Of a DNA stretch of 64,000 bases, positions 1 to 64,000 are shown one piece after another. This DNA is from Candidatus Sulfopaludibacter sp. GTDB lineage: Bacteria > Acidobacteriota > Terriglobia > Bryobacterales > Bryobacteraceae. Position 1 is the stretch's first letter. Each line of letters starts with the position of its first letter. Location: positions 62,001-126,000 of the forward strand of contig JARLGM010000002.1 in assembly GCA_031292755.1 (NCBI GenBank), written 5' to 3'. Both the position numbers and the translations under genes were made by a program. Under the pieces are notes generated by a model, which did not search any database, had not been told where the DNA came from, and saw only the letters and a list, made by a program, of their open reading frames with translations.

Positions 1-2
1 AC

Positions 3-1232
3 GGCTGGCGGCACCTGTGGCTCGACCAGTGGACCGGCGGCGACGCCTATACCGTGCTGCCCGACCCCGCCGATCCGCGGATGGCGTACTTCGAACAACA
101 GAACGGCGCCATCCAGCGGATGAACCTGGCTGCGGGCAATCCTTCCGTTCCCGGGCCGGCCGTGGAACGCCTGGCGCCGCGCGCTCCCGCGGGCGAGTCC
201 GCGTGGCGCTTCGCGTTCTACACGCCGTTCATCGTTTCTCAATTCAACCCGCGCGTGTTGTACGCGGGCGGGAGCGTCATCGTCAAGTCCAACAACCGCG
301 GCGCCAACTGGCGCGCCATCAGCCCCGATCTCGGCGAACCCGCCGGTCGCGAGCGCGACCTGGTGCATTACGGCGCGGTCACCACGCTCTCGGAATCGCC
401 GCTGATGCAGGGGCTGCTCTATGCCGGCATGGAAGGCGGCGACATCTTCGTCACGCGCGACGACGGCAAGGCGTGGAAGAACGTCAGCGGAGGACTGCCG
501 CGCAAGTGGGTGAGCCGCGTCATCGCCTCGCAGTACGATCTGGGCACCGTGTATGCCTCGCTGACCGGATTCCGCTCCGACGACACCACCGCCTACCTGT
601 ACCGCTCCACCGATTTCGGAGCGACCTGGACGCCGATCGCGCACAATCTTCCGGCCGAGGCCATCAACGTCATCCGCGAAGATCCGCATCGCGCCCTGGT
701 GCTGTATGTTGGCACCGACGCGGGCGTGTACGTGTCGCACGATCAAGGGACGACATGGCAATCGCTGTGCGCAGACCTGCCGACCACTCCCGTGGAAGAC
801 CTGGCGATTCACCCGCGCGCCGATCAGATCGTGATGGCCACACATGGGCGGAGCCTGTTTCTGCTGGACGCGCGTCCGGTGCAGGCGCTGACGCCAGAGA
901 TCGCCGCCAAGTCCCTGCACCTGTTCGAGCCCCGGACGGTAGCGCTGCAATTCGAAGTTCCGCTGGAGGTGAATCCGAAGCCGCCGGGTCGCGCGGACAT
1001 CTTTTTCCGGCTGGCCAACGCCCAGCCCGTCCGGATCACGATCGCGGATGCCGCCGGAAACACGGTGCGCACGCTGAAGGTGGATGGCAGCGCGGGAGTC
1101 AATCAGGCAACGTGGAATCTTCGCGCGGAATCGGGCCCTCCAGTGTCAGCCGGCACTTACCGTATCGAGATTGCGGCGGGAACGATGCAGGAGTCGACGA
1201 CCCTGGTGGTCAAGCCGGCGGGCTTGAACTGA
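3..1232 (+). CDS. BNR/Asp-box (VPS10/sortilin-like) beta-propeller protein, 5' end outside the window
   Basis: The frame is open from base 3, so the gene begins upstream; about 409 residues remain. The GTG at 54 is not a credible start because propeller-like sequence continues before it. Four Asp-box motifs of the S-x-D-x-G-x-x-W type are visible (SNNRGANW, TRDDGKAW, STDFGATW, SHDQGTTW), the hallmark of BNR/sialidase-type propeller blades. The last 90 residues or so form a separate beta-rich module (VRITIADAAGNTVRTLKVDG) like the FlgD-type Ig domain that often closes secreted propeller proteins. Such proteins are secreted and often annotated as glycosyl hydrolase BNR repeat or VPS10-domain proteins, but no catalytic residues are identifiable here. 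Function unknown. Gap to the next gene is 40 bases, same strand. Confidence 0.85.
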   Translation, partial: GWRHLWLDQWTGGDAYTVLPDPADPRMAYFEQQNGAIQRMNLAAGNPSVPGPAVERLAPRAPAGESAWRFAFYTPFIVSQFNPRVLYAGGSVIVKSNNRGANWRAISPDLGEPAGRERDLVHYGAVTTLSESPLMQGLLYAGMEGGDIFVTRDDGKAWKNVSGGLPRKWVSRVIASQYDLGTVYASLTGFRSDDTTAYLYRSTDFGATWTPIAHNLPAEAINVIREDPHRALVLYVGTDAGVYVSHDQGTTWQSLCADLPTTPVEDLAIHPRADQIVMATHGRSLFLLDARPVQALTPEIAAKSLHLFEPRTVALQFEVPLEVNPKPPGRADIFFRLANAQPVRITIADAAGNTVRTLKVDGSAGVNQATWNLRAESGPPVSAGTYRIEIAAGTMQESTTLVVKPAGLN

Positions 1233-1272
1233 GCGTAGTCCGATACCGGCGTACAATCTCCCCTGACACTCT

Positions 1273-2868
1273 ATGAAACTTCTTACGGCGATTGCGATTC
1301 TCGGCGGGCTTGTTCCGGCGCTATCCGGCGACACCTATCCGCGGCAGACCGGGGTGGACGCGATACATTACGTGTTCCGGCTGACGCTCACCGACGACAA
1401 CGACGAGATCGCGGGCGAGGCTACCGCGGACGTGCGCTTCCTCAAAGACGGGTTGACGGAATTCCAGCTTGACCTGGCGACACCGAACGCCGGCAAGGGA
1501 ATGACGGTTTCCGGCGTCAGTTGCGGTGGGACCACGGCGCGTTACCAGCACACAGCGGACCGGCTGGCAATCACGCTGCCCGCGCCATCGAGAGCGGGCG
1601 AGCGGCGGCAGTGTACGGTGAAGTATCGCGGGACGCCCGCCGGCGGATTGTACGCATCGAAGAACAGCCACGGGGAGCGCGGCATTTTCAGCGTGAACTG
1701 GCCCAACCTGGCGCACCAGTGGCTGCCGATCATCGATCATCCGTATGACAAGGCGACCAGCGAATTTCTGGTCACCGCGCCGGCGAAGTACCAGGTTGTG
1801 GCCAACGGACTGCTCCAGGAAGTGCGCGACCTGGGTGATGGCAGGCGCCTGACGCACTGGAAACAATCGGTGCCGATTGCGTCGTGGCTGAACGCCATCG
1901 GGGTGGCGCAATTCGCGGCGCGGCATTTCGGAACAGCGGCGGGAATTCCGCTCGAAACTTGGGTTCCCTACCAGGAAAGGGATGCGGGCATCGCGACGTT
2001 CGAGACGCCCACGCGGCAGGCGATGGAAGTTTTCAGCGGCTACATCGGGCCGTTCCCATACGAAAAGCTGGCCAACGTGTGGGCCACCGCGCCGGGATTC
2101 GGCGGCGGCACGGAACACGCCAGCGTGATTTTTTATGGCTGCTGCCGCTCCACGGCCAACGTGGTCTGGCACGAGATCGCGCACCAGTGGTTCGGCGATT
2201 CCATCACGGAGAAAGACTGGGACGATGTCTGGCTGAGCGAAGGCTTCGCCACCTACTTCACTCTCTTGACGAGCGAGCACGTTCAGGGGCGCGATGCCTT
2301 TGTGGCGGGATTGAAGAACAGCCGCACCCGTGTGTTTGCGCTGGAAAAACAGAATCCTGAGTTCACCGTGGTGCACAACAATCTCGCGGACATGAAGAAG
2401 GTGCTGAACCAGATCATCTACCAGAAGGGCGGATGGGTACTTCACATGCTCCGCGCGCAAATCGGGACGGACAAATTCCAGGCGGGAATCCGCGACTACT
2501 ACCGGCGGTACCGCGACAGCAACGCATCAACCGAAGATTTTCGGCGCGTGATGGAAGAGAACTCGGGACAGGATCTCGGATGGTTTTTTGCCCAATGGCT
2601 GCATCGCACTCCTTCGCCGGCAATCGAGGGCGGGTGGAAATACAACACCGCCGCCAGGGAAGTGGAGATCGATCTGGCGCAGACGCAGAAGGGCGACGCG
2701 TACCGGCTGCCGCTGGAAATCGGAATCGGCGGCGCGCGCATCGAAAAGCTCGAAATGACGCAAAAGCAGCAACACTTCGAGATAGTGTCGGAGGGCGCGC
2801 CGGAGTCGGTCACGCTCGATCCGAACACCTGGGTGCTGATGGACGCCCGCTTCGAAAAGAAGCAGTGA
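1273..2868 (+). CDS. M1 family zinc aminopeptidase
   Basis: 531 residues with an N-terminal signal peptide (MKLLTAIAILGGLVPALSG). The zinc site HEIAHQW is at residues 300-306 with the third ligand E323, giving H300, H304 and E323 plus the catalytic E301 (HExxH-x18-E). The substrate-binding GxMEN-type loop appears as GGGTEH near residues 277-282, a relaxed version. The first 200 residues resemble the M1 beta-saddle domain (family knowledge). The protein ends about 200 residues after the zinc site, so it lacks the long C-terminal helical domain of aminopeptidase N and belongs to the short bacterial form. Predicted role: release of N-terminal residues from peptides in the periplasm or outside the cell. 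ATG start chosen because the signal peptide follows directly. Confidence 0.93.
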   Translation: MKLLTAIAILGGLVPALSGDTYPRQTGVDAIHYVFRLTLTDDNDEIAGEATADVRFLKDGLTEFQLDLATPNAGKGMTVSGVSCGGTTARYQHTADRLAITLPAPSRAGERRQCTVKYRGTPAGGLYASKNSHGERGIFSVNWPNLAHQWLPIIDHPYDKATSEFLVTAPAKYQVVANGLLQEVRDLGDGRRLTHWKQSVPIASWLNAIGVAQFAARHFGTAAGIPLETWVPYQERDAGIATFETPTRQAMEVFSGYIGPFPYEKLANVWATAPGFGGGTEHASVIFYGCCRSTANVVWHEIAHQWFGDSITEKDWDDVWLSEGFATYFTLLTSEHVQGRDAFVAGLKNSRTRVFALEKQNPEFTVVHNNLADMKKVLNQIIYQKGGWVLHMLRAQIGTDKFQAGIRDYYRRYRDSNASTEDFRRVMEENSGQDLGWFFAQWLHRTPSPAIEGGWKYNTAAREVEIDLAQTQKGDAYRLPLEIGIGGARIEKLEMTQKQQHFEIVSEGAPESVTLDPNTWVLMDARFEKKQ

Positions 2869-2892
2869 CAGCTTTGAGCTGACATAAATGCC

Positions 2893-3334
2893 ATGCCGAT
2901 TTCGAGGCGAGACTTGCTGGAAAAGAGCGCGGGCGCCGCGGCACGGAATGCCGGACCGCGGAGCGACCGGCCCAACGTGCTCTACGTGATTCTCGAGGAC
3001 GCCGGCTTCAACGTCGGCGGCTACGGCGAGCTGCTCGTCCGCACGCCGAACATCGACCGCCTCGCATCGCAGGGCGTGGCCTTCGATCACGCATTTTGCG
3101 CCGCGCCGGTGTGCTCAGCCAGCCGCTCTGGCCTGATGACCGGGCGCTACCAGAACAACATCGGCGCGCACAATCACCGCACGCCCGCGGGATTGCGCGC
3201 CGGCACGATGTCGATCCCGCTCACGAAGCGGCTGTCCACCCAAGTACCGCGAGGAACTGAAGCGGTTACGTGCACTGGTGGACTGCTCCGTGGACGAGAA
3301 CGACAAGCTGGTGGCGTTCGAAGGGCTACTATAA
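2893..3334 (+). pseudogene. Type I sulfatase remnant with a large internal deletion
   Basis: The first 110 or so codons are a good sulfatase N-terminus: a Tat-like start (SRRDLLEKSAGAAA), the PNVLYVILEDAG metal-binding stretch, and the formylglycine region VCSASRSGLMTGRY. In place of C-x-P-S-R the core reads C-S-A-S-R, as in some sulfamidase-like members. At about 3236 the sequence jumps, one frame over, to a typical sulfatase C-terminus (KYREELKRLRALVD) that ends at TAA 3332-3334. A full-length enzyme is normally 450-550 residues, so about three quarters of the gene is missing. The frame from 2893 runs on to 3432 as nonsense. Not expected to be active. The tail overlaps the 3' end of the convergent TSUP gene. 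Confidence 0.85.
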
Positions 3335-4213
3335 GCACTTGCCCGAAAATCCAGCAGGGTAGCGAGCCGAGCGCAGCATCAATACTGCCGCGTAGAGCAC
3401 CACGACCGTCACCAGGTAACGCAGCGCCGTGAGGGGCAGCGATTTCACCACGAATGCCGCCAGCGGCACCCCCAACAGTCCGCCGGCTGCCAACCCCGCG
3501 GCCACCGGGACGAAGTAGGCGCGCCTCCACACGAAACGCGAGCCGGCTACCGGCATCAGGAACGCGGCCGAACCCATCATGATGGGGAACGCCGTGGCCG
3601 GATTCATCCCCAGCAGGCTCACCAGTGTCATGCAGGGAGCGTAGAACCCGATTCCGAGTGTGCTGATAGCCGCGAACAGAAAGTTACACACCACGCCGAC
3701 GGCCAGCCGCCAGCCCTGGAGCCCGATCGCCGCACCGCCCGCCGGGAAAAGTGACAACTGGCTCATGAGCATGGCGGTGACGGCGACCAGCAGCGCGAAT
3801 CCCATGCCGAGTTGCACGGAGCGCCGTGAAAGACGCGCCACCAGCCCCGCGCCGAACCATGCGCCCGTCACCGCGCCCGCGATCATCAGCACCAGCGTGG
3901 TGGCGTCCACCTCGATAGCAGCCATATAGATGAACGCCTGAAACATCACCGGCAGCGTGTGGCCAGTGTTGAGCGTGCCGGGAATCAATTCGTCCGGAAC
4001 CATGTTCCAGAACTTGAAAATCGAAGTGCTGGTGGCGAAGGACCCGATTCCCAGTGTGTCCAGAAAATTGGTGCCGAACCCGGTGGCGATGTGGGCTGCG
4101 GAAGGCAAGGGGGCGCCTTCCCGCCGGGCGCGGGCGAGTCCATTCAGAAAGACGGCCAGGTAGAAGATTGCGAATGCGGCCAGCGCCAGAAGCAGAATGA
4201 GTTTCGCGGACAT
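3329..4213 (-). CDS. TSUP (TauE/SafE) family membrane permease
   Basis: 294 residues, almost entirely hydrophobic, with about eight predicted membrane segments, starting with LILLLALAAFAIFYLAVF. The duplicated TauE/SafE layout is recognisable: an ATGFGTNFLDTLGIGS motif in the first half and a GxNPATAFPIMMGSAAF motif in the second. The family exports or imports small organic and sulfur anions such as sulfite or sulfoacetate; the substrate here is unknown. The ATG at 4213 (MSAKLILL) was preferred over in-frame upstream codons because those encode a charged tail overlapping the upstream gene. It follows the enolase-superfamily gene by 10 bases on the same strand and probably shares its transcript, which suggests transport of a related organic acid. 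Confidence 0.88.
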   Translation of the reverse strand: MSAKLILLLALAAFAIFYLAVFLNGLARARREGAPLPSAAHIATGFGTNFLDTLGIGSFATSTSIFKFWNMVPDELIPGTLNTGHTLPVMFQAFIYMAAIEVDATTLVLMIAGAVTGAWFGAGLVARLSRRSVQLGMGFALLVAVTAMLMSQLSLFPAGGAAIGLQGWRLAVGVVCNFLFAAISTLGIGFYAPCMTLVSLLGMNPATAFPIMMGSAAFLMPVAGSRFVWRRAYFVPVAAGLAAGGLLGVPLAAFVVKSLPLTALRYLVTVVVLYAAVLMLRSARYPAGFSGKCL

Positions 4214-4223
4214 GGGTTTCGCG

Positions 4224-5333
4224 TCAGACCTTGCCGATGCGAAGAACCGGCTCGCCCAACACGTCCGTCCGCGGCTGAATGCCGAGTCCCGGCGCGCTGG
4301 AGGCGGCCAGGCGTCCGTCGACGCGCTGCGGCGCGCCTTCGGCAATGCTCACGGTCACGTAGCTGTTGAAGTCGGTGGCGGTGAAGAGAAATTCGGGCTG
4401 CGTGCTGTGCGCCAGGTGGGCGATGGCCGCCGTGATGATGTCGCCGCCCCAGGTGTCCTCGATCGTCATGGCGATGCCGAGCGAAACGCACAGGTCGCGG
4501 ATCTGGCGCGCCTTGCTCAATCCGCCCACTTTGGAGATCTTGAGGTTGATGACGTCCATGGCCCGGTCGGCATAGCCGCGGAGCACCATGTGGACATCGT
4601 CGATGACTTCATCGAGCACGAACGGGCGATTGGTGTGCTGCCGCACCGCGAGGCACTCTTCGTAGTGCATGCAGGGCTGCTCAATGTAGACGTCCACGTT
4701 GCGGACCGCATCGGCCACCCGCAGCGCCTGGTGTTGTGTCCAACCGGTGTTGGCATCGGCAATCAGCACGTCGCCGGTTTGCAGCTTGGCGGCGGCGGCG
4801 TGAATGCGCGCGATATCGGTGTCGGGGTTGCCGCCCACCTTGAGTTGGAACCTGGTGTAGCCTTGTGAGCGGTAGAGGCCCACGTGTTCCGCCATGGCCT
4901 CCGGCGTGTCCTGGGAGATGGCACGGTAGAGCGGGAAATCGTCGCCGTAGCGCCCGCCGAGCAGCACCGCGACAGACTGGCCGCTAGCCTTGCCCAGCAG
5001 GTCCCAGCACGCCATATCGATCGCAGACTTCACGTAGGGGTGTCCGCGCAACGCCTGATCCATGCGGCGGTTCATCACCTGAAGCTGCGTGGGATCGAGC
5101 CCCAGCAATTGCGGTCCGATCTCGGCGATCCCCGTGCGTGCGCCCGCGGCATACGCCGCCAGATACGCCGGTCCGAGAGGGCAGATCTCGCCGTAGCCGG
5201 TAATCCCGGCATCGGTGTGGATGGCCACCACGGTCGAATCGAACACCTCCACCGAATTGCCGCCCGACCATTTGTAGCTCCCCTCGCGTAGAGGCAGCTC
5301 AACTCGATAGGCGCTGATGCCGTTGATCCGCAT
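4224..5333 (-). CDS. Enolase-superfamily (mandelate racemase/muconate lactonizing type) dehydratase or racemase
   Basis: 369 residues with an N-terminal capping domain and a C-terminal TIM barrel. Metal ligands can be placed at D193 (ADANTGW), E218 (YIEQP) and D241 (VLDEV). A general-base lysine lies on strand 2 at K165 (RFQLKVGG), and K265/K268 lie on strand 6 (NLKISKVGG). The EDTWGGD stretch near 292-298 resembles cis-3-hydroxy-L-proline dehydratases and hydroxyproline-betaine epimerases, but this assignment is tentative. The ATG at 5333 is chosen because the [14 protein letters not shown] start matches the family; the open frame upstream is spurious. It sits between a Gfo/Idh/MocA oxidoreductase gene (103-base gap) and a TSUP permease (10-base gap), consistent with a small catabolic operon. 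Confidence 0.9.
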
Positions 5334-5436
5334 ATGTGTCCAATTAGTATGCTTCAGTTCGGTTGGGAATGCCTCGCCGAAACTTCGCGAACCGCCGATG
5401 GATGCCCCTTCCGCAATTGCCAGTGCCCCGTCCCCT

Positions 5437-6759
5437 TCAAACGGTGATCGACCAAGGCTTGCGCATCGGACGTGCCAGCATCTGACTGGCGGATTCGTCG
5501 CCGATGATTTGCTCCTTGGCCGGATCCCAACGGAGGTCGCGGCCGAGGCGGAGGCTGATGTTGCCCAGGTGAGCAATCGTGATCGAACGGTGCGCTTGTT
5601 CAATCGGCGCGGCGGTTTCCTTGCGGGAGATGACGCAGTCGATGAAATTCCGGGCGTGGTTGTCGCTCCGGTAGAGGTGGATGTCTTGCTCTTTGGGTTG
5701 CCAGTCGAGGAGGGATTGGGGAGTCGCTTCGATGGCTCCCCGGTTGACCCAGACACTGCCATCCGAGCCCTGGAACGTGACGCCGCTGCGAAGGCGGCTG
5801 GAGACAGTCATGACTACTCCACTGGCGTAGTGCGCTTCGAAGTAATAATCGACGGCGGTGTTCCAGATCTTTTCCTTGGCCCACTGGGCCTGGCCGTTGC
5901 GGATGGCGACGGGGCCTGTGAGTTCAGTGCCCATGCCCCATTGCGCGATGTCGGGATGATGACCTCCCCAGTCTGTGATTTGGCCGCCGGAATAGTCGAG
6001 AATCCAGCGGAAGTTGACGTGGCAGCGTGCGGGCGCGTAGGGAGCTTCAGGGGCGGGGCCGAGCCACATCGCGTAGTTGAAGCCTTCGGGCACGGGCTCG
6101 GGATCCTGGCGATCGCGGCTGTGACCGAAGTCGGGCGTGCCACCGGGGAGTCCCACCAGGACGGTTTCGAGCTTGCCGATGCCGCCGTTGCGGACGATCT
6201 CGCAGGCCTTGCGGAAGCGCACGTCGGATCGTTGCTGGCTGCCGCACTGGAAGACACGATTGTTCGCCTTGACGGCGCTGGCCATGGCGCGCCCTTCGGA
6301 GATGGTCAGCGAGAGGGGTTTCTCGCCATAGATATCCTTGCCCGCGCGGGCAGCTTGGATGACGGGGATGGAATGCCAGTGATCGGGCACCGCGATGAGG
6401 ACAGTGTCGATGTCCTTGCGCGCGAGCAGGTCCCGGAAGTCCTCATAGGCGGTGCAACCTTTGTAGATGCCGGAGCGCTTGGCGCGAGCATAGTTCCATT
6501 CGACGAGGACGCGGGCCGGTTCGCGTCCGGCGATGGCGCCGTCCCAGTAGCCCGGCGATTCCTTGTTAAGGTCGCACACAGCTACAACCTGGACACGCTC
6601 GTCGGCGAGGAAATTCTTCATGTCGCCGGTGCCTTGGTTGCCGGTACCGATGACGCCCATGGTAATGCGGTTGGACGGGGACGGGCGGTTTTGGGCGCGT
6701 GCCGCGGCAGTGGCCGAGGCGAAGGCAGCGCTGGATTTGAGGAAGTCGCGGCGGAGCAT
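5437..6759 (-). CDS. Gfo/Idh/MocA family NAD(P)-dependent oxidoreductase, Tat-exported type
   Basis: 440 residues. The N-terminus ([22 protein letters not shown]) has a twin-arginine motif, hydrophobic core and Ala cleavage site. The Rossmann fold follows ([12 protein letters not shown]), then the family's EKPLS motif near residue 145. The [13 protein letters not shown] segment near residue 275 supplies the conserved active-site histidines. The family oxidises or reduces sugars, inositols and glycosides; the exported subgroup is expanded in Acidobacteriota and Planctomycetota and its substrates are mostly unknown. It is probably the first gene of a leftward unit with the enolase-superfamily and TSUP genes. 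No clear Shine-Dalgarno sequence precedes the ATG at 6759. Confidence 0.92.
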
Positions 6760-6923
6760 AGTCGGTTCGTAATCGTATCACACCGCGGCACCGCGTCTGC
6801 TCTCTCGGATGCTAAAGTCCAACACCGCCTTGCCGATCCTCCCGGTTCCCGATATGGACCGATGGCCATCGTACGGGGGCGGCGGAGAGGGGACGGCGAC
6901 GACGCACCACTCAGATCCCGTAG

Positions 6924-7384
6924 GCCTCCGCCGATCCGGTCCTTGATCCGCGGCTTGGCCACATGGTCCAGGATGAGGGTCTGGTTGGGATGCCGGTCCA
7001 CGAACTGGATCGCCGCCGGCAGGTGGCGTGCGAAGGCCAGGATGTCGTAGCGCCGTCCGCACGGGCGCAGTTTCCTGTCGCCGGCGAACCGCTCCAGGTG
7101 CTTCATCACGGCCGCGCCCCCGATCAACGGCACCCGCCCCCCACCACGCCGCGGATCAGCGGGCGCCGGGCGGACAGGCCCCGCAGCCACGAGGCTTCCT
7201 CCAAAGTCTGGCGGGTCTGTACCGCCACTGTGCCCTCGATACCGACGTAGTGCATCAGCTCTTCCAAGTGCTCCGGCAGGAAATCGCGCTTGTTGGCGCC
7301 CATCTCCGGCCTGATCCAGCCGTACTCGGCGGCACTATACTTCCACAAGTGGCGATCGGCATCGTCGAAGGCCAGGATGGCACT
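6924..7384 (-). pseudogene. Amidohydrolase (fuconolactonase-like TIM-barrel) remnant in two frames
   Basis: Read leftward, frame one (about 7384-7130) gives [13 protein letters not shown], then an EGTVAVQTRQTLEEASWL stretch and LIRGVVG. This is the N-terminus of the amidohydrolase-2 family that includes L-fuconolactonase and L-rhamnonolactonase. The frame then shifts; 7133-6924 reads LERFAGDRKLR followed directly by YDILAFARHLPAAIQ and LILDHVAKPRIKD. In intact family members about 40 residues, including the VQDEPD region, lie between those two pieces, and a further 90 or so residues with the last metal ligand follow. There is therefore one frameshift, one internal deletion and a lost C-terminus. 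The 164 bases between this remnant and the oxidoreductase start (6760-6923) hold nothing I recognise. Confidence 0.75.
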
Positions 7385-7399
7385 TTACGCCAGCAGCCG

Positions 7400-7722
7400 G
7401 TCCACCACGTGCCGCGAATCTCTTCGAGCGTGGGCGGCAGGCCGGTGAGATCGAACGTAGCGCGCCGGATCAGCGTACGCTTGTCCGCCGCTGGCGCCGG
7501 CGCCAGTCCCTCTGGCACCATCGCTGGCCCACGCGCTCAACCCCTGAGCATCCCTTCGCGCGTGTCCAGTCGCAGTCCGCCCATCGGCGAGGAGTGGCGC
7601 GCCAGGCACTGCCGCGCGAGCACCGGCCGCACTTTCGTCTCGAAAAAGTCCGCGCCTCCTTGGCCGGCTTTCAGGTCTACGCAAACGGCCCGCAATCCGG
7701 CCCAAATGAGTTTCATCCGCAT
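7400..7722 (-). pseudogene. Planctomycete-type cytochrome c / DUF1549 protein remnant
   Basis: From ATG 7722 the frame encodes a PSCyt1-type beginning: FFETKVRPVLARQC, then GGLRLDTREGMLRG, ending at a stop at 7537. The heme motif expected as C-x-x-C-H reads CLARH, so the second cysteine is lost. About 7521-7414 carries the DUF1549 signature [20 protein letters not shown] followed by LEEI. A further frame change gives VVDRLLA and a stop near 7385. Intact PSD1-type proteins are 700-1100 residues, so most of the gene, including all DUF1553, is gone. The amidohydrolase remnant abuts immediately downstream. These outer-membrane or periplasmic proteins often accompany sulfatase and DUF1501 genes, which fits the neighbourhood. 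Confidence 0.75.
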
Positions 7723-7913
7723 CCCTTCACCGCTAAACACAGCTTCTGGCAGTATGCAATAGCGCGCTTTATGCCCGCTCGGACATGAGTTGGCCAAGCG
7801 GTTCGGAGTACGCGAGCTCATCCTGAAAAGTGGGCTACTTTCTCTCCTCCCCGGTGGTCTGGTTTTGTCCCGCGCCTTGACAGGCAACTCTCCAAGAAGC
7901 TAAGAAGGAAGCC

Positions 7914-10900
7914 ATGAGGGATGATCCGCATCCCCCTGGAGGCCCCAGCTTGAATCGCCGAGATTTTTGTTTGAACCTGGCCGCTATCCCAGCCGCTATG
8001 GCCATGCAGCCGGCGTCGCCCGCCACGCCGGCAATCTGGGAGCGAACGGCCAAGATCCGATTTGTGCTCCAGGACCTCCTGGACCACCCTTTCTACTGGT
8101 GGCCCACCACCCTGCTCACCTACCCGATCGAGTTCCGCCAGCCCATTGAACTCGAGCGCCTGGTGCTGACGCGCACGGACACAGGCGAGACGGTTCCCAT
8201 TCAGTTTTCCGATGTGGTCCGCGATGCATCCGGCCTTCGCGCCGCCACCCTGAGTTTCCTCTCGGATCTGCCCGGCGGCGCACGCCGCGAGTTCGTCCTC
8301 TCCGCCGGCGACTCTCCAGCGGTCCATCCTCCCCAGGTGAAGGAACTCCAGGAAGGTAGCACGATCGTCCTCGATACGGGCGTAATGCGCGTTCGCATTC
8401 CCGCCACGCAATCGGTCCTCGGCGCCGCTCCGGGCCCCATCATCCAGGTGTCGCGCGGCGCGGCATGGGTGGGCTCTTCCACGCTCTCATTCAGCGACGG
8501 GAAGGTAACCCGCATCACCAGCCGGCGCGTGGCCCAGGGACCGCTGTACCTTGCCTACGAGATCACGTATGAAAGCGCCGGCGGCTCCCGCTACGTGGCG
8601 CGGATCCAGTGTGAAGCCGGATTCGACTTTGTCCGCCTCCAGGAAGATATGGAAGGGCTGCGGCCCGGTGTGCAGGGCACGTTCACGTCCACATGGTTGG
8701 GCTTCGACGTGACCCATCGCCAGGCAGCCAATCATCCTGTGCCCCTGGTTCCCACCATCGGAGATTACGACAACTACAAGTGGGAGAAGATCGACGAAGC
8801 CTGGCGGGGCCACGACATCATCATGGGTTCGAGCCGGCCGGTGTACTTCGAAACCCCGCCCAAAGGCGAGCTGCCCTTCTGCCTCGGCATTTTTCAATCC
8901 TGGCCGGCGTATCACGTATCCACCAGCGCCAACTTCTGGGATCAGCGATCCGGCGACGCGCTCGGCGTGTTCATCGATAAGACTGCCGGCTGGCAGGATC
9001 ATGAGTATGCCTATGAGGTTGGATCGACGCTCTTGCAGGTCCGCTTCCATTACCAGGATCATCGCTTCTTCTGGCGCTGGCCGTTGTGCCGCGGCCGGCG
9101 CTCCACCTGCGTGTCGTTTTACGATCACGAAAAAGATAAGCGCGCCATGCACGAGTTTGAGCGCGCCGCGGAGAGCGTGACCTACCGCGGACTCAGCTAC
9201 CAGGTGGGCCGCGCCTTCACTTCCCATACGAACTTTCTGCAAAACCGCTACGGCACGCTCGATCTCAACGCGGTGAAGAACTGGGCGCTGGAGTATCCGA
9301 AGGACGGGCGTCAGCCCCCGGTGATTCTGTCCATTGGAGTGATTCACGATCCAGCGGAGTTGGAGCGCATGGTCATGACCTCCGGCTACGTCAACACGCT
9401 GCCGATCTTCGGCACGCGCGAGAACGGAGGCAGCGGTCCCATTCCGGGCCGCAACATTGTCAACTTCAGCCCGGTCCCCAGCCGGCAGATCGAGGGCGCG
9501 TGGGTGGGCGGCTTCAATTCCAGCCGGGCCTCGATGGACGAACGGCAGCGCAGGCGGCTGACGGCCATGTACCTGTTTCTCGCCTACGTCCACATGGGCG
9601 ACGATTATATGCCAATCGTTCCCATGCTCGCCGGCCATCCCAATTTCCTGGCCGACGTGAAGTCGGCCGTGGCCGTCATGCCGTTTCTCTTTCCCGACCA
9701 CCCCATGGCGGCGGCTTGGGCCGACCATTGGCAGAAATGCTTCGAGCTCAACACCCGCTTTAATATCCGGCCCGCCGTGAACACCTGGGATGCGCTCGGC
9801 GGGCGGTGGACCGAAAATCTGGGCACTTACGTGTGGGCGTTCCTAAAACCCTCGTTGCGGGCGGCATTCCTGCTGCGCCAGTTCGACGGAGTCGAGCGCA
9901 TGCTCTCGCCGCAGCTTGCCCTGCTGGCCGGCTGGCTCGTCAACGCCCTTTCCGCTCCATTCGACGGAGAAACAGAAGAGGGTTTCCGCGTTCTGACCAA
10001 GTTCGATGGAGGCAGGGACTGGGGCGTGGTCGCGCCGGGCAAGGGACCGCGCCGCGTCTACCCGCCCCAAGGCGCTCACTCCGAACGGCGCATGACGCCT
10101 TCGTCGCTGTGGCATCTCGGCCGGTCTCTGCAGCGCTACGCACCGCTTGCCGCCGAGTACGCCATGTGGGCCTCCCGCCCCACGGATCTGGATTCCGAAA
10201 CCGGACCGGACGCCCCCAAGACATGGGAAAAGCTGGAAAACGTGCCCGATAACACCGGCACCGATCCGCACCTGAGCAGCGCGAAAATGACTGGTTACGG
10301 CATCGTCCTGCGGGCAGCGGCCGGCACACCCGAAGAGCTCTCCATCCATTTGCAGCAGATTGACGAGAGCCCCAACTACCGCTGGGGCCGGGCCGGGGAA
10401 GGCGGCTGCGGCGTGCTCTACTTTTTCGCTGCCGGCAAGGCCTACAGCAACAATGGTCCGGAAGACACGGGGGACAGAATCGATCAGGACACGGATTTCT
10501 GCACCACCTTCGGTGTCTTCAAAGAAGGAAGGTTCCGCGCAGTCGGCATGAACGTCCTCTCGCGTCCCCTCTACGACCTCGGCACGGGCCAGTTCGCCGA
10601 ACTCGTGCCGCGCGGAGGAGCCGCGGCTTACGCGGCGCCGGAGTATGTGAGCCGCAGCGTGCTGCTGGCCGGGCAGGAGTATTTCGTGCTGTACGACCAG
10701 GTGCTGGATTCGACCATTCATCACCGCCTCTCCTGGTTCGTGCGCCGCGGCGAGGAACTGCCCGTGATTCAGCGGTTGCGCGGCGCGGAACGCGGCGGCT
10801 TTGAGGCACAACGCACCGCCGTGGAGACGGATACCAACCATGGCGCGTGGTTCGACGGGGTGGGCGATTCCATGGCCGTCGTCAGCCACCGCAAGGAAGT

Positions 10901-12026
10901 GGAGGCTCAGGCCACAGCCTTCGGCTGCCGTGTCCGCTTCACGGGCGGCCAGGATCTCATTTTCCGCAATCCCGAGCCGGTCCATTTTGCCGAAGGCGGG
11001 AATGTGTTCGACGGGACGGCGGGTTTCATCCGAACCACGAAGGACAAGACCGAGTTCGCCCTGTTTCATGGAACCCGGATCGGCGCGCAGGAAATCGTCT
11101 GCAGCACCCAGGATACGGAGCTGGGAATCGGCGGGGCCATCGTCCCCGGTCAGGCGCCGCGTGGCGTGTACTACGCGCCGAAGCCATCGCCGGTCAGAGT
11201 AGCCGGCCAGGCTCTCACTGGCGAAACCGTCTTCTACATTGACGGCCAGGCCCGCACCGCAAGGCGCGAAGCTGGCGCTCTCGTGATCGACCTTGACCAG
11301 GGGCGCCACCATTGGGAGCTGACGGATCGCCTGCCGGTTCCCATTGCTCCTCGTATCCTGAGAACCGAGAGCCGGGCCGGCGGTGGGCGCGTCCTCGTTG
11401 CGCCCGTTGCCTCGGCAACGCAATACCGGCTGGAGTTGAGCGAGGATGCGGGACGAACCTGGTCTTCCGTGCACGCGCAATCGGAGCCGTCCATCGATAT
11501 CGGCGGATTGCAGGATGGGCGGAAGGTTCACGTGCGGGCCGTGGCGCTGAACGCGCAGCACGAAAGCAACCCCGGTCCGGAGTACCCGCTCTACGTCACC
11601 AGCCAGCCTCCGCTGCCGCCGGACGGACTCCATGTGGATCTGGCCCAGGGCGCAGCCACCGTTAGTTGGGGAGAGGTCCTCGGTGTGGCCGAGTACCGGC
11701 TGTATGCGCGAGCCAAAGGAGCCAAGGAATTCACGCTTCTCCATCGCGGACCCGACCGCCTGTACGTGGATCGACGCCCCGGCATTCAACCTTGCCATCC
11801 CATTCCCGGCAACAGCGCCGGAGCCTCACTCGCGGACATCGTGCAATACGCCGTCACGTGCGTGAACGGCAACGGCGAAGGCGCCCGCTCCCGCACCGCG
11901 GACTCCGATCCCGCCTCCTGGCGAAACTGGGACCCGAAGCCGGGCGAGCCTTTCCGAAGGCTCTACAGTTCCGCGCCCATCTACCCGCCATCGGCCGGCC
12001 TGTGGCCTCGATACTACCCGGACTGA
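7914..12026 (+). CDS. Very large Tat-exported multidomain protein, probable polysaccharide-lyase-like enzyme with fibronectin-like tail
   Basis: 1370 residues. A twin-arginine signal (NRRDFCLNLAAIPAAMA) begins near residue 13. Residues about 45-210 are a beta-rich domain with an LPGGARREFVLSAG ending, reminiscent of the N-terminal barrel of exo-rhamnogalacturonan-lyase-like (YetA/PcRGLX) proteins. Residues about 220-480 look beta-sandwich-like. Residues about 540-720 are helical with an ALGGRWTENLGTYVWAFL segment as in alpha/alpha-toroid lyases. Residues about 800-1120 form a long beta region like the heparinase II/III C-terminal sandwich. Two fibronectin-III-like repeats close the protein (about 1135-1230 and 1230-1320). 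Start supported by AAGGA at 7905-7909. Domain borders are estimates and the substrate is unknown; it is a single-gene unit convergent with xfp. Confidence 0.7.
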   Translation: MRDDPHPPGGPSLNRRDFCLNLAAIPAAMAMQPASPATPAIWERTAKIRFVLQDLLDHPFYWWPTTLLTYPIEFRQPIELERLVLTRTDTGETVPIQFSDVVRDASGLRAATLSFLSDLPGGARREFVLSAGDSPAVHPPQVKELQEGSTIVLDTGVMRVRIPATQSVLGAAPGPIIQVSRGAAWVGSSTLSFSDGKVTRITSRRVAQGPLYLAYEITYESAGGSRYVARIQCEAGFDFVRLQEDMEGLRPGVQGTFTSTWLGFDVTHRQAANHPVPLVPTIGDYDNYKWEKIDEAWRGHDIIMGSSRPVYFETPPKGELPFCLGIFQSWPAYHVSTSANFWDQRSGDALGVFIDKTAGWQDHEYAYEVGSTLLQVRFHYQDHRFFWRWPLCRGRRSTCVSFYDHEKDKRAMHEFERAAESVTYRGLSYQVGRAFTSHTNFLQNRYGTLDLNAVKNWALEYPKDGRQPPVILSIGVIHDPAELERMVMTSGYVNTLPIFGTRENGGSGPIPGRNIVNFSPVPSRQIEGAWVGGFNSSRASMDERQRRRLTAMYLFLAYVHMGDDYMPIVPMLAGHPNFLADVKSAVAVMPFLFPDHPMAAAWADHWQKCFELNTRFNIRPAVNTWDALGGRWTENLGTYVWAFLKPSLRAAFLLRQFDGVERMLSPQLALLAGWLVNALSAPFDGETEEGFRVLTKFDGGRDWGVVAPGKGPRRVYPPQGAHSERRMTPSSLWHLGRSLQRYAPLAAEYAMWASRPTDLDSETGPDAPKTWEKLENVPDNTGTDPHLSSAKMTGYGIVLRAAAGTPEELSIHLQQIDESPNYRWGRAGEGGCGVLYFFAAGKAYSNNGPEDTGDRIDQDTDFCTTFGVFKEGRFRAVGMNVLSRPLYDLGTGQFAELVPRGGAAAYAAPEYVSRSVLLAGQEYFVLYDQVLDSTIHHRLSWFVRRGEELPVIQRLRGAERGGFEAQRTAVETDTNHGAWFDGVGDSMAVVSHRKEVEAQATAFGCRVRFTGGQDLIFRNPEPVHFAEGGNVFDGTAGFIRTTKDKTEFALFHGTRIGAQEIVCSTQDTELGIGGAIVPGQAPRGVYYAPKPSPVRVAGQALTGETVFYIDGQARTARREAGALVIDLDQGRHHWELTDRLPVPIAPRILRTESRAGGGRVLVAPVASATQYRLELSEDAGRTWSSVHAQSEPSIDIGGLQDGRKVHVRAVALNAQHESNPGPEYPLYVTSQPPLPPDGLHVDLAQGAATVSWGEVLGVAEYRLYARAKGAKEFTLLHRGPDRLYVDRRPGIQPCHPIPGNSAGASLADIVQYAVTCVNGNGEGARSRTADSDPASWRNWDPKPGEPFRRLYSSAPIYPPSAGLWPRYYPD

Positions 12027-12061
12027 CGCTGACTGAATCGCCAACCCAAAAACGATTCCTC

Positions 12062-12090
12062 CCGTGATACGCCGCTCACGAAAGTCACGG
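12062..12090. terminator. Possible hairpin between convergent genes
   Basis: CCGTGA at 12062-12067 pairs with TCACGG at 12085-12090 around a 17-base loop, in the 163-base gap between two convergent genes. There is no U-run on either side, so a terminator role is only positional inference. Confidence 0.25.
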
Positions 12091-12142
12091 AGAGAAACCA
12101 CTCGAGCAACCGGAGGACTTGCCAGGCCAGGCCGCATCGTAC

Positions 12143-12208
12143 CTATTCCGCGACCAGCGCCTTCGCGGTATCTATGAGCCGTTGGGCGTTTATTTGGAAG
12201 CGCTCCAT
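12143..12208 (-). pseudogene. N-terminal stub of a class I fructose-bisphosphate aldolase
   Basis: A 21-codon frame starts at ATG 12208, inside the last codons of xfp, and stops at TAG 12143-12145. Its peptide contains LIDTAKALVAE, which matches the N-terminal helix of class I fructose-bisphosphate aldolases (typically followed by a GxLAxDES motif that is absent here). An aldolase gene directly after phosphoketolase would make metabolic sense. Nothing recognisable follows in 12027-12142, so the rest of the gene has been lost. The match is short, so this remains a suggestion. Confidence 0.4.
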
Positions 12209-14637
12209 TTCCAGTTACGGATTTCCGGCAAGTCTTCACCGTGCTTATCGATATAAACCTTGTGCTCGATGAGCTTGTCCTGCATCTTCTGCTTCAGATA
12301 GGCCCCTTTGGAGCCTAAATGCGGCAGCCGATCGATCACGTCCTGCACCAGGTGGAACCGGTCCAGATCGTTCTGCACCCTGATATCGAAAGCCGTGGTG
12401 ATGGTGCCCTCTTCCTTGTAACCCCGAACGTGCAGGTTGCGATTGGTCCGGCGGTAGGTCAGACGGTGTACCAGCCATGGATACCCATGGAAGGCAAAAA
12501 TGATGTGCTTGTCTTTGGTGAAGAGCGAATCGTAGTTCGTGTCGCTCAGTCCGTGCGGGTGCTCGGTACTCGACTGCAGCTTCATCAAATCGACGACATT
12601 GACGACCCGGATCTTCAGTTTTGGGAGATGCTCGCGAAGAATGGAAACGGCGGCGAGAATCTCCAGAGTGGGTGTGTCTCCGCAGCAAGCCATCACCACG
12701 TCCGGCTCGCCCTCCTGGTCATTGCTGGCCCATTGCCAGATACCAATGCCTTCCGTACAGTGCACCACCGCGGCGTCCATGGTCAGCCACTGTGGAAGAG
12801 CGTGTTTGCCGGCAACCACTACATTGACGTAATGCCGGCTGCGCAGGCAGTGATCGAAGACCGAGAGCAGACAATTGGCGTCTGGCGGCAAGTAGACGCG
12901 GACGATGTCCGCCTTCTTGTTGATCACGTGATCGAGGAAGCCTGGGTCCTGGTGGGTGAAGCCGTTATGATCCTGCTGCCAGACGTGGGAGGCCAGCAGA
13001 TAGTTCAGCGACGCGATCTTGCGGCGCCAAGGCAGTTCCAACGTTACCTTGAGCCACTTGGCGTGCTGGCTGAACATGGAGTCGACGATGCGAATAAAGG
13101 CCTCATAGCTGTTGAACAGCCCGTGACGCCCGGTCAGCAGATAGCCTTCCAACCAGCCTTCACACTGGTGCTCGCTCAGCATCGAGTCCACCACGCGCCC
13201 GGCGGGCGCGAGGAATTCGTCATTCTTCACTGTCCGCGCTTCCCACTGGCGGTTGGTGACTTCAAAGACAGCGCCCAGCAGATTCGAGACGGTCTCATCG
13301 GGACCGAAGACGCGGAAGTTCCGCTCCTCCTGATTCAGCCTGGTCACGTCACGCAGGAAATTGCCCAGTACGAGCGTGTCCTGGGCGTCCACGGCGCCGG
13401 GAGATGGCACAGCTACAGCATGGGCGTGGAAGTCCGGCATGCGCAGATCGCGCAGGAGAACGCCGCCGTTGGCGTGCAGATTGGCTCCCATCCGCCGGTT
13501 GCCCTTTGGCGCCAGTTCGGCCAATTCCGGCATGAGGCGTCCGCTCTTATCGAACAGTTCCTCGGCTTTGTAGCTCTTCATCCAGCTTTCCAGATCCTTG
13601 ACATGGTCTGGGTGCTGGGAATCGACCAGGACCGGCACCTGGTGAGCTCGGAAAGTGCCCTCGATTTGCAGACCGTCGATTACTTTCGGTCCCGTCCAAC
13701 CCTTGGGTGATCGCAGCACGATCATCGGCCATCGCGGTCGGGTGGTATCGTTGTTCTTCCGTGCGTTGTGCTGGATTTCGTGGATTCGCTCAATAGCGGT
13801 TTCCAAGGTCGCTGCCATGAGTTGGTGCATCGTTTCTGGTTCATCGCCTTCCACAAAATACGGGTCCCATCCGCAACCGCGGAAGAATTGCTCCAGTTCT
13901 TCATGCTCGATGCGCGACAGAACTGTGGGATTGCTGATCTTGTAGCCGTTGAGGTGCAGGATGGGAAGCACGGCTCCATCGGTGATGGGGTCGAGGAACT
14001 TGGTCGACTGCCATGCGGTCGCCAACGGGCCGGTTTCCGCTTCCCCGTCGCCGACGACGCAGGCGACGATCAGGCCGGGATTATCGAATGCCGCCCCGAA
14101 AGCATGGCTTACCGAATATCCCAGTTCGCCGCCTTCGTGGATCGAACCGGGCGTGGTCGGCGCCACGTGGCTGGAAATCCCACCGGGGAAAGAGAACTGT
14201 GTGAACAATTTCTTCATTCCAGCCTCGTCTTGAGTGACGTTTGGGTAGACGTCGGTCCAGGTGCCTTCGAGATAGACGTTGCCGACAATCGCCGGGCCGC
14301 CGTGGCCGGGGCCGGCGATGTAGAACATGTCCAGGTCATACTTCGTTATGATCCGGTTCAAGTGCACGTAGATGAAGTTTTGGCCCGGCGTGGTGCCCCA
14401 ATGCCCGACCACCAGAGGCTTCACGTGAGACAGTTTCAGCGGCTCTTTCAACAGTGGGTTGTCGTAGAGATAGATCTGACCGGCTGACAGATAGTTTGCG
14501 GCGCGCCAATAGGCGTTCATCTTGTGGAGAAGGTCCGGTGTGAGCGTGTTGGTTTTTGTCGATAGTTCCTTGGCATCGATTGCGTCGGGCTTTTTGCGAG
14601 ACGGTTCAGGAGTCAGGGTCTGTGTGTGTGTTTTCAT
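12190..14637 (-). CDS. xfp: Xylulose-5-phosphate/fructose-6-phosphate phosphoketolase
   Basis: 815 residues, close to the family's usual 790-830. It cleaves xylulose 5-phosphate (and usually fructose 6-phosphate) with phosphate to acetyl phosphate plus a triose or tetrose phosphate, using thiamine diphosphate. Visible signatures are [15 protein letters not shown] near residue 125, the thiamine-diphosphate motif [14 protein letters not shown] near 210, and the conserved [10 protein letters not shown] segment near 560. The ATG at 14637 is preceded by AGGTG at good spacing. The frame stays open upstream to 14934, but that part encodes a copper-ATPase fragment and is not phosphoketolase. It looks intact while every neighbour in its operon (rpiB, ackA, the ATPase, an aldolase stub) is broken, so the acetyl phosphate it makes has no local acetate kinase. 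Confidence 0.96.
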
Positions 14638-14676
14638 ATTTGCACCTAAAGTCACAACTTTATATTTCGTAGCCGC

Positions 14677-15112
14677 AACCACCGCGCCATCGACGGGCAC
14701 TTTGGCGCCTGGAACCATGCGCAGCCAATCGCCGGCTCTCACTTGGTCGAGGGCGACTTCATGATCGCCTCCCGGTGCGACTTGCCGCGCGGTGGCCGGA
14801 GCGAGGGTCAGCAGCGCTTTGATAGCGCTGCCCGTGCGGCTGCGCGCACGGAGTTCGAGCACTTGACCGAGGAGCACCAGCACAACGACCACCGCCGCTG
14901 ATTCGAAATTGCAGCCAGCGTGACGAGTTGCCACCCACCCAGGGCTGCCTGGCCAGTGCCGGGATCAGGTGGACCATCGCCAGGACAAACACCGGTAACG
15001 CCAACGCGGCGCCGAACCAGAAGCGTTGCGTCATGTCGCGGAGTTCCGCGTTCTCATCGTCATTCGTACCCGCAGTCGCCGTCTTCGGCTCCAGCGTCAT
15101 GCCGCATTTGGG
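14677..15112 (-). pseudogene. Copper-type P1B ATPase remnant, two pieces
   Basis: Piece one (15112-14906) reads KCGMTLEP, then AELRDMTQRFWFGAALALPVF and SRWLQF: the metal-binding CGM segment and first membrane helix of CopA/CopB-type ATPases. Piece two (14907-14677), in another frame, reads [20 protein letters not shown], then [13 protein letters not shown] and [13 protein letters not shown], the A-domain region. The normal helices between them (roughly 60-70 residues) are missing, and the junction lies at 14906/14907 within ATTTC. The protein stops before the TGES motif, and the phosphorylation DKTGT and ATP-binding domains are absent. It cannot function as a pump. Piece one is fused in frame to the acetate kinase remnant upstream; piece two is in frame with xfp downstream. 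Confidence 0.85.
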
Positions 15113-15637
15113 ACGCTGCACTCCCTTTTCGTCATAGCAACGCGGGATGGGAAGCAGCTTGGCAACACGCGGCATGGTACGGTGCGCCGTTTCAAAACAG
15201 GCCACTTGGGGCAGTTTCGGATGACGCTGCCGGAATACTTCGATCAGTTCGATCTCGCTGGGCAGATGGTCCGGGTCGTACCGGCTGATACGATGCAGTT
15301 CATCCAATAATTCCTGGGTGACCAGCTCGGGCGCGGTGTGATGCATGCCGTGGACGATGCGGTGTCCCAGGGCCTGGACCGATGCGCAGCCATCCTGTTC
15401 TTCGAGCCAATTGCTCAGAAAGGTCGCTGCCGATTTGTGGTCGAAAACGTCCAAGAGTCGGGTGTCCTGGTGAGGTGGTTCCGGGAGTCGGAACGTCAGA
15501 TGCGTCCCGCTCAAGCCGATGCGGTCAACCGTTCCATGAAGGCGTCGCTTCAGCGGTTCGCCAAGCTGGTACTCCGCGAATTTGATGCTCGATGAGCCGC
15601 CATTGATCGTCAGTATGCATGGGTTAGCGGGTTTCAT
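15113..15637 (-). pseudogene. ackA: Acetate kinase, N-terminal 175 residues fused to the copper-ATPase remnant
   Basis: The ATG at 15637 has a good ribosome site (AAGGAT). The start reads ILTINGGSSSIKF, the acetate kinase signature, followed by QALGHRIVHGMHH and ACFETAHRTMP. The latter is one residue shorter than the usual CFDTAFHRTMP. At 15113, after KGVQR, the sequence passes in frame into the ATPase CGM segment instead of the expected YGFHG. The C-terminal half with the second active-site domain is lost (intact protein about 400 residues). The chimeric frame runs to a stop at 14759, giving 292 codons: 175 kinase, 69 ATPase and 48 out-of-frame. It overlaps the end of the rpiB remnant by 14 bases, consistent with an original tightly packed operon. 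Confidence 0.85.
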
Positions 15638-15863
15638 GAAGGGATCCTTCGTTCGGCAATCCAAACGAAGCCAGTTTCGCGCGGTGACTTGTAATCCGTG
15701 TGCCATCGTCCGGCTTCGGCTGTCCGTCGCCAAAGTCGAAGACTTCATAGTGAGCTTCACGCAGCATGGCGGCCAAGTACTGCTTCAATTCAAAACCGCC
15801 GCGATCGGCAGCCACACCGATACGTTTCGCCGAAGTTGCCGGCACTGTCTGCGAATCGGACAT
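15624..15863 (-). pseudogene. RpiB/LacAB-type sugar-phosphate isomerase, N-terminal fragment
   Basis: 79 codons from ATG 15863, which is preceded by GGAGAAG. Residues 13-54 (KRIGVAADRGGFELKQYL, then EVFDFGDGQPKPDD) match the N-terminal half of ribose-5-phosphate isomerase B-type proteins, which are normally about 150 residues. After residue 54 the sequence no longer resembles the family and ends with a stop overlapping the ackA start. The catalytic cysteine region (ICGSG type) is missing, so it is probably inactive. RpiB, acetate kinase and phosphoketolase belong together metabolically: pentose phosphate conversion, then acetyl phosphate and acetate. Confidence 0.72.
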
Positions 15864-15971
15864 TTCTCTTCTCCAAGGCTGAGCGCTGGCTTATCGGATT
15901 GGCGTTCCAGTCGGACTCGCGAACCGGCTCCAGAGCGTGCGGTAACTCCGGAGCCGGCGCAGGGGGTATGC

Positions 15972-16667
15972 CTACTGGTTGTCGCTTCCACGGTGCGATG
16001 AATAACTGTCGAGTTCCTCGATCAGTCGGTGAGCCGACTGAGGCACTGCCATTCTGCCGCCCAGGATTTCCTCATGGGTGACGTCGTGGCCATACATGGA
16101 TCGGTCCCCGCTGTGGTCGGCCTGCACCACCGCGCCATCCAGGCTGATCCCGGCAAAGAGACCTTTGCTGCGCGAATAGCTCAGGATCTCCGCATCGAGC
16201 CTTACATCGGTGTTGGCGGATGCCTGTCGGCCCACCGGCCCGGCCGCCACGGTAACGTCGCCGCCGATCTTGAACTTGTCTCCCAGCAGGCTATGCAGAG
16301 CATGGTCGTTCATGAATAGCATCACCGAGTCGGTGAAAGAGGCGCCAATCTGGAAGCCGAAGCTCCCGCCTCCCACAGCTATAAACATCGGAGCACTCCA
16401 GCCGCTGGCAGTGCGGCAGCTAGCCACGCCCTTGCCGTAGTTTCCTCCGAATATGAAGGCTGCCTTCTCCTCTCCTGGAATGATGACAATGCACTTCGCC
16501 TTTTCAAGAAGGTCACGGGGAATGCCTTTATCGGGCGTCGACATGATTTCATGGAAAACTCGACCGGCCTTTTCGGCACGTCCAATGTCATCTTCGCGAT
16601 CCGACGCCAAAGCGGGGATAACTATAGCCAGACTCGCTACCGAAATGATCAACACGTTTTTGTACAT
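15972..16667 (-). CDS. SYLF-domain (Ysc84-like) secreted lipid-binding protein
   Basis: 231 residues with a signal peptide (MYKNVLIISVASLAIVIPALA). The body matches the SYLF/Ysc84 family: KAKCIVIIPGEEKAAFIFGG near residue 60, GKGVASCRT, GGGSFGFQIGASFTD, and a C-terminal YSRSKGLFAGISLDGAVV. The domain binds phosphoinositides in eukaryotes; bacterial secreted members are associated with the envelope and stress, but their function is not established. A strong ribosome site (AAAGGAG) precedes ATG 16667. The adjacent YflT-like, DksA-like and UPF0182 genes lie on the same strand and suggest a stress-related cluster. Confidence 0.92.
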   Translation of the reverse strand: MYKNVLIISVASLAIVIPALASDREDDIGRAEKAGRVFHEIMSTPDKGIPRDLLEKAKCIVIIPGEEKAAFIFGGNYGKGVASCRTASGWSAPMFIAVGGGSFGFQIGASFTDSVMLFMNDHALHSLLGDKFKIGGDVTVAAGPVGRQASANTDVRLDAEILSYSRSKGLFAGISLDGAVVQADHSGDRSMYGHDVTHEEILGGRMAVPQSAHRLIEELDSYSSHRGSDNQ

Positions 16668-16735
16668 GATATTGCTCCTTTTTCTCCCTGTTTTTCGAGG
16701 GCCGTTGAGGCCCTTGTTACGCTGTCTCTAACTGA

Positions 16736-17281
16736 CTATCTGGCGCTGCTCAATGCGGATTCGTGTTCTGCCGCGTGGTTAGTGATGTCCAGTGGGTGTG
16801 TCGCCTGCAGAATGCCCTTAGCCGCTGCTACCTCTTCAGCGGTGCCGTGGGCCAGAACCAAGAACTTGTCAGCCTTGAGTGCTGCCTCGTACCGGACTAT
16901 GCTGTCCTTGGGGATGCCCATGCTGTACAAGCCCGCCCCGAGCGCGCTCAATCCGCCAACCACAACGGCGCCTTCCAATCCGCCAATAATCCATGCGACC
17001 AGAGGGCCGGCCACCAATATCGGTCCAAGGCCCGGTATGGCAAAGAAGGCGGCTCCAAACAACATCCCCCAGAGACCACCCCAGAATGCGCCTTGCTTGC
17101 CCCAATACTTCATGCGGTCGCCGGCGTTGTAGTATCCGACGACGCTCTCGTCGGTATGATAGTCCTTGCCGACGATCGACAGTTTCTTCATGTCAAACCC
17201 AGACCTTTGCAGTTCCTTGACTGCCTCCTCCGCTTGGGTGTGAGTTCCGTAGATCGCTACAACCGAGTTCGTTTTCGTCAC
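16736..17281 (-). CDS. YflT-like general stress protein with glycine-rich membrane hairpin
   Basis: 181 residues from a GTG start at 17281, preceded by AAAGGA. The first 40 residues (SVVAIYGTHTQAEEAVKELQ) resemble the heat-induced YflT/general stress protein 17M domain, a small alpha/beta fold. Residues about 60-125 hold a Gly-rich hydrophobic region (WGGLWGMLFGAAFFAIPGLG) likely to form one or two membrane-associated helices. The C-terminal part continues with a second alpha/beta element. Family members are induced by heat, salt or starvation, and the molecular role is unknown. The next gene upstream (DksA-like) ends 4 bases from this start, so co-transcription is likely. Confidence 0.82.
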   Translation of the reverse strand: MTKTNSVVAIYGTHTQAEEAVKELQRSGFDMKKLSIVGKDYHTDESVVGYYNAGDRMKYWGKQGAFWGGLWGMLFGAAFFAIPGLGPILVAGPLVAWIIGGLEGAVVVGGLSALGAGLYSMGIPKDSIVRYEAALKADKFLVLAHGTAEEVAAAKGILQATHPLDITNHAAEHESALSSAR

Positions 17282-17284
17282 AAC

Positions 17285-17755
17285 TTAGTCCTTTCTTTCT
17301 AGATCGAATGTGCTGCCATTCCCGTACGAAGTGCCGTGCCGTTGACGTGAGCCTCGTGAACGCATTCTGAGGATCTCCACATCGTCCAGGTCGGCTGCTG
17401 CCTGGCATCGAAGGCACAAGGGAGTCCAGGGTTCTGCCGTCAGACGGCTAAGTCCGAGCGTCGCTTTGCAGCACAGACAGACGCCGAAGACCCGGGTCTT
17501 TATGACGGTCAGGGTTGTTCGAAACCTGCGAAAGAAGCCGGGGCACGGGGACAGGTTGGCGCTGGGAGTGTTCCGGTCCGCTGCACGCCAGATTTCTTCA
17601 AGCGCATCGGCGCCCTTCTTGATGCCGGCATCCCGGCGCGGTTGCATTCTCGCGGCCGTATGGGCCCCCTCGCGCCTCGGTTCGCTCACTGCTGAAATCC
17701 TTGCCCATGGAAGCCACCAGCCCCTCCTTAGACGCTCTGCAATCGGATTCATCAT
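17285..17755 (-). CDS. TraR/DksA-type C4 zinc-finger protein
   Basis: 156 residues. A zinc finger of the DksA type lies near residues 93-118: FGVCLCC, then AEPWTPLCLRC (C-x2-C, then C-x2-C). The preceding helical segment (KKGADALEEIWRAADRNT) matches family coiled-coil sequence. DksA-like proteins bind in the RNA polymerase secondary channel and modulate transcription with ppGpp; short relatives act in stress. The first 38 or so residues (Trp/Arg-rich) do not resemble the family, so the start is uncertain and translation could begin at an internal codon. The ATG at 17755 overlaps the UPF0182 stop by four bases, which suggests coupling. Confidence 0.72.
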   Translation of the reverse strand: MMNPIAERLRRGWWLPWARISAVSEPRREGAHTAARMQPRRDAGIKKGADALEEIWRAADRNTPSANLSPCPGFFRRFRTTLTVIKTRVFGVCLCCKATLGLSRLTAEPWTPLCLRCQAAADLDDVEILRMRSRGSRQRHGTSYGNGSTFDLERKD

Positions 17756-20523
17756 TTGGGCGGCCCGCTCAACAAACCCTTGAGCTCATCCATCGCTTTG
17801 CCAAAGCCTCCCCAGTCCCCTTGCTCCATGGCTTTCTGGGCTTTATCGAATGCCGCTCTCGCTTGCCCCGATTCCAGTGGCCGGCCGGGCGACTGCCCAG
17901 GAGTCTGCGGTTGTTGCGTCCCAAAGACCGCTTGGATGGCCTCGTCGAGCGTGGGCTCCATAGCCACCTTGTCACCCGATATCACGATCACACGCTTAAG
18001 TTGGGGGAAGTCCGTACCTTCCGCCGTCAGGTACACCGGCACAACATAGAGAAAAGAGTTCTCGATCGGAACCGCGATCAGGTTTCCGCGAATCACTTTC
18101 GAGCCCTTCTGGTCCCACAGGCTCAGTTGTTGCGAAATAGTAGTGTTCTGGTTGATCATGGCCTCGATTTGCATCGGGCCATAAATCAGTTTCTCCTTCG
18201 GCAGTTGGTAAAACAGCATCTTCCCGTACTCGGGAAAATCACACCTGGCGGCGATCCACGAGATCATGTTGTCCCGCTTCTGTGGCGTGAAGGGAGTCAT
18301 GAGAAGGTATTCGAGCCGGTTGCTTCCGGGAAGCTTCATCAGGATGTAATAGGGCTTGATGGGGGCGATCTTGCCCGCATAATTCTCCTGGGGAAGTACC
18401 CACAGATCCTCCCGGTTGTAATAAACCTGGGGAACAGTCATGTGGAACGAGGCGTACTGGTCGGCCTGGATGGAAAAAAGGTCCTCCGGGTATCTCAGAT
18501 GCGCCTTCAGGTCCGGCGAGAGCTGATTCAGATCTTGAAAAACGCCCGGAAAAGCGCTCCGGTAAACCGCCAGGACGGGGTCTTTCGGGTCCATGGTGTA
18601 GAAGTGGACGGTTCCATCGTACATGTCCACAACAACCTTGACGGAGTTTCGAATGTAGTTCAGGCTTTGATCGGGGGCGTCCGCGTGAGGGCTGGAGTAG
18701 GGAAAGTGATCCGAAACTGTGTAGGCGTCCTGGATCCAATACTGCTTGCCCTGGCTGATCACGGCGTAAGGATCCTGGTCGAGGCGGAGGAACGGCGCGA
18801 TCTGCTGCACCCGTTCCTGAACGCTCCTCCACATCTGAATCTTGCTCTCCGGCCGAAGATAGGAAGTGAACAGGATGTTTACATCGGTCTGCGTCCAGGC
18901 GAACAGCAACCGTCTCCATATGCTGTCGAGCGGAATACCTCCCGCGCCGTTATAACTTGTGTAAACATTCTGGTTCCCCTTCGGATAGTCGAACTCCTTA
19001 ACGCCCGTGGCGACGATGCGATACCCGGGCATGGATTCGCCGTAGTAGATGGAAGGCTGGTTCACGGTCAATCCGTAGTTCGATTCCGGCGGAATGTTCT
19101 CCAGGACGTACTGTGGAAAGCCGCCCCCGATGGTTTTCGAGACGAAGCTCATGACCAAGCCGTAACCATGGGTGAACTGGAGTTTCTGGTTGACCCACGT
19201 TTGGGCTTCAGCAGGAAGCTCCGCGGAAAGTTCTCGCGCCGAAAGCATCACCTGGTGATATCCATCCGGCAGGTGGTAGCGATCCACATCGGCATGATAG
19301 AACTGGTAATACAGTCGTATCTCCTGAGCTTGCTGGTACATTTGCAGCAAGGGGCGCCAGTCCCAGAGCCGGACATTCTGAATCGTGTCCTGATTTCTCG
19401 CGATTACGTCAGACGTCAGGTCCGCCAGAGCAGGGTAGGACGTTTCCTGGATAGAGTCGAGGCCATAAGCTTTTCGGGTGAACTCGATATTGTGTGTGAG
19501 GTACGGCGTCTCGAGGGTCAGCTCGTTCGGCTGCACTGCGAACCGTTGAAAGAGTGCCGGAAAGAGCATGACTGCGAAGACGTACAACGCTACATAGGCG
19601 CCCGCTCCAATGGCTACAGTCCTGAAGCGCGGCCGGAATACATTGAAGACAAGCAGGGCACACAGTGCCATCGCGGCGCCGGTCATGATCCAATACGCGA
19701 CGCGCGTCACATGATCGGCCGTATAGCCAGCTCCGTAAACAACTCCCTGGGTGGAGTAGAGCAGTTCGAAGTGGTCGAGGTAAAAGCCCCATCCCCAGTT
19801 GGCGACCAGGACAAGGGCCATGATGGACAGATGCGGAAGAGCCTTCGCGCTCCGGTCGTCAGTCCTTGCGCCTCGCTGGAGAGGCAGTAATCCGAAGTAC
19901 GCGTAGAGCGCGATGACAGCCAGCAGGGTGACGAAGGCCAGGGCTGTGAGGGAGCTCTGCAAGAGCTCATAAAAAGGCAGACGAAACAGATAAAACCCGG
20001 TATCGACTCCGAAGAGAGGATCGGACACTCCGAACGATCCGCCATAACGGAAGCGGAGATAGGTATCCCATTGCGCATAAAAGATGGCCGCGAGTGCCAG
20101 GCCTGCGACAGCAGCAATTGCGGCTGTCCCCAATTTCAAAGCCATTGGCGAAATCCGGATGCCGAGTTCAGCCGCAACCGTGGACGGGGTCCTTGACTTC
20201 CCCGCGCTGAAAACGACGCCGTTTTTCTGAGCAAGGCGAAGATTGATTCCCAGATAAAGAAACGAGACGACAAAGGCAGCGGCGAACAGTTCCCACCGGA
20301 CAGACCAGATGGTCCAGAACACGCCGGGATAGCCGACTTGTCGCATCCAGAGCCATTTTTGGAGCCAGCCGGGGATGAAGGCCATGACAGCGATAAGCAC
20401 GACCACCGCGGCAATGATGAATCTCAGCGGCCGCCATCGCGGGAAGCGATAATTCACGACAACACTGCGCGACTCGATTGCGGGCGGCCTTGGCGGCTCG
20501 ATGTGCAATGGTTTCTCGATCAT
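17752..20523 (-). CDS. UPF0182 (COG1615) family integral membrane protein
   Basis: 923 residues. Seven N-terminal membrane segments fall between about residues 30 and 340 (for example RFIIAAVVVLIAVMAFIPGW and TAAIAAVAGLALAAIFYAQW), followed by a soluble, presumably extracytoplasmic, domain of about 550 residues with conserved stretches such as YPALADLTSDVIARNQDT. This layout and length fit UPF0182, common in Actinobacteria, Acidobacteria and cyanobacteria, with no established function. The start at ATG 20523 is preceded by AGGTGG. It heads the leftward stress block; the DksA-like gene overlaps its stop codon. Confidence 0.93.
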   Translation of the reverse strand: MIEKPLHIEPPRPPAIESRSVVVNYRFPRWRPLRFIIAAVVVLIAVMAFIPGWLQKWLWMRQVGYPGVFWTIWSVRWELFAAAFVVSFLYLGINLRLAQKNGVVFSAGKSRTPSTVAAELGIRISPMALKLGTAAIAAVAGLALAAIFYAQWDTYLRFRYGGSFGVSDPLFGVDTGFYLFRLPFYELLQSSLTALAFVTLLAVIALYAYFGLLPLQRGARTDDRSAKALPHLSIMALVLVANWGWGFYLDHFELLYSTQGVVYGAGYTADHVTRVAYWIMTGAAMALCALLVFNVFRPRFRTVAIGAGAYVALYVFAVMLFPALFQRFAVQPNELTLETPYLTHNIEFTRKAYGLDSIQETSYPALADLTSDVIARNQDTIQNVRLWDWRPLLQMYQQAQEIRLYYQFYHADVDRYHLPDGYHQVMLSARELSAELPAEAQTWVNQKLQFTHGYGLVMSFVSKTIGGGFPQYVLENIPPESNYGLTVNQPSIYYGESMPGYRIVATGVKEFDYPKGNQNVYTSYNGAGGIPLDSIWRRLLFAWTQTDVNILFTSYLRPESKIQMWRSVQERVQQIAPFLRLDQDPYAVISQGKQYWIQDAYTVSDHFPYSSPHADAPDQSLNYIRNSVKVVVDMYDGTVHFYTMDPKDPVLAVYRSAFPGVFQDLNQLSPDLKAHLRYPEDLFSIQADQYASFHMTVPQVYYNREDLWVLPQENYAGKIAPIKPYYILMKLPGSNRLEYLLMTPFTPQKRDNMISWIAARCDFPEYGKMLFYQLPKEKLIYGPMQIEAMINQNTTISQQLSLWDQKGSKVIRGNLIAVPIENSFLYVVPVYLTAEGTDFPQLKRVIVISGDKVAMEPTLDEAIQAVFGTQQPQTPGQSPGRPLESGQARAAFDKAQKAMEQGDWGGFGKAMDELKGLLSGPPK

Positions 20524-21107
20524 TACTTCGCCACCTTTCCATCAATTTGAAACGCCGGACAACGGTTACGGGTCGGTCCAACTGGACCGGTCACGCCGGG
20601 TGTAGCGGCCGTCACACCCCGTGAAAGTCGGCTGAGTGCGTAAGGAATCCGCCATTGCGACGTTTGGAAGCGGTCTTCCCGAACGGGATGCGGTTGGAAG
20701 CGCAACGGCGGGTTCTCCCAGTCGTCTGTAGCAGTTGATGCGCCACTCGGAGCAGGATTTGCGGAACCCTAATGCATTAGAGAAAGGCGGAGAGGAATCC
20801 GGGACGATGCCCAGGGTGGGAGAGCCGGCGAGGAGACGCCCGCCGCCACGTTTGCAGATCGCGGATCAGCAGATTCCGCACCTTCGAGTGCAGCCTTTGC
20901 ATCTCGACGCCGGTGAAATCCTGCTCGCCGCCACTGCGTCGGAAAAGCTTAGTTGTTCGACACAGCGGAGCTTCTTATGGACCATCCCGTGCTCATGACT
21001 GATGGCGCTCGTTGAGGCGAGGCGCGATGTCTATTAAGTGTTGTACCTCTGTTTCTCCATATAGATTTAAAGTTGTGGGCGCCATCGCACGCCGCCGCTT
21101 CCGTGGC
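20524..21107. other. 584-base stretch without a convincing gene
   Basis: This is the upstream region of the UPF0182 gene plus degenerate sequence. A rightward open frame (20735-20998) and the tail of a leftward frame down to 20949 cross it, but neither resembles a known family. Near 20667-20700 the decamer-like TTGGAAGCG occurs twice about 30 bases apart. The only ordered element seen is the palindrome at 20574-20589, listed separately. Confidence 0.5.
20574..20589. promoter_or_regulatory. Palindrome upstream of UPF0182, candidate operator
   Basis: CGGTCCA-AC-TGGACCG, a perfect 7-base inverted repeat with a 2-base spacer, lies 51 bases upstream of the UPF0182 start codon. Position and symmetry fit a dimeric regulator site. 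No regulator is known for it, and chance cannot be excluded. Confidence 0.3.
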
Positions 21108-21236
21108 CTCTTCCCGCAGTATCGCGATCCATTTCCGCACCGTGCGCAAGCTAATCCCTAGCATTTCAGCGGCCAGTTTGCGATTGCCGTGCGCGTGATC
21201 GAGCGTGAGCTTGGTGTAAGCCTCCTCGAGTTCATG
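21108..21236 (-). pseudogene. Fis-type helix-turn-helix, C-terminal fragment of an NtrC-like regulator
   Basis: About 43 residues (HELEEAYTKLTLDHAHGN, RKLAAEMLGISLRTVRKWI) match the C-terminal DNA-binding helices of sigma-54 activators and related response regulators. No receiver or AAA+ ATPase domain is present; directly upstream lies the Gln-rich tail of an unrelated protein whose stop codon overlaps this fragment. The frame continues beyond the helix with unrelated sequence to 20949. It is most simply an orphaned 3' end. Confidence 0.72.
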
Positions 21237-21481
21237 AGCGCCCGCCGCCGGCCGACTGTCTCTGCTGCATCTGCTGCGTATGCCCCTGATGCATTTGCTG
21301 CGTCTGTTGCTGGTGTTGTTGTTCAACCTGCTGCATTCTAGCATCTAGCTGGAGCAGCCTTCTGTTTCGTCATTTGCTGATGTTCCTGATCCTGCTTCTG
21401 CTGGAGTTTCTGCCGCTCCTGGTTCTGCTTCTTCGCGCTCCCCGTCTTAGGAGCAGCGCGGCGTTGGACGGGCGGCGGGCG
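21232..21481 (-). pseudogene. Gln/Met/His-rich C-terminal tail of a secreted acidobacterial protein (DUF6600-like), frameshifted
   Basis: Piece one (21481-21338) reads RPPPVQRRAAPKTG, then QKLQQKQDQEHQQMTKQ and ends at TAG. Piece two (21336-21232) reads MQQVEQQHQQQTQQM, then HTQQMQQRQS and ends at TGA. Such Gln-rich tails follow FecR/DUF6600-like domains in acidobacterial secreted proteins; the attribution is by resemblance only. The two pieces are out of register by one base, explained by GCTAGAT being followed at once by GCTAGAA: a 7-base tandem duplication at about 21337-21351. The front of the gene is missing and is replaced by a transposase start. Confidence 0.6.
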
Positions 21482-21497
21482 CGACCGGTAGCAGTAG

Positions 21498-21617
21498 CCG
21501 TCTTCGTTTGAGCACGGCCACCTGCTGTCGCAGGACGAGGATTTCCAGGGCGGTATCGCTTCGACTGCGGAAGAAGACGCGGATCACGGCGAGGATGGAG
21601 GGGATGAATTGCGGCAC
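21498..21617 (-). mobile_element. Transposase N-terminal remnant
   Basis: A GTG at 21617 with AAGGTGAG upstream opens a 56-codon frame (stop at 21447). Its first 40 residues (FIPSILAVIRVF, DTALEILVLRQQVAVLKRR) match the start of integrase-core transposases in which an ALE-x-LALRQQ-x-AVL motif precedes the rve domain. No DDE core follows: the sequence switches to the Gln-rich tail. The region 21618-21737 upstream, which includes GTCACCGTACGG, may be the element's left end, but no matching right end is present in the window. Confidence 0.65.
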
Positions 21618-21754
21618 GAACTCACCTTTGCAACATGGCGTAACCGGACGCTGGGGAGTCGCGATTCCGAGTGCATTTCACCGCATCACGGCGTTTTGGC
21701 TACAGAGTGGCGGCAAAAGTGGGTCCGTACGGTGACAGGCGCGTATCGTACTGC

Positions 21755-23008
21755 CTAAACCAGTCCCAGGATTTTCGGCGCGTAGCCCGGAAACACACCG
21801 CGAAGATTCCCGCTGCCCGTATGCTTCGCCACCAGTTCCCCGAGCACGTCCCGGAAATCCGTCGTGAGCGCCAGGTCCCGTCCTTCGTACAGTTGCTCCT
21901 TTTCCAGACCCGGCCACTTGCCGTACACCTTGCCGCCCTTCACCGCGCCGCCCATCGCCAGCATGTAATTGGCGTGCCCGTGATCCGTACCGCGATTGCC
22001 GTTCTCGTGCGCCGTCCGCCCGAATTCCGACATCGTCACTACCGTCACGTCGCTCATCCGGTCGCCCATATCCTGCCAGAAGGCGCTCAACGCCTGCCCG
22101 TACTCCCGCAACAGCACCGCAAGCTGTCCCTCCGACGCCCGCTGTCCCAGTTCGTTCACGTGATGATCCCAGCCGCCGATGTCGGCAAACGCCATCTCCA
22201 TTCCCACATCGCTTTTAATCAACTGGGCAATCTGCCGCATGCTGTCCCCGAAGCGCCCGCGCGGATAATTCGCTCCGTTCGCCGGCGTGTAAGCCTGCTG
22301 TTGAATCGCTTGCAGCATGGCCACAGCTTCGAATGTCTCCCGCCCCGTGGCTCGCAATCGTGGATCCGCGCTCGTGGCATACATGTTCTCGAACTGCTTG
22401 GCCGCCGCCGCGTTGCGCACCTGAAAGTTGCCGATGCTTTGCAGCGAAATCGCCGGCTCGCCTCCCCGCAGCGTGCGCGGGAGTGTGGCTCCCAGCGCCA
22501 CCGCGCGTACCGGCGACACTTTGCCCTCCGCCTTCGGCAGGGCGCGATTCATCCAGCCGCTGTCCGTCGCCTTCAACCCCGGCGTGCCCGATTCCATGTA
22601 ATCCTGCGCGTCGAAGTGCGACCGCGTCGGGTCCGGCGAGCCTACCGCATCCACAATCGCCAGGTGCTGCTGATCGAACAGCGGCTTCAGCGGCGCCAGC
22701 GAAGGGTGCAGTCCGAAGAACCCGTCCAGATCGATTGCCGCGTCAAACTGTCTCTCGCCGCTCATCGAAGGCCGCGGCACGGCGATGGTCGGCCGCAGTC
22801 CGTAGTACGCCTTCTCCCCGTGCGGCACGATCACGTTCAAACCATCGGCGGCGCCTCGTTGGAAAATCGCCACCAGAACTTTCTTGCGCGCGGCGGAGTC
22901 ATCCTTGGCATACAGCGCGCGCGTCAGCCACATCGGCGCGCTTCCCATTCCCACCATGGCCAGCGCGGAATTGCGAAGAAATATTCGACGAGTACTCATC
23001 GCAGACAT
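21755..23008 (-). CDS. DUF1501 secreted protein (sulfatase-like fold)
   Basis: 417 residues. The N-terminus (STRRIFLRNSALAMVGMGSA) is Tat-like. The body matches DUF1501: VLVAIFQRGAADGLNVIVP near residue 43, RSHFDAQDYMESG near 128, VVTMSEFGRTAHENGNRGTDHGH near 325-347 (shown in part, a conserved block). The family belongs to the alkaline-phosphatase-like superfamily and is nearly always paired with a DUF1800 partner; the function is unknown. Here the DUF1800 stop lies 9 bases upstream on the same strand, so the two are almost certainly co-transcribed. Confidence 0.93.
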   Translation of the reverse strand: MSAMSTRRIFLRNSALAMVGMGSAPMWLTRALYAKDDSAARKKVLVAIFQRGAADGLNVIVPHGEKAYYGLRPTIAVPRPSMSGERQFDAAIDLDGFFGLHPSLAPLKPLFDQQHLAIVDAVGSPDPTRSHFDAQDYMESGTPGLKATDSGWMNRALPKAEGKVSPVRAVALGATLPRTLRGGEPAISLQSIGNFQVRNAAAAKQFENMYATSADPRLRATGRETFEAVAMLQAIQQQAYTPANGANYPRGRFGDSMRQIAQLIKSDVGMEMAFADIGGWDHHVNELGQRASEGQLAVLLREYGQALSAFWQDMGDRMSDVTVVTMSEFGRTAHENGNRGTDHGHANYMLAMGGAVKGGKVYGKWPGLEKEQLYEGRDLALTTDFRDVLGELVAKHTGSGNLRGVFPGYAPKILGLV

Positions 23009-23017
23009 CCCTCCCTG

Positions 23018-24769
23018 CTAACGTTTCTGAAACTCCGGAGATCCCAGCGCGATCCCCTCCGAATTCTCCGCTTTCACCGGTCCCGTCACCGGTACCTTCA
23101 CTCCCGGCACCTTGTTGTCCGCGAGTTGTAAAGCGAAATTCATACGCGCCACCAGGCCCGCCGAATTGAGCCATTCCTTGCTCGAATTGGAGTATCCGGT
23201 GGGCTCCTGTTTGCGATACAACGGCTCGCCCAGTTGCGCCACCTGGTTGGTCAGCGCCGTAGCGAAATCCACTTCGCCGTTGACCGCCCGCACCGCGCTC
23301 GCCACCATCTCCAGCGGCGATTTCATCTTGCTCCGGTACGCGCCCACGCTCCAGAATTCTTTCGAATTCAGCATCGTCCGCAACACTTCGCGGATGTCGC
23401 CATCGGTCTTCAGGAACGTCTGCGCCATCGTCTCCACCAGCGATGCCGGCGGATCGTCGGCCACGAAGCGCTGTGCCAGCTTGCGCGAAAGGAAGTGCGC
23501 TGTCGCCGGGCTGTGCGCTACTATGTCCAGCACCTTCTCCCCATCCTTCTCGCCGCCGCCCGCCGGAATCGTCACGCCCAGCACCACTTTTTCCCCGTTA
23601 TCGTGCTGCCGCGGAGCGAATACAAACGTGCCGCCCCGCTGCGGCTGGTTGATCGTCCAGCCCGTGAAGCAGCGCGCCACTTCCGTGACATCCTTTTGCG
23701 TATAACCGCCATCCACGCCCACGGTGTGCAGTTCCAGAAGCTCACGGCCGTAGTTCTCGTTCAAGCCACGCCGCTGTTGTTTCGCGTTGCCGCGCCCCGC
23801 TCCGGGAGCGTTCGGACCCACGCTCTGCCAGTTGTCCAGGTAAAACAACATCGCCGGACTCTTGGCTGTCGCCTCCAGCAGGTCGCGAAACTTACCCAGC
23901 ACGTGTGGGCGGATAGCGTCCCGCTCGTATGCCGTCACCAGGTACCGGTCGGCGCCCTTATCCAGATAGATGTTGAAATGGTTGAACCAGAAATCGGTGA
24001 GCACTTCCTCCAGTTGCCGGTTGCTGTACACCGCGCGCAGCATCTTGCCTTCCATCAGGTCGCGCGCCACCACCTGCTGCGGACCCGCCGCCAGTTCGAT
24101 CTTGCGTCGAAGTTCCGGCGGCGCGGCCGCAAACATGGCTTGCCGCAACTGCGCCGGCATTGCGGCGATCGCCTCGTCCTGCTTGCCGGCCGGCAATGCC
24201 TGAAAGGCCGCCAGTCGCTGCTGCGGCGTCCCCTGGCGCAGCGAGCGCACCTGCTCCAGCGTCAGGATCTCGCGCAGCGGCTGTACGTCCGGCGCATTCG
24301 GCGGCGCGGCATTCGCATCCCCGCCCGCCGCCAGCTTTCGCTCGTTACGCGCCACCAACTTTTCGATCGCCAGGCGGCGGTCCGGGTCCGTCGGAAACGG
24401 CATCTGCCCGGTCATCATCTGCTTCACCAGTTGCGGCGTCGGATAGTTGCGCACCAGCTCGCCGCTGCTCATCGACAGCGTATCCAACTCCTTCAGCTTG
24501 ACCGCCAGAATCGGATTTTCCGGAATCTGCTGCGGATGCAGTTGCAACTCGATCCACTTCTTCAGTCCCATCGCGCGCACCTGCGCCGCATCGCCCGGCC
24601 GCGGACCGAACGTCAGGCGGCTCAGCGCCTGAGAAATCCGTTGGTCTTTTGAAATCTGCTGAAAAAACTGGCGCGTGTCGTTGGCACTCTTCTTGGCATT
24701 CGCTGCGATTCCCGTGAAGGTTGCCAGGCAGACAGCGGGAACCAGCACCCCAAGTGCCTGTTTGCGCAT
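23018..24769 (-). CDS. DUF1800 secreted protein
   Basis: 583 residues from ATG 24769 (MRKQALGVLVPAVCLATF), preceded by GAGGA; the further upstream ATG at 24805 lacks such a site. A signal peptide is followed by the DUF1800 body: LSRLTFGPRPGDAAQV near 50, FWFNHFNIYLDKGADR near 260, LNENYGRELLELHTVG near 340, and FTGWTI. Family members are large helical secreted proteins of unknown role that work together with DUF1501 partners. A low-complexity insert rich in Ala, Pro and Gln near residues 150-220 is longer than usual. Confidence 0.92.
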   Translation of the reverse strand: MRKQALGVLVPAVCLATFTGIAANAKKSANDTRQFFQQISKDQRISQALSRLTFGPRPGDAAQVRAMGLKKWIELQLHPQQIPENPILAVKLKELDTLSMSSGELVRNYPTPQLVKQMMTGQMPFPTDPDRRLAIEKLVARNERKLAAGGDANAAPPNAPDVQPLREILTLEQVRSLRQGTPQQRLAAFQALPAGKQDEAIAAMPAQLRQAMFAAAPPELRRKIELAAGPQQVVARDLMEGKMLRAVYSNRQLEEVLTDFWFNHFNIYLDKGADRYLVTAYERDAIRPHVLGKFRDLLEATAKSPAMLFYLDNWQSVGPNAPGAGRGNAKQQRRGLNENYGRELLELHTVGVDGGYTQKDVTEVARCFTGWTINQPQRGGTFVFAPRQHDNGEKVVLGVTIPAGGGEKDGEKVLDIVAHSPATAHFLSRKLAQRFVADDPPASLVETMAQTFLKTDGDIREVLRTMLNSKEFWSVGAYRSKMKSPLEMVASAVRAVNGEVDFATALTNQVAQLGEPLYRKQEPTGYSNSSKEWLNSAGLVARMNFALQLADNKVPGVKVPVTGPVKAENSEGIALGSPEFQKR

Positions 24770-24873
24770 CTCTTGTCCTCTGCTTCTATTAAACTCCTGG
24801 TCCACCCCGGAGTTGCGCGGGCCGGGTAAATCTCTGTAAGCAGACTCGCGCTATAGTAAATCAGGATTACGCC

Positions 24874-25557
24874 ATGCTGAGGATTCTACCGTTTTTTCTC
24901 GCCCTCTCGCTCGCTGGCAGCGCCGCTCTCGCCCAAACTGCCGCCGCTGGTACGATTCAGGCCACCGGTACCGCCAGTTTGAGTGTCCAGCCCGACCAGG
25001 TGCAACTTACCGTAAGCGTGGTCACGCAGGCCAATACCGCGGCCCAGGCCGGACAGCAGAATGCCGCCCAGACCAACGCCATGATTACCGCTCTGAACCA
25101 GGTTCTCGGAAAGAGTGGAACCCTTCAGACCACCGGGTATTCCATCTACCCGCGCTACAGCAACGTTCCGGGGCAGACTTCCACCATCGTCGGCTACACC
25201 GCCCAGAACACCCTCCTGGCGACAGCCTACGATCTGACCCTCTCCGGTCCGCTCATCGACGCCGCCAACCAGGCCGGCGCGAGCACCGTCAGCGGTCTCA
25301 CTTTTGGGTTACAGGATCCCGAGCCGTCCCGCCTCCAGGCCCTCACGCAGGCCGGCAAGATCGCCCAATCGCACGCCTCGGCCATCGCCGCGGGCCTCGG
25401 CGCCAAGGCCGGCTCGGTCCTTTCGGCGGTGGAGGGTAGTACCGGCTCGATCGTGCCCGTATTCAGCGGTGTTGGGGCCTCCTCCAGTACTCCGGTGATC
25501 AGCGGAACGGTCACCGTCTCGGCCACCGTAACCATCACGGTCCAACTGTTGCAATGA
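24874..25557 (+). CDS. SIMPL-domain (DUF541) periplasmic protein
   Basis: 227 residues with a clear signal peptide (MLRILPFFLALSLAGSAALA). The mature part has the SIMPL/DUF541 pattern: IQATGTASLSVQPDQVQLTV, then TNAMITALNQVLG, LQTTGYSIYPRY and a C-terminal VTVSATVTITVQL. Members such as the BP26 protein and YggE form ring-like assemblies; YggE is linked to oxidative stress protection. The following gene is msrA, four bases downstream, which fits an oxidative-damage theme. Divergent from DUF1800 with a 104-base gap. Confidence 0.92.
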   Translation: MLRILPFFLALSLAGSAALAQTAAAGTIQATGTASLSVQPDQVQLTVSVVTQANTAAQAGQQNAAQTNAMITALNQVLGKSGTLQTTGYSIYPRYSNVPGQTSTIVGYTAQNTLLATAYDLTLSGPLIDAANQAGASTVSGLTFGLQDPEPSRLQALTQAGKIAQSHASAIAAGLGAKAGSVLSAVEGSTGSIVPVFSGVGASSSTPVISGTVTVSATVTITVQLLQ

Positions 25558-25561
25558 AATT

Positions 25562-26107
25562 ATGCCTACTCAAGAAACTACGACCCTCGGCGGCGGATGC
25601 TTCTGGTGCCTCGAAGCCGTGTATGACGAAATGGAAGGAGTGATCTCCGTCGAATCCGGCTACATGGGCGGCAGCATTCCCAACCCGTCCTACGAAGCCG
25701 TGTGCGCCGGAACCACCGGCCACGTCGAAGTCGTCCAGGTCACCTTCGATTCCGAAATCACCACCTTCCGCGAAATCCTGGAGGTTTTCTTCGCTATTCA
25801 CGATCCCACCTCGCTCGATCGCCAGGGTAACGATTCCGGAACCCAGTACCGCTCCGTGATCTTCTATCACGGTGAGGCGCAGAAAGCCGCCGCCCAGGAA
25901 CTCATCCGCGAATTGGATTCCGAAGGAGTCTGGCGCGACACCATCGTCACCGAACTGCGCCCGGCATCTACCTTCTACGGGGCCGAGGATTATCACCAGG
26001 AGTACTTCGCGAACAATCCGCGCCAGCCCTACTGCGCATATGTGGTGGCCCCCAAAGTCCGCAAATTCCGCGACCATTTCGCCGCCAAACTGCGGCGCCG
26101 CGCCTGA
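25562..26107 (+). CDS. msrA: Peptide methionine-S-sulfoxide reductase MsrA
   Basis: 181 residues. The catalytic motif GGCFWC is at residues 11-16 (nucleophile C13). The conserved GYMGG, YEAVCAGTTGHVEVVQV, DSGTQYRS and AEDYHQEY segments are all present, so the enzyme looks complete. It reduces methionine-S-sulfoxide in proteins back to methionine using thioredoxin. No signal peptide, hence cytoplasmic. The start ATG is 4 bases after the SIMPL stop with no obvious ribosome site, so translation may depend on the upstream gene. Confidence 0.96.
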   Translation: MPTQETTTLGGGCFWCLEAVYDEMEGVISVESGYMGGSIPNPSYEAVCAGTTGHVEVVQVTFDSEITTFREILEVFFAIHDPTSLDRQGNDSGTQYRSVIFYHGEAQKAAAQELIRELDSEGVWRDTIVTELRPASTFYGAEDYHQEYFANNPRQPYCAYVVAPKVRKFRDHFAAKLRRRA

Positions 26108-26112
26108 TCCCT

Positions 26113-26637
26113 ATGCGCATCGCCATCCTCTCCGACATCCACGATCACGTCTGGAACCTGGCCGCCGCGCTCGACGCCGTGCGCGATGCCGATGCCATGC
26201 TCTGCTGCGGCGACCTCTGCTCGCCCTTCGTGATCCACCAGTTGGGACGCGCCTTCGCCGGTCCCATCCACATCGTCTTCGGCAACAATGATGGGGACCT
26301 CTACCGCATCACCGCCAACGCCCGCCGCTACCCGCAGATTCAGCTTCATGGCGAATGGTTTCGCGGCGAACTCGATGGCTGCCGCATTGCCGTCAACCAC
26401 TACGACAACATCGCGCGCCCCGTTGCGGCCTCAGGCGAATTCGACCTGGTTTGCTTCGGCCACAATCACGTCTTCGAAATCACGCGCGTGGGAAGCACTC
26501 TCGCCGTCAACCCCGGTGCTATCATGGGCGCCACCTTCAATGCCGAAGGCCTCCGCACCGATGTCGAACCCACCTTCGTCATCTACCACACCGCCACTGG
26601 AGAAGCCGTGCGCCACGCCGTGCTAAACCCAAAGTAG
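26113..26637 (+). CDS. YfcE/MJ0936-type metallophosphoesterase
   Basis: 174 residues with all blocks of the calcineurin-like phosphoesterase fold: LSDIHDH (metal), CGDLC, FGNNDG, and CFGHNHV near residue 115. Short single-domain members of this class hydrolyse phosphodiesters, including cyclic nucleotides in vitro; the physiological substrate is unknown. It begins 5 bases after msrA and probably forms the third gene of that unit. Its last 15 bases overlap the 3' end of the convergent alginate-lyase-like gene. Confidence 0.93.
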   Translation: MRIAILSDIHDHVWNLAAALDAVRDADAMLCCGDLCSPFVIHQLGRAFAGPIHIVFGNNDGDLYRITANARRYPQIQLHGEWFRGELDGCRIAVNHYDNIARPVAASGEFDLVCFGHNHVFEITRVGSTLAVNPGAIMGATFNAEGLRTDVEPTFVIYHTATGEAVRHAVLNPK

Positions 26638-27771
26638 CGGCTGCCGCACCGGCCAGTTGCGCAACACTTCCTCCACCGTGGGGTCGCCATCCAGCCTGCG
26701 CCAAAGCTCCAGATACTCGGGCTTCTCCAGTGCCAGTCCGGCGAATAGCAGGCTCGGCTGCCGCACCGGCCATTGGTCGAAATACATCACGTCCGGCTTC
26801 AGTGGCCACTTCTTCTTGTCCAGGATGAACGGGTACATATAGGCCACCGCTTTGGCCATGCCGCGCCCATCCGGCAGTCGCCACTTCCACAATTCGTCGC
26901 CCCGGCTCGATAGCGTCTGCGTCAGAATGGCGAAGGCATCCAGGTTGAACAACGAATAGCCGTACGGCTTGGTCCGCCGCAGTTCCTGCGGAAAACTGCC
27001 GTTCTCCGCTTCCTGATCCGGCACCAGCACGGTCTTGAACCGGTCCGCGCAATACCCTGTAAGTTTCGCATTCCCCGTGAAGCGCGCGAACGCCGCCACC
27101 TGCGCCACCCAGCAGGTTGCGTGGTTGTTCTTGGTGTCGCGCTCCTGCATGCCGCTCTTGCTCGTCGTCATCCACTCCAGGTAATCCGCAAACCATTTCT
27201 TCATCGCGGCGAGCGCTTCGGGAGCCATGTCGATCTGCGCCGCCGCGCGCACCGGCTCTACCAGGTGCAGCGTATCGATAATGCCGGTTCCGCGTCCCGT
27301 AAAACGGCCGTGGATGGCCTGCGCGAACTCCAGGTTCGGATTCATCCGCGTACCGTCGTCCACGAACCAGGCGCACAGGTGCTTCGCCGCATGGTCTGCA
27401 TACTTGCGATTGTGCGTCAGCTTGTATGCCGCCGCGCACGCCGGCACGATCAGGCTCATCCGGATCATCGCCTTGCGATGCTCCACAAAATTGTCCGGAT
27501 TGCTCTCCCCATCGCGCTGAATGTACGGCCCGTTCGGATTCTTCGGGTCGGGCCACCAGTAATCGCCCTCGGAGAAGAAGTCGTGTTTGCCGCCCGTGCT
27601 GCGCGGCGAGCTCGCCGCCGTCACCGTCACCGGCTGCTCGGCCAGGTACTTGTCCGCGGCCTTCATCACCCGCGGCCGCTCCAACGCGGCGAGGTCGAAT
27701 TGCGGCGCGGCGAATCCTCGTTTTACCCCGCACGCGCCCAGGGACATCTGCAAAAATGAGCGGCGATCCAT
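26623..27771 (-). CDS. Alginate lyase family (PL5-like) secreted protein
   Basis: 382 residues. A Tat-type signal (MDRRSFLQMSLGACG) is followed by a helical alpha/alpha-barrel-like protein. Conserved elements include DYWWPDPKNP near residue 70, DTKNNHATCW near 212 (corresponding to the NNH catalytic region of PL5-like lyases) and NLDAFAILTQ. Such enzymes depolymerise uronic-acid polysaccharides by beta-elimination. The exact substrate is unknown; acidobacterial relatives are common and uncharacterised. The nagA-like gene is upstream on the same strand with an 18-base gap, hinting at joint amino-sugar or uronate use. Confidence 0.88.
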   Translation of the reverse strand: MDRRSFLQMSLGACGVKRGFAAPQFDLAALERPRVMKAADKYLAEQPVTVTAASSPRSTGGKHDFFSEGDYWWPDPKNPNGPYIQRDGESNPDNFVEHRKAMIRMSLIVPACAAAYKLTHNRKYADHAAKHLCAWFVDDGTRMNPNLEFAQAIHGRFTGRGTGIIDTLHLVEPVRAAAQIDMAPEALAAMKKWFADYLEWMTTSKSGMQERDTKNNHATCWVAQVAAFARFTGNAKLTGYCADRFKTVLVPDQEAENGSFPQELRRTKPYGYSLFNLDAFAILTQTLSSRGDELWKWRLPDGRGMAKAVAYMYPFILDKKKWPLKPDVMYFDQWPVRQPSLLFAGLALEKPEYLELWRRLDGDPTVEEVLRNWPVRQPLLWV

Positions 27772-27789
27772 GAAGGCCTTATTTTAACG

Positions 27790-28923
27790 CTAAATTGAAT
27801 ACACCCGCCGCCCCGAGATCCACACGCCCGTTACTTCAATCCGTCCGCCATCCCACCGAAACTGCACCAGGTCCGCGCGATCGCCCGGCGTCAATCCGCC
27901 ACTCCGGCCCGGAACCTTGCCCGCCTTCGCCGCATTCACCGTTGCCAGCCGCACTGCATCGCCCAGCGACAGTCCCGCCAGCCGCACCAGGTTCTCGATG
28001 CCGCGATCCATGCGCAGCGCGCTCCCCGCCAGCCGGTCCTGCCCCGCCAGCGTCACCCGCTGATCTTCCGACAGGTCCACCGCCTGTTCGCCGATGTAGT
28101 ATCGTCCGGGCGCCGCCGCTGCCGGCGGAGCGGCGTCGGTAACCAGCACCGCGCGCTCCAAAGTTTTGGCCCGCAGTGCCACCTTCAGAAACGCCGCGTC
28201 CAGGTGGATGCCGTCCACAATGAAATCCGCCATCAGCCGGTCTTCGGCTAACTGATCCCAAATGTAATTCGGATGGCGACGCATCACACTGTGCGCGCCG
28301 TTCCCCAGGTGCGTCGACAGTGTCGCGCCCGCCGATACCGCATCCGCAATCTGCGCCGCGGTCGCCTGCGTGTGTCCGATCGCCGCCACCACTCCGTCGC
28401 GGGTGATCCGCTCGATATATCGAACTGCTTCCGGCCACTCCGGCGCCAACGTTACGATGCGGATCCGCCCGCCGGTCGCTTCCTGCCATCTCGCGTACTC
28501 GTCCAGATCGGGCTTCCTCACCCAGTGCCGCGGATGCGCGCCCCGCGGACCATCCTCCGCCGAAATGTGCGGGCCCTCCACGTGAAAACCGTCCATTGCA
28601 GCGCCGACCGGCAGAGACTCGCGTGCCGACGCCAGGTTGCGCAGCGCGCCCGCCATTGCGTCCGGAGGGCCGGTGATCACCGTGGGATAAAATCGCGTAA
28701 CCCCGGTCGACAGCAGCACGCCCACGCTGCGCCCGATCTCTTCCTGCGGAGTTGCCGGATTGTTGTAGTCCACGGCGGCGAACCCATTCACCTGGATATC
28801 GATCCATCCGGGCGCCAGGTAAACCTCGCTCGCTTCGTCTGAAAACGTCACGGTGTCGATCGCATCGTGAAACGCCATGTGAACAGTGGCCTCGCTGTAC
28901 AGATCCTTGCCGGAACAATTCAT
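27790..28923 (-). CDS. nagA: N-acetylglucosamine-6-phosphate deacetylase
   Basis: 377 residues of the amidohydrolase superfamily. Metal and active-site elements: HVEGPH near residue 115, AAIGHTQATA near 182, STHLGNGAHSV near 205, and the catalytic aspartate in VLVTDA near 267. The GWIDIQVNGF segment near 40 is typical of NagA. It hydrolyses N-acetylglucosamine 6-phosphate to glucosamine 6-phosphate and acetate, a step in cell-wall recycling and chitin use. It is cytoplasmic. No nagB or transporter is adjacent. The HLGN variant replaces the more common HLFNAM, so substrate identity is slightly uncertain. Confidence 0.85.
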   Translation of the reverse strand: MNCSGKDLYSEATVHMAFHDAIDTVTFSDEASEVYLAPGWIDIQVNGFAAVDYNNPATPQEEIGRSVGVLLSTGVTRFYPTVITGPPDAMAGALRNLASARESLPVGAAMDGFHVEGPHISAEDGPRGAHPRHWVRKPDLDEYARWQEATGGRIRIVTLAPEWPEAVRYIERITRDGVVAAIGHTQATAAQIADAVSAGATLSTHLGNGAHSVMRRHPNYIWDQLAEDRLMADFIVDGIHLDAAFLKVALRAKTLERAVLVTDAAPPAAAAPGRYYIGEQAVDLSEDQRVTLAGQDRLAGSALRMDRGIENLVRLAGLSLGDAVRLATVNAAKAGKVPGRSGGLTPGDRADLVQFRWDGGRIEVTGVWISGRRVYSI

Positions 28924-29076
28924 GGCCGCGCTGATTTATTCACAAGTTTGCCACACATCGCGCTTCGTAAGTCTATAAGATCCCTTGCGGATAAATTTGT
29001 TGAAAACGTCGCGCCGCAGCCAAATGAGTGCTGGCGTTGCGCACAGTGTCGCGTTACAAAGGGAAAGTCCATTAGG

Positions 29077-29090
29077 CGGCTGCGCAGCCG
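29077..29090. repeat. 14-base perfect palindrome
   Basis: CGGCTGCGCAGCCG lies 60 bases beyond the ilvE stop, in the 226-base gap between ilvE and nagA. No other feature is seen in that gap. It could act as a transcript-end structure or a regulator site, but no U-run follows. Confidence 0.3.
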
Positions 29091-29149
29091 GGGTGGCAAA
29101 TCTCGGGGGAGGTAGTCATACTGGTTGCGCAGGCCTCCTGAATGGGCGT

Positions 29150-30091
29150 TCATTTCGCCGCAACAGCGGCGTGTACGGGCGTCAGCCACCCGTGCTGATC
29201 TGCCTTGGTGCCGCTGATGACGCCGAAGAAATCCTTTTGCAGCGCTTCGGCCACCGGACCGCGGCGCCCCTTTCCGATGGTGATGCGGTCAATCGAACGG
29301 ATCGGCGTAATCTCCGCCGCTGTCCCCGTGAAGAACACCTCATCGGCGATGTACAGCATCTCGCGCGGAACAATCGTCTCTATTACCGGAATTCCGCTTT
29401 CGCTCGCCAGCGTGATTACGGTATCGCGCGTGATGCCCGGCAGCACCGAAGCGCCCAATGGCGGCGTGTGAATCTTGCCGTCGCGCACTACGAAGATGTT
29501 CTCGCCCGATCCTTCGCTGACGTACCCGTTCGAATCCAGCGCGATACCTTCCACGTACCCGTTCGCCAGCGCTTCCATTTTGATGAGCTGCGAGTTCATG
29601 TAGTTCGCGCCCGCCTTCGCCATCGCGGGCAAGGTGTTCGGCGCCAGGCGCGTCCAACTGGAGACGCACACATCCACGCCCTCGGCCAGCGCCTCTTCTC
29701 CCAGGTACTTGCCCCAGTTCCAGCACGCGATGTACACGTCGATGGGGTTCTTCATGGCGTTCACCCCCACCTCGCCGTACCCGCGCATCACAATCGGCTT
29801 CACGTAGGCCGAATCCATCTTGTTGACGCGTACCAGTTCCAGCATCCCCTCAGCCAGTTGGTCGGCGGAGAAGCCAATATTTTCCATGCGGTAGATTTTG
29901 CCCGAATCCAGCAGCCGGCGAATGTGCTCGCGCAGCCGGAAGAATGCCGGACCGGCCGGTGTCGCGTAGCAGCGGATGCCTTCAAACACAGAAGTACCAT
30001 AGCTGACCACATGGGAGAGAACGTGAACGGTCGCATCTTCCCACTTGATGAAGCGGCCGTTATGCCATATTTTTTCGGTGGGCGTCAACAT
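29150..30091 (-). CDS. ilvE: Branched-chain amino-acid aminotransferase
   Basis: 313 residues of the fold-type IV PLP aminotransferase family. The PLP lysine is expected in the [16 protein letters not shown] region. The [20 protein letters not shown] block binds PLP (both shown within the limit or in part), and [16 protein letters not shown] is the typical N-terminal motif. It catalyses the last step of leucine, isoleucine and valine synthesis and the first step of their breakdown. The length matches IlvE (about 305-310). It lies 7 bases downstream of the TIGR03437 gene on the same strand, an unrelated partner, so the shared transcript may be incidental. Confidence 0.94.
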
Positions 30092-30098
30092 GCGTCAA

Positions 30099-31727
30099 TT
30101 ATAACTTGACTGCCAGTTGGCCGCCCACGAAAGGCGTCCCGAGTCCGAAATCGCACACCAATCCAACCGGATTCGTCCGCAGCCCCGCCGGCACTTCCAA
30201 CGAGACCTGGTAGACTCCCACCATCCCAGGAGCCAGGCCGGCGAAGTAAATCCGGCTATCGTTGGGCCCGCCATCCCAGAACTGGCAACGCAGGGGACCC
30301 GTGACCAACGCCAGCGGCGCCGGTGGAGACGGGACGCCGGTGGCCACCGGCGGACTCACCGGGCCCAGTCCGGTGAGGTATACCGCGATTACTTCGCCCG
30401 CGAACGCCGGGCTGGTATCGGAGATGAGACCGCTGAAATCCTGGTGCGCGGCCAGCACGGTGTAATCCGTAGTGAAGCCCGCCGGCGCCACGGACTGCAC
30501 GGCCAGCGTGCCCGGCGGAGACTCCAGCAGAGAAGTGCCCGAAACAAACTCCACCGGCGCGGTATCCTGTACCGGCACTTCCCAAGGCACCTGGAACCAC
30601 ACCTGCTCCGGCGTACCTGCCAGAATCGGCGCGTCCATTCCGCCGATGCGAATCTGCGCCGGCGAAAGATTATGGCCGGTGAACTGATACATCGAGCCCG
30701 GCGCAACCGGCGACATGGAGTTCGTGATCCACGGACTGCGGGGAATCAGTTCGGTGACCGCGCCCGTGGCCACGTCGATCCGCAGCAGTCGCCCGCCGCT
30801 GGTTGCCGCGAACGCTACCCGCCCATCGCCGGACAGCGTCACCTCCGCGATGCCGTCCGCTTCTTGAGTCAACTGACGCAGAGGCGCGGCCAGCCACACC
30901 TGGGAATCGGAGCTGTTCACGAAGGCGATCGCCGAAGCATCGTCGCTGATGGCGGCCCAAAGCGTAGTGGTGGTAGTAAGCGGCGTCTCCGTCCCGAGCG
31001 AGCGATCGTACAGCGCCAGTCCCTTGGCGGTCTGATAGACCACCCGGCTGCCGTCCGCCGAGAGCAGCACCTGCGGCTCGCTCAGGTAGTCCGACGGCGC
31101 GAGCGAGGCACCCGCGAGCGTTTGTTCGCCATCGCTGCGCCACAGACGCAGTTGCCCGCCGGTCGCCACCGCCACTGTCCCGTCGTTGGCCACCTGCCGC
31201 CGCGGACGTTGCAGAAAACCGTACGGGACCGTGGCGACCTTTCCCGTGGTGAGGTCCACCAACTCGGTTCCGGTCATCATGCTGGCAAAGGCGTTGCGCG
31301 CGTAGAACAGTGCCCACCGCCCGTTGGGGCTCATGCTTACGTATCCGTAATCGGCGAACAGCGGCTTTCCGCCGCGGTCCACAATCGTGCCCTGATTGGT
31401 CTGCACCGCCAGACAGCCGCTGCCGCCATAGCAGCCCCGCAAAGCGCTGACCGCCACCACCGAGCCATCGCTGGATGCCTGCGCCGCCATGATCTCGTAG
31501 AAATTCGCGGTGGTCCAGCCGATCGGCTCTCCCGCCTCGCGCGACAGGAACTCCACCAACCGTGAGTCGAAGCGAAAGATCTTGTGGAAGAACGGCGAAC
31601 CACTGCCGCGCAGACGCAGAGGCGTCGAAAAGTATAGCGTTGCTCCGTCGGCAGTCGAGCCGAGGCCCGCGAATTGTCCCTTGGCGGCCCCGCCAAGCGC
31701 GAGCAATACCAAAAGCAGACGAATCAC
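30099..31727 (-). CDS. Secreted propeller-like protein with Solibacter-type C-terminal domain (TIGR03437)
   Basis: 542 residues. A signal peptide (MIRLLLVLLALGGAAKG) precedes about 310 residues of WD40/TolB-like repeats in which phrases such as LSADGSRVVYQ, MSPNGRWALFY and LSGDGRVAFAA recur. The last 210 or so residues (AFAGEVIAVYLTGLGPV, PLALVTGPLRCQFW, AGLAPGMVGVYQVSLEVP) form the uncharacterised domain that is heavily expanded in Solibacter and close relatives. Function unknown, cell surface or periplasm. It is one of the best lineage indicators in the window. Confidence 0.92.
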   Translation of the reverse strand: MIRLLLVLLALGGAAKGQFAGLGSTADGATLYFSTPLRLRGSGSPFFHKIFRFDSRLVEFLSREAGEPIGWTTANFYEIMAAQASSDGSVVAVSALRGCYGGSGCLAVQTNQGTIVDRGGKPLFADYGYVSMSPNGRWALFYARNAFASMMTGTELVDLTTGKVATVPYGFLQRPRRQVANDGTVAVATGGQLRLWRSDGEQTLAGASLAPSDYLSEPQVLLSADGSRVVYQTAKGLALYDRSLGTETPLTTTTTLWAAISDDASAIAFVNSSDSQVWLAAPLRQLTQEADGIAEVTLSGDGRVAFAATSGGRLLRIDVATGAVTELIPRSPWITNSMSPVAPGSMYQFTGHNLSPAQIRIGGMDAPILAGTPEQVWFQVPWEVPVQDTAPVEFVSGTSLLESPPGTLAVQSVAPAGFTTDYTVLAAHQDFSGLISDTSPAFAGEVIAVYLTGLGPVSPPVATGVPSPPAPLALVTGPLRCQFWDGGPNDSRIYFAGLAPGMVGVYQVSLEVPAGLRTNPVGLVCDFGLGTPFVGGQLAVKL

Positions 31728-31769
31728 TCTGCTTCTAAGACCCTTCAGACCCTGCTTTCCACTACACCC

Positions 31770-32402
31770 TTAATACAAAGGAGCATTCTCTGGCGGCACG
31801 GCCCGCTCCCCCTTCCAGGAATATGCCCCGTGCACTGTGAACAGCCATGCGTTCAGTTGCGCCTGGGTGCGAATTTCGGAGCGTAGTGTTGCCACCGCTT
31901 CCAACGCCGTCCGCTCTTTCTCCACGCGCGCCGCCAGCACCGTCGGATCGATCCCGCAATCCGGCACGGTATCGAAATCCACCGCGCACGGTGCCCCCGG
32001 GCTCTCCAGCCCGTAGACCCACCGGAAGATCGCCTCCGTCCGCGGCATATGGAATGCCGAGGTGATCACCAGCAGCCGCTCAAACCCGCGCGGCGTGGCG
32101 TGAATCACGCGCGAAAAATAGGCATTGCCGATGGTGTCGTAGGACGATTCCTCCATCAGAATACGCTCCGGTTCCACGCCGTGCGCCACCAGGTAGCGCG
32201 CCCCGGCCCGCGCTTCGGTCCACGGGAAGCCGCGTTCATTCAGTGGCGGCGCACGATGCGGAGTTCCCGCGCTCAGCGGCATCAAATACGCATGCCCCGC
32301 CACCGCCAGCGCGCGGTCCAGCCGGGGCGTCACCCATGCCGGCAACTCTCCGCCCGCGCGTACACCTCCGCCCGGAATCACAATCGCATCGTATGTCACC
32401 AT
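31770..32402 (-). CDS. YdcF/DUF218 family protein
   Basis: 210 residues. The DUF218 signature is present: AIVIPGGGVRAGGELP near residue 6, ERILMEESSYDTIGNAYFS near 98, and LLVITSAFHMPRTEAIF near 125. The family includes SanA and YdcF and is linked to envelope integrity and possibly exopolysaccharide, but its reaction is not known. No membrane anchor is present, unlike SanA. The upstream UPF0104 gene ends 3 bases before this start on the same strand, so both are likely co-transcribed. Confidence 0.88.
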   Translation of the reverse strand: MVTYDAIVIPGGGVRAGGELPAWVTPRLDRALAVAGHAYLMPLSAGTPHRAPPLNERGFPWTEARAGARYLVAHGVEPERILMEESSYDTIGNAYFSRVIHATPRGFERLLVITSAFHMPRTEAIFRWVYGLESPGAPCAVDFDTVPDCGIDPTVLAARVEKERTALEAVATLRSEIRTQAQLNAWLFTVHGAYSWKGERAVPPENAPLY

Positions 32403-32405
32403 TGT

Positions 32406-33413
32406 CTAACTCGTACTGCCGCGCATACTGTGATGGGCCCGGTCGCGCAACTCTCCGATGTTGACTCCGGTCAGTGCAGTCGCTACCGCGCCGGCAATCA
32501 ACAAGGGTATCGTCAGGATCCCCAGCATCAGAATTGAAAACGATTTTGCTACATCCTTCTCCACATCGAACAGAACCAGGGCCGCCACGCAGGCAACATT
32601 CAGCACCCCCAGATTCGACGGCGCGGCCGGGATGAAGGTCGCCAGCCGGATGATGGTGGAAACGGCAGCCGCCACCAGAAACGAAAGGTCCATGTTATCC
32701 GCTTTGATCAACGCATAGACTGGCACAATCTGCAGCACCGCGAAAAGCAGGCTGATGAGCGAAGTTTTCATCAGGGTTCGCCAGTTCCCCATCAGGTGCA
32801 GCCCTTCCACGATGTGCCGCAGCATGGCGGCCCAACGGCTCTGGTTCAGAATGACGTGATTATCCTCGTGATGATGCAGAATCCAAAGCAGCGCCCCTGT
32901 GCCGAGCAGCAGGATCGCTTCCAGAATGCGTAGCAGAATCGTGAAATCCTCCGGCAGTTTCACGAACGAGGCCGTAATCAGCAACGCCAGCAGCATCCAG
33001 AAGCCATCGATCAGCCGTTCCACCGCCGCCGACGCGAAGCCGAGCGAGATGCGAAAATCCCCCCAGTGCGCCAGCAGATAGCAACGGATTGCCTCGCCGA
33101 TCTTGAGCGGCAGCACCTCATTGGCGAACAGCCCGATGTAGATCGCCTGTACCGTTCGCCAGAAACTCAGCCGCACCACAGGACTGAGCAGTGTGTTCCA
33201 TCGCCAGGCCTGGCACACGTAAACCCCGAGCTCGGCCAGGGCGGCCACCAGCGCCCACCGCCAGTCCAGGGTCTGCAGGTCGCTCTTCAGATTGCTGAAC
33301 GAATACCGGCTCAACACCCAGACCATGCAGACGGCGGACAAGCCGTAGGCCAGTACCTGCGGCAGCCAGGCGGGGTTCTTGCGGGGACGGGGCAGTGCGG
33401 CGGAAGCCTCCAT
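32406..33413 (-). CDS. UPF0104/lysylphosphatidylglycerol-synthase-type transmembrane protein
   Basis: 335 residues from ATG 33413 (MEASAALPRPRKNPAWL). A GTG at 33494 would add 27 residues of charged sequence, and neither start has a strong ribosome site. About eight membrane segments cover the protein. Conserved elements include LFANEVLPLKIGEAIRCYLL near 100 and FIPAAPSNLGVLNVACVAAL near 270. This matches the flippase-like domain of MprF and AglD/UPF0104 proteins without a synthase domain. Members may move lipid-linked molecules across the membrane; the substrate is unknown. Confidence 0.87.
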   Translation of the reverse strand: MEASAALPRPRKNPAWLPQVLAYGLSAVCMVWVLSRYSFSNLKSDLQTLDWRWALVAALAELGVYVCQAWRWNTLLSPVVRLSFWRTVQAIYIGLFANEVLPLKIGEAIRCYLLAHWGDFRISLGFASAAVERLIDGFWMLLALLITASFVKLPEDFTILLRILEAILLLGTGALLWILHHHEDNHVILNQSRWAAMLRHIVEGLHLMGNWRTLMKTSLISLLFAVLQIVPVYALIKADNMDLSFLVAAAVSTIIRLATFIPAAPSNLGVLNVACVAALVLFDVEKDVAKSFSILMLGILTIPLLIAGAVATALTGVNIGELRDRAHHSMRGSTS

Positions 33414-33525
33414 ATCGGTCACCGCGTCGCCGGTTTCGTACGCGGCGATACGGCCAGAACCTTTCGTGTATTCTCCCTCACGTTCGCCGGGCACCTGTCA
33501 TGAATCTATTTTAGCGTGGGGTTCT

Positions 33526-34140
33526 ATGACGAAATGGTTGCTGTGTGTCCTTTTATTCGCGCCGGTGGCCGGCGCGCAACTCGACCAGAAGACGAATAAG
33601 GAAAATATGGTGCACGATCGCGGCCAGACGCCGATTCGCCGCGAGACCGGCACTCTTAGCGTAACCGGTATGCTGTTTGATGCCGGGTGTAAGGATCGTT
33701 CCTCGCTCAACCTTTCCACACCGGCCGAATCGCTCACCGCAGCCATGCCGGTGGAAACGACGGCCGAGTCACACGCCGCCGCCGGCGCCAAAAACTCCGG
33801 CAGCGCGGCTTCCGCTCACGGCATCACTGTGGACGCCAAAACCCTTACGGCGGAACGAGCCGACATCGTGCTCCACCAGGTACCCGATCTCACCACCCGC
33901 CAGGCCGATCCCTCCTGCGCGGTGACGGGAGGCACATTCGGCTATGCCGTGCGGCTGGACGATGGCCGCATTCTCAACCTCGACGAAGGCGGCAACACGC
34001 TGGCCGCCGAGGCGGTCCTGGCCAGCAAAGACGGCCGCGCCATGCTGAACGGAGCGGCCTACGGCTTCAAGCCGCGCGTCAAAATGACGGGCCGCGTGCG
34101 CGGTGACCGCTTCATGGTCGAGCAGATCCATACCGAGTAG
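33526..34140 (+). CDS. Secreted protein of unknown function (possible DUF5818-like domain)
   Basis: 204 residues from ATG 33526, chosen because a signal peptide (MTKWLLCVLLFAPVAGA) follows; the longer open frame upstream overlaps the divergent gene and is not supported. The C-terminal 85 residues (SCAVTGGTFGYAVRLDDG, RILNLDEGGNTLAAEA, MTGRVRGDRFMVEQI) resemble small beta-barrel domains seen in acidobacterial secreted proteins of the DUF5818 kind. An Ala/Thr-rich linker occupies residues about 60-110. One cysteine in each half may form a disulfide. Function unknown. Confidence 0.75.
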   Translation: MTKWLLCVLLFAPVAGAQLDQKTNKENMVHDRGQTPIRRETGTLSVTGMLFDAGCKDRSSLNLSTPAESLTAAMPVETTAESHAAAGAKNSGSAASAHGITVDAKTLTAERADIVLHQVPDLTTRQADPSCAVTGGTFGYAVRLDDGRILNLDEGGNTLAAEAVLASKDGRAMLNGAAYGFKPRVKMTGRVRGDRFMVEQIHTE

Positions 34141-34148
34141 CGTCCGGG

Positions 34149-34835
34149 TCAGCCCGCGAACCGGTACCCCACCCCGCGCACCGTATGAATGAAGCGCGGA
34201 TTCTGGGGATTATCCTCCAGCTTCTGCCGCAGCCAGGCCACGTGTACATCAATCGTGCGAGAAGAAACGCCCGGCTGATACTCCCATACCGCCTCCAGCA
34301 GTTCGTCGCGCGACACCACATTCCCGCGATGGTCCACAAGATACCGCAGGAGTTCCAGTTCCTTGCCTGCCAGGCTCACCGGCGCGGTATCCTTCTTTAC
34401 CTCGCCCGTTTCGAAATCCACGTCCACGTTGCCGAACTGGTAGGTGACCACGCGCGTGCGACGGTCCTTCTTCACCCTGCGAAGCAGCGCTTCCACGCGC
34501 GCCAGCAACTCCGGCGGCTCGAACGGCTTGACCAGGTAATCGTCCGCCCCCAGCTTGAGGCCCACCACGCGGTCGGTCAACTGCGATTTCGCGGTTAGCA
34601 TGAGGATGGCCACATCTTTACCGTGCTGCCGCAGTTCGCGGCATACTTCAAAGCCATTCTTGCCGGGCAACATGACGTCCAGCAGCACCAGGTCGAAGTC
34701 CTCATTCATGGCGCGCGCCAGCCCCGTGGGCCCGTCGCCGGCGCTTTCCACGGTGTAACCTTCCGCTGCAAGCAGGTCGGACAAGGTCAACACCAATCCC
34801 GGTTCGTCTTCCACCAGCAGGATGCGCGCGCTCAT
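34149..34835 (-). CDS. OmpR/PhoB-type response regulator
   Basis: 228 residues. Receiver domain with acidic pair near D10/E11, phosphoacceptor D53 (LLDVMLPG), T81 and K103. The C-terminal winged helix (residues about 130-228) contains LAGKELELLRYLVDH and RTIDVHVAWLRQKLEDNP, followed by IHTVRGVGYRF, so it is complete. It acts with the histidine kinase encoded immediately upstream. The start ATG overlaps nothing but the kinase start region: kinase start and regulator stop order show the regulator gene first is not the case; in transcription order the kinase (34832-36604) precedes and the regulator ATG at 34835 overlaps the kinase stop by four bases (ATGA), so translation is coupled. Confidence 0.95.
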   Translation of the reverse strand: MSARILLVEDEPGLVLTLSDLLAAEGYTVESAGDGPTGLARAMNEDFDLVLLDVMLPGKNGFEVCRELRQHGKDVAILMLTAKSQLTDRVVGLKLGADDYLVKPFEPPELLARVEALLRRVKKDRRTRVVTYQFGNVDVDFETGEVKKDTAPVSLAGKELELLRYLVDHRGNVVSRDELLEAVWEYQPGVSSRTIDVHVAWLRQKLEDNPQNPRFIHTVRGVGYRFAG

Positions 34836-36604
34836 GCCGGAGCCTCATCCTGTACCGCGGGAATCGTCAGGATAAACTCCGCCCCTTTCATCGGCGAGCT
34901 CTTCACGCGTATGCTGCCCCCATGCGCCTCCACAATTCGTTTCACCAGGCTCAGGCCCAAACCGGTGCCGTGTACCTGGTCCTGCACGGCGCGGGCGCCG
35001 CGGAAGAACGGGTCGAAAATCTGCGCCTGCTCCTCGGCCGGAATGCCTGGCCCGCGATCGGCCACGCAAATTTCCACGCCCCGATTACCATTCTCACCCA
35101 CAGGATTGGCGAAGATCCCGATCCAGTGGTTCTCCGCGGCCCCATATTTGGCGGCATTGCCCACCAGGTTGGCCAGGGCCTGCCGCAGGGCCACCGGGTC
35201 GCCCAGAATCCGCGGCAAGTCCGGCGCGATGCTCTTCTCCACCACGCACTGCGCGCCCGCAATGAGCAACTTGCTGGATTCCACTGCCTGCTCGATTACC
35301 GATTCCACACTGAGGGGCTCGCGATCCTGAATCACGCGGCCGGCCTTGGCGCTGGAAAACTGCAGGACATTTTCCACCAGCTCTTTCAGCCGCCCGCTTT
35401 CCTGCTGGATCAGCGCGCCATAGCGCTCCACCTGCGCCGGGTTGTTCGCCAGTTTGCCCCGCAGATTGTACGCCGCCGTATGGATCACGGTGAGCGGCGT
35501 GCGTAGTTCGTGCGAGACTCCGGCTACGAACTCCATCTGCAACTCCGCCAGTTGCTGCGAACGCCGGGTATAGCGGATGAGGGCGGCGAGTGCCGCGATC
35601 ATCAGCAGCAGCACGAATCCCGTAACTGCCAGGTGAAACAGCCGCGCCTGCGAGACCACCGCTTCGAGCGACCCGGCGCGATGCCGCACATACATCAACC
35701 AACGGCCGTCCGGCGGCGGGCCGTGTCCCGCCATGGGTCCGGGTCCGCGGCCCCGACCGCGCCCGCCGCGGAATATCTGGTCGAATTGCGGATCGAACAG
35801 CGGAACGGAAGCATCCGCGTTGCGGATGACGCTGCTCGAAAGGCCCGCCTCCGATTCGTACACGACCGAGTCCGGGTTGTCGCGGCTCACGATTTCCACC
35901 TGGTAGTCCAGGCTGCCCCCGCTGCCCAGTTGCCTTTGCACAATCTCCGGCAGGATGGTGCCGCGCAGGTATTCGGGATTCAGTTCGAAGATCAACCAGG
36001 CGATCTCGTGTCTGCCGAATGGCCCCGGCGAAAGAACCGGCGAGGGCCTCGGACCCGGGGCGGGGAAGACCGGAACTTCTATGGTGTAGCCTTCCTGGTC
36101 GCGGCGCATGTTCATGTCCGGCGGAGTTCCTCCCTCTCCCGGGCGGAGGTGCGAATTCAAATTATTTTCCAGCCGGTGCCGCAGCGGGAGAAGCGAAGCC
36201 GGCCAGACACCGTTTACCACCGCGTCCGCCGGTTCGATGCTGCGCAGTTGCAGCACCGTGCCCTGAGGGAAGACCAGAGCGACGCGCCGGAACATCTGAC
36301 CATGGCGGGAACTCTGTTTCCACTGTTCGTACCGGGCCCGCGTCTGCTGTTCCACCGCGGCGGCGTCCGGCTGGGACCCTTGCGGCGCAATGGCAGCGAT
36401 GGCGCCGGCGGTTTCGGAGTCGACCTCCTGGCTGACCCGTATCAGGCTGGCCCGCAGGCTGCCGCGCATGCGGTCTCGCGCCGCATCCCGCACCTCGCCG
36501 ATCAGGCGGTATTGCAGAAATCCCAGGATTCCGCAGAGAATGAACAGCGGGCACACGTAGATCCACGGAACCAGGCTGCGGCGCGGGCTCTTCTCCGTAC
36601 TCAT
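34832..36604 (-). CDS. Membrane sensor histidine kinase
   Basis: 590 residues. Membrane segment one is at about 14-36 (YVCPLFILCGILGFLQYRL), membrane segment two at about 325-345 (LAVTGFVLLLMIAALAALI), leaving a periplasmic sensor region of roughly 290 residues with no recognised domain and a Gly/Arg-rich insert near 280. The kinase core has the HisKA motif VSHELRTPLTVIHTAA near 368, the N box (NLVGNAAKYG), DRGPGIP and GTGLGLSLV. It phosphorylates the regulator whose gene overlaps its stop codon. The divergent Oar-like receptor gene starts 134 bases away and is a possible target; this is inference. Confidence 0.93.
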   Translation of the reverse strand: MSTEKSPRRSLVPWIYVCPLFILCGILGFLQYRLIGEVRDAARDRMRGSLRASLIRVSQEVDSETAGAIAAIAPQGSQPDAAAVEQQTRARYEQWKQSSRHGQMFRRVALVFPQGTVLQLRSIEPADAVVNGVWPASLLPLRHRLENNLNSHLRPGEGGTPPDMNMRRDQEGYTIEVPVFPAPGPRPSPVLSPGPFGRHEIAWLIFELNPEYLRGTILPEIVQRQLGSGGSLDYQVEIVSRDNPDSVVYESEAGLSSSVIRNADASVPLFDPQFDQIFRGGRGRGRGPGPMAGHGPPPDGRWLMYVRHRAGSLEAVVSQARLFHLAVTGFVLLLMIAALAALIRYTRRSQQLAELQMEFVAGVSHELRTPLTVIHTAAYNLRGKLANNPAQVERYGALIQQESGRLKELVENVLQFSSAKAGRVIQDREPLSVESVIEQAVESSKLLIAGAQCVVEKSIAPDLPRILGDPVALRQALANLVGNAAKYGAAENHWIGIFANPVGENGNRGVEICVADRGPGIPAEEQAQIFDPFFRGARAVQDQVHGTGLGLSLVKRIVEAHGGSIRVKSSPMKGAEFILTIPAVQDEAPA

Positions 36605-36738
36605 CTATCTCTACGGTACGCTCCTTCATTCTGGACCTGATACAAGGTCCACGTAAAGAGAGAGTTAAGAAGGTTAAGGTTTGGCTTTGCACGGTATTTC
36701 GGGCGGCCTCGCGAGGTACTTTCATAGCGAGAGCCCAA

Positions 36739-39700
36739 ATGTCCGCGCTAATTCTTCGCCGCAGTTTTGCATGTTTCGCCGCCGTCGCCGCGCTGGTTGC
36801 CGCCGAGCACCACGGCACGGTCAAGACCGGCAACCTGCCTCTTCCGGGAGCCACCATAACCGCCGTGCAAGGCGACAAGACCATGGTGACGACTACCGAC
36901 GAGCGTGGCGCCTACCATTTCGCCGACCTGCCGGATGGCCTCTGGCACATCCAGGCGAGCATGCTCGGGTTTGACGGCATGAGTCGCGAAGTGGCCGTTG
37001 CGCCGGGTGCGGCCGCACCCGAATGGCAGCTTAAGTTCCTCTCGGAGAGCGCACTGGTGGCCGCAATGGGCGGCACCGTCAAAGCTCCGGAACCCTCGCC
37101 CGTGCGCGGCGCAGCCGCCCCGCGCCAGACTGCGCAGTCCTTCCAGCGGCTCGCCGTCGCACAATCCGATACCACGGCCTCGAACAATGAGGGCGCGATT
37201 AAAACCGAAGAACTCGCCGACCTGACCCAGAATGCCGCCAACTCCTTCATTGTCCAGGGCAGTATGAGCAGCGCCGCCGGCCTGGCTTCGCAAAACGATT
37301 GGGGACCGCGCCCCGGCATGGATGGCGGTCCCGGCATGATGGGCATGATGGGCGTGGGTGGACCGGGCATGGGCGGTCCGGGCATGGGCGGTCCGGGCGG
37401 CGATGGGCCTCCGGCCGGCGGCGGCGGTCGTGGCGGCGGTCCGGGTGGCGGCGGCCCTGGCATGATGATGATGGGCGGCGGCCGTGGAGGCCCGGGCGGT
37501 CCCGGTGGCGGCGGACCGGGTGGTGGTGGTCCGGGCGGTCCGGATGGCGGTGGACCCGGTGGACCCGGTGGCGGCGGCCCTCCGCCCGGCGCTCCCTCCT
37601 GGATGCGCGGTCCCAACGCCCGGGCCTTTGGCAATGGACGCCGCGACCCGCGCAGCATGTATCAGTTTGGCGCCGACTTCAGCCTGGACAATTCCGCCCT
37701 GGACGCGCGCAGTTTCTCCGTCACCGGCGCCGACGTGGCCAAGCCGGCCTATGCCACCGGCCGCGGCGGTGTGAATTTCGGCGGACCGTTGCGCATTCCC
37801 GGACTGGTGAGCGCAAACCGGAAGATTCTCTTCTCCATCAACTATCAGTTCCAGCGCAACCACACCGGCACCACATCGACTCCGGTCAACATGCCCACCG
37901 CGCTGGAACGGACCGGCGATTTCTCCCAGACCGTGCTGCAAGGCTCGCCCGTGGCGATTTACGATCCCACCACCGGCGCGCCGTTCCCCAACAACCAGAT
38001 CCCCGGCAGCCGCGTCAGCTCCACGGCCACGGCCCTGCTGAAATATTTCCCCAGCGCGAACCTGCCGTTTGCCTCGCGCAATTATCAGACAGCGCTCGAC
38101 GGGCTGAATCACACCCAAAACCTGAACTCGCGGGTCTCCAATATCAAGATCGGCAGCAACGATCGTTTCGGTGGCGGCGTGGGCTTCCAGCAGTCCAGCA
38201 GCATCACGCCCAACATGTTCCAGTTCATCGATACCGGCTCCGGCCGCGGCATCAATGCCAACGTGAACTGGTCGCACACTTTCACGCGGACGGTCAGCAA
38301 CACCGTGACCTACAGCTTCAGCCGGATGAGCCAGACGGTCGACCCGTACTTCGCCGGGCGCGAAAACGTGGCCGCCGAACTGGGCATCCTGGGCACGTCG
38401 CAGCAAAGTTCCAACTGGGGCCCGCCGAACCTCAGCTTCGCCAACTACGGCAGTCTCAGCGACGGCAACTACTCGCTCAGCCGCAACCAGACCAGCGCCG
38501 TGGGCGACAGCCTCACCTGGACGCGCGGGTCGCACAATCTCTCCTTTGGCGGCGATTACCGCCGGCAGCAATTCAATCAACTGGCCGACAACAACGGCCG
38601 CGGCCAGTACACCTTCAACGGCTCGGCCACCAGTGCCTACGTGGATGGCGTGGCGCTTAGCGGGACCGGTTATGACCTGGCCGATTTCCTGCTGGGCCTG
38701 CCGACCACCAGCTCGCTGCGGTACGGCAACCCCGATAAATATTTCCGCGGCTCCCTGGTGGACTGGTTCGTCAACGACGATTGGCGCATCGCCGCGCGCT
38801 TTACCCTGATCCTGGGGCTGCGCTACGAATACCAATCGCCGGAAAGCGAAATCTACAACCGGCTGGTGAACCTGGCGGTGGCGCCCGGCTGGAGCGCCAT
38901 CACCGCGGTAGTGCCCGGGCGGATCAACCCGGACCGCAACAACTTCTCGCCGCGTCTGGGCTTCGCCTGGCGTCCGCTGACCAAAGGATCTCTGGTGGTG
39001 CGCGGCGGCTTCGGCATGTACTACAACACCTCGGTATACAACGTGATTGCAGGCAACATGGCGCAGCAGCCGCCGTTCGCGGAATCGCTCAGCGCCACCA
39101 ACTCCCTGACCGATCCGTTCACCCTGCGGAGCGGATTCACCGCGGCTTCCACCACGGCCGGCACCAGCACTTATGCGCTCAACCCCAACTATCGCGTGGG
39201 ATACGCGCAGACCTGGAATCTCTCCATCCAGCACGATCTCCCGTTCTCGATGTTCGGCACCATCGGCTACCTGGGCACCAAGGGGACGCGGCTGGATCAG
39301 CAGTTCATTCCCAATTCGGTGGCGCCCGGCGCCGCTGAATCCGCGCTGCCGCACAATTACATTTACGAGACGTCCAATGGCGATTCCATCTATCACGCCG
39401 CGCAATTCCAGTTGAACCGCCGCTTCCACAGCGGCTTTATGTGGCACGCCTCCTACCAGTTTTCCAAATCGATTGACAACGCGGGCACCGGAGGCCGCGG
39501 ACAGGGCAACACGCCGGTAGCGCAGAACTGGCTGGACCTGAGTGCGGAGCGGGCGCTTTCCAGCTTCGACAATCGTCACAATCTGAGCCTGCAACTGCAA
39601 TACAGCAGCGGCATGGGCACTACCGGAGGCACCCTGATTCCCGGCTGGCGAGGGGCGCTGCTGAAGGATTGGACCATCACCAACACCTTCAATCTGCACT

Positions 39701-40101
39701 CCGGCAACCCTCTCACCGCTACCGTGGGCGGCAACCTTTCGCAAGTAAGTGGAACCGCTGTATCGAACACCGTACGCGCCGAAGCGACGGGCCTGGCGAT
39801 CGACGCTACCGGCGGCACTTTCAACACCGCTGCCTTCACGCAACCCGCCGCCGGGAGTTGGGGCGATGCCGGAAGGAACACCATCCCCGGCCCTGCTGTT
39901 TTCTCGATGGACAGCGCTCTGGGCCGCGTCTTCCGCTTCGGAGAGCGGCGCAGCGCCGACCTCCAGTTTCAAACCACGAACATCCTGAACCACGTGACCA
40001 TCACCAATTGGGGCACCGCCGTAGGCTCCAGCACCTACGGAGAAGCGACCAACGCCGCCGCCATGCGCAAGATCACCGTGAGCCTGAGGTTCCGGTTCTG
40101 A
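36739..40101 (+). CDS. Oar-like TonB-dependent outer-membrane receptor with Gly-rich insert
   Basis: 1120 residues. Signal peptide (about 1-22), then a carboxypeptidase-regulatory-like beta-sandwich (residues about 23-95: TVKTGNLPLPGATITAVQG, then YHFADLPDGLWHI). A plug-like region follows. Residues about 194-290 are almost only Gly, Pro and Met, an unusual low-complexity block. The rest is a beta-barrel with family features such as PNNQIPGSRVSSTATALL, RGGVNFGGPLRIPGL and LGLRYEYQSPE, and a C-terminal aromatic end (ITVSLRFRF) typical of outer-membrane barrels. Oar-like receptors are greatly expanded in Acidobacteriota, with presumed roles in large-substrate uptake or protein export. The canonical TonB box is not obvious. 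Confidence 0.9.
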   Translation: MSALILRRSFACFAAVAALVAAEHHGTVKTGNLPLPGATITAVQGDKTMVTTTDERGAYHFADLPDGLWHIQASMLGFDGMSREVAVAPGAAAPEWQLKFLSESALVAAMGGTVKAPEPSPVRGAAAPRQTAQSFQRLAVAQSDTTASNNEGAIKTEELADLTQNAANSFIVQGSMSSAAGLASQNDWGPRPGMDGGPGMMGMMGVGGPGMGGPGMGGPGGDGPPAGGGGRGGGPGGGGPGMMMMGGGRGGPGGPGGGGPGGGGPGGPDGGGPGGPGGGGPPPGAPSWMRGPNARAFGNGRRDPRSMYQFGADFSLDNSALDARSFSVTGADVAKPAYATGRGGVNFGGPLRIPGLVSANRKILFSINYQFQRNHTGTTSTPVNMPTALERTGDFSQTVLQGSPVAIYDPTTGAPFPNNQIPGSRVSSTATALLKYFPSANLPFASRNYQTALDGLNHTQNLNSRVSNIKIGSNDRFGGGVGFQQSSSITPNMFQFIDTGSGRGINANVNWSHTFTRTVSNTVTYSFSRMSQTVDPYFAGRENVAAELGILGTSQQSSNWGPPNLSFANYGSLSDGNYSLSRNQTSAVGDSLTWTRGSHNLSFGGDYRRQQFNQLADNNGRGQYTFNGSATSAYVDGVALSGTGYDLADFLLGLPTTSSLRYGNPDKYFRGSLVDWFVNDDWRIAARFTLILGLRYEYQSPESEIYNRLVNLAVAPGWSAITAVVPGRINPDRNNFSPRLGFAWRPLTKGSLVVRGGFGMYYNTSVYNVIAGNMAQQPPFAESLSATNSLTDPFTLRSGFTAASTTAGTSTYALNPNYRVGYAQTWNLSIQHDLPFSMFGTIGYLGTKGTRLDQQFIPNSVAPGAAESALPHNYIYETSNGDSIYHAAQFQLNRRFHSGFMWHASYQFSKSIDNAGTGGRGQGNTPVAQNWLDLSAERALSSFDNRHNLSLQLQYSSGMGTTGGTLIPGWRGALLKDWTITNTFNLHSGNPLTATVGGNLSQVSGTAVSNTVRAEATGLAIDATGGTFNTAAFTQPAAGSWGDAGRNTIPGPAVFSMDSALGRVFRFGERRSADLQFQTTNILNHVTITNWGTAVGSSTYGEATNAAAMRKITVSLRFRF

Positions 40102-40110
40102 TGGACGGAA

Positions 40111-40210
40111 ACGATCAACGCGGAGGTGCGGAGAAAGGCCGCGGAGGGCGCGGAGACGGGACATTCTGAAAATGTCTTTCTCCGCGTCTCCGCGCCTCCG
40201 CGATGAATCG
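40111..40210. repeat. Intergenic palindromic repeat, copy 1 (CGCGGAGG family)
   Basis: The left arm (about 40111-40160) is built of CGCGGAGGTGCGGAG-like units. The right arm (about 40170-40207) is its approximate inverse, CTCCGCGTCTCCGCGCCTCC followed by GCGATGA. At the centre GACATT and AATGTC can form the hairpin tip. A second copy lies at 55632-55723. Such GC-rich dispersed palindromes between genes are known in many bacterial genomes; no coding potential is visible. Confidence 0.75.
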
Positions 40211-40236
40211 AATATTCCGAGTTTGAGGACTCTTAT

Positions 40237-42303
40237 ATGAAACGCATCTTTCTATTTCTCCTGATCACTCCGCTGCTGGCGCAGCAGAAGGCGGTTAAAT
40301 TTGAGACGACTACACAGCTTGTGGTGGTCAATGTGGCTGCCAGGACCAAGGGCGGCGCGCCGCTCAATGGTCTGCAATCCTCCGACTTCACCGTGACCGA
40401 GGACGGCAAGGCTCAGCAGATCAAGGTGTTCGAATACCAGAGCCTTGCCGATGCCGTGCTGCCGCCGCCCGCGCTGGCCGCACGCCCCATCGAAGCGGCG
40501 ACGGCCGGTGTTAAGTCCACTGTCGCCACGGGCATCGCGCCGTCCAAGCCGGGCGAGGTGAAGTACAAGGATCGCCGCCTGTTGGTGCTTTTCTTCGATC
40601 AGGCCGGCATGCCTGTCTCCGATCAGCTCCGCGCCCAACAGGCGGCGCTCAAATTTCTCAACAGCCAGATCACACAGTCGGACTTGGTCTCCGTCATGAC
40701 TTACCTCACCGACCTTTCCGTCCTGCAGGATTTTACCGACGATCGCGACCGCCTGATCAAAGTGGTCAAAGGGCTGGCCGCCGGTGAGACCGGCACCGGC
40801 AATGGCAGCACCGGCGACGATGCCACCGGCGACACCGGCGCAGCGTACTCCCAGGACGATACCGAATTCAACATCTTCAACACGGACCGCAAACTGGCGG
40901 CGCTCGAAACCGCCGTCAAAATGCTCGGCAGCCTTTCGGAGAAAAAAGCGCTGGTTTACTTCGCCAGCGGCATGAGCCTGACCGGCATCGATAACCAGGC
41001 GCAACTCCGCGCCACGGTGAATGCCGCCATCCGCAGCAACGTGGCGTTCTATCCGGTGGATGCGCGCGGGCTGGTGGCCACGGCGCCGCTGGGCGATGCC
41101 ACGCAGGCATCGCAGGGAGGCCAGGCGATGTACTCCGGCAGCGGCCAGAGGACGGCGCAATCCAATTTCCAGGGGCAGCAGGAATCGCTTTACACCCTCG
41201 CCTCGGACACGGGCGGCAAGACGCTGCTCGATCAGAACGATCTTTCGCTGGGCATCGTGCAGGCGCAAAAGGATATCGCCAGTTATTACATCCTCGGTTA
41301 CTACAGCACCAACACGGCGCTGGATGGGCGGTATCGCCGCATCAAAGTCGCGGTCAAGAGCAACCAGACCGCCAGGCTCGACTACCGCAGCGGATATTTC
41401 GCCGGCAAAGACTTCAAGCAGTTCAACTCCTCCGACCGCGAACGCCAGTTGCAAGAGGCGCTGATGCTGGGCGATCCCGTGACTGACCTCACGCTGGCTC
41501 TGGAGGTCAATTATTTCCGGCAGGCCAAGGACCGCTACTTCGTCCCGGTCTCCGTGAAGATTCCCGGGAGCGATATCGAACTGGCCCGCCGCGGCGGAGC
41601 CGAAAACACGCGGATCGATTTCATCGGCGAAATCAAAGACGCCAAGGGCGCGCTGGCCGGCACGGTCCGCGACGACATCACCGTAAAGCTGAAAGGCGAG
41701 AACGCGGGACAGCTTGCCAGGCACAATCTGGAATACGACACGGGCTTCTCACTCCAGCCGGGCACGTATACTCTGAAATTCCTGGCGCGCGAAAACGAAA
41801 CCGGCAAAATGGGCACCTTCGAAACCAAATTCGTAGTCCCCGACCTGACCGCCGAGGCGAGCTACCTGCCCATCAGCAGCGTGGTGCTGAGCTACCAGCG
41901 CGAGAGGCTGGACGCCGCCGTGGCCACTGCCGAGAAGGACAAAAAGCTGCTGGCCGCCAATCCGCTGATTCAGGACGGGAGCAAACTGGTGCCCAGCGTG
42001 ACCCGCGTCTTCCGCAAAGACGAGGATATGTACGTCTACCTGGAGGCCTATCAACCGGGGGCTGAAAAGACGCGGATGATGGTGGCCACCGTGAGCTTTT
42101 TCCGCGGCAGCACGAAGGCGTTTGAAACCGCGCCGCTGCAGGTGACCGACGGGCTGAACGCGAAGTCCAAGGCAGTTCCCATGCGCTTCAGCCTGCCATT
42201 GGGAAAACTGCAACCGGGGCGCTATACCTGCCAGGTGAGCGTCATCGATCCCGGCGCGCAACGCATGGCCATCTGGCGGTCGCCCGTGGTGCTGCTGCCG
42301 TAG
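40237..42303 (+). CDS. VWFA-related acidobacterial protein (TIGR03436 type)
   Basis: 688 residues. Signal peptide (MKRIFLFLLITPLLAQQ). The start of the mature protein (TTQLVVVNVAARTKGGAPL, then LQSSDFTVTEDGKAQQI) is the diagnostic region of the VWFA-related acidobacterial domain. The von Willebrand A fold spans about 105-320 with DQAGMPVSD in the metal-site position, so the usual D-x-S-x-S is degenerate. The remaining 350 residues form beta-sandwich domains of unknown kind. Presumed extracytoplasmic adhesion or scaffolding; experimental function unknown. ATG supported by GAGGA. Confidence 0.9.
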   Translation: MKRIFLFLLITPLLAQQKAVKFETTTQLVVVNVAARTKGGAPLNGLQSSDFTVTEDGKAQQIKVFEYQSLADAVLPPPALAARPIEAATAGVKSTVATGIAPSKPGEVKYKDRRLLVLFFDQAGMPVSDQLRAQQAALKFLNSQITQSDLVSVMTYLTDLSVLQDFTDDRDRLIKVVKGLAAGETGTGNGSTGDDATGDTGAAYSQDDTEFNIFNTDRKLAALETAVKMLGSLSEKKALVYFASGMSLTGIDNQAQLRATVNAAIRSNVAFYPVDARGLVATAPLGDATQASQGGQAMYSGSGQRTAQSNFQGQQESLYTLASDTGGKTLLDQNDLSLGIVQAQKDIASYYILGYYSTNTALDGRYRRIKVAVKSNQTARLDYRSGYFAGKDFKQFNSSDRERQLQEALMLGDPVTDLTLALEVNYFRQAKDRYFVPVSVKIPGSDIELARRGGAENTRIDFIGEIKDAKGALAGTVRDDITVKLKGENAGQLARHNLEYDTGFSLQPGTYTLKFLARENETGKMGTFETKFVVPDLTAEASYLPISSVVLSYQRERLDAAVATAEKDKKLLAANPLIQDGSKLVPSVTRVFRKDEDMYVYLEAYQPGAEKTRMMVATVSFFRGSTKAFETAPLQVTDGLNAKSKAVPMRFSLPLGKLQPGRYTCQVSVIDPGAQRMAIWRSPVVLLP

Positions 42304-42404
42304 ACCATCGCGGACCGGTAAAGTCAGTGTTAAGCACGTTAAGCTTCGGCCCCCACGGGTAACATGCTTGCTCCGGCCGACGCTTTCTATACAGGAGACA
42401 AAAA

Positions 42405-42746
42405 ATGAAAACGCTTCTCGCAGTTCTGATCGCGGCCGTGGGACTCAGCGCCGCTACTTCGAACCTTCTCAGAGTTACGCTGGCGGACCCCGTGGCCGTA
42501 GGCAGCGTCGAAATGCAACCGGGTGTCTGCACCGTGCAGCAGATGTCCAATGGCGGCTCCAACATCGTGCTGTTGGTGCGCTCCGAAGGGGGTCAGCAGA
42601 CCACCGTTCTGGCGAATCGCATCGCCGGCACACCCGACAGCAAGACCGGCGTCGTACTCAATTTGCAGAACGGCCGGTACGTTTTGGACCAGGTGTGGTT
42701 AAACGAACTGGAGGGCTTCCAGATTCAGCGCGTTAACGAGCAATGA
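42405..42746 (+). CDS. Small secreted protein of unknown function
   Basis: 113 residues with a signal peptide (MKTLLAVLIAAVGLSAAT). The ATG at 42405 is preceded by AGGAG at 42393-42397. The mature part is a short beta-rich domain (LLRVTLADPVAVGSVEMQPG, GGSNIVLLVRSEGGQQTTVL) with one cysteine. Small proteins of this shape are frequent in Acidobacteriota and may be single beta-sandwich domains. No family assigned. It lies 101 bases after the VWFA gene, same strand. Confidence 0.75.
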   Translation: MKTLLAVLIAAVGLSAATSNLLRVTLADPVAVGSVEMQPGVCTVQQMSNGGSNIVLLVRSEGGQQTTVLANRIAGTPDSKTGVVLNLQNGRYVLDQVWLNELEGFQIQRVNEQ

Positions 42747-42866
42747 CCATGCAGTCCCACCGTAGCGGCGCCAGGCCCCGCCTGCCTCACACCCGGCGCC
42801 GCATTTCTTCACCAACCTTTACGATTTCCCACCCCGCGAATCCGGCAACCGCCGCGTCATTCAGGT

Positions 42867-43601
42867 ATGAGCACTAAAACTTCAAACCTCAGCACTCTGG
42901 AACTGGAAGTCGTGCGCGACGTGCAGGCACGTTTCTTACCTTATCGCCTGCCGCGCATTCAGGGCCTGGATTATTGCGGCGATTCGCGCCCCGCCGGCAA
43001 AGTGGGTGGCGATTTCTTCGATTTCACACAGGACGGACGGGGCGGCCTGGTCGTCTCGGTGGGCGAAGTTTCGGGCCAGGGCATCGCTGCCGCCATCCTG
43101 ATGTCCGGCATCCAGTCCTTGCTGCGAGGGCTCTCCAGCGCGTTGCTCTTCGATCCTGTCAAGGTAGTGCGGGACCTGAACCGCACGGTGTACGAAGTAT
43201 CACCCGACAATTTTTTCACCACGTTGTTCTATGCCCGGGTGGACGCCGCCGCGAGGCAGTTGCAGTACGTGAGCGCCGGACACGAACCGGCACTATTGAT
43301 CCGTGCGGACGGCCACACTGTGCAGCGGTTGGAAAGCACCGGCGCCGTCCTCGGCCTGACTCCCCGCGTCGCCTATTCCTGCCGTACCCTGGCATTCGAA
43401 CCGGGTGACATGCTGATTGCTTTCACTGACGGGATCCCCGACGTCGGCATTCCCGATGCGATCCGGCGGAATCCAGGCGCTCGCGCCAGCGATCTGGTGG
43501 CGTTGATCATGGAGGCGGCCGACACTGTTGAGGCTCCCGCTGACGACCACACGGTAATCGTGGTGCGCTGCGAGGGAGCGGGGGTTGGTAGATGTTGTTA
43601 G
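42867..43601 (+). CDS. SpoIIE/RsbU-type PP2C phosphatase
   Basis: 244 residues consisting almost only of the SpoIIE phosphatase domain. Motifs: AGKVGGDFFDF (metal-binding aspartate) near 48, VGEVSGQGIAAAILM near 68 (the usual D of GDVSGHG is E here), FTTLFYARVD near 113, VSAGHEPALLIRADG near 137, and FTDGIPDVG near 190. No sensor domain, so regulation must come from a partner protein. Such enzymes dephosphorylate anti-anti-sigma factors or similar phosphoserine proteins. No partner genes are adjacent. Confidence 0.9.
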   Translation: MSTKTSNLSTLELEVVRDVQARFLPYRLPRIQGLDYCGDSRPAGKVGGDFFDFTQDGRGGLVVSVGEVSGQGIAAAILMSGIQSLLRGLSSALLFDPVKVVRDLNRTVYEVSPDNFFTTLFYARVDAAARQLQYVSAGHEPALLIRADGHTVQRLESTGAVLGLTPRVAYSCRTLAFEPGDMLIAFTDGIPDVGIPDAIRRNPGARASDLVALIMEAADTVEAPADDHTVIVVRCEGAGVGRCC

Positions 43602-43610
43602 ATCTACCTC

Positions 43611-43658
43611 CACTTACATTGCATCATACGGAGTTATCGATTCCGGGGCCGGTAAGTG
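43611..43658. repeat. Short inverted repeat after the phosphatase gene
   Basis: CACTTAC at 43611-43617 pairs with GTAAGTG at 43652-43658 across 34 bases. The surrounding 156-base gap (43602-43757) has no gene; at about 43690-43730 it contains a stretch resembling one arm of the CGCGGAGG repeat. Significance unclear. Confidence 0.3.
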
Positions 43659-43757
43659 TAGGTGGTTTAGTGTAAGTCAAATAGCAATGGTGAAACGGAG
43701 TCACCGCGAAGGACGAGGCGGAGAGAGACTTCAGATGCGTAGGCGATGGGCGGGATG

Positions 43758-45308
43758 TTACCGCGCCGCACAACTGAAGTTCGCCGCGTCGTCGATGCTG
43801 CCGCTGCCTTTGTAGCGCGCCAGTTGAGGATATGGGCAGAGTGGCCGCGTGCGAATCACCTTTCCGTTGGAGACCCGGCTTGCAGGGATGGCTTTAGGGG
43901 CATCGCCCGATTCCACCCAGCGCAACAGCGGTGTCGCGACATCGAACGTGCCGGTTCCGACTCCGCCGCCGCAATGGAACATGCCGGGCACCATAAAGAG
44001 GCGAAAAAAATCCGCAGTGGAATCGCCCATGCGATCCGCCACCTGGTCGTAATACTCGACTGCCACGCGCGGATTGAGTTGGGGGTCGGCCCAACCGAAA
44101 TACATGATGAGCTTGCCGCCGCGCCGGCGAAATGCCGAGAGATCCGGGTCGGTGGCATCGATCGTCTCATGCAGGAAGGCGAGGCGCGGGATTTCTTTAT
44201 CGATATCGAAATCCGCGATCGACTGGCTCGGATTGGCGCCCGGCGTCGCCATGTAACGGAAAAAGCTCTGGCCGTAATTCGCCCAGACACTACTGCCGTC
44301 AGGGGCGGCGATTGCCTGGCCCAACCAGCCGCTCCGGCCGTTCGGTCCGGGAATTTCCGCGCCTACGGGCCAACCGGGAAAGAAGCGTTTGCCCTGACGG
44401 AAGATGTCGCTGTATAGACGGTCGGCCGCGGCGATTTCGGAAGCGGTGAAACAATCGGGCTGGTCTTTGCCTTCCGCGCAGCGCGGAAGGTCCTGGTTTG
44501 CCTGGAAACCACAATGCAGGGGATCTTCAATCAGTCCGTCCTTGAGACCGTCTTTGGCATCGCACTTTTCGTAAACACGGCTGGCCAGCAGGCCGAGTTT
44601 GGAAGCCGTGAAAGGATTGGCGCTCAAACCCTTCATCCAGTAGCCGCGGGCGAGCATATTTCCGGTGTTATAGAGCGCGGGAGAGCCGGCAATGATGCCA
44701 TCGAAGTCATCGGGAAAGCGTTGGGCGATAGTGAGGCCCTGGCGGCCTCCTTGCGAACAACCGTCGTAGTAAGACCTGGAGGGATTTGCGCCATAGTAAC
44801 TGCGGATAAAACGCTTGGCCGCCAAGGCGGTGACGTGCAGGGAACGGAATCCAAAATCGAGGAGCTTTTGGCGATTGGTGGCGAAACTGGCGCCGGGTTC
44901 GAGGGCAGCGGAGTGGCCGGTGTCGGTCGAGGCCGTGGCAAATCCGGCGCGAAGCGCCCGCGCGTGGTTGGCGACTCTGCCGGGGGCGTCGAACGATTCA
45001 CCCGCCCAGCCGCCGTTGCCGAACATGTAGAAACGGCCGTTCCAGTTGGCCGGAAGATTGACTTCGATGTTGATTTCGGGCTGCGCCATCAGAAACACAT
45101 GGCAATGCTCGGGTGCGGCAGCAGTAGGAGGAATCAGGGCCGCACCGATCACGGAGAGGTCGAAATCCGTCATGCTTAGCAATTGACCGCAGGCGGTGAC
45201 AGGTTTAGCGGTGGCGGGCGGCGGAGTCCAATCCCGGAACTGCACGGAGCCACCGCCCTGCGCGAAAAGAGCTGCCGCGAAAACCGAAAAAATTACGAGA
45301 GGCCGCAT
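43758..45308 (-). CDS. Tannase/feruloyl esterase family protein
   Basis: 516 residues from ATG 45308 (MRPLVIFSVFAAALFAQ, a signal peptide), preceded by GAAGGA; the ATG at 45392 would add 28 unlikely residues. The serine nucleophile lies in the motif YDGCSQGGRQGL near residue 185. Conserved elements of the family follow: DFDGIIAGSPALY, a cysteine-rich segment (CDAKDGLKDGLIEDPLHCGF) near 270, and the catalytic Asp/His region ending in MFHCGGG near 465. It hydrolyses ester bonds of aromatic acids such as gallate or ferulate; the exact substrate is unknown. Secreted, monocistronic. Confidence 0.9.
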   Translation of the reverse strand: MRPLVIFSVFAAALFAQGGGSVQFRDWTPPPATAKPVTACGQLLSMTDFDLSVIGAALIPPTAAAPEHCHVFLMAQPEINIEVNLPANWNGRFYMFGNGGWAGESFDAPGRVANHARALRAGFATASTDTGHSAALEPGASFATNRQKLLDFGFRSLHVTALAAKRFIRSYYGANPSRSYYDGCSQGGRQGLTIAQRFPDDFDGIIAGSPALYNTGNMLARGYWMKGLSANPFTASKLGLLASRVYEKCDAKDGLKDGLIEDPLHCGFQANQDLPRCAEGKDQPDCFTASEIAAADRLYSDIFRQGKRFFPGWPVGAEIPGPNGRSGWLGQAIAAPDGSSVWANYGQSFFRYMATPGANPSQSIADFDIDKEIPRLAFLHETIDATDPDLSAFRRRGGKLIMYFGWADPQLNPRVAVEYYDQVADRMGDSTADFFRLFMVPGMFHCGGGVGTGTFDVATPLLRWVESGDAPKAIPASRVSNGKVIRTRPLCPYPQLARYKGSGSIDDAANFSCAAR

Positions 45309-45423
45309 CGCATGTCCTTCAGAGGCCTTCATTTTATACCGATGTGGCGCAAGGTGTGCCGGACCGCGCAGCCGGGCGACTACAAAATTCAATGGTTAAG
45401 ATAGGAATTGGAGACCAAACTAA

Positions 45424-46632
45424 TTGAAAAAGTGGCTGCTCTCACTGCCGCTCCTCGTGGCGGTGTTGATCGCCTGGGGGATCGTGAGAAAAAACGCACC
45501 CCTCGATGTCAACTTCACGCGCGTGCGGCGGCAGACGCTGGTGAGCACCCTGCCGACAAACGGAAAGGCTGAGCCCGTCGAGTGGCAAGCCGTTCGTGCC
45601 GCGGCTGCCGGACTGGTGAGCCGGGTTCCCGTTCAGGAAGGGCAGACGGTGGCCAAGGACGCGGTGCTGGCGGAGTTGACAGACCCGTCGCTGCAGGCCG
45701 ATATCGAAGCGGCAGAAGCCAAGGTCGCCGAAGCGCGGGTCGCCTTGTCCGCGCTGGAGGCAGGGGGAAGACCCTCCCAACTCGCCGAGATCGATAGCAG
45801 CCTGGCGCGGGCCCGCTTCGATCTGCAAACGGCGCAGAAGGAATACGGCACACTGCAACGCCTGCACGCCAGGCAGGCTGTGACCGCGGTCGAAGTACAG
45901 GCGGCCGGCGACAAAGTACACCAGTTCGAAATTGAAATCTCGGGCCTGGAAAAACGGCGCGGGTCGCTGGTGGGTAAGAGCGACGTCGACGCAGCGAAAG
46001 CGCGTCTGCAGGACGTCGAATCGGCTTTGAAACTCGCCAGGGACCGCGCGGCGCAGGGCCTGGTGCGCACCCCGATCGGCGGCGAAGTATACGGACTGGC
46101 CATCCGCACGGGCGCCTATCTCAACGCGGGGGATCTGGTGGCCGATGTCGGACGCCTGAACCGTCTGCGTGTGCGCGTTTATGTAGATGAGCCGCTGTTG
46201 GGGCGTGTCGCGATCGGCCAGCCCGTCACCATCCGCTGGGAAGCGTTGCCCGGCAAACAGTGGCAGGGCACGGTGGAAAGGATGCCCACATCGATTCAGG
46301 CACTGGGTTCGCGGCAAGTGGGTGAAGTGGTCTGTACCATCGAGAATCCGGGACGCGACCTGATTCCCGGCACCAACGTCGATGCCGAGATTCGTACGGC
46401 TGTTTCCGGGAATGCGCTGGTGATTCCCAAAGAGACCCTGCACCACGACGCCACCGGCGATTATGTCTTCGCGCTGAAGGGCGATGCCGTGGAGCGGCGC
46501 AACGTGAAAACAGGGAACTCCACCGTGACGCTGGTGCAGGTGCTCGAAGGTCTCGCCGAAGGCGATCTGGTGGCATTACCGGGGGAGACATCGGTGAAGT
46601 CCGGCGACCGGGTGGCGCCATCGGTGAAATAG
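45424..46632 (+). CDS. HlyD/RND-type periplasmic adaptor (membrane fusion) protein
   Basis: 402 residues from a TTG start at 45424 with GGAG upstream. An N-terminal membrane segment (KKWLLSLPLLVAVLIAWGIV) is followed by a lipoyl half (GLVSRVPVQEGQTVAKDAVL), a coiled-coil hairpin (about residues 85-200, Ala/Glu/Arg-rich), the second lipoyl half (LVRTPIGGEVYGL), a beta-barrel (NRLRVRVYVDEPLLGRVAIG) and a membrane-proximal domain ending near 400. It should bridge an inner-membrane pump to an outer-membrane channel. No pump or TolC gene is adjacent (the next gene is an MFS transporter), so its partner is unknown. Confidence 0.9.
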   Translation: MKKWLLSLPLLVAVLIAWGIVRKNAPLDVNFTRVRRQTLVSTLPTNGKAEPVEWQAVRAAAAGLVSRVPVQEGQTVAKDAVLAELTDPSLQADIEAAEAKVAEARVALSALEAGGRPSQLAEIDSSLARARFDLQTAQKEYGTLQRLHARQAVTAVEVQAAGDKVHQFEIEISGLEKRRGSLVGKSDVDAAKARLQDVESALKLARDRAAQGLVRTPIGGEVYGLAIRTGAYLNAGDLVADVGRLNRLRVRVYVDEPLLGRVAIGQPVTIRWEALPGKQWQGTVERMPTSIQALGSRQVGEVVCTIENPGRDLIPGTNVDAEIRTAVSGNALVIPKETLHHDATGDYVFALKGDAVERRNVKTGNSTVTLVQVLEGLAEGDLVALPGETSVKSGDRVAPSVK

Positions 46633-46683
46633 TTCCCGCCGCGCACTTGAATCGCAGCGGTATTTCCGAAACAATAACGTTTC

Positions 46684-48027
46684 ATGCCTTCTCCAGGGTC
46701 TGCCGCCAAATACAGATGGTACAAGGAACTCACGCGCTATCACTGGTTCGTGTTGAGCGTCGCCATCATGGGCTGGATGTTCGACACCATGGCGCAGCAG
46801 TTGTTCAACCTGGCGCGCAAGCCGGCCATTCGCGAGTTGCTTGGGCCCGGCGCTTCGGCGGGTTTGGTGGACCAGCAGGCGGCCTGGGCCACCTCCGTGT
46901 TCCTGGTCGGGTGGGCCTTAGGCGGAATCCTTTTCGGCATCCTGGGCGACCGCCTCGGCCGCGCCAAAACCATGACGCTCACCATTCTCTGCTACACCAT
47001 CTTCACGGGACTGAGCGTATTTGCCACCAGCGTTCTGGACTTCAGCGTGTACCGGTTTCTCTGTGGATTCGGCGTCGGCGGGCAGTTTGCGGTGGGCGTG
47101 GCGCTGGTGGCGGAAGTGATTCCCGATCGGGCGCGCCCCTATGCCCTTGGCATGGTGCAGGCATTCTCCGCCGTGGGCAACATGCTGGCCGCGGTGACCG
47201 GAATCGTGCTTGGCGAAATGGTGCGCGCCGGCACCATCGCTTCCTCCTGGCGGTTCATGTTTCTGGCCGGCGCCCTGCCCGCGCCACTCGCGCTGGTGGT
47301 GTTCAAAAAGCTTAAGGAACCCGACCAGTGGCTCAAATCCCGTGCCGAAAAGAAACGCATGGGCTCCTTCGCCGACCTGCTGGGCGACCCCAGATGGCGC
47401 CGCAATTCCATTGTCGGCATGCTCCTCGCATTCGCCGGCGTGGTGGGCCTGTGGGGTATCGGCTTCTTCAGCTACGATCTGTTTCGTCCCGTCCTGGAAA
47501 CCTCCTTCAAGGCGCAGGGATTCAGCGGCGCCGAACTGGCCGGCAAAACCGACATCTGGATCGGCGTCACTTCGCTGCTGCAGAACCTGGGCAGCTTTTT
47601 CGGCGTCTACGCCTTCACTTATCTGGCGCAGTACTTCAATCGCCGGAAGGCATTCGCCGTCAGCTTCCTGGCCGCGATGCTCATGACCGCCTACACATTC
47701 TGGAACCTGAAAAGCATCGCCGACATGCTCTGGATGGTGCCGCTGATGGGCTTCTGCCAGTTGGCTCTGTTCGGCGGCTACGCCATCTATCTGCCCGAAT
47801 TATTCCCCACGCGCCTGCGCAGCACCGGCACCAGTTTTTGCTACAACGTGGGACGCATGGTGGCCGCGGCCGGCCCCTTTACGCTCGGCCTGCTGACGCG
47901 CGACGTCTTCAAAGGTTACGAGGAACCCCTGCGGTACGCCGGCGTGACCATGTGTCTGGTGTTTCTGGTGGGATTGGCGGCCCTGCCTTTCGCTCCGGAG
48001 ACCAAAGGCAAGCCGCTGCCGGAGTGA
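46684..48027 (+). CDS. Major facilitator superfamily transporter
   Basis: 447 residues with 12 predicted membrane segments. The MFS signature between helices 2 and 3 is FGILGDRLGRAKTM near residue 82. Helix 4 region VYRFLCGFGVGGQFAVGVAL and the AEVIPDRARPYALGM loop resemble the sugar/aromatic-acid proton symporter branch. A central loop of about 60 residues separates the two halves. The C-terminal ELFPTRLRSTGTSFCYNVGR repeat of the motif is also present. Substrate unknown. It follows the HlyD gene by 51 bases but shows no functional tie to it. Confidence 0.92.
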   Translation: MPSPGSAAKYRWYKELTRYHWFVLSVAIMGWMFDTMAQQLFNLARKPAIRELLGPGASAGLVDQQAAWATSVFLVGWALGGILFGILGDRLGRAKTMTLTILCYTIFTGLSVFATSVLDFSVYRFLCGFGVGGQFAVGVALVAEVIPDRARPYALGMVQAFSAVGNMLAAVTGIVLGEMVRAGTIASSWRFMFLAGALPAPLALVVFKKLKEPDQWLKSRAEKKRMGSFADLLGDPRWRRNSIVGMLLAFAGVVGLWGIGFFSYDLFRPVLETSFKAQGFSGAELAGKTDIWIGVTSLLQNLGSFFGVYAFTYLAQYFNRRKAFAVSFLAAMLMTAYTFWNLKSIADMLWMVPLMGFCQLALFGGYAIYLPELFPTRLRSTGTSFCYNVGRMVAAAGPFTLGLLTRDVFKGYEEPLRYAGVTMCLVFLVGLAALPFAPETKGKPLPE

Positions 48028-48034
48028 GATTCCG

Positions 48035-48985
48035 CTAGACCGCCATCAGCAGACTCTCCGCGAAAGGCCACTCCGCGTCCACCCATTGAGCCGCCAGCCG
48101 GAAGCCGCAGGCTCGCGCCATCTCGCAGATCTGCTCCGGCCGGAACTTGTGGCAGGACTCGGTGCGAATGGTCTCGCCGGAAGCGAACTCCACCGTCAGG
48201 CCGGCCTGCCTGATCTTCACCACCTGATGGACTCTCGACCGCAAATGCATTTCGATGCGCTGCGCGCCGGGCACATAACGAATCACGTGCTCGAACCGGC
48301 GGAGATTGAAATCGGCGTCCAATTCGCGGTTGATACGGGCCAGCAGGTTCAGATTGAAGGCCGCGTTGACTCCGGTTGGGTCGTCGTAGGCGGCGATCAG
48401 GCGCTCCACGGGTTTGATCATATCCGTGCCCAGCAGCAGGGCATCGCCGGGGTGCACCGACTGGCGCACCGAGTACAGGAAGTCGATTGCAGCCTCGGGC
48501 TCGAAGTTGCCGATGGTGCTGCCCAGAAAGAGGAGCAGCAGCGACTGGCCCTCGGCGCGGCGCTCGCCGGCGGCACGCAGTCCTTCCAGGTACGTGGCTT
48601 CGAGCGGGAACACCCGCGCCACGCTGCTCATCTCCAGCGCGCACTTGTCCAGCGCGGAGCCGGATACGTCGATGGGACAGTAGACGGCGGGCCGGTGTGT
48701 GCCAATCTGTTCCAGAATGGGGCGCGTTTTGATTCCCGTGCCGCTGCCGAGTTCGGCCACCATGAGGTTAGCGGGCAGCAGGTCGATCAGGTCGCCGGCA
48801 TGCGCCTGGAGCACGCGGGCATCGGCGCGAGTCAGACCGTATTCGGGCAGCGTGGTAATGGCCTCGAACAGGGCGGAGCCTACCTCGTCATAGAAATACT
48901 GGCAGGGCAGAGTCTTCTGCGGCGCGCTGGTGAGGCCGGCGCGCACATCGGACGCGAAGGAATGGCCGTACGCCGGAGCGGACAT
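48035..48985 (-). CDS. egtD: L-histidine N-alpha-methyltransferase EgtD
   Basis: 316 residues. SAM-binding motif VAELGSGTGIKTRPILE near residue 75, then LFLGSTIGNFEP near 155 and FNLNLLARINRELDADFN near 215, all typical of EgtD (DUF2260-type methyltransferase). It trimethylates histidine to hercynine, the first step of ergothioneine synthesis. Its ATG shares one base with the egtB stop (TGATG), so the two are translationally coupled. Length matches the mycobacterial enzyme (about 320). Confidence 0.93.
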   Translation of the reverse strand: MSAPAYGHSFASDVRAGLTSAPQKTLPCQYFYDEVGSALFEAITTLPEYGLTRADARVLQAHAGDLIDLLPANLMVAELGSGTGIKTRPILEQIGTHRPAVYCPIDVSGSALDKCALEMSSVARVFPLEATYLEGLRAAGERRAEGQSLLLLFLGSTIGNFEPEAAIDFLYSVRQSVHPGDALLLGTDMIKPVERLIAAYDDPTGVNAAFNLNLLARINRELDADFNLRRFEHVIRYVPGAQRIEMHLRSRVHQVVKIRQAGLTVEFASGETIRTESCHKFRPEQICEMARACGFRLAAQWVDAEWPFAESLLMAV

Positions 48986-50148
48986 CAGCCTTCCACCAAC
49001 CGGAATGTGGCGTAGAGATACGGATACTGCGGGCGGAACCAGTTGCGGAAAGAGGGCCGCGCGAAACAGGCGGCGGTGCGCGGCGAAGCGCCCTTCAGCA
49101 CATAATGCTGGCCATCGAAGAACGGCTCGGAGTAATTCCGGTAAAACGGAAAGGGCTCAAAGCCGGGAAACGGCGCGAACGGCGTGGAGGTCCATTCCCA
49201 GCCGTTGCCGGTAAGTTGCGCGGCATGCTCGCCGGACCCGGAAACGGGGACCGGGTCCCAGTGATGAAAGTCGAAATTATCCGTACCGGCCTCCGGCGCC
49301 GGGGCGGCCAAGGCGGCGCGATGAAACTCGGCTTCCGTGGGAAGACGCATGCCGCGCCAGCGCGCATAGGCTTGTGCTTCGTCGTGCGTCACGTAGACCG
49401 GACACTCCAGCGGCAGCGGATATTCGCTGAACATGCCGCGGTAGAACCAGCGCCCGGCACGATCCGTCCAGAAGAAAGGCGGCGCGGCGCCTTCCCGCAC
49501 GAAGGCCAGGTAGTCGCCATTGGTGACCTTATTCCGCGCCACGGAGAATGCCGCCACCGGAACCGTATGCGCACCGAATTCGTTATCCCAGCCGAATGCA
49601 TCGCGATCGTCGAGCCCCAACCTGGCGTCCCCTGCCGGGATCGCCACGAATCGCGCACCGCTGGGGGCGGGCCGGGCGGCGGGCGGCGCGAGGAACGGTG
49701 CGATCTTTCGTTCGTGCGCCAGGTTGTGCAGAATGTAGGCGAACGTTTCGGCGTGCATGAGACGATGCTCCAGAGCCACGTGCAATAGCTGCTCCGGAAC
49801 GTGATCCAGCAGTTCATCGATCTCGTCGCGGGTGCGGCGGTTGTACCGTTCCACTTCGCTCAGGGCCGGCCAATCCGGCGGCTGATCGGCGGGCAGTTTG
49901 CCCGGCGGCGGATCGATGCCGAAGGCAAACAGGCCGTCGAACGTGGGATGGAACGATGCTTTGTCCAAAGCATAGCGGGCGATCAGGTTCCAATCGAATG
50001 CTTCCAGGTGCCCGATATAGAAAATGATGCGATGCCGCTCGGCAATGGGGCGATCGTACAACGAATCGGGACGGACCAGGCCGAACAATTCGTCGGTATG
50101 CTCGCGAGCTTGAGAGAGCGCGCGGCCCAGGGAAGTTTGTGCGGGCAT
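48985..50148 (-). CDS. egtB: Hercynylcysteine sulfoxide synthase-type enzyme EgtB
   Basis: 387 residues. The N-terminal DinB-like helical domain carries the iron-binding histidines in FYIGHLEAFDWNL (near 45) and HRLMHAETFAYILHNL (near 130). The C-terminal half is a formylglycine-generating-enzyme-like fold with FGWDNEFGAH near 215, NGDYLAFVREG, RLPTEAEFHRAAL and GNGWEWTSTPF. It couples hercynine to a thiol with oxygen, giving a sulfoxide en route to ergothioneine. egtA, egtC and egtE are not present here, so the thiol donor (cysteine or gamma-glutamylcysteine) is undetermined. First gene of the two-gene egtB-egtD unit. Confidence 0.93.
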   Translation of the reverse strand: MPAQTSLGRALSQAREHTDELFGLVRPDSLYDRPIAERHRIIFYIGHLEAFDWNLIARYALDKASFHPTFDGLFAFGIDPPPGKLPADQPPDWPALSEVERYNRRTRDEIDELLDHVPEQLLHVALEHRLMHAETFAYILHNLAHERKIAPFLAPPAARPAPSGARFVAIPAGDARLGLDDRDAFGWDNEFGAHTVPVAAFSVARNKVTNGDYLAFVREGAAPPFFWTDRAGRWFYRGMFSEYPLPLECPVYVTHDEAQAYARWRGMRLPTEAEFHRAALAAPAPEAGTDNFDFHHWDPVPVSGSGEHAAQLTGNGWEWTSTPFAPFPGFEPFPFYRNYSEPFFDGQHYVLKGASPRTAACFARPSFRNWFRPQYPYLYATFRLVEG

Positions 50149-50242
50149 AAAACCGTCCTACCAGTCTAACCGACGAAGTGCGGTCTGGCGGAACACGGAT
50201 GTGAGCGGGGGCACAGAGCGGAGCTGCCGAATTTCCGGCGCA

Positions 50243-50509
50243 TTACGAAGGTCCCGGCGCCTGGGGTTTGAAGCCATGGGAGCGCAGCACCCCGTGGGCG
50301 GCCTCCACTGCTTCCGGCAGCACATAGAAGAAGGCCCCGGTCCGCACCGTCCGGAAAATCACTCCGCCGCGGTATTCGTCGGCTTCCACGCCGAAATCCA
50401 CGCTGGCCTCGGTTAACAGCGCTTCCAGGCGGAGCGCGTCGCGCAGGCGTTTGGCGATAAAGACCAGAACCGGCTCCTTGCCTTCGAAAAATGCCGCGTC
50501 CTGTTTCAC
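50243..50509 (-). CDS. Small DUF2007-like protein, translationally coupled to the propeller gene
   Basis: 88 residues from GTG 50509, which overlaps the upstream stop codon by four bases (GTGA). The sequence EPVLVFIAKRLRDALRLEALL followed by SVDFGVEADEYRGG resembles the small DUF2007/putative signal-transducing proteins that share a ferredoxin-like fold. Because the open frame continues upstream in another gene's shadow, the coupled GTG is the sensible start. Function unknown; the overlap argues for expression together with the TolB-like protein. Confidence 0.65.
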   Translation of the reverse strand: MKQDAAFFEGKEPVLVFIAKRLRDALRLEALLTEASVDFGVEADEYRGGVIFRTVRTGAFFYVLPEAVEAAHGVLRSHGFKPQAPGPS

Positions 50510-52254
50510 CGGAAGTTTTCCACCATTACCAGGTTGGTCTCGTTCTGGTCCACCTTGGAGTAGAGCACATGCTTCCCGTCCGGAGAAATGGAATAACCCT
50601 CGAAGCGATTGTTGTTCTTGAAGCGGACCACCGGCTGGCTTTTCCTGGTGGCGAAATCGTAGAAGACCACCACCAGGGCGCGGCCGCTGCGCTCGAACTC
50701 CAGGTAGTAGATGCCCTTCGGCGTAATCTGAATGCCGCCCCACATCAGGTCGTGTTCCGGCACAAACGCCTCTTCTCCGTCGCCGCCCTCCACGGGAATG
50801 CGCCAGATGGCGCGGCGGCTCCGGTAATACACCATCTTGCCGTCGGGCGACTCATGCGGATCGCCGCCCCCGCCGCCGCGGCGCATGGCGATCTGCCGCG
50901 GATTGGTCCCGTCGGCTGCCGCTTTCCAGATCGTGCCATCGAAGCGCGTGTAGTAAATCGATTTGCCGTCGTGCGACCAGGAGGCATCGGTGGCATCGGA
51001 CAGCACGCGCGTGGCCTTGCCGCCCGCCGCCGGAACGGAGAACACTTCAGGGCCATTCGGCCCGCGAGTCACGCACAACAGAGTCTTGCCGTCCGCCGAC
51101 CACAGCGGCTGGCTCATGCGCCGCCCTTCCAGACGCGTAAGCTGCGTGCGCGTGCCGTCGGCATCGGTGATCCAGATCTCCTGCTCGCCGCTCTGATCGG
51201 AGATGTCAGCCACACGCTGGCCGTCGGGTGAAAACGACGGATTGATTTCCCGGCCCGGCGATCGAATCAGGGGACGCTCGTGCTCCGGCTCTCCCGAGCC
51301 CAGTTGCGCGATCCAGACTTCCGCCACCGAAGGGCTCTCGGTAAACGCCAGGCGGTTGCCGGTGAGCGCCACGGTGGGATAGGTAGCGTGGTTGCCGCTC
51401 ACCAGCAGATCGCGCGGGCTGCCACCGTACGCGGGCACGCGCCAGAGGCGCCAGCCGGTGCCGCGATTGGCCGAGTACATCAGGTCCTCGCCGCCGGCGG
51501 TCCAGGTGATGCCGTGAATGGCGTTGTTATCGAAGGTGAGCTGGCGAACGCCGTTGCCTTTCAGGTCGCACAGGTACAGGTCGGCGCGGTCGCCATCCAG
51601 TTTGCGGACGAAGGCCAGGTTCTTGCCGTCGGGAGAGACGGCCGGATTGGTATCGCCGCGGGAAGTCTCCGGCGGCTTGGTGATCGCCTGCAAGGCGCCG
51701 CCGCCGCCCGGCACCGTGCTGATGGCGGGGACATTCTGCTCGCCCGCGGGCGCGGAGACCAGCAGCGTTTTGCCGTCGCGCGTCCAGGCCACCGAGGGCG
51801 AAAGCTCCGCATCGTCGTCTTCTCCGGTGGTGGGCGCATCGAACTCCACGACTTTGCGTTCGGCGCCGCCCGCCGCCGGAATCACGATCACCTGCGCGCG
51901 ATCGTCGAGAATCCGCAGGAAGGCCAGGCTGGCGCCGTCCGGCGACCAGACGGGGCCCACGTCGTTGCCCTCGCCGTTGGTCAATTGCAGCGGGGTGCCG
52001 CCGTCGATGGGCCGCACAACAATGTGAGATACGGCATCTTTCGACGTGTCGTGTCCGCTATAGGCGATGCGCTTGCCATCCGGCGCGAAGGCGGGGTAGG
52101 CGTGTCCGCCCGCCTCGCTGGTGAGCGGCGTCTTTTTCAAATCCACGGCCGGACCGCTGACCAGCCTGCCCAGCAGCGTCACCACGCCGCCGACGGCGCA
52201 AAGGGCCAGCGCCAGCAGTACCGCGGGCCGGCGAACCAGGGTGCCAGATGCCAT
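50506..52254 (-). CDS. TolB/PD40-type beta-propeller protein with N-terminal membrane anchor
   Basis: 582 residues. A membrane segment near residues 12-33 (LLALALCAVGGVVTLLGRLV) is followed by at least ten repeats of the PD40 kind: YPAFAPDGKRIAYSG, PVWSPDGASLAFLR, PAVSPDGKNLAFVRK, PSFSPDGQRVADIS, PLWSADGKTLLCV, SWSHDGKSIYYT, SISPDGKHVLYS. This is two propellers' worth. In Acidobacteriota such modules usually form the C-terminal part of membrane serine/threonine kinases; here no kinase domain is present. Presumed periplasmic binding role, partner unknown. Confidence 0.9.
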   Translation of the reverse strand: MASGTLVRRPAVLLALALCAVGGVVTLLGRLVSGPAVDLKKTPLTSEAGGHAYPAFAPDGKRIAYSGHDTSKDAVSHIVVRPIDGGTPLQLTNGEGNDVGPVWSPDGASLAFLRILDDRAQVIVIPAAGGAERKVVEFDAPTTGEDDDAELSPSVAWTRDGKTLLVSAPAGEQNVPAISTVPGGGGALQAITKPPETSRGDTNPAVSPDGKNLAFVRKLDGDRADLYLCDLKGNGVRQLTFDNNAIHGITWTAGGEDLMYSANRGTGWRLWRVPAYGGSPRDLLVSGNHATYPTVALTGNRLAFTESPSVAEVWIAQLGSGEPEHERPLIRSPGREINPSFSPDGQRVADISDQSGEQEIWITDADGTRTQLTRLEGRRMSQPLWSADGKTLLCVTRGPNGPEVFSVPAAGGKATRVLSDATDASWSHDGKSIYYTRFDGTIWKAAADGTNPRQIAMRRGGGGGDPHESPDGKMVYYRSRRAIWRIPVEGGDGEEAFVPEHDLMWGGIQITPKGIYYLEFERSGRALVVVFYDFATRKSQPVVRFKNNNRFEGYSISPDGKHVLYSKVDQNETNLVMVENFR

Positions 52255-52392
52255 ATGTTTCGATTATCCCTTTTCATGACGCACCAGCGGTGCGGTTGTT
52301 AGCCGAGGCTCCTCAGCGGGATACGCACGCGGCTGGGGCGATGTTCCGCTGATTTGCGCCGCCCTCTCCCCATCTGCGACACTGGCTCTTTC

Positions 52393-53127
52393 ATGCTCTT
52401 CCGGTTGATGGCCTTGTTGCTGGCCGGCTACGCGTCCGTCTTCGCACAGAACAATCCGTTGCCTGCCAGGGAAACGCTTCACTATAACGTGGAATGGCGG
52501 CTGATCACAGCGGGCAAAGCTACCGTGGAATGGACCACCACACCCCGCGGCGGCGGACACGTCAACCTGCATCTGGAATCGGTCGGTCTGGTTTCCAACC
52601 TGTTTCGCGTGGAAGACAATTACGCGGTGAACCTCGGCCCGAATCAGTGTGCCGAGTCTTCGTTGTTCACTTCCCAGGAAGGCAGCCGCCAGCGCGAAAC
52701 GCGTATCGCGTATGACGCCGCCGCGCGCAAGGCGGACTACGTGGAGCGCGACCGGATCAAAAACGCCCTGCTGTTACAGCGCCAGATCGATATTCCGGCC
52801 TGCGTACACGATGTGGTGGGCGGCATGTTTTACATGCGCACTCTGCCGCTGGACGTGGGCCAGAGCGCCACGGTTGCGGTAACGGACGGCAAAAAAAGCG
52901 CTTCAGCAAAAGTGGAGGCGCAGGCGCGCGAAGACATCAAAACGCCCGAAGGCACGTTCCACACCATCCGCTACGAGGTTTACCTGTTCAACGACGTACT
53001 GTTTCACCGGCCCGCGCACCTGAATCTCTGGCTCACCGACGATCGCCGGCGATTGCCCGTCCAGATTCGCGTGCGCATGCAGATCACCATCGGCACCATC
53101 ACGCTAACATTGGAAAAGCACGAATAG
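52393..53127 (+). CDS. DUF3108 secreted protein
   Basis: 244 residues from ATG 52393 (MLFRLMALLLAGYASVFAQ, signal peptide). The mature sequence fits DUF3108: ETLHYNVEWRLITAGKATVEW near the start, LESVGLVSNLFRVEDNY, IPACVHDVVGGMFYMRTLPL near 140, and an LWLTDDRRRLPVQIRVRM region near 215. Members are periplasmic beta-rich proteins of unknown function; the fold is thought to resemble lipid carriers. The following permease gene starts 61 bases later on the same strand. Confidence 0.9.
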   Translation: MLFRLMALLLAGYASVFAQNNPLPARETLHYNVEWRLITAGKATVEWTTTPRGGGHVNLHLESVGLVSNLFRVEDNYAVNLGPNQCAESSLFTSQEGSRQRETRIAYDAAARKADYVERDRIKNALLLQRQIDIPACVHDVVGGMFYMRTLPLDVGQSATVAVTDGKKSASAKVEAQAREDIKTPEGTFHTIRYEVYLFNDVLFHRPAHLNLWLTDDRRRLPVQIRVRMQITIGTITLTLEKHE

Positions 53128-53188
53128 CTCGCGTTTTTTGCGAACTCCGCGCCCGTCGCGGTCGTATTGGTTTCTTTGGAGGGGTAGC

Positions 53189-55618
53189 GTGAATCTCTGG
53201 CAGGACATCCGTTTCGGGGCGCGCAGTTTGCGCCACTCTCCGGCGTTTCTCATCACGGCCGTGCTCACCCTGGCCCTGGGAATCGGCGCCACCACCGCCA
53301 TCTTCAGCGTCACCGATGCGTTGCTGTGGAAGCCGGTCTCGCTGCCGCATATGGAAACGCTGGTCATGGTGTTGCAGCGCGAACCGGACTCGCCCAACGA
53401 CTGGAACAACATCACGCCCGCTGACCTGGAAGATATCCGGCGCGACGGCACTTCGTTCGCGGCCATGGCCCACTTTCAGTGGGGTTCGGCCAACATGGTG
53501 GGTGACGGCAATGAGCCGGAACGGGTGGAACAGGCCCTGGTGAGCGCCAATTTCTTCGATGTGATGAGCGTGCAGCCGGCACTCGGCCGCGCCTTTCAGG
53601 CGGGCGAGGACCAACCGGGCAGGGAACGGGAAGTGGTGCTGAGCGATAAGCTCTGGCGGCGCCGCTTCGGCGCGGACCCGGCCATCGTGGGGCGGAATGT
53701 GCGCTTCGACGACCAGAACTTCGTGGTCAGCGGGGTCATGCCGTCCAGCTACGATTTCCCTATCGCTACGGAAGTGTGGACGCCGCTGGCGCAAACGCTG
53801 GCGCAGCGCGGCTCGCGCAAGAGCGATTCGCTGGTCGCGGTGGCGCGGCTCAAGCCCGGACGCACCATCGCCCAGGCCGAATCCGAACTGGGCAGCATCG
53901 CGGCGCGCCTGGCCGCGTCGTATCCGGAGACCAACAAGACGCGGCGGTTCATGATCTGGCCGGCGCACCGTTTCCTGGTGGATTACGAGACGGAGCAGTA
54001 TTCCATGATGCTTTTGGGCGCCGTGCTCTTCGTGCTGTTGATTGCCTGCGCCAACGTCGCCAACCTGCAGTTCGCGCGAGCCACCGGTCGTCTGCGCGAA
54101 GTGGCCGTGCGGACGGCCCTGGGAGCCAGCCGGGGACGCATGATCACGCAACTGGTGACCGAGAGCGTGCTCCTGTCCCTGGCCGGCGCGGCGTTGGGAC
54201 TGCTCATCGGCAAGTGGGGCCTCACCGTGATCAAGAACGGCATGCCGCCCGAAATCGAACGTTATATCGTGGGCTGGAAGAGCATGCAGTTGGACGGCCG
54301 CGCGCTGGCGTTCACCCTGGTGGCAGCGGTGGCCGCCGGTATTCTGTCGGGACTCGCGCCGGCCTGGCAATGTTCTCGTCCCAACCTTACCGATTCGCTG
54401 AAGGAAGGCGGGCGCGGGTCTTCGGTGGGGCGTGGCCGCCACCGCTTGCGCAACATTCTGGTCACGGCGGAAATCGCGCTGGCCGTAGTGCTGCTGGTGG
54501 GCGCGGGATTGATGGTGCACGGCTTCAAATCCATGGTGGATACGGGCGCCCGGCTGGAGCCGGCTACCCTGCTCAACCTGCGCCTGGCGTTGACCGATAA
54601 CAAGTATCACGAGCCCTTCCAGAGGTTGTCGTTCTACCGCGACGTTCTGACGCGGATCCAGGCGCTGCCGGGGGTCCGCAACGCCGCGGTGGTCACCGCC
54701 ATGCCCTATAGCGACCATTCGAACGGGCGCATCTTCGCCATTGAAGGCCAGACCGTGGATCCGGCCAGCCCGCCGCAGGCCATGTACCAGGTGGCCAGCG
54801 CGAGCTACTTCGATACGCTGCGCGTGCCCCTGCTCGAAGGGCGCTTCCTGAACGAGCGCGACGGCGCCGATGCGCCCAAGGTGGCGGCGATCAGCCAAAG
54901 TGCGGCTCGCCGCTACTGGCGCCGCGAGTCGCCCATCGGGCGGCGCGTCAAGATCGGAGCGGCGGACTCCACCAATCCGTGGATGACCATTGTCGGCGTA
55001 GTGGCCGATATGCCGCACAACCCCTACGATCGCGAACCGCGCCGCTGCCTCTACGTTTCCTATCGGCAGTTCCCGGCGTTGGGGCTCGACGTAGGCGTGC
55101 GCGCGGCGGGCGATCCCCTGCGCCTGGCGCCGGCAGTGATGGGCGCCATTCGCGCGGTGGATCCCGAACAGCCCATCACGGATGTGCAGACGATGGCCAA
55201 GGCGATTCATAACCGCGCCATCGGGCTGAACTACATGGCGGTGTTGATGGGAGTTTTCGGCCTGCTGGCGCTGGTGCTTTCGGCCATTGGGGTGTATGGC
55301 GTGATGGCCTACATGGTGTCGGAACAGACTCACGAGATCGGCATTCGGGTGGCTCTGGGCGCGCCGCGGCCCAGCGTGATGGCCATGGTGTTCCGCAAAG
55401 GATTGTGGACTATCGGGATCGGCCTGGCGATCGGCCTGCCGGCGGCTTATGCCATGGCGCGGGCGATGTCCTCGCTGATTTTCGGAGTAACCGCCAATGA
55501 TCCGGAGACGTTCGCCGGCATCACCGCCACACTCCTCGCCGCCTCGGCCCTGGCCATCTACATCCCCGCGCAGCGCGCCATGAAAATCGACCCCATCATC
55601 GCGCTGCGGTACGAATAA
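53189..55618 (+). CDS. FtsX/MacB-type orphan permease (acidobacterial ADOP family)
   Basis: 809 residues from GTG 53189, preceded by GGAGG; the upstream ATG at 53138 would add 17 residues without support. The MacB-type periplasmic domain and FtsX permease occur twice in tandem: an N-terminal membrane segment (SPAFLITAVLTLALGIGATT) and three-helix FtsX unit near 275-410, then a second MacB region and a C-terminal FtsX unit (LLALVLSAIGVYGVMAYM, EIGIRVALGAPR). This duplicated form without its own ATPase is typical of acidobacterial orphan permeases. Substrate and ATPase partner unknown. A related gene is cut at the right edge of the window. Confidence 0.93.
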   Translation: MNLWQDIRFGARSLRHSPAFLITAVLTLALGIGATTAIFSVTDALLWKPVSLPHMETLVMVLQREPDSPNDWNNITPADLEDIRRDGTSFAAMAHFQWGSANMVGDGNEPERVEQALVSANFFDVMSVQPALGRAFQAGEDQPGREREVVLSDKLWRRRFGADPAIVGRNVRFDDQNFVVSGVMPSSYDFPIATEVWTPLAQTLAQRGSRKSDSLVAVARLKPGRTIAQAESELGSIAARLAASYPETNKTRRFMIWPAHRFLVDYETEQYSMMLLGAVLFVLLIACANVANLQFARATGRLREVAVRTALGASRGRMITQLVTESVLLSLAGAALGLLIGKWGLTVIKNGMPPEIERYIVGWKSMQLDGRALAFTLVAAVAAGILSGLAPAWQCSRPNLTDSLKEGGRGSSVGRGRHRLRNILVTAEIALAVVLLVGAGLMVHGFKSMVDTGARLEPATLLNLRLALTDNKYHEPFQRLSFYRDVLTRIQALPGVRNAAVVTAMPYSDHSNGRIFAIEGQTVDPASPPQAMYQVASASYFDTLRVPLLEGRFLNERDGADAPKVAAISQSAARRYWRRESPIGRRVKIGAADSTNPWMTIVGVVADMPHNPYDREPRRCLYVSYRQFPALGLDVGVRAAGDPLRLAPAVMGAIRAVDPEQPITDVQTMAKAIHNRAIGLNYMAVLMGVFGLLALVLSAIGVYGVMAYMVSEQTHEIGIRVALGAPRPSVMAMVFRKGLWTIGIGLAIGLPAAYAMARAMSSLIFGVTANDPETFAGITATLLAASALAIYIPAQRAMKIDPIIALRYE

Positions 55619-55631
55619 AAACGAACACTGA

Positions 55632-55723
55632 CCGCGGAGGCGCTGAGGCGCGGAGCACGACGTGGAGGAAATCGATATTATTCTTCTCCGCGTCTTCCTC
55701 CGCGCCTCCGTTCCTCCGCGATG
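55632..55723. repeat. Intergenic palindromic repeat, copy 2 (CGCGGAGG family)
   Basis: The left arm at about 55632-55668 (CCGCGGAGGCGCTGAGGCG and following) faces a right arm at about 55686-55723 (CTCCGCGTCTTCCTCCGCG, CCTCCGTTCCTCCGCGATGA in part). The layout, the flanking GATGA and the centre of about 15 AT-rich bases match copy 1 at 40111-40210. It sits between convergent genes. Confidence 0.75.
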
Positions 55724-55733
55724 AGTTCTTGCT

Positions 55734-56393
55734 CTATTCCAGTCCGCCCCCGCCGTCTTTCTTCTCTCCGGGGCGGTACAGAGTAGGCGGCTTGGTCTTC
55801 TTCTGCTCTTCGTCCGCGGCCTTCTGGTCTTCGGCTTTTCTGGCTTCGCGCTCGGGGCCGGTCATGGCGTCGCGGACTTCTTTCTTCTCTTTGGCATCAC
55901 GCGCTTCCACGATCTTTGTGCGTTGTTCCAGGTTCTGGTGCGAGGCGTCGAGACTGTCGCTGGTGGTCTCGATGGCATCGGTCAGGACGAATTCGAAGCG
56001 TTCCATGTCCTTGGGCGGGCTGTCCTTGATCTTCTGGAGCAGGGGCAGCGCTTCGTGCTCGAGTTTGCCCGCGGCGGCGAGCCCTGGTTTGACATCGATC
56101 TTGCGCTCGATGGCATCGTCCGCTACATCGTCCAGGGCGTCGATGATGCGGGCGTAATCGTCCAGCGCATCGTGAATCATCAGGGAGCGGCCGGGCTTGT
56201 CCCGGGCCAGCAGGCTCTTCACCAGGTCTACCCGCTCTCGCGCGAATTTGGCGTACAGCACCATGCGGGTGTTGGGTTCCTGGGCCATCTTGATCTGGTC
56301 CACTTCATCGGCGGTGAGAAAATCGCGCTGCTGCGCGATGGCGGCGGCGCCGCATGCCGCCAACAGCAGCACGCACCATTGCAGGGTTTTCAT
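55734..56393 (-). CDS. Secreted helical protein of unknown function
   Basis: 219 residues with a signal peptide ([20 protein letters not shown]). The mature protein is predicted all-helical: [40 protein letters not shown] and [18 protein letters not shown] are conserved-looking blocks, and the last 70 residues are a highly charged Lys/Glu/Asp coil. No family recognised. Third gene of a leftward unit with ATGA-type four-base overlaps to its upstream neighbour, so co-expression with the 149-residue protein and the TPR protein is strongly implied. Confidence 0.8.
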
Positions 56394-56839
56394 TTGTGCT
56401 TCTTACCCTCCATCAGGCCCACCAGCAGATCGTCATGCACCTGCTGTATCTTGGCCTTCACTTCGTCCAGGCCGGCGCGCTCGTTGAAACTCATGTCCTG
56501 CTGAAACGTATCCAGCTTGCGCAACAGATCGCGCGTCGAAATTTCCGCGTTTTTGAACCACTTGGGGCTCCGCCGCGGATCCTTATTCGTCTGTTTGAGT
56601 GACTCGTATGCCAGGTCGACGGATTCGCCAAGCTCGGTTACATGTGCGGGGACTTTGTCCGCATCGCCGTTCCGGTAAGCTTCCCGGGCCGCCTGCAACT
56701 CCGCGGCGGCATTGTCCAGCGCCAGCTTGGAACGTCTCTCCAGATTCTGCTCCGCCCTGGCTTTTGTCAGGTCGGCCGAAGCGCCAGGGGCGGCCGCAAG
56801 AGCCATCGCTGCCAGCACGAATATCCGTGTTCCCTTCAC
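56390..56839 (-). CDS. Secreted helical protein of unknown function
   Basis: 149 residues with a signal peptide ([22 protein letters not shown]). The mature part is all-helical ([54 protein letters not shown]). It is flanked by four-base overlaps on both sides: its start overlaps the TPR stop and its stop overlaps the start of the 219-residue protein. Its helical layout recalls that of the 219-residue neighbour (both have an RxxLxxK-type helix around a xSPKWFK or ExPNTRM loop), so the two may be distant duplicates. Function unknown. Confidence 0.8.
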
Positions 56840-58062
56840 CGCTTCTCCAATTCTCTCTCGATTAGCTTGGCGCGCTGCTTAGCCTGCCATTCCTGGTTCT
56901 CGTTCTTGCCCTGGCTCAGTTCCAGAAAGTGGCGATAGGCCTCCAGCGCGGTCTTCAGCAGCGCCGGCTTCGTCTGGCTGATTTCGTCCAGCATGATGGC
57001 GCGCACAAAGGCTGTGCCGGCGGTATCTTCGCCCAGTTGCCGCGCTTTGTCCAGCGCCTCCAGGGCGTGCGGATAGTCCTTGGCCAGGTACAGCATGGCG
57101 CCCAGATCGCGCCACGCCGCCTTGTCTTCGGGCTTGAGTTTCAGTGCCGCGTAGAACTGGTTGGCGGCGGCGGGGTACTGTTTGCGATCGCGCAGAGCCC
57201 GCGCGTATGCCATGCGCAGTTCGAAATTGGATGGCTCGGCGGCCACCGCCCGATCGAAGAGCGGCAGAGCCTTATCCAGTTGGTTGGTGAACAGGTAGGC
57301 CATGGCCAGCGCCACGCAGTTGGCGGTGGTGGGTTCCCTGGCGTAAGCCGCCTCCAGGCGCGGGATGGCCTCCGCGTACTTGTTGCCGGCCAGAAGCATC
57401 GCCCCCACGTGTTCCTGCACCGCGAAATTATCCGGGAATTCGCGATAGATCGCCAGCGCTTCTTCCGGCTGCTTGTTCTTTTCGTAAAGGTCGGCCAGTT
57501 CCAGCAGGGAATCCCGGTACTTCGGGTCGAGTTGGGCGGCCTGCCGGAAATGCGGCGCCGCTTCCGGCAGTTTCTCCAGGCGCGCGAGGGCGTGCGCCAT
57601 GCCCAGCTCCGCGGCGGCGGACTGGGCATTCAGTTCCAGCGCCAGGCGGTAATTCTGTTCGGCCGTGACTGCGTCGCCGGTTTGAAGCTGGCACTCGGCC
57701 AGGTAGTAGCGCGGCCGGAACTCCTTGGGCTTCTGCGCGGCCGCGTCTGCGAACAGCGGCAACGCTTCGGCCGGATTTTTCTGCCGCAGCAGCAGAATTC
57801 CTCCGTTCAATTCCGCTTCGTACAGTTTGGGCTGGAGTTCCAGAGTTTTGCGGTATTCGGCGATGCCCTCGGCGTCCTTGTGCTCAAACCCATAGGCGAG
57901 CGCCAGATTGAAGTGGGCGGTATAGTCCTTGGAATCGGCGGCAATGGCTTTCAGGAAAGCCTGCTCGGCGGCATCGTATTTGCCCGCTTCCAGGGCCTTC
58001 ATGCCGTCGGAGTTGAAGTTGGCGGCCTGCAAAAAAAACAGTACCGCCCCAGTGGCCCACAT
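56836..58062 (-). CDS. Tetratricopeptide-repeat protein
   Basis: 408 residues. The N-terminus (MWATGAVLFFLQAANFNSDG) has a short hydrophobic stretch that may act as a signal. About ten TPR units cover residues 20-360, with phrases such as ALEAGKYDAAEQAFLKAIAA, YTAHFNLALAYGFEHKDAEG and AWRDLGAMLYLAKDYPHALE. TPR arrays form protein-binding superhelices. It opens the three-gene unit with the two small helical proteins, so it may be their binding partner; that is inference. Confidence 0.9.
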   Translation of the reverse strand: MWATGAVLFFLQAANFNSDGMKALEAGKYDAAEQAFLKAIAADSKDYTAHFNLALAYGFEHKDAEGIAEYRKTLELQPKLYEAELNGGILLLRQKNPAEALPLFADAAAQKPKEFRPRYYLAECQLQTGDAVTAEQNYRLALELNAQSAAAELGMAHALARLEKLPEAAPHFRQAAQLDPKYRDSLLELADLYEKNKQPEEALAIYREFPDNFAVQEHVGAMLLAGNKYAEAIPRLEAAYAREPTTANCVALAMAYLFTNQLDKALPLFDRAVAAEPSNFELRMAYARALRDRKQYPAAANQFYAALKLKPEDKAAWRDLGAMLYLAKDYPHALEALDKARQLGEDTAGTAFVRAIMLDEISQTKPALLKTALEAYRHFLELSQGKNENQEWQAKQRAKLIERELEKR

Positions 58063-58088
58063 GCTTTCATTCTAGGCCACCCCGAGCT

Positions 58089-58631
58089 CTATTTCTTAAG
58101 GTAAGTAGGATCTTTCTTGGACTCGCCCGGTGTGGGAACGTCCGGCGATTCGGACGTAAACGAGAGCGGAATATCGATGAGCGCGCTCTTCTCGCCGTTA
58201 TCGTCCAGAGCCCGCAGTTTGTAATGGCCGGGCGGGCAATCGAAGACCAGGTTGCCCGCAATCGAATCGGCCGGATGCACCTGGCGCAGTAAGCCGATCC
58301 ACTGCGGCGCGCCGATATTCGCGGTCAGTTCCGGATAACTGGCGCCCTTATCGTCTTCCACCGATAAAGTAGGCGCCATGACTTCGTTACCGCCGGTGTT
58401 TACAATACTCACCCGGACCAGAAAGTAACGGTTTTGGGGCACCTTTTCATCCGGCGGCATACCCAGATGGGTCACCCACTGAGTCTCGAATACGGTGTAG
58501 AGAAACGGTCCGACCGCTACCTTCTCTCCCATCGGGTAAGTGCGTTCAGTGGAAGCGGCTTGGTTGGAACAGCCGGAAATGAGGGCGGCGGACAGGACCG
58601 CGACTCCTAAGGCCAAACGGGAAACGTACAT
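58089..58631 (-). CDS. Putative lipoprotein with DUF4352-like domain
   Basis: 180 residues. The lipobox LISGC at residues 17-21 predicts lipid attachment at C21. The mature part (EKVAVGPFLYTVFETQWVTH, YFLVRVSIVNTGGNEVMAPT, LVFDCPPGHYKLRALDD) has the beta-sandwich pattern of DUF4352-type (Telokin-like) lipoproteins. Function unknown. It lies downstream of the sigma/anti-sigma/Spy-like genes on the same strand, 58 bases after the last, so it could belong to that unit. Confidence 0.82.
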   Translation of the reverse strand: MYVSRLALGVAVLSAALISGCSNQAASTERTYPMGEKVAVGPFLYTVFETQWVTHLGMPPDEKVPQNRYFLVRVSIVNTGGNEVMAPTLSVEDDKGASYPELTANIGAPQWIGLLRQVHPADSIAGNLVFDCPPGHYKLRALDDNGEKSALIDIPLSFTSESPDVPTPGESKKDPTYLKK

Positions 58632-58689
58632 ATCAGCACAACTATTTTGGACGCCGGAGCCGGCTATGTCAATCTGTTACAGAAAGGTA

Positions 58690-59076
58690 TCAGGGAGCTG
58701 CCTGTTTCTGCTGCTCCAGCAGGATATGTTCGAATTTCTGGCGCTGCGCGGGAGTAAGTAGCTGTTCTACCTTGGATTTCCCATCGCCCAGCACGGCGCG
58801 ATAGTACTGCCAGAAATCGTTGAGTACCGACTCCATCTGCACGGATTGCTCGGGAGTAAGATCGAGGTCTTTCCTCAGTTTCTCGAAGTAGAGAGCCTTG
58901 CCCGTAGGGGTATCGAAGGCCGGCGGCCTGGGCCGCCGGCGATTGTGGATACCCAGATCCATGACCAGGGCGCCCACTGCCGCGCCCGTGCAAAAAACCA
59001 GGACCAGCGCCAACGTGCAAACCACACGTGGATCCCAGGACGCTACGCCCGGCTTCTCCAGGAGGTTAACGTTCAT
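58690..59076 (-). CDS. Membrane-anchored Spy/CpxP-like (heavy-metal resistance type) protein
   Basis: 128 residues. One membrane helix near 18-40 (VVCTLALVLVFCTGAAVGALV) is followed by a short periplasmic helical domain with the LTxxQ motifs of the Spy/CpxP superfamily: LRKDLDLTPEQSVQMESVL near 68 and LLTPAQRQKFEHILLEQQ near 105. Family members act as periplasmic chaperones or metal-responsive regulators. Its start overlaps the anti-sigma gene by 11 bases, so it is co-translated with the sigma/anti-sigma module and may be its sensor or modulator. Confidence 0.82.
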   Translation of the reverse strand: MNVNLLEKPGVASWDPRVVCTLALVLVFCTGAAVGALVMDLGIHNRRRPRPPAFDTPTGKALYFEKLRKDLDLTPEQSVQMESVLNDFWQYYRAVLGDGKSKVEQLLTPAQRQKFEHILLEQQKQAAP

Positions 59077-59521
59077 AAGCTGTCAGAGAGACCAGCATAT
59101 TATCGGGCGCGGGAGCGGAATCGAAACCGGGCGCATTCTGCTGCGCCATGACGCCCGCCGGAGAAATAGCCGTCGCGGCTTGCGATTCCCGTGTCACCAG
59201 ATAGCTGCCCGTCACCGCCAGCGTCAACAGAGACGCGAACACCAGGCGCCGTCCGAACGCCAGATCGAAGATACTGGCGAAACTCGGAGCGCTCCGCGCC
59301 ACGCCTGCTTTTTGTACGACTCCGGAGTAAAAGGCAGGTGAAGCTTCCAGCCCTGTTTCGGATTTCAGCGAGCTGAACAACAGCGATACTTCCTGCATGC
59401 CTCGAATCTCTTCGCGGCAACGGTCACAGTTGCTCAGGTGTGCCTCGATCACCCGGATTTCCGACGGTTCCAGCGAACCGGCCAGATAATCCTCGAGACT
59501 CTCCATCACTACCGCGTGCAT
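59066..59521 (-). CDS. Zinc-finger (ZAS-type) anti-sigma factor
   Basis: 151 residues. The zinc-binding anti-sigma motif is near the N-terminus: HLSNCDRCREEI (H-x3-C-x2-C) at about residues 28-39, preceded by the LEDYLAGSLEP helix. A membrane segment lies near 92-108 (LVFASLLTLAVTGSYLV), with a short periplasmic tail. It should bind and hold the ECF sigma factor encoded 97 bases upstream until a signal is sensed. The gap between the two is short and contains no other gene. Confidence 0.9.
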   Translation of the reverse strand: MHAVVMESLEDYLAGSLEPSEIRVIEAHLSNCDRCREEIRGMQEVSLLFSSLKSETGLEASPAFYSGVVQKAGVARSAPSFASIFDLAFGRRLVFASLLTLAVTGSYLVTRESQAATAISPAGVMAQQNAPGFDSAPAPDNMLVSLTAYER

Positions 59522-59618
59522 ATGTTTCTTCCCTTACTTACAAAGCTAAATTACCATCTCTGAACCTGCCCTTTTGCGGGTCTTTTTGCCCTTGCCGGGC
59601 CAGCCCGCTTCAGGGAAC

Positions 59619-60218
59619 CTAGCCGGCCACCAGCCCCGGCGTACGTTCCAGACGCTGTGACGCCTTCACCAGCTTCTGGCGCGCGCGGAAGAGTTTCACC
59701 TTAATAGTGTTCTCATTCATGCCGGTCTGTGCCGCCAGCTCTTCCACGGAATAGCCTTCTACTTCTTTCATCATTAACAGCATGCGTTCCTCTTCGGAAA
59801 CGCGGCTGAGGAGCTTCAAAACGTAATCCCTCTGCGCCAGAGAAGCATCGGCGGGGAGGGTTCGATTGACACTCGGTTCGGTGTTTTCGACACGCCGGAC
59901 CTCGTCTTCGCTCAAGTCGCTCTCGTACACCAGCTTGCGCACTTTTCGCTTCCGCAGGTAATCGAAACACTCGTTGACGGTGATTTTGTAGATCCAGGTG
60001 ATCAGGGAACTGCGGAAATCGAAGTTCTTCAGCGAAAGGTAAACCTTGGCGAACACTTGCTGGGCGATGTCTTCGACGTCATTGCGCTGCCGCACGATGC
60101 CGTGGATGATGGAAAACACTTTGGACTGGTACCGTTCGACGATCTCGCGGAAAGCCGCCTCATCGTCATTCTGCGCCCTTCGAACCAGGGCGCCTTCCGG
60201 CGTGTTTTCGTAATCCAC
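59619..60218 (-). CDS. ECF-type RNA polymerase sigma factor
   Basis: 199 residues from GTG 60218 (DYENTPEGALVRRAQNDDE), which matches where family members begin; an upstream ATG at 60302 would add 28 unrelated residues. Region 2 includes FREIVERYQSKVFSIIHGIV and ITWIYKITVNECFDYLRKRK. Region 4 includes EERMLLMMKEVEGYSVEELA and NTIKVKLFRARQKLVKA. It directs RNA polymerase to its own regulon promoters, and is probably held inactive by the anti-sigma factor encoded downstream. Neither candidate start has a strong ribosome site. Confidence 0.93.
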   Translation of the reverse strand: MDYENTPEGALVRRAQNDDEAAFREIVERYQSKVFSIIHGIVRQRNDVEDIAQQVFAKVYLSLKNFDFRSSLITWIYKITVNECFDYLRKRKVRKLVYESDLSEDEVRRVENTEPSVNRTLPADASLAQRDYVLKLLSRVSEEERMLLMMKEVEGYSVEELAAQTGMNENTIKVKLFRARQKLVKASQRLERTPGLVAG

Positions 60219-60436
60219 TCTAGATCTAGCCGCAATCCTGCTGCCGAACGCGGGAAGTGTAAGAGCACCAGTCAGTGTTCCCATACATCCTGTCCGACGC
60301 ATTTCACTCGTTCAGGGTTACAAACACTTGATGATCGAACACATTTGCACCATAGCACAGACGGCAAGCGCCAACGTACCTTCTCCAGCCCGCGGCCGGG
60401 ACCGCAGTCGCGCAGTCGAGCCGCCAAACGATTTTC

Positions 60437-60456
60437 CGTCGCGATTTTGCGCGACG
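60437..60456. promoter_or_regulatory. GC-rich hairpin between the sigma gene and the iron-sulfur carrier gene
   Basis: CGTCGCG at 60437-60443 and CGCGACG at 60450-60456 form a perfect 7-base stem with loop ATTTTG, in the divergent gap (60303-60560) between the two genes. It may be an operator or transcript structure; no T-run marks it as a terminator. Confidence 0.35.
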
Positions 60457-60500
60457 TTGCCGTCTTGTGATACATCTAAATGTACGGAAGCAGGGAGCAA

Positions 60501-60524
60501 TCCGGTCCCGATTGCAAAACCGGA
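60501..60524 (+). promoter_or_regulatory. Hairpin in the leader of the A-type carrier gene
   Basis: TCCGGT at 60501-60506 pairs with ACCGGA at 60519-60524 around a 12-base loop, ending 36 bases before the start codon. It resembles a tRNA anticodon stem (loop contains TTGCAAA), but no other tRNA arms are present. Confidence 0.3.
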
Positions 60525-60560
60525 CCCGCCATAGAGCTTCAATCTAGGAGTGAACAACGC

Positions 60561-60884
60561 ATGGTGCAAATAACGGAACGAGCGGTAGGCAAAGTCAAAG
60601 AGATCATGTCCTCCCAGGAGCCTTCTCCGGCTGGGCTGCGGATCGCCGTGGTGGGCGGTGGCTGCTCTGGCTTCAGCTATTCGATGGCCTTCGAAAACCA
60701 ACCCAATATGCTGGATAAGACCTACACATACAATGGGTTAAAGATTTTTGTGGATCAGGCCAGCCTGTTGTATCTGGATGGCGCCGAGGTCGATTATGTG
60801 GAGACGCTGGAGGGGGCTGGCTTCAAGTTCAACAACCCTCAGGTGAAATCCACCTGCGGCTGCGGCAGTTCCTTCCAGGTCTAA
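60561..60884 (+). CDS. A-type iron-sulfur cluster carrier (IscA/ErpA/SufA family)
   Basis: 107 residues from ATG 60561, chosen because AGGAGTG lies at the right spacing and the MVQITERAVGKVKEIM start is typical. The three conserved cysteines are present: GGGCSGF near residue 35 and CGCGSSF at the end. These bind a 2Fe-2S or 4Fe-4S cluster, which the protein passes to target enzymes. Whether it is ErpA, IscA or SufA cannot be told from the sequence. A terminator follows at 60905-60944, so it is probably transcribed alone. Confidence 0.94.
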   Translation: MVQITERAVGKVKEIMSSQEPSPAGLRIAVVGGGCSGFSYSMAFENQPNMLDKTYTYNGLKIFVDQASLLYLDGAEVDYVETLEGAGFKFNNPQVKSTCGCGSSFQV

Positions 60885-60904
60885 GCCCCGGTTCTAACGG
60901 ATTT

Positions 60905-60944
60905 CAGGCGCTTCTCCAGGAATTGGGGAGCGCCTTTGTGTTTT
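60905..60944 (+). terminator. Rho-independent terminator of the A-type carrier gene
   Basis: AGGCGCTTCTCC pairs with GGGGAGCGCCT around a short AGGAATT-like loop, and the stem is followed by TTGTGTTTT. It starts about 20 bases past the stop codon at 60884, in the correct orientation, and ends 10 bases before the next gene. Confidence 0.75.
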
Positions 60945-60954
60945 AATTGGGCTT

Positions 60955-61770
60955 ATGCGGGCAGTCTGTGTTTGGGTTCCGGCATTTGCCATTTGGTGCG
61001 CCGTTGCCGGGCAGGCTCAGGATAACCCTGCCGCCGCCGGGTACATCCTTAAGTGTGCCGGGCAGTGGACCGCCAGCCTGAACGGCCAGGATCGCCCCTT
61101 GCAGGCCGGTGTCGCGGTGAAGCCGGGGGAGCAATTGCACAGCAATCCCCCGAACGCGCTCCTGGGTCTGGTGCTCTACGACGGAACCTACCTGAAGTGC
61201 CCCAACTCCGACAAATGTAAACAGCCCATCCGGATCCCACCGCGAGAACAGGCGCAGAGTGCCATTTCCGCCTTCCTGGACCAGTTGGAGAACAAGCACC
61301 TGCCGCCGGTGGCGTTCGTGACCAGCCGCGCGGCTGCCTCAGGGCCGCCGCCGGTGGAATTGCGCGATGCGGTGGTGCCGTCCGGCGCCGCCCGGCTGGA
61401 TCTCTCTTCCGTCCTCAGCGCCGCTCCGCCCGTCGAGTTGCATCTTTACATGGAACCGCTGGATGCCCCCGCCGGATGCGGCGCCACGCTATTCAAGCTG
61501 CCGGCACAGGAGCGCAGCGTCGAGGCCGGCGACTTCCAGCCGAAATGCAACGGGCTGTACCAGCTTTCCGGCACCGGCGACTCCATGGAGGGCGCTTATC
61601 CCGCCACCGTGCTGATCGTCGCTCCAGCGGACCAGGCGCGCGCCGCCCACAGGTTGGCGCAGGCCCTCGAGCTGACGGCGAAATGGCAGTCCGCGGGCGA
61701 GGACGAGCGCCGCACCTTTCTGCGGCTCACTTTGGGCGCGATTCAGCAAAGTCTGAAGTCTTCCCGGTAG
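60955..61770 (+). CDS. Secreted FecR-like protein
   Basis: 271 residues with a signal peptide (MRAVCVWVPAFAIWCAVAGQA). Residues about 30-75 (GQWTASLNGQDRPLQAGVAV, KPGEQLHSNPPNALLGLVLY) resemble the FecR domain pattern, where a charged GxxPLxxGxxVxxGDxL core is typical. A cysteine pair (CPNSDKC) follows. The remaining beta-rich part is unassigned, with a C-terminal helix. It sits 6 bases before the CHASE2 gene, an association often seen between FecR-type and CHASE2 proteins, so a joint envelope-sensing role is plausible. Confidence 0.65.
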   Translation: MRAVCVWVPAFAIWCAVAGQAQDNPAAAGYILKCAGQWTASLNGQDRPLQAGVAVKPGEQLHSNPPNALLGLVLYDGTYLKCPNSDKCKQPIRIPPREQAQSAISAFLDQLENKHLPPVAFVTSRAAASGPPPVELRDAVVPSGAARLDLSSVLSAAPPVELHLYMEPLDAPAGCGATLFKLPAQERSVEAGDFQPKCNGLYQLSGTGDSMEGAYPATVLIVAPADQARAAHRLAQALELTAKWQSAGEDERRTFLRLTLGAIQQSLKSSR

Positions 61771-61776
61771 CCGCCC

Positions 61777-62973
61777 ATGCATGAAAACGAGCACGGGCGC
61801 CACAACCTGAAATGGCACCTCATTACCGGGGTTCTGTTCGTGCTGGCCGGGGCCGGCGCCACGCGCTTCCTGGAGAGCAGCAATCTGCTGGCCTGGCCGC
61901 AGCGCGCCTTGCTGGACAGTATGCCCAGCACCCTCACTTCCACGCCCTCCCGCGCGCTCGTCATTGTCACCATCGACGATGACGATTACGCCGAGCGCTT
62001 TCACCGGCGCAGCCCGCTGGATCCCGGCCAGGTAGCCGCAATCATCGGCGCAATTCAGTACTTCGCGCCAAAAGCGATCGGGGTGGACCTGGATACCGGG
62101 GACTGGAATCCGCACGACGCGGCGCGCGTTCCCGCCGCGCCCGGACGCCTGGTGTGGGCTCGCCTCTTCGACGCCGATCCGTCCGGCCCCCTCCGCATCG
62201 CTAATTTGGATAAGGTGCTCGGATCCGACGATTCCACCGTGTGCTTCGGACTGACCGCCATGCAGGCCGATTCCGACCTGCGCGTGCGCCAGTACCCCGG
62301 CGAATACCATTGGGTGCGGGGCGGCCAGACCGTGGCATATCCGTCATTTCCCCTGGTGGTGCAGCAGGTGGTCAAGGATGGAACCTGTCCCAGGCAGGAA
62401 AAGCCGCAGTCGGAGGACGCGCGAACCGAAGCCAACTGGAATGAAAACCGGCTCCTCATCCGTTATCGCGGGGAAGGGCATGAGATCCGCAAGATTCCCG
62501 CCGGCGCTCTGATGGACACGCTCGAGATTGCCGCCCATAGTCCCGAGAACCCCGCCGTGGATCGTATGCGAAGCCTGCTGGCCGGCAACGTCGTGCTGTT
62601 GGGCGGAACCTACAAGGCAGGACGCGATTCCTACCCCACGCCGGTGGGCATGGTGGCCGGAGTGGAGATCCTGGGCCAGGCGATTCTTACCGCGCGGGAT
62701 GGCCCGATTCGCGAAGCGGGAAGTGGCCTGATCTGGTTCGATATCTGCCTGGGACTGGCATTGCTGGCGCTGAGTTTGAACCATCCCAGGCTCGCCACCG
62801 CGGTCAATGTCGCGCTGCTGTTCCTGCTGGTTCCCGTCAGCGGCTGGCTGTTCCGGTCGTTCGCGTTCTTTCTGGATACCATTCCGGTGCAGATCAGCAT
62901 GATGGTCCACTCCAACTTCCACCCCATGCTGGAACGGTATATGGAAAAATTGGAAGAAAGGCTCGTGAAGTGA
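61777..62973 (+). CDS. CHASE2-domain membrane protein without an output domain
   Basis: 398 residues. A first membrane segment (LITGVLFVLAGAGATRFL) is followed by an extracytoplasmic CHASE2 sensor (residues about 55-310), with ALVIVTIDDDDYAERFHRRS, FAPKAIGVDLDTGDWN and RSLLAGNVVLLGGTYKAGRD. The C-terminus has two or three membrane segments (LIWFDICLGLALLALSL and following) and ends 40 residues later. CHASE2 normally precedes a cyclase, kinase or adenylyl cyclase domain; here none remains, so signalling must go through another protein. Start codon has only a weak ribosome site; it follows the FecR-like gene by 6 bases. Confidence 0.85.
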   Translation: MHENEHGRHNLKWHLITGVLFVLAGAGATRFLESSNLLAWPQRALLDSMPSTLTSTPSRALVIVTIDDDDYAERFHRRSPLDPGQVAAIIGAIQYFAPKAIGVDLDTGDWNPHDAARVPAAPGRLVWARLFDADPSGPLRIANLDKVLGSDDSTVCFGLTAMQADSDLRVRQYPGEYHWVRGGQTVAYPSFPLVVQQVVKDGTCPRQEKPQSEDARTEANWNENRLLIRYRGEGHEIRKIPAGALMDTLEIAAHSPENPAVDRMRSLLAGNVVLLGGTYKAGRDSYPTPVGMVAGVEILGQAILTARDGPIREAGSGLIWFDICLGLALLALSLNHPRLATAVNVALLFLLVPVSGWLFRSFAFFLDTIPVQISMMVHSNFHPMLERYMEKLEERLVK

Positions 62974-63089
62974 TCCGTCGCTGCCAGCGCCGATCCACGA
63001 GGCCAACCGCCCTGCCAGAGTCCGGCACGGGACAATCCATCCGCTCGGAATGCAGACAGCCACGTCCGTGAAATCAAGGAGTCTGACTG

Positions 63090-63302
63090 ATGACTCGAAC
63101 GTACTCTCTGATTATCGAAGGGGACAGCGCTGGTTACAGCGCTTATGTGCCAGAACTCCCGACTATTGTGGTCGCGGGCAATTCGATAGACGATTTGGCT
63201 GCCCGCGCCAAGGAAGCCATCCAACTCTACTGGCGGACCCTGCACGATGATCGATCCCCGGGTGCGACCGTTCGTGAAATCCAAGTCGATCTGCCGGTTT
63301 AG
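63090..63302 (+). CDS. HicB-like antitoxin-type protein, orphan
   Basis: 70 residues from ATG 63090 preceded by AAGGAG. The sequence (YSLIIEGDSAGYSAYVPELP, TIVVAGNSIDDLAARAKEAI) matches the RNase-H-like partial fold of HicB antitoxins, which normally neutralise a HicA mRNA interferase. No HicA-type small gene is found on either side; the open frame at 63247-63459 has no HicA features. No C-terminal DNA-binding domain is present, so it is a minimal HicB. It may be an orphan or act with a distant partner. The 236 bases after it (63303-63538) hold no gene. Confidence 0.85.
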   Translation: MTRTYSLIIEGDSAGYSAYVPELPTIVVAGNSIDDLAARAKEAIQLYWRTLHDDRSPGATVREIQVDLPV

Positions 63303-63538
63303 GGCGGTCTTAGTCGCTCGGCGGGTCAAGCCCGCGGGATGGGCGTCATACGACCAAATGGCCTTCATGTTGCGTTTATTGCAGGTCAGAGGAAGGCATA
63401 AAGAAGCGGCGGCTTTGTTCCGCGCCGCTGTCGACCCTGAGATGGAAGATTGCGGATAGTTCACCACGAGTTGTTTGGATGTGGGTACGGCGAACGTCGT
63501 GGTGTAGGAATTGAAAATGGTTTGTGCACTGGGACGAC

Positions 63539-64000
63539 TCAGTCTCGCAGCACGGTCATGGGATCGACGCGGGTTGCACGGCGTGCAGGGAGATGCAACG
63601 CCAGGAATGCCACGAGAGCGACAGCCAGAAGCGCACTACAGATCGCGACGGGATCGGCTGGGCTGACGTGGTATAGGGCGCGGGCTACAACCCGCGCGGC
63701 GAGGACTGCGGCGGCAGTACCGACGACCGCGCCGCCGGCGACCATGACGAATCCATGGCTAAAGACAAGTTTCCTGACGTCACCAGGGCGGGCGCCGAGA
63801 GCCATTCGGATGCCGATTTCGTGGGTGCGGCGTGTCACGGAATGGGAGACTACACCATACAGACCTACGGCTGAGAGAAAGATGCCGAGCAGAGCGGAGA
63901 CACCGAACAGGCCGGAGGAGGATCGCCAGGCGAAAAGCGGAATGGACATTTGCTGCTGGAGTGTGTTCAGCGAGTTGATGGTCAGGCCGGGCGCCTTGCG
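63539..64000 (-). CDS. FtsX/MacB-type permease, C-terminal end only (continues past the window)
   Basis: The frame is open from the right edge; about 153 residues of the C-terminus are visible. They include the FtsX-type helices GVSALLGIFLSAVGLYGVVS and ARVVARALYHVSPADPVAI, the EIGIRMALGARPGDV coupling segment and the end LPARRATRVDPMTVLRD. This matches the same orphan-permease family as 53189-55618, with which it shares the HEIGIR-ALGA pattern. The ATG near 63949 is internal and not a start. Partner ATPase unknown. Confidence 0.88.
   Translation of the reverse strand, partial: RKAPGLTINSLNTLQQQMSIPLFAWRSSSGLFGVSALLGIFLSAVGLYGVVSHSVTRRTHEIGIRMALGARPGDVRKLVFSHGFVMVAGGAVVGTAAAVLAARVVARALYHVSPADPVAICSALLAVALVAFLALHLPARRATRVDPMTVLRD

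Follow-up and report, generated by a model that had tools for sequence, protein, structure and literature searches.

The window, i.e. the whole stretch of 64,000 nucleotides of Candidatus Sulfopaludibacter sp. DNA analysed here, carries at 7914–12026 of the forward strand an intact ORF of 1370 codons without interruption, which encodes a protein of 1370 aa. The gene (GC3 0.78) is single-copy in its own genome. Its nearest homologue, L002, is 87% identical across all 1370 codons, and the two genes differ at codon positions 1/2/3 with frequencies of 0.090/0.053/0.266; the full-length conservation and the excess of third-position differences indicate that the gene is real and under purifying selection. 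The start ATG at 7914 is preceded by the stretch AAGAAGGAAGCC, and downstream of it lies the twin-arginine motif LNRRDFC (aa 13–19), with RR at 15–16 in a plausible n-region. This motif, in agreement with the Tat signal named in the sequence-only reading, suggests that the protein is exported by the Tat route. The closest relatives, which come from Acidobacteriota and Verrucomicrobiota, share it, while remoter members possess Sec-like leaders; thus, export seems to be conserved, but its route is not.

The neighbors of the gene encode an M1 peptidase, a cis-3-hydroxy-L-proline dehydratase, a Gfo/Idh oxidoreductase and a phosphoketolase; several of them look like fragments, and together they form no polysaccharide locus and hint at no substrate. 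A sugar-acid catabolic locus, considered from the presence of MR_MLE, Gfo/Idh and a lactonase-like fragment, was rejected, because the MR_MLE gene is the cis-3-hydroxy-L-proline dehydratase (NCBIfam, E 1.7e-188) and because gene fragments are abundant around it. The features of the gene, with the evidence for each, are as follows.

7914..12026 (+): complete gene, 1370 aa (ORF, codon comparison)
7914..8015 (+): predicted signal region with LNRRDFC; R15-R16 at 7956-7961 (sequence, nearest relatives)
8052..8318 (+): N-terminal β-barrel-like domain, ~aa 47–135, homologous to the PL26 (PcRGLX) N-terminus (model, hhalign)
8319..9125 (+): large β-sandwich, ~aa 136–404, first half aligning with PL26 (model, fold search, hhalign)
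9129..10172 (+): α/α-toroid-like helical domain, ~aa 406–753 (model, fold search)
9636..9644 (+): H575-P576-N577, with N577 where toroid lyases have their carboxylate-neutralising Asn (alignment; roles from PMC12088678)
9768..9806 (+): segment bounded by the invariant R619 and R631, RPxVxxWxAxGGR, with an insert specific to the family (alignment)
9828..9830 (+): Y639, where PL12/PL39/PL35 have their general-acid Tyr (alignment)
10074..10079 (+): A721-H722, position of the 'GDH' motif (alignment)
10281..11324 (+): C-terminal lyase-type β-sandwich, ~aa 790–1137 (model, fold search, profile search)
10374..10388 (+): N821-Y822-R823-W824-G825, loop that in lyases holds the base His and metal His (alignment)
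11355..11597 (+): FN3 domain 1, ~aa 1148–1228 (model, fold search)
11610..11903 (+): FN3 domain 2, ~aa 1233–1330 (model, fold search)
11904..12023 (+): conserved C-terminal tail, DPASWRNWDPKPGEPFRR...RYYP (alignment, model)

Domain architecture and distribution of the family

The AlphaFold2 model of aa 47–1140, built from an alignment of 24 family members from four phyla (A2), has a pLDDT of 85.6 and a pTM of 0.83 and is all-β at ~47–404, mainly helical at ~406–753 and all-β again at ~790–1137. The β-barrel-like N-terminal domain, the α/α-toroid-like center and the long β-sandwich proposed from the sequence alone are all recovered in this model, which predicts an α/α toroid followed by an antiparallel β-sandwich, the arrangement typical of the toroid and sandwich lyases (PL8/12/15/17/21/35/39/40). 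The Foldseek search of the PDB identified the PL39 alginate lyase Dp0100 as the best match (E 3.6e-12, TM by target 0.51–0.55), followed by the PL26 exo-rhamnogalacturonan lyase (E 1e-8), the PL8 xanthan lyase, the PL12 heparinase III and PL15; PL17 appears lower in the list and GH38 enzymes match part of the length, in good agreement with the lyase-like architecture suggested earlier. The query-normalised TM-scores for lyases are modest (0.20–0.40), which is consistent with no single solved protein possessing the whole arrangement.

A second model, of aa 1136–1370 (pLDDT 86.1), matches tandem FN3 structures (E ~1e-10), as anticipated by the two fibronectin-like repeats of the sequence-only reading. 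The FN3 domains also account for a match to a 'major tail protein' of PHROG and a match to titin. The C-terminal tail that follows them, unmentioned in the earlier reading, is conserved; model confidence is low for its final 25 residues.

Comparison of the window protein with Pfam and NCBIfam yielded zero matches, even at E 10, so the earlier statement that it has no clear family holds at this level. The two Pfam relationships that had been anticipated were not found: PF19501 (PL26, PcRGLX) gave no match above the cut-off, nor did any Pfam family at E 10, and the heparinase II/III domains PF16889/PF07940 were absent from all 16 family members searched at E 1. PF16889 was seen at sub-threshold level in two distant relatives, and the main recurring Pfam signal was a weak fn3 in five of the 16. 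The solved lyases in the PDB matched neither the window protein (phmmer) nor the family profile. The true PL26 of this genome is encoded at another locus (G000:C31), and the genome's own heparinase-like protein (L113) showed no similarity when compared.

Full-length relatives were found in Acidobacteriota, Verrucomicrobiota, Armatimonadota and one Flammeovirgaceae MAG. The distribution is patchy, with a long match in 8 of the 237 genomes searched of the window's own family and, for the Verrucomicrobia phylum, in 5 of the 388 genomes sampled; matches restricted to fn3, present in many genomes, were not counted as family members. A maximum-likelihood tree with 24 rows places the window gene in a fully supported clade of 10 that also holds genes from Acidobacteriaceae and Verrucomicrobia and one from Armatimonadetes; own-family copies from other genera lie outside it. 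This mixing of phyla, with own-family copies excluded from the clade, points to transfer of the gene between phyla. No relative of the window protein was found among viral contigs or plasmids, and the fold search against BFVD gave weak matches only, some of them to ODV-E66 proteins.

Homology to known lyases

Divergent proteins from the Verrucomicrobia phylum show matches to the family profile in the N-domain and, after it, in the toroid, and six of these relatives align with the family over 885 columns (hhalign, 100%, E 1e-57). The seven-row alignment of this divergent set (A3) in turn matches in the PDB the PL12 heparinase III (1.8e-14), the PL39 Dp0100 (1.4e-8) and PL15 (1.9e-5). By sequence, then, the link of the window family to PL12, PL39 and PL15 runs through divergent intermediates and not directly. 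A separate comparison with PL26 proteins, collected from related genomes by the presence of PF19501, identified a match to family residues ~79–249 (hhalign, 95.6%, E 1.2e-8), and the divergent set alone gave the same match (94.7%, E 6e-8). The earlier suggestion of a likeness to rhamnogalacturonan lyases is thereby borne out for the N-terminus, through a relationship seen only by profile-profile comparison. The two bridges are independent and indicate that a PL26-type N-terminus and a PL12/PL39-type core are joined in one protein; the profile comparisons show that its relationship to PL26, PL12, PL39 and PL15 modules is one of true homology and not of fold likeness alone. No characterised family matches the protein over its full length.

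The closest known systems each resemble a part of it. Dp0100 (6JP4/6JPN in the PDB) shares the toroid followed by a β-sandwich and the Asn and Tyr positions, but the window protein adds the PL26-like N-terminus and the FN3 pair and shows no direct sequence match to it. PL26 PcRGLX (5XQG), the second-ranked fold family, has homologous N-terminal β domains (PF19501 being its N-terminal domain), but detectable homology ends at ~aa 249 of the window protein, and PL26 is not known to carry the lyase-type sandwich after the toroid. The PL12 heparinase III (4MMI, 5JMD) aligns with the intermediate relatives in both the Tyr and His regions and has the same Asn-to-Tyr spacing of 54, whereas the window family has a spacing of 62, no base His and other N-terminal domains. 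The PL40 ulvan lyase Uly1040 likewise combines toroid and sandwich, and its Asn245–Tyr305 spacing of 60 (PMC12915356) is near to that of the family.

A remodelled active site

Toroid lyases act on alginate, ulvan and glycosaminoglycans, and their chemistry is generally attributed to a Tyr-His pair. In toroid and sandwich lyases an Asn serves as the neutraliser, a Tyr as the acid and a His as the base (PMC12088678); the base His lies in the first loop of the sandwich (His405 in PL39, His424 in PL12, His401 in PL35), and in PL39 and PL40 an Asp activates it together with a second His, which is bound to the metal (PMC12915356). N577 and Y639 are present without exception in the 24 members of the window family and in all 6 divergent relatives, and by their position in the alignment they correspond to the neutralising Asn and the general-acid Tyr. 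The spacing between them is 54 in the divergent relatives (N594 and Y648 in A3), equal to that of N240–Y294 in PL12, while the 62 residues of the window family include an insert of about eight residues beside the invariant R619; R631 is likewise conserved in 24/24.

The base side of the active site is different. The loop equivalent to that with the lyase base His exhibits the motif NYRWG (N821–G825), invariant in 24/24 sequences. None of the 24 members has a conserved His at aa 813–834 (L009 has a single stray one, upstream of NYRWG), and the HxH/metal-site His is absent from the family as well. The Asp of the 'GDH' motif of L110, L111 and L112, a probable equivalent of PL39 Asp288 judging from the alignment, is replaced by Ala (A721) in 23 of the 24 members and by Ser in one. 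Thus, neither the His405, Asp288 and His407/Mn tetrad of Dp0100 (PMC12915356) nor the His485, Asp358, His487 and Mn of Uly1040 has a conserved counterpart, and with base His, metal-site His and 'GDH' Asp all absent the known toroid-lyase mechanism is not intact. Most of the divergent relatives have a His motif (AHHHQDD, AHHHNDE, SHFHEVE, SHHIANQ). L110 (GGYRYHRTEGS) looks intermediate and would align R823 with the base position; the placement of gaps here is uncertain, so Y822 or another residue of the loop may take the base site instead. H812 and H575 were considered as replacement bases and are not preferred, as each is conserved in only 21 of the 24 sequences; a role of H575 as the replacement base in the main clade is nevertheless possible. 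Such a cross-phylum family, with the Tyr and Asn but without the His, offers a clean test of how the Tyr-His pair is replaced.

Predicted function and its alternatives

We consider it reasonably probable that the window protein is exported and works as a multi-domain, polysaccharide lyase-like enzyme on an acidic (uronate-containing) polymer. As in PL12/PL39, the polymer would lie in the cleft that separates the toroid from the C-terminal sandwich; there N577 may neutralise the carboxylate of the +1 uronate, and the leaving glycosidic oxygen may be protonated by Y639, both roles being suggested by positional conservation. Abstraction of the C5 proton could not proceed as with His405 (PL39) or His424 (PL12); the proton might instead be taken by the invariant NYRWG loop, most simply by R823 or Y822, or Y639 might act as both base and acid. 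The invariant R619, R631 and R823 would favor an anionic substrate, and the PL26-type N-terminus and FN3 pair are probably accessory, contributing to the cleft wall, spacing or binding. The family probably represents an unnamed, cross-phylum group of lyase-like proteins with a remodelled active site, i.e. a new branch among the enzymes that cut acidic polymers. The more specific prediction, of a new PL family that performs β-elimination on the toroid/sandwich scaffold with a non-histidine base (Arg/Tyr of NYRWG, or one Tyr as base and acid), its PL26-type N-terminus joined to a PL12/PL39-type core, is tentative and somewhat less probable than its negation. The 'new lyase group' proposed in the sequence-only reading is accordingly plausible in so far as the Asn and Tyr are kept in 24/24 members, and is weakened by the absence from all of them of the base His and of the residues that support it.

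Among the alternatives, a carbohydrate enzyme of different chemistry (a hydrolase, hydratase or dehydratase) on a retained lyase scaffold, with the base His and metal site lost in a switch from β-elimination, is unlikely, although the most probable of them. The whole base apparatus (His, metal-site His and 'GDH' Asp) has been replaced together and a new invariant loop and an insert have appeared; however, the elimination pair N577 and Y639 is kept without exception in the 24 sequences and in the His-retaining relatives, and a pair of acidic residues of the hydrolase type was not found. Or does the protein perhaps simply belong to a CAZy lyase family that already has a name but is so far without Pfam/NCBIfam coverage? 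Recent PL families may indeed be without Pfam models, but we regard this as rather improbable, since the family profile has no sequence match to any solved lyase, and a His takes part in acid/base catalysis in every toroid family listed in PMC12088678, as it does in PL40 (PMC12915356). Still less credit is given to a pseudo-lyase, i.e. a non-catalytic or scavenging carbohydrate-binding protein displayed outside the cell: the canonical base is absent in all members and the FN3 and multiple β-domains would suit binding, but the strong invariance near the presumed cleft (many polar residues conserved 24/24), maintained across four phyla, is more enzyme-like.

A secreted acidic-polysaccharide lyase with a remodelled base is the most likely role, and the genomic context of the relatives, though heterogeneous, favors polysaccharide breakdown. 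Their genes lie near TonB-dependent receptors at 9 loci and near GDSL esterases at L003, L009 and L101, accompanied by a GH38 mannosidase at L003, by a GH29 fucosidase, GH141 and acetyl esterases at L009, and by GH42 and GH3 at L106. Human dermatan sulfate epimerase 1 (DS-epi1) also depends on His residues with a Tyr. A uronyl C5-epimerase instead of a lyase is very improbable here: DS-epi1 is described in a passage of PMC8006597 as remarkably similar to bacterial proteins, but the equivalent of its sandwich His is lost in the window family, and a secreted bacterial enzyme with degradative genes beside it in the relatives better fits degradation. Going by the record names of the relatives, the substrate of the putative lyase is probably an acidic polysaccharide from freshwater, soil or peat. 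In three divergent loci the gene is adjoined by an unnamed protein with toroid-lyase-like motifs.

Neighbours of the family members

Unnamed proteins of 730–960 aa, related to one another, adjoin the divergent family members at three loci:
L103:11972-14155 (-), unnamed protein
L104:6268-8502 (-), unnamed protein
L105:5050-7917 (-), unnamed protein
A Pfam search with these sequences returned no match; their motifs DENSGNYSSLG, PEWGDDYF and GDHA/GSHAH hint at another toroid-lyase family. Further unnamed proteins, of 630–650 aa, are encoded close to family members in two relatives:
L003:13694-15580 (+), unnamed protein
L101:4658-6595 (-), unnamed protein
These carry the motifs WTENHQILSHG and AGPHSRAYS, which resemble those of toroid enzymes; neither protein has a match in Pfam, and the L003 protein has none in the PDB.

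A probable polysaccharide locus elsewhere in the source genome

Away from the window, the source genome (G000:C31:13000-19623, comprising L093 and L113) encodes a true PL26 protein and, less than 7 kb away, a heparinase-like protein that matches 8R6Z in the PDB at 1e-116. This pair is likely to constitute a separate polysaccharide locus.

The C-terminal tail and flanking genes

The tail of the 1370-aa protein (DPASWRNWDPKPGEPFRR...RYYP, window 11904-12023 (+)) is strongly conserved, yet the model confidence for its final 25 residues is low; the tail could serve in sorting or docking. The upstream genes include:
2893-3432 (+) and 6600-7900 (-), truncated sulfatase N-terminus, with amidohydrolase and planctomycete-type cytochrome c fragments (the latter two identified by eye)
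4224-5762 (-), cis-3-hydroxy-L-proline dehydratase (NCBIfam equivalog match above the cut-off)
The sulfatase, amidohydrolase and cytochrome c pieces form a patch of broken genes immediately upstream of the 7914-12026 gene. Downstream, the phosphoketolase ORF (12190-14934 (-)) seemingly begins, as judged by eye, with an in-frame fragment of a P-type metal ATPase, a fusion that possibly reflects a rearrangement or an assembly join.
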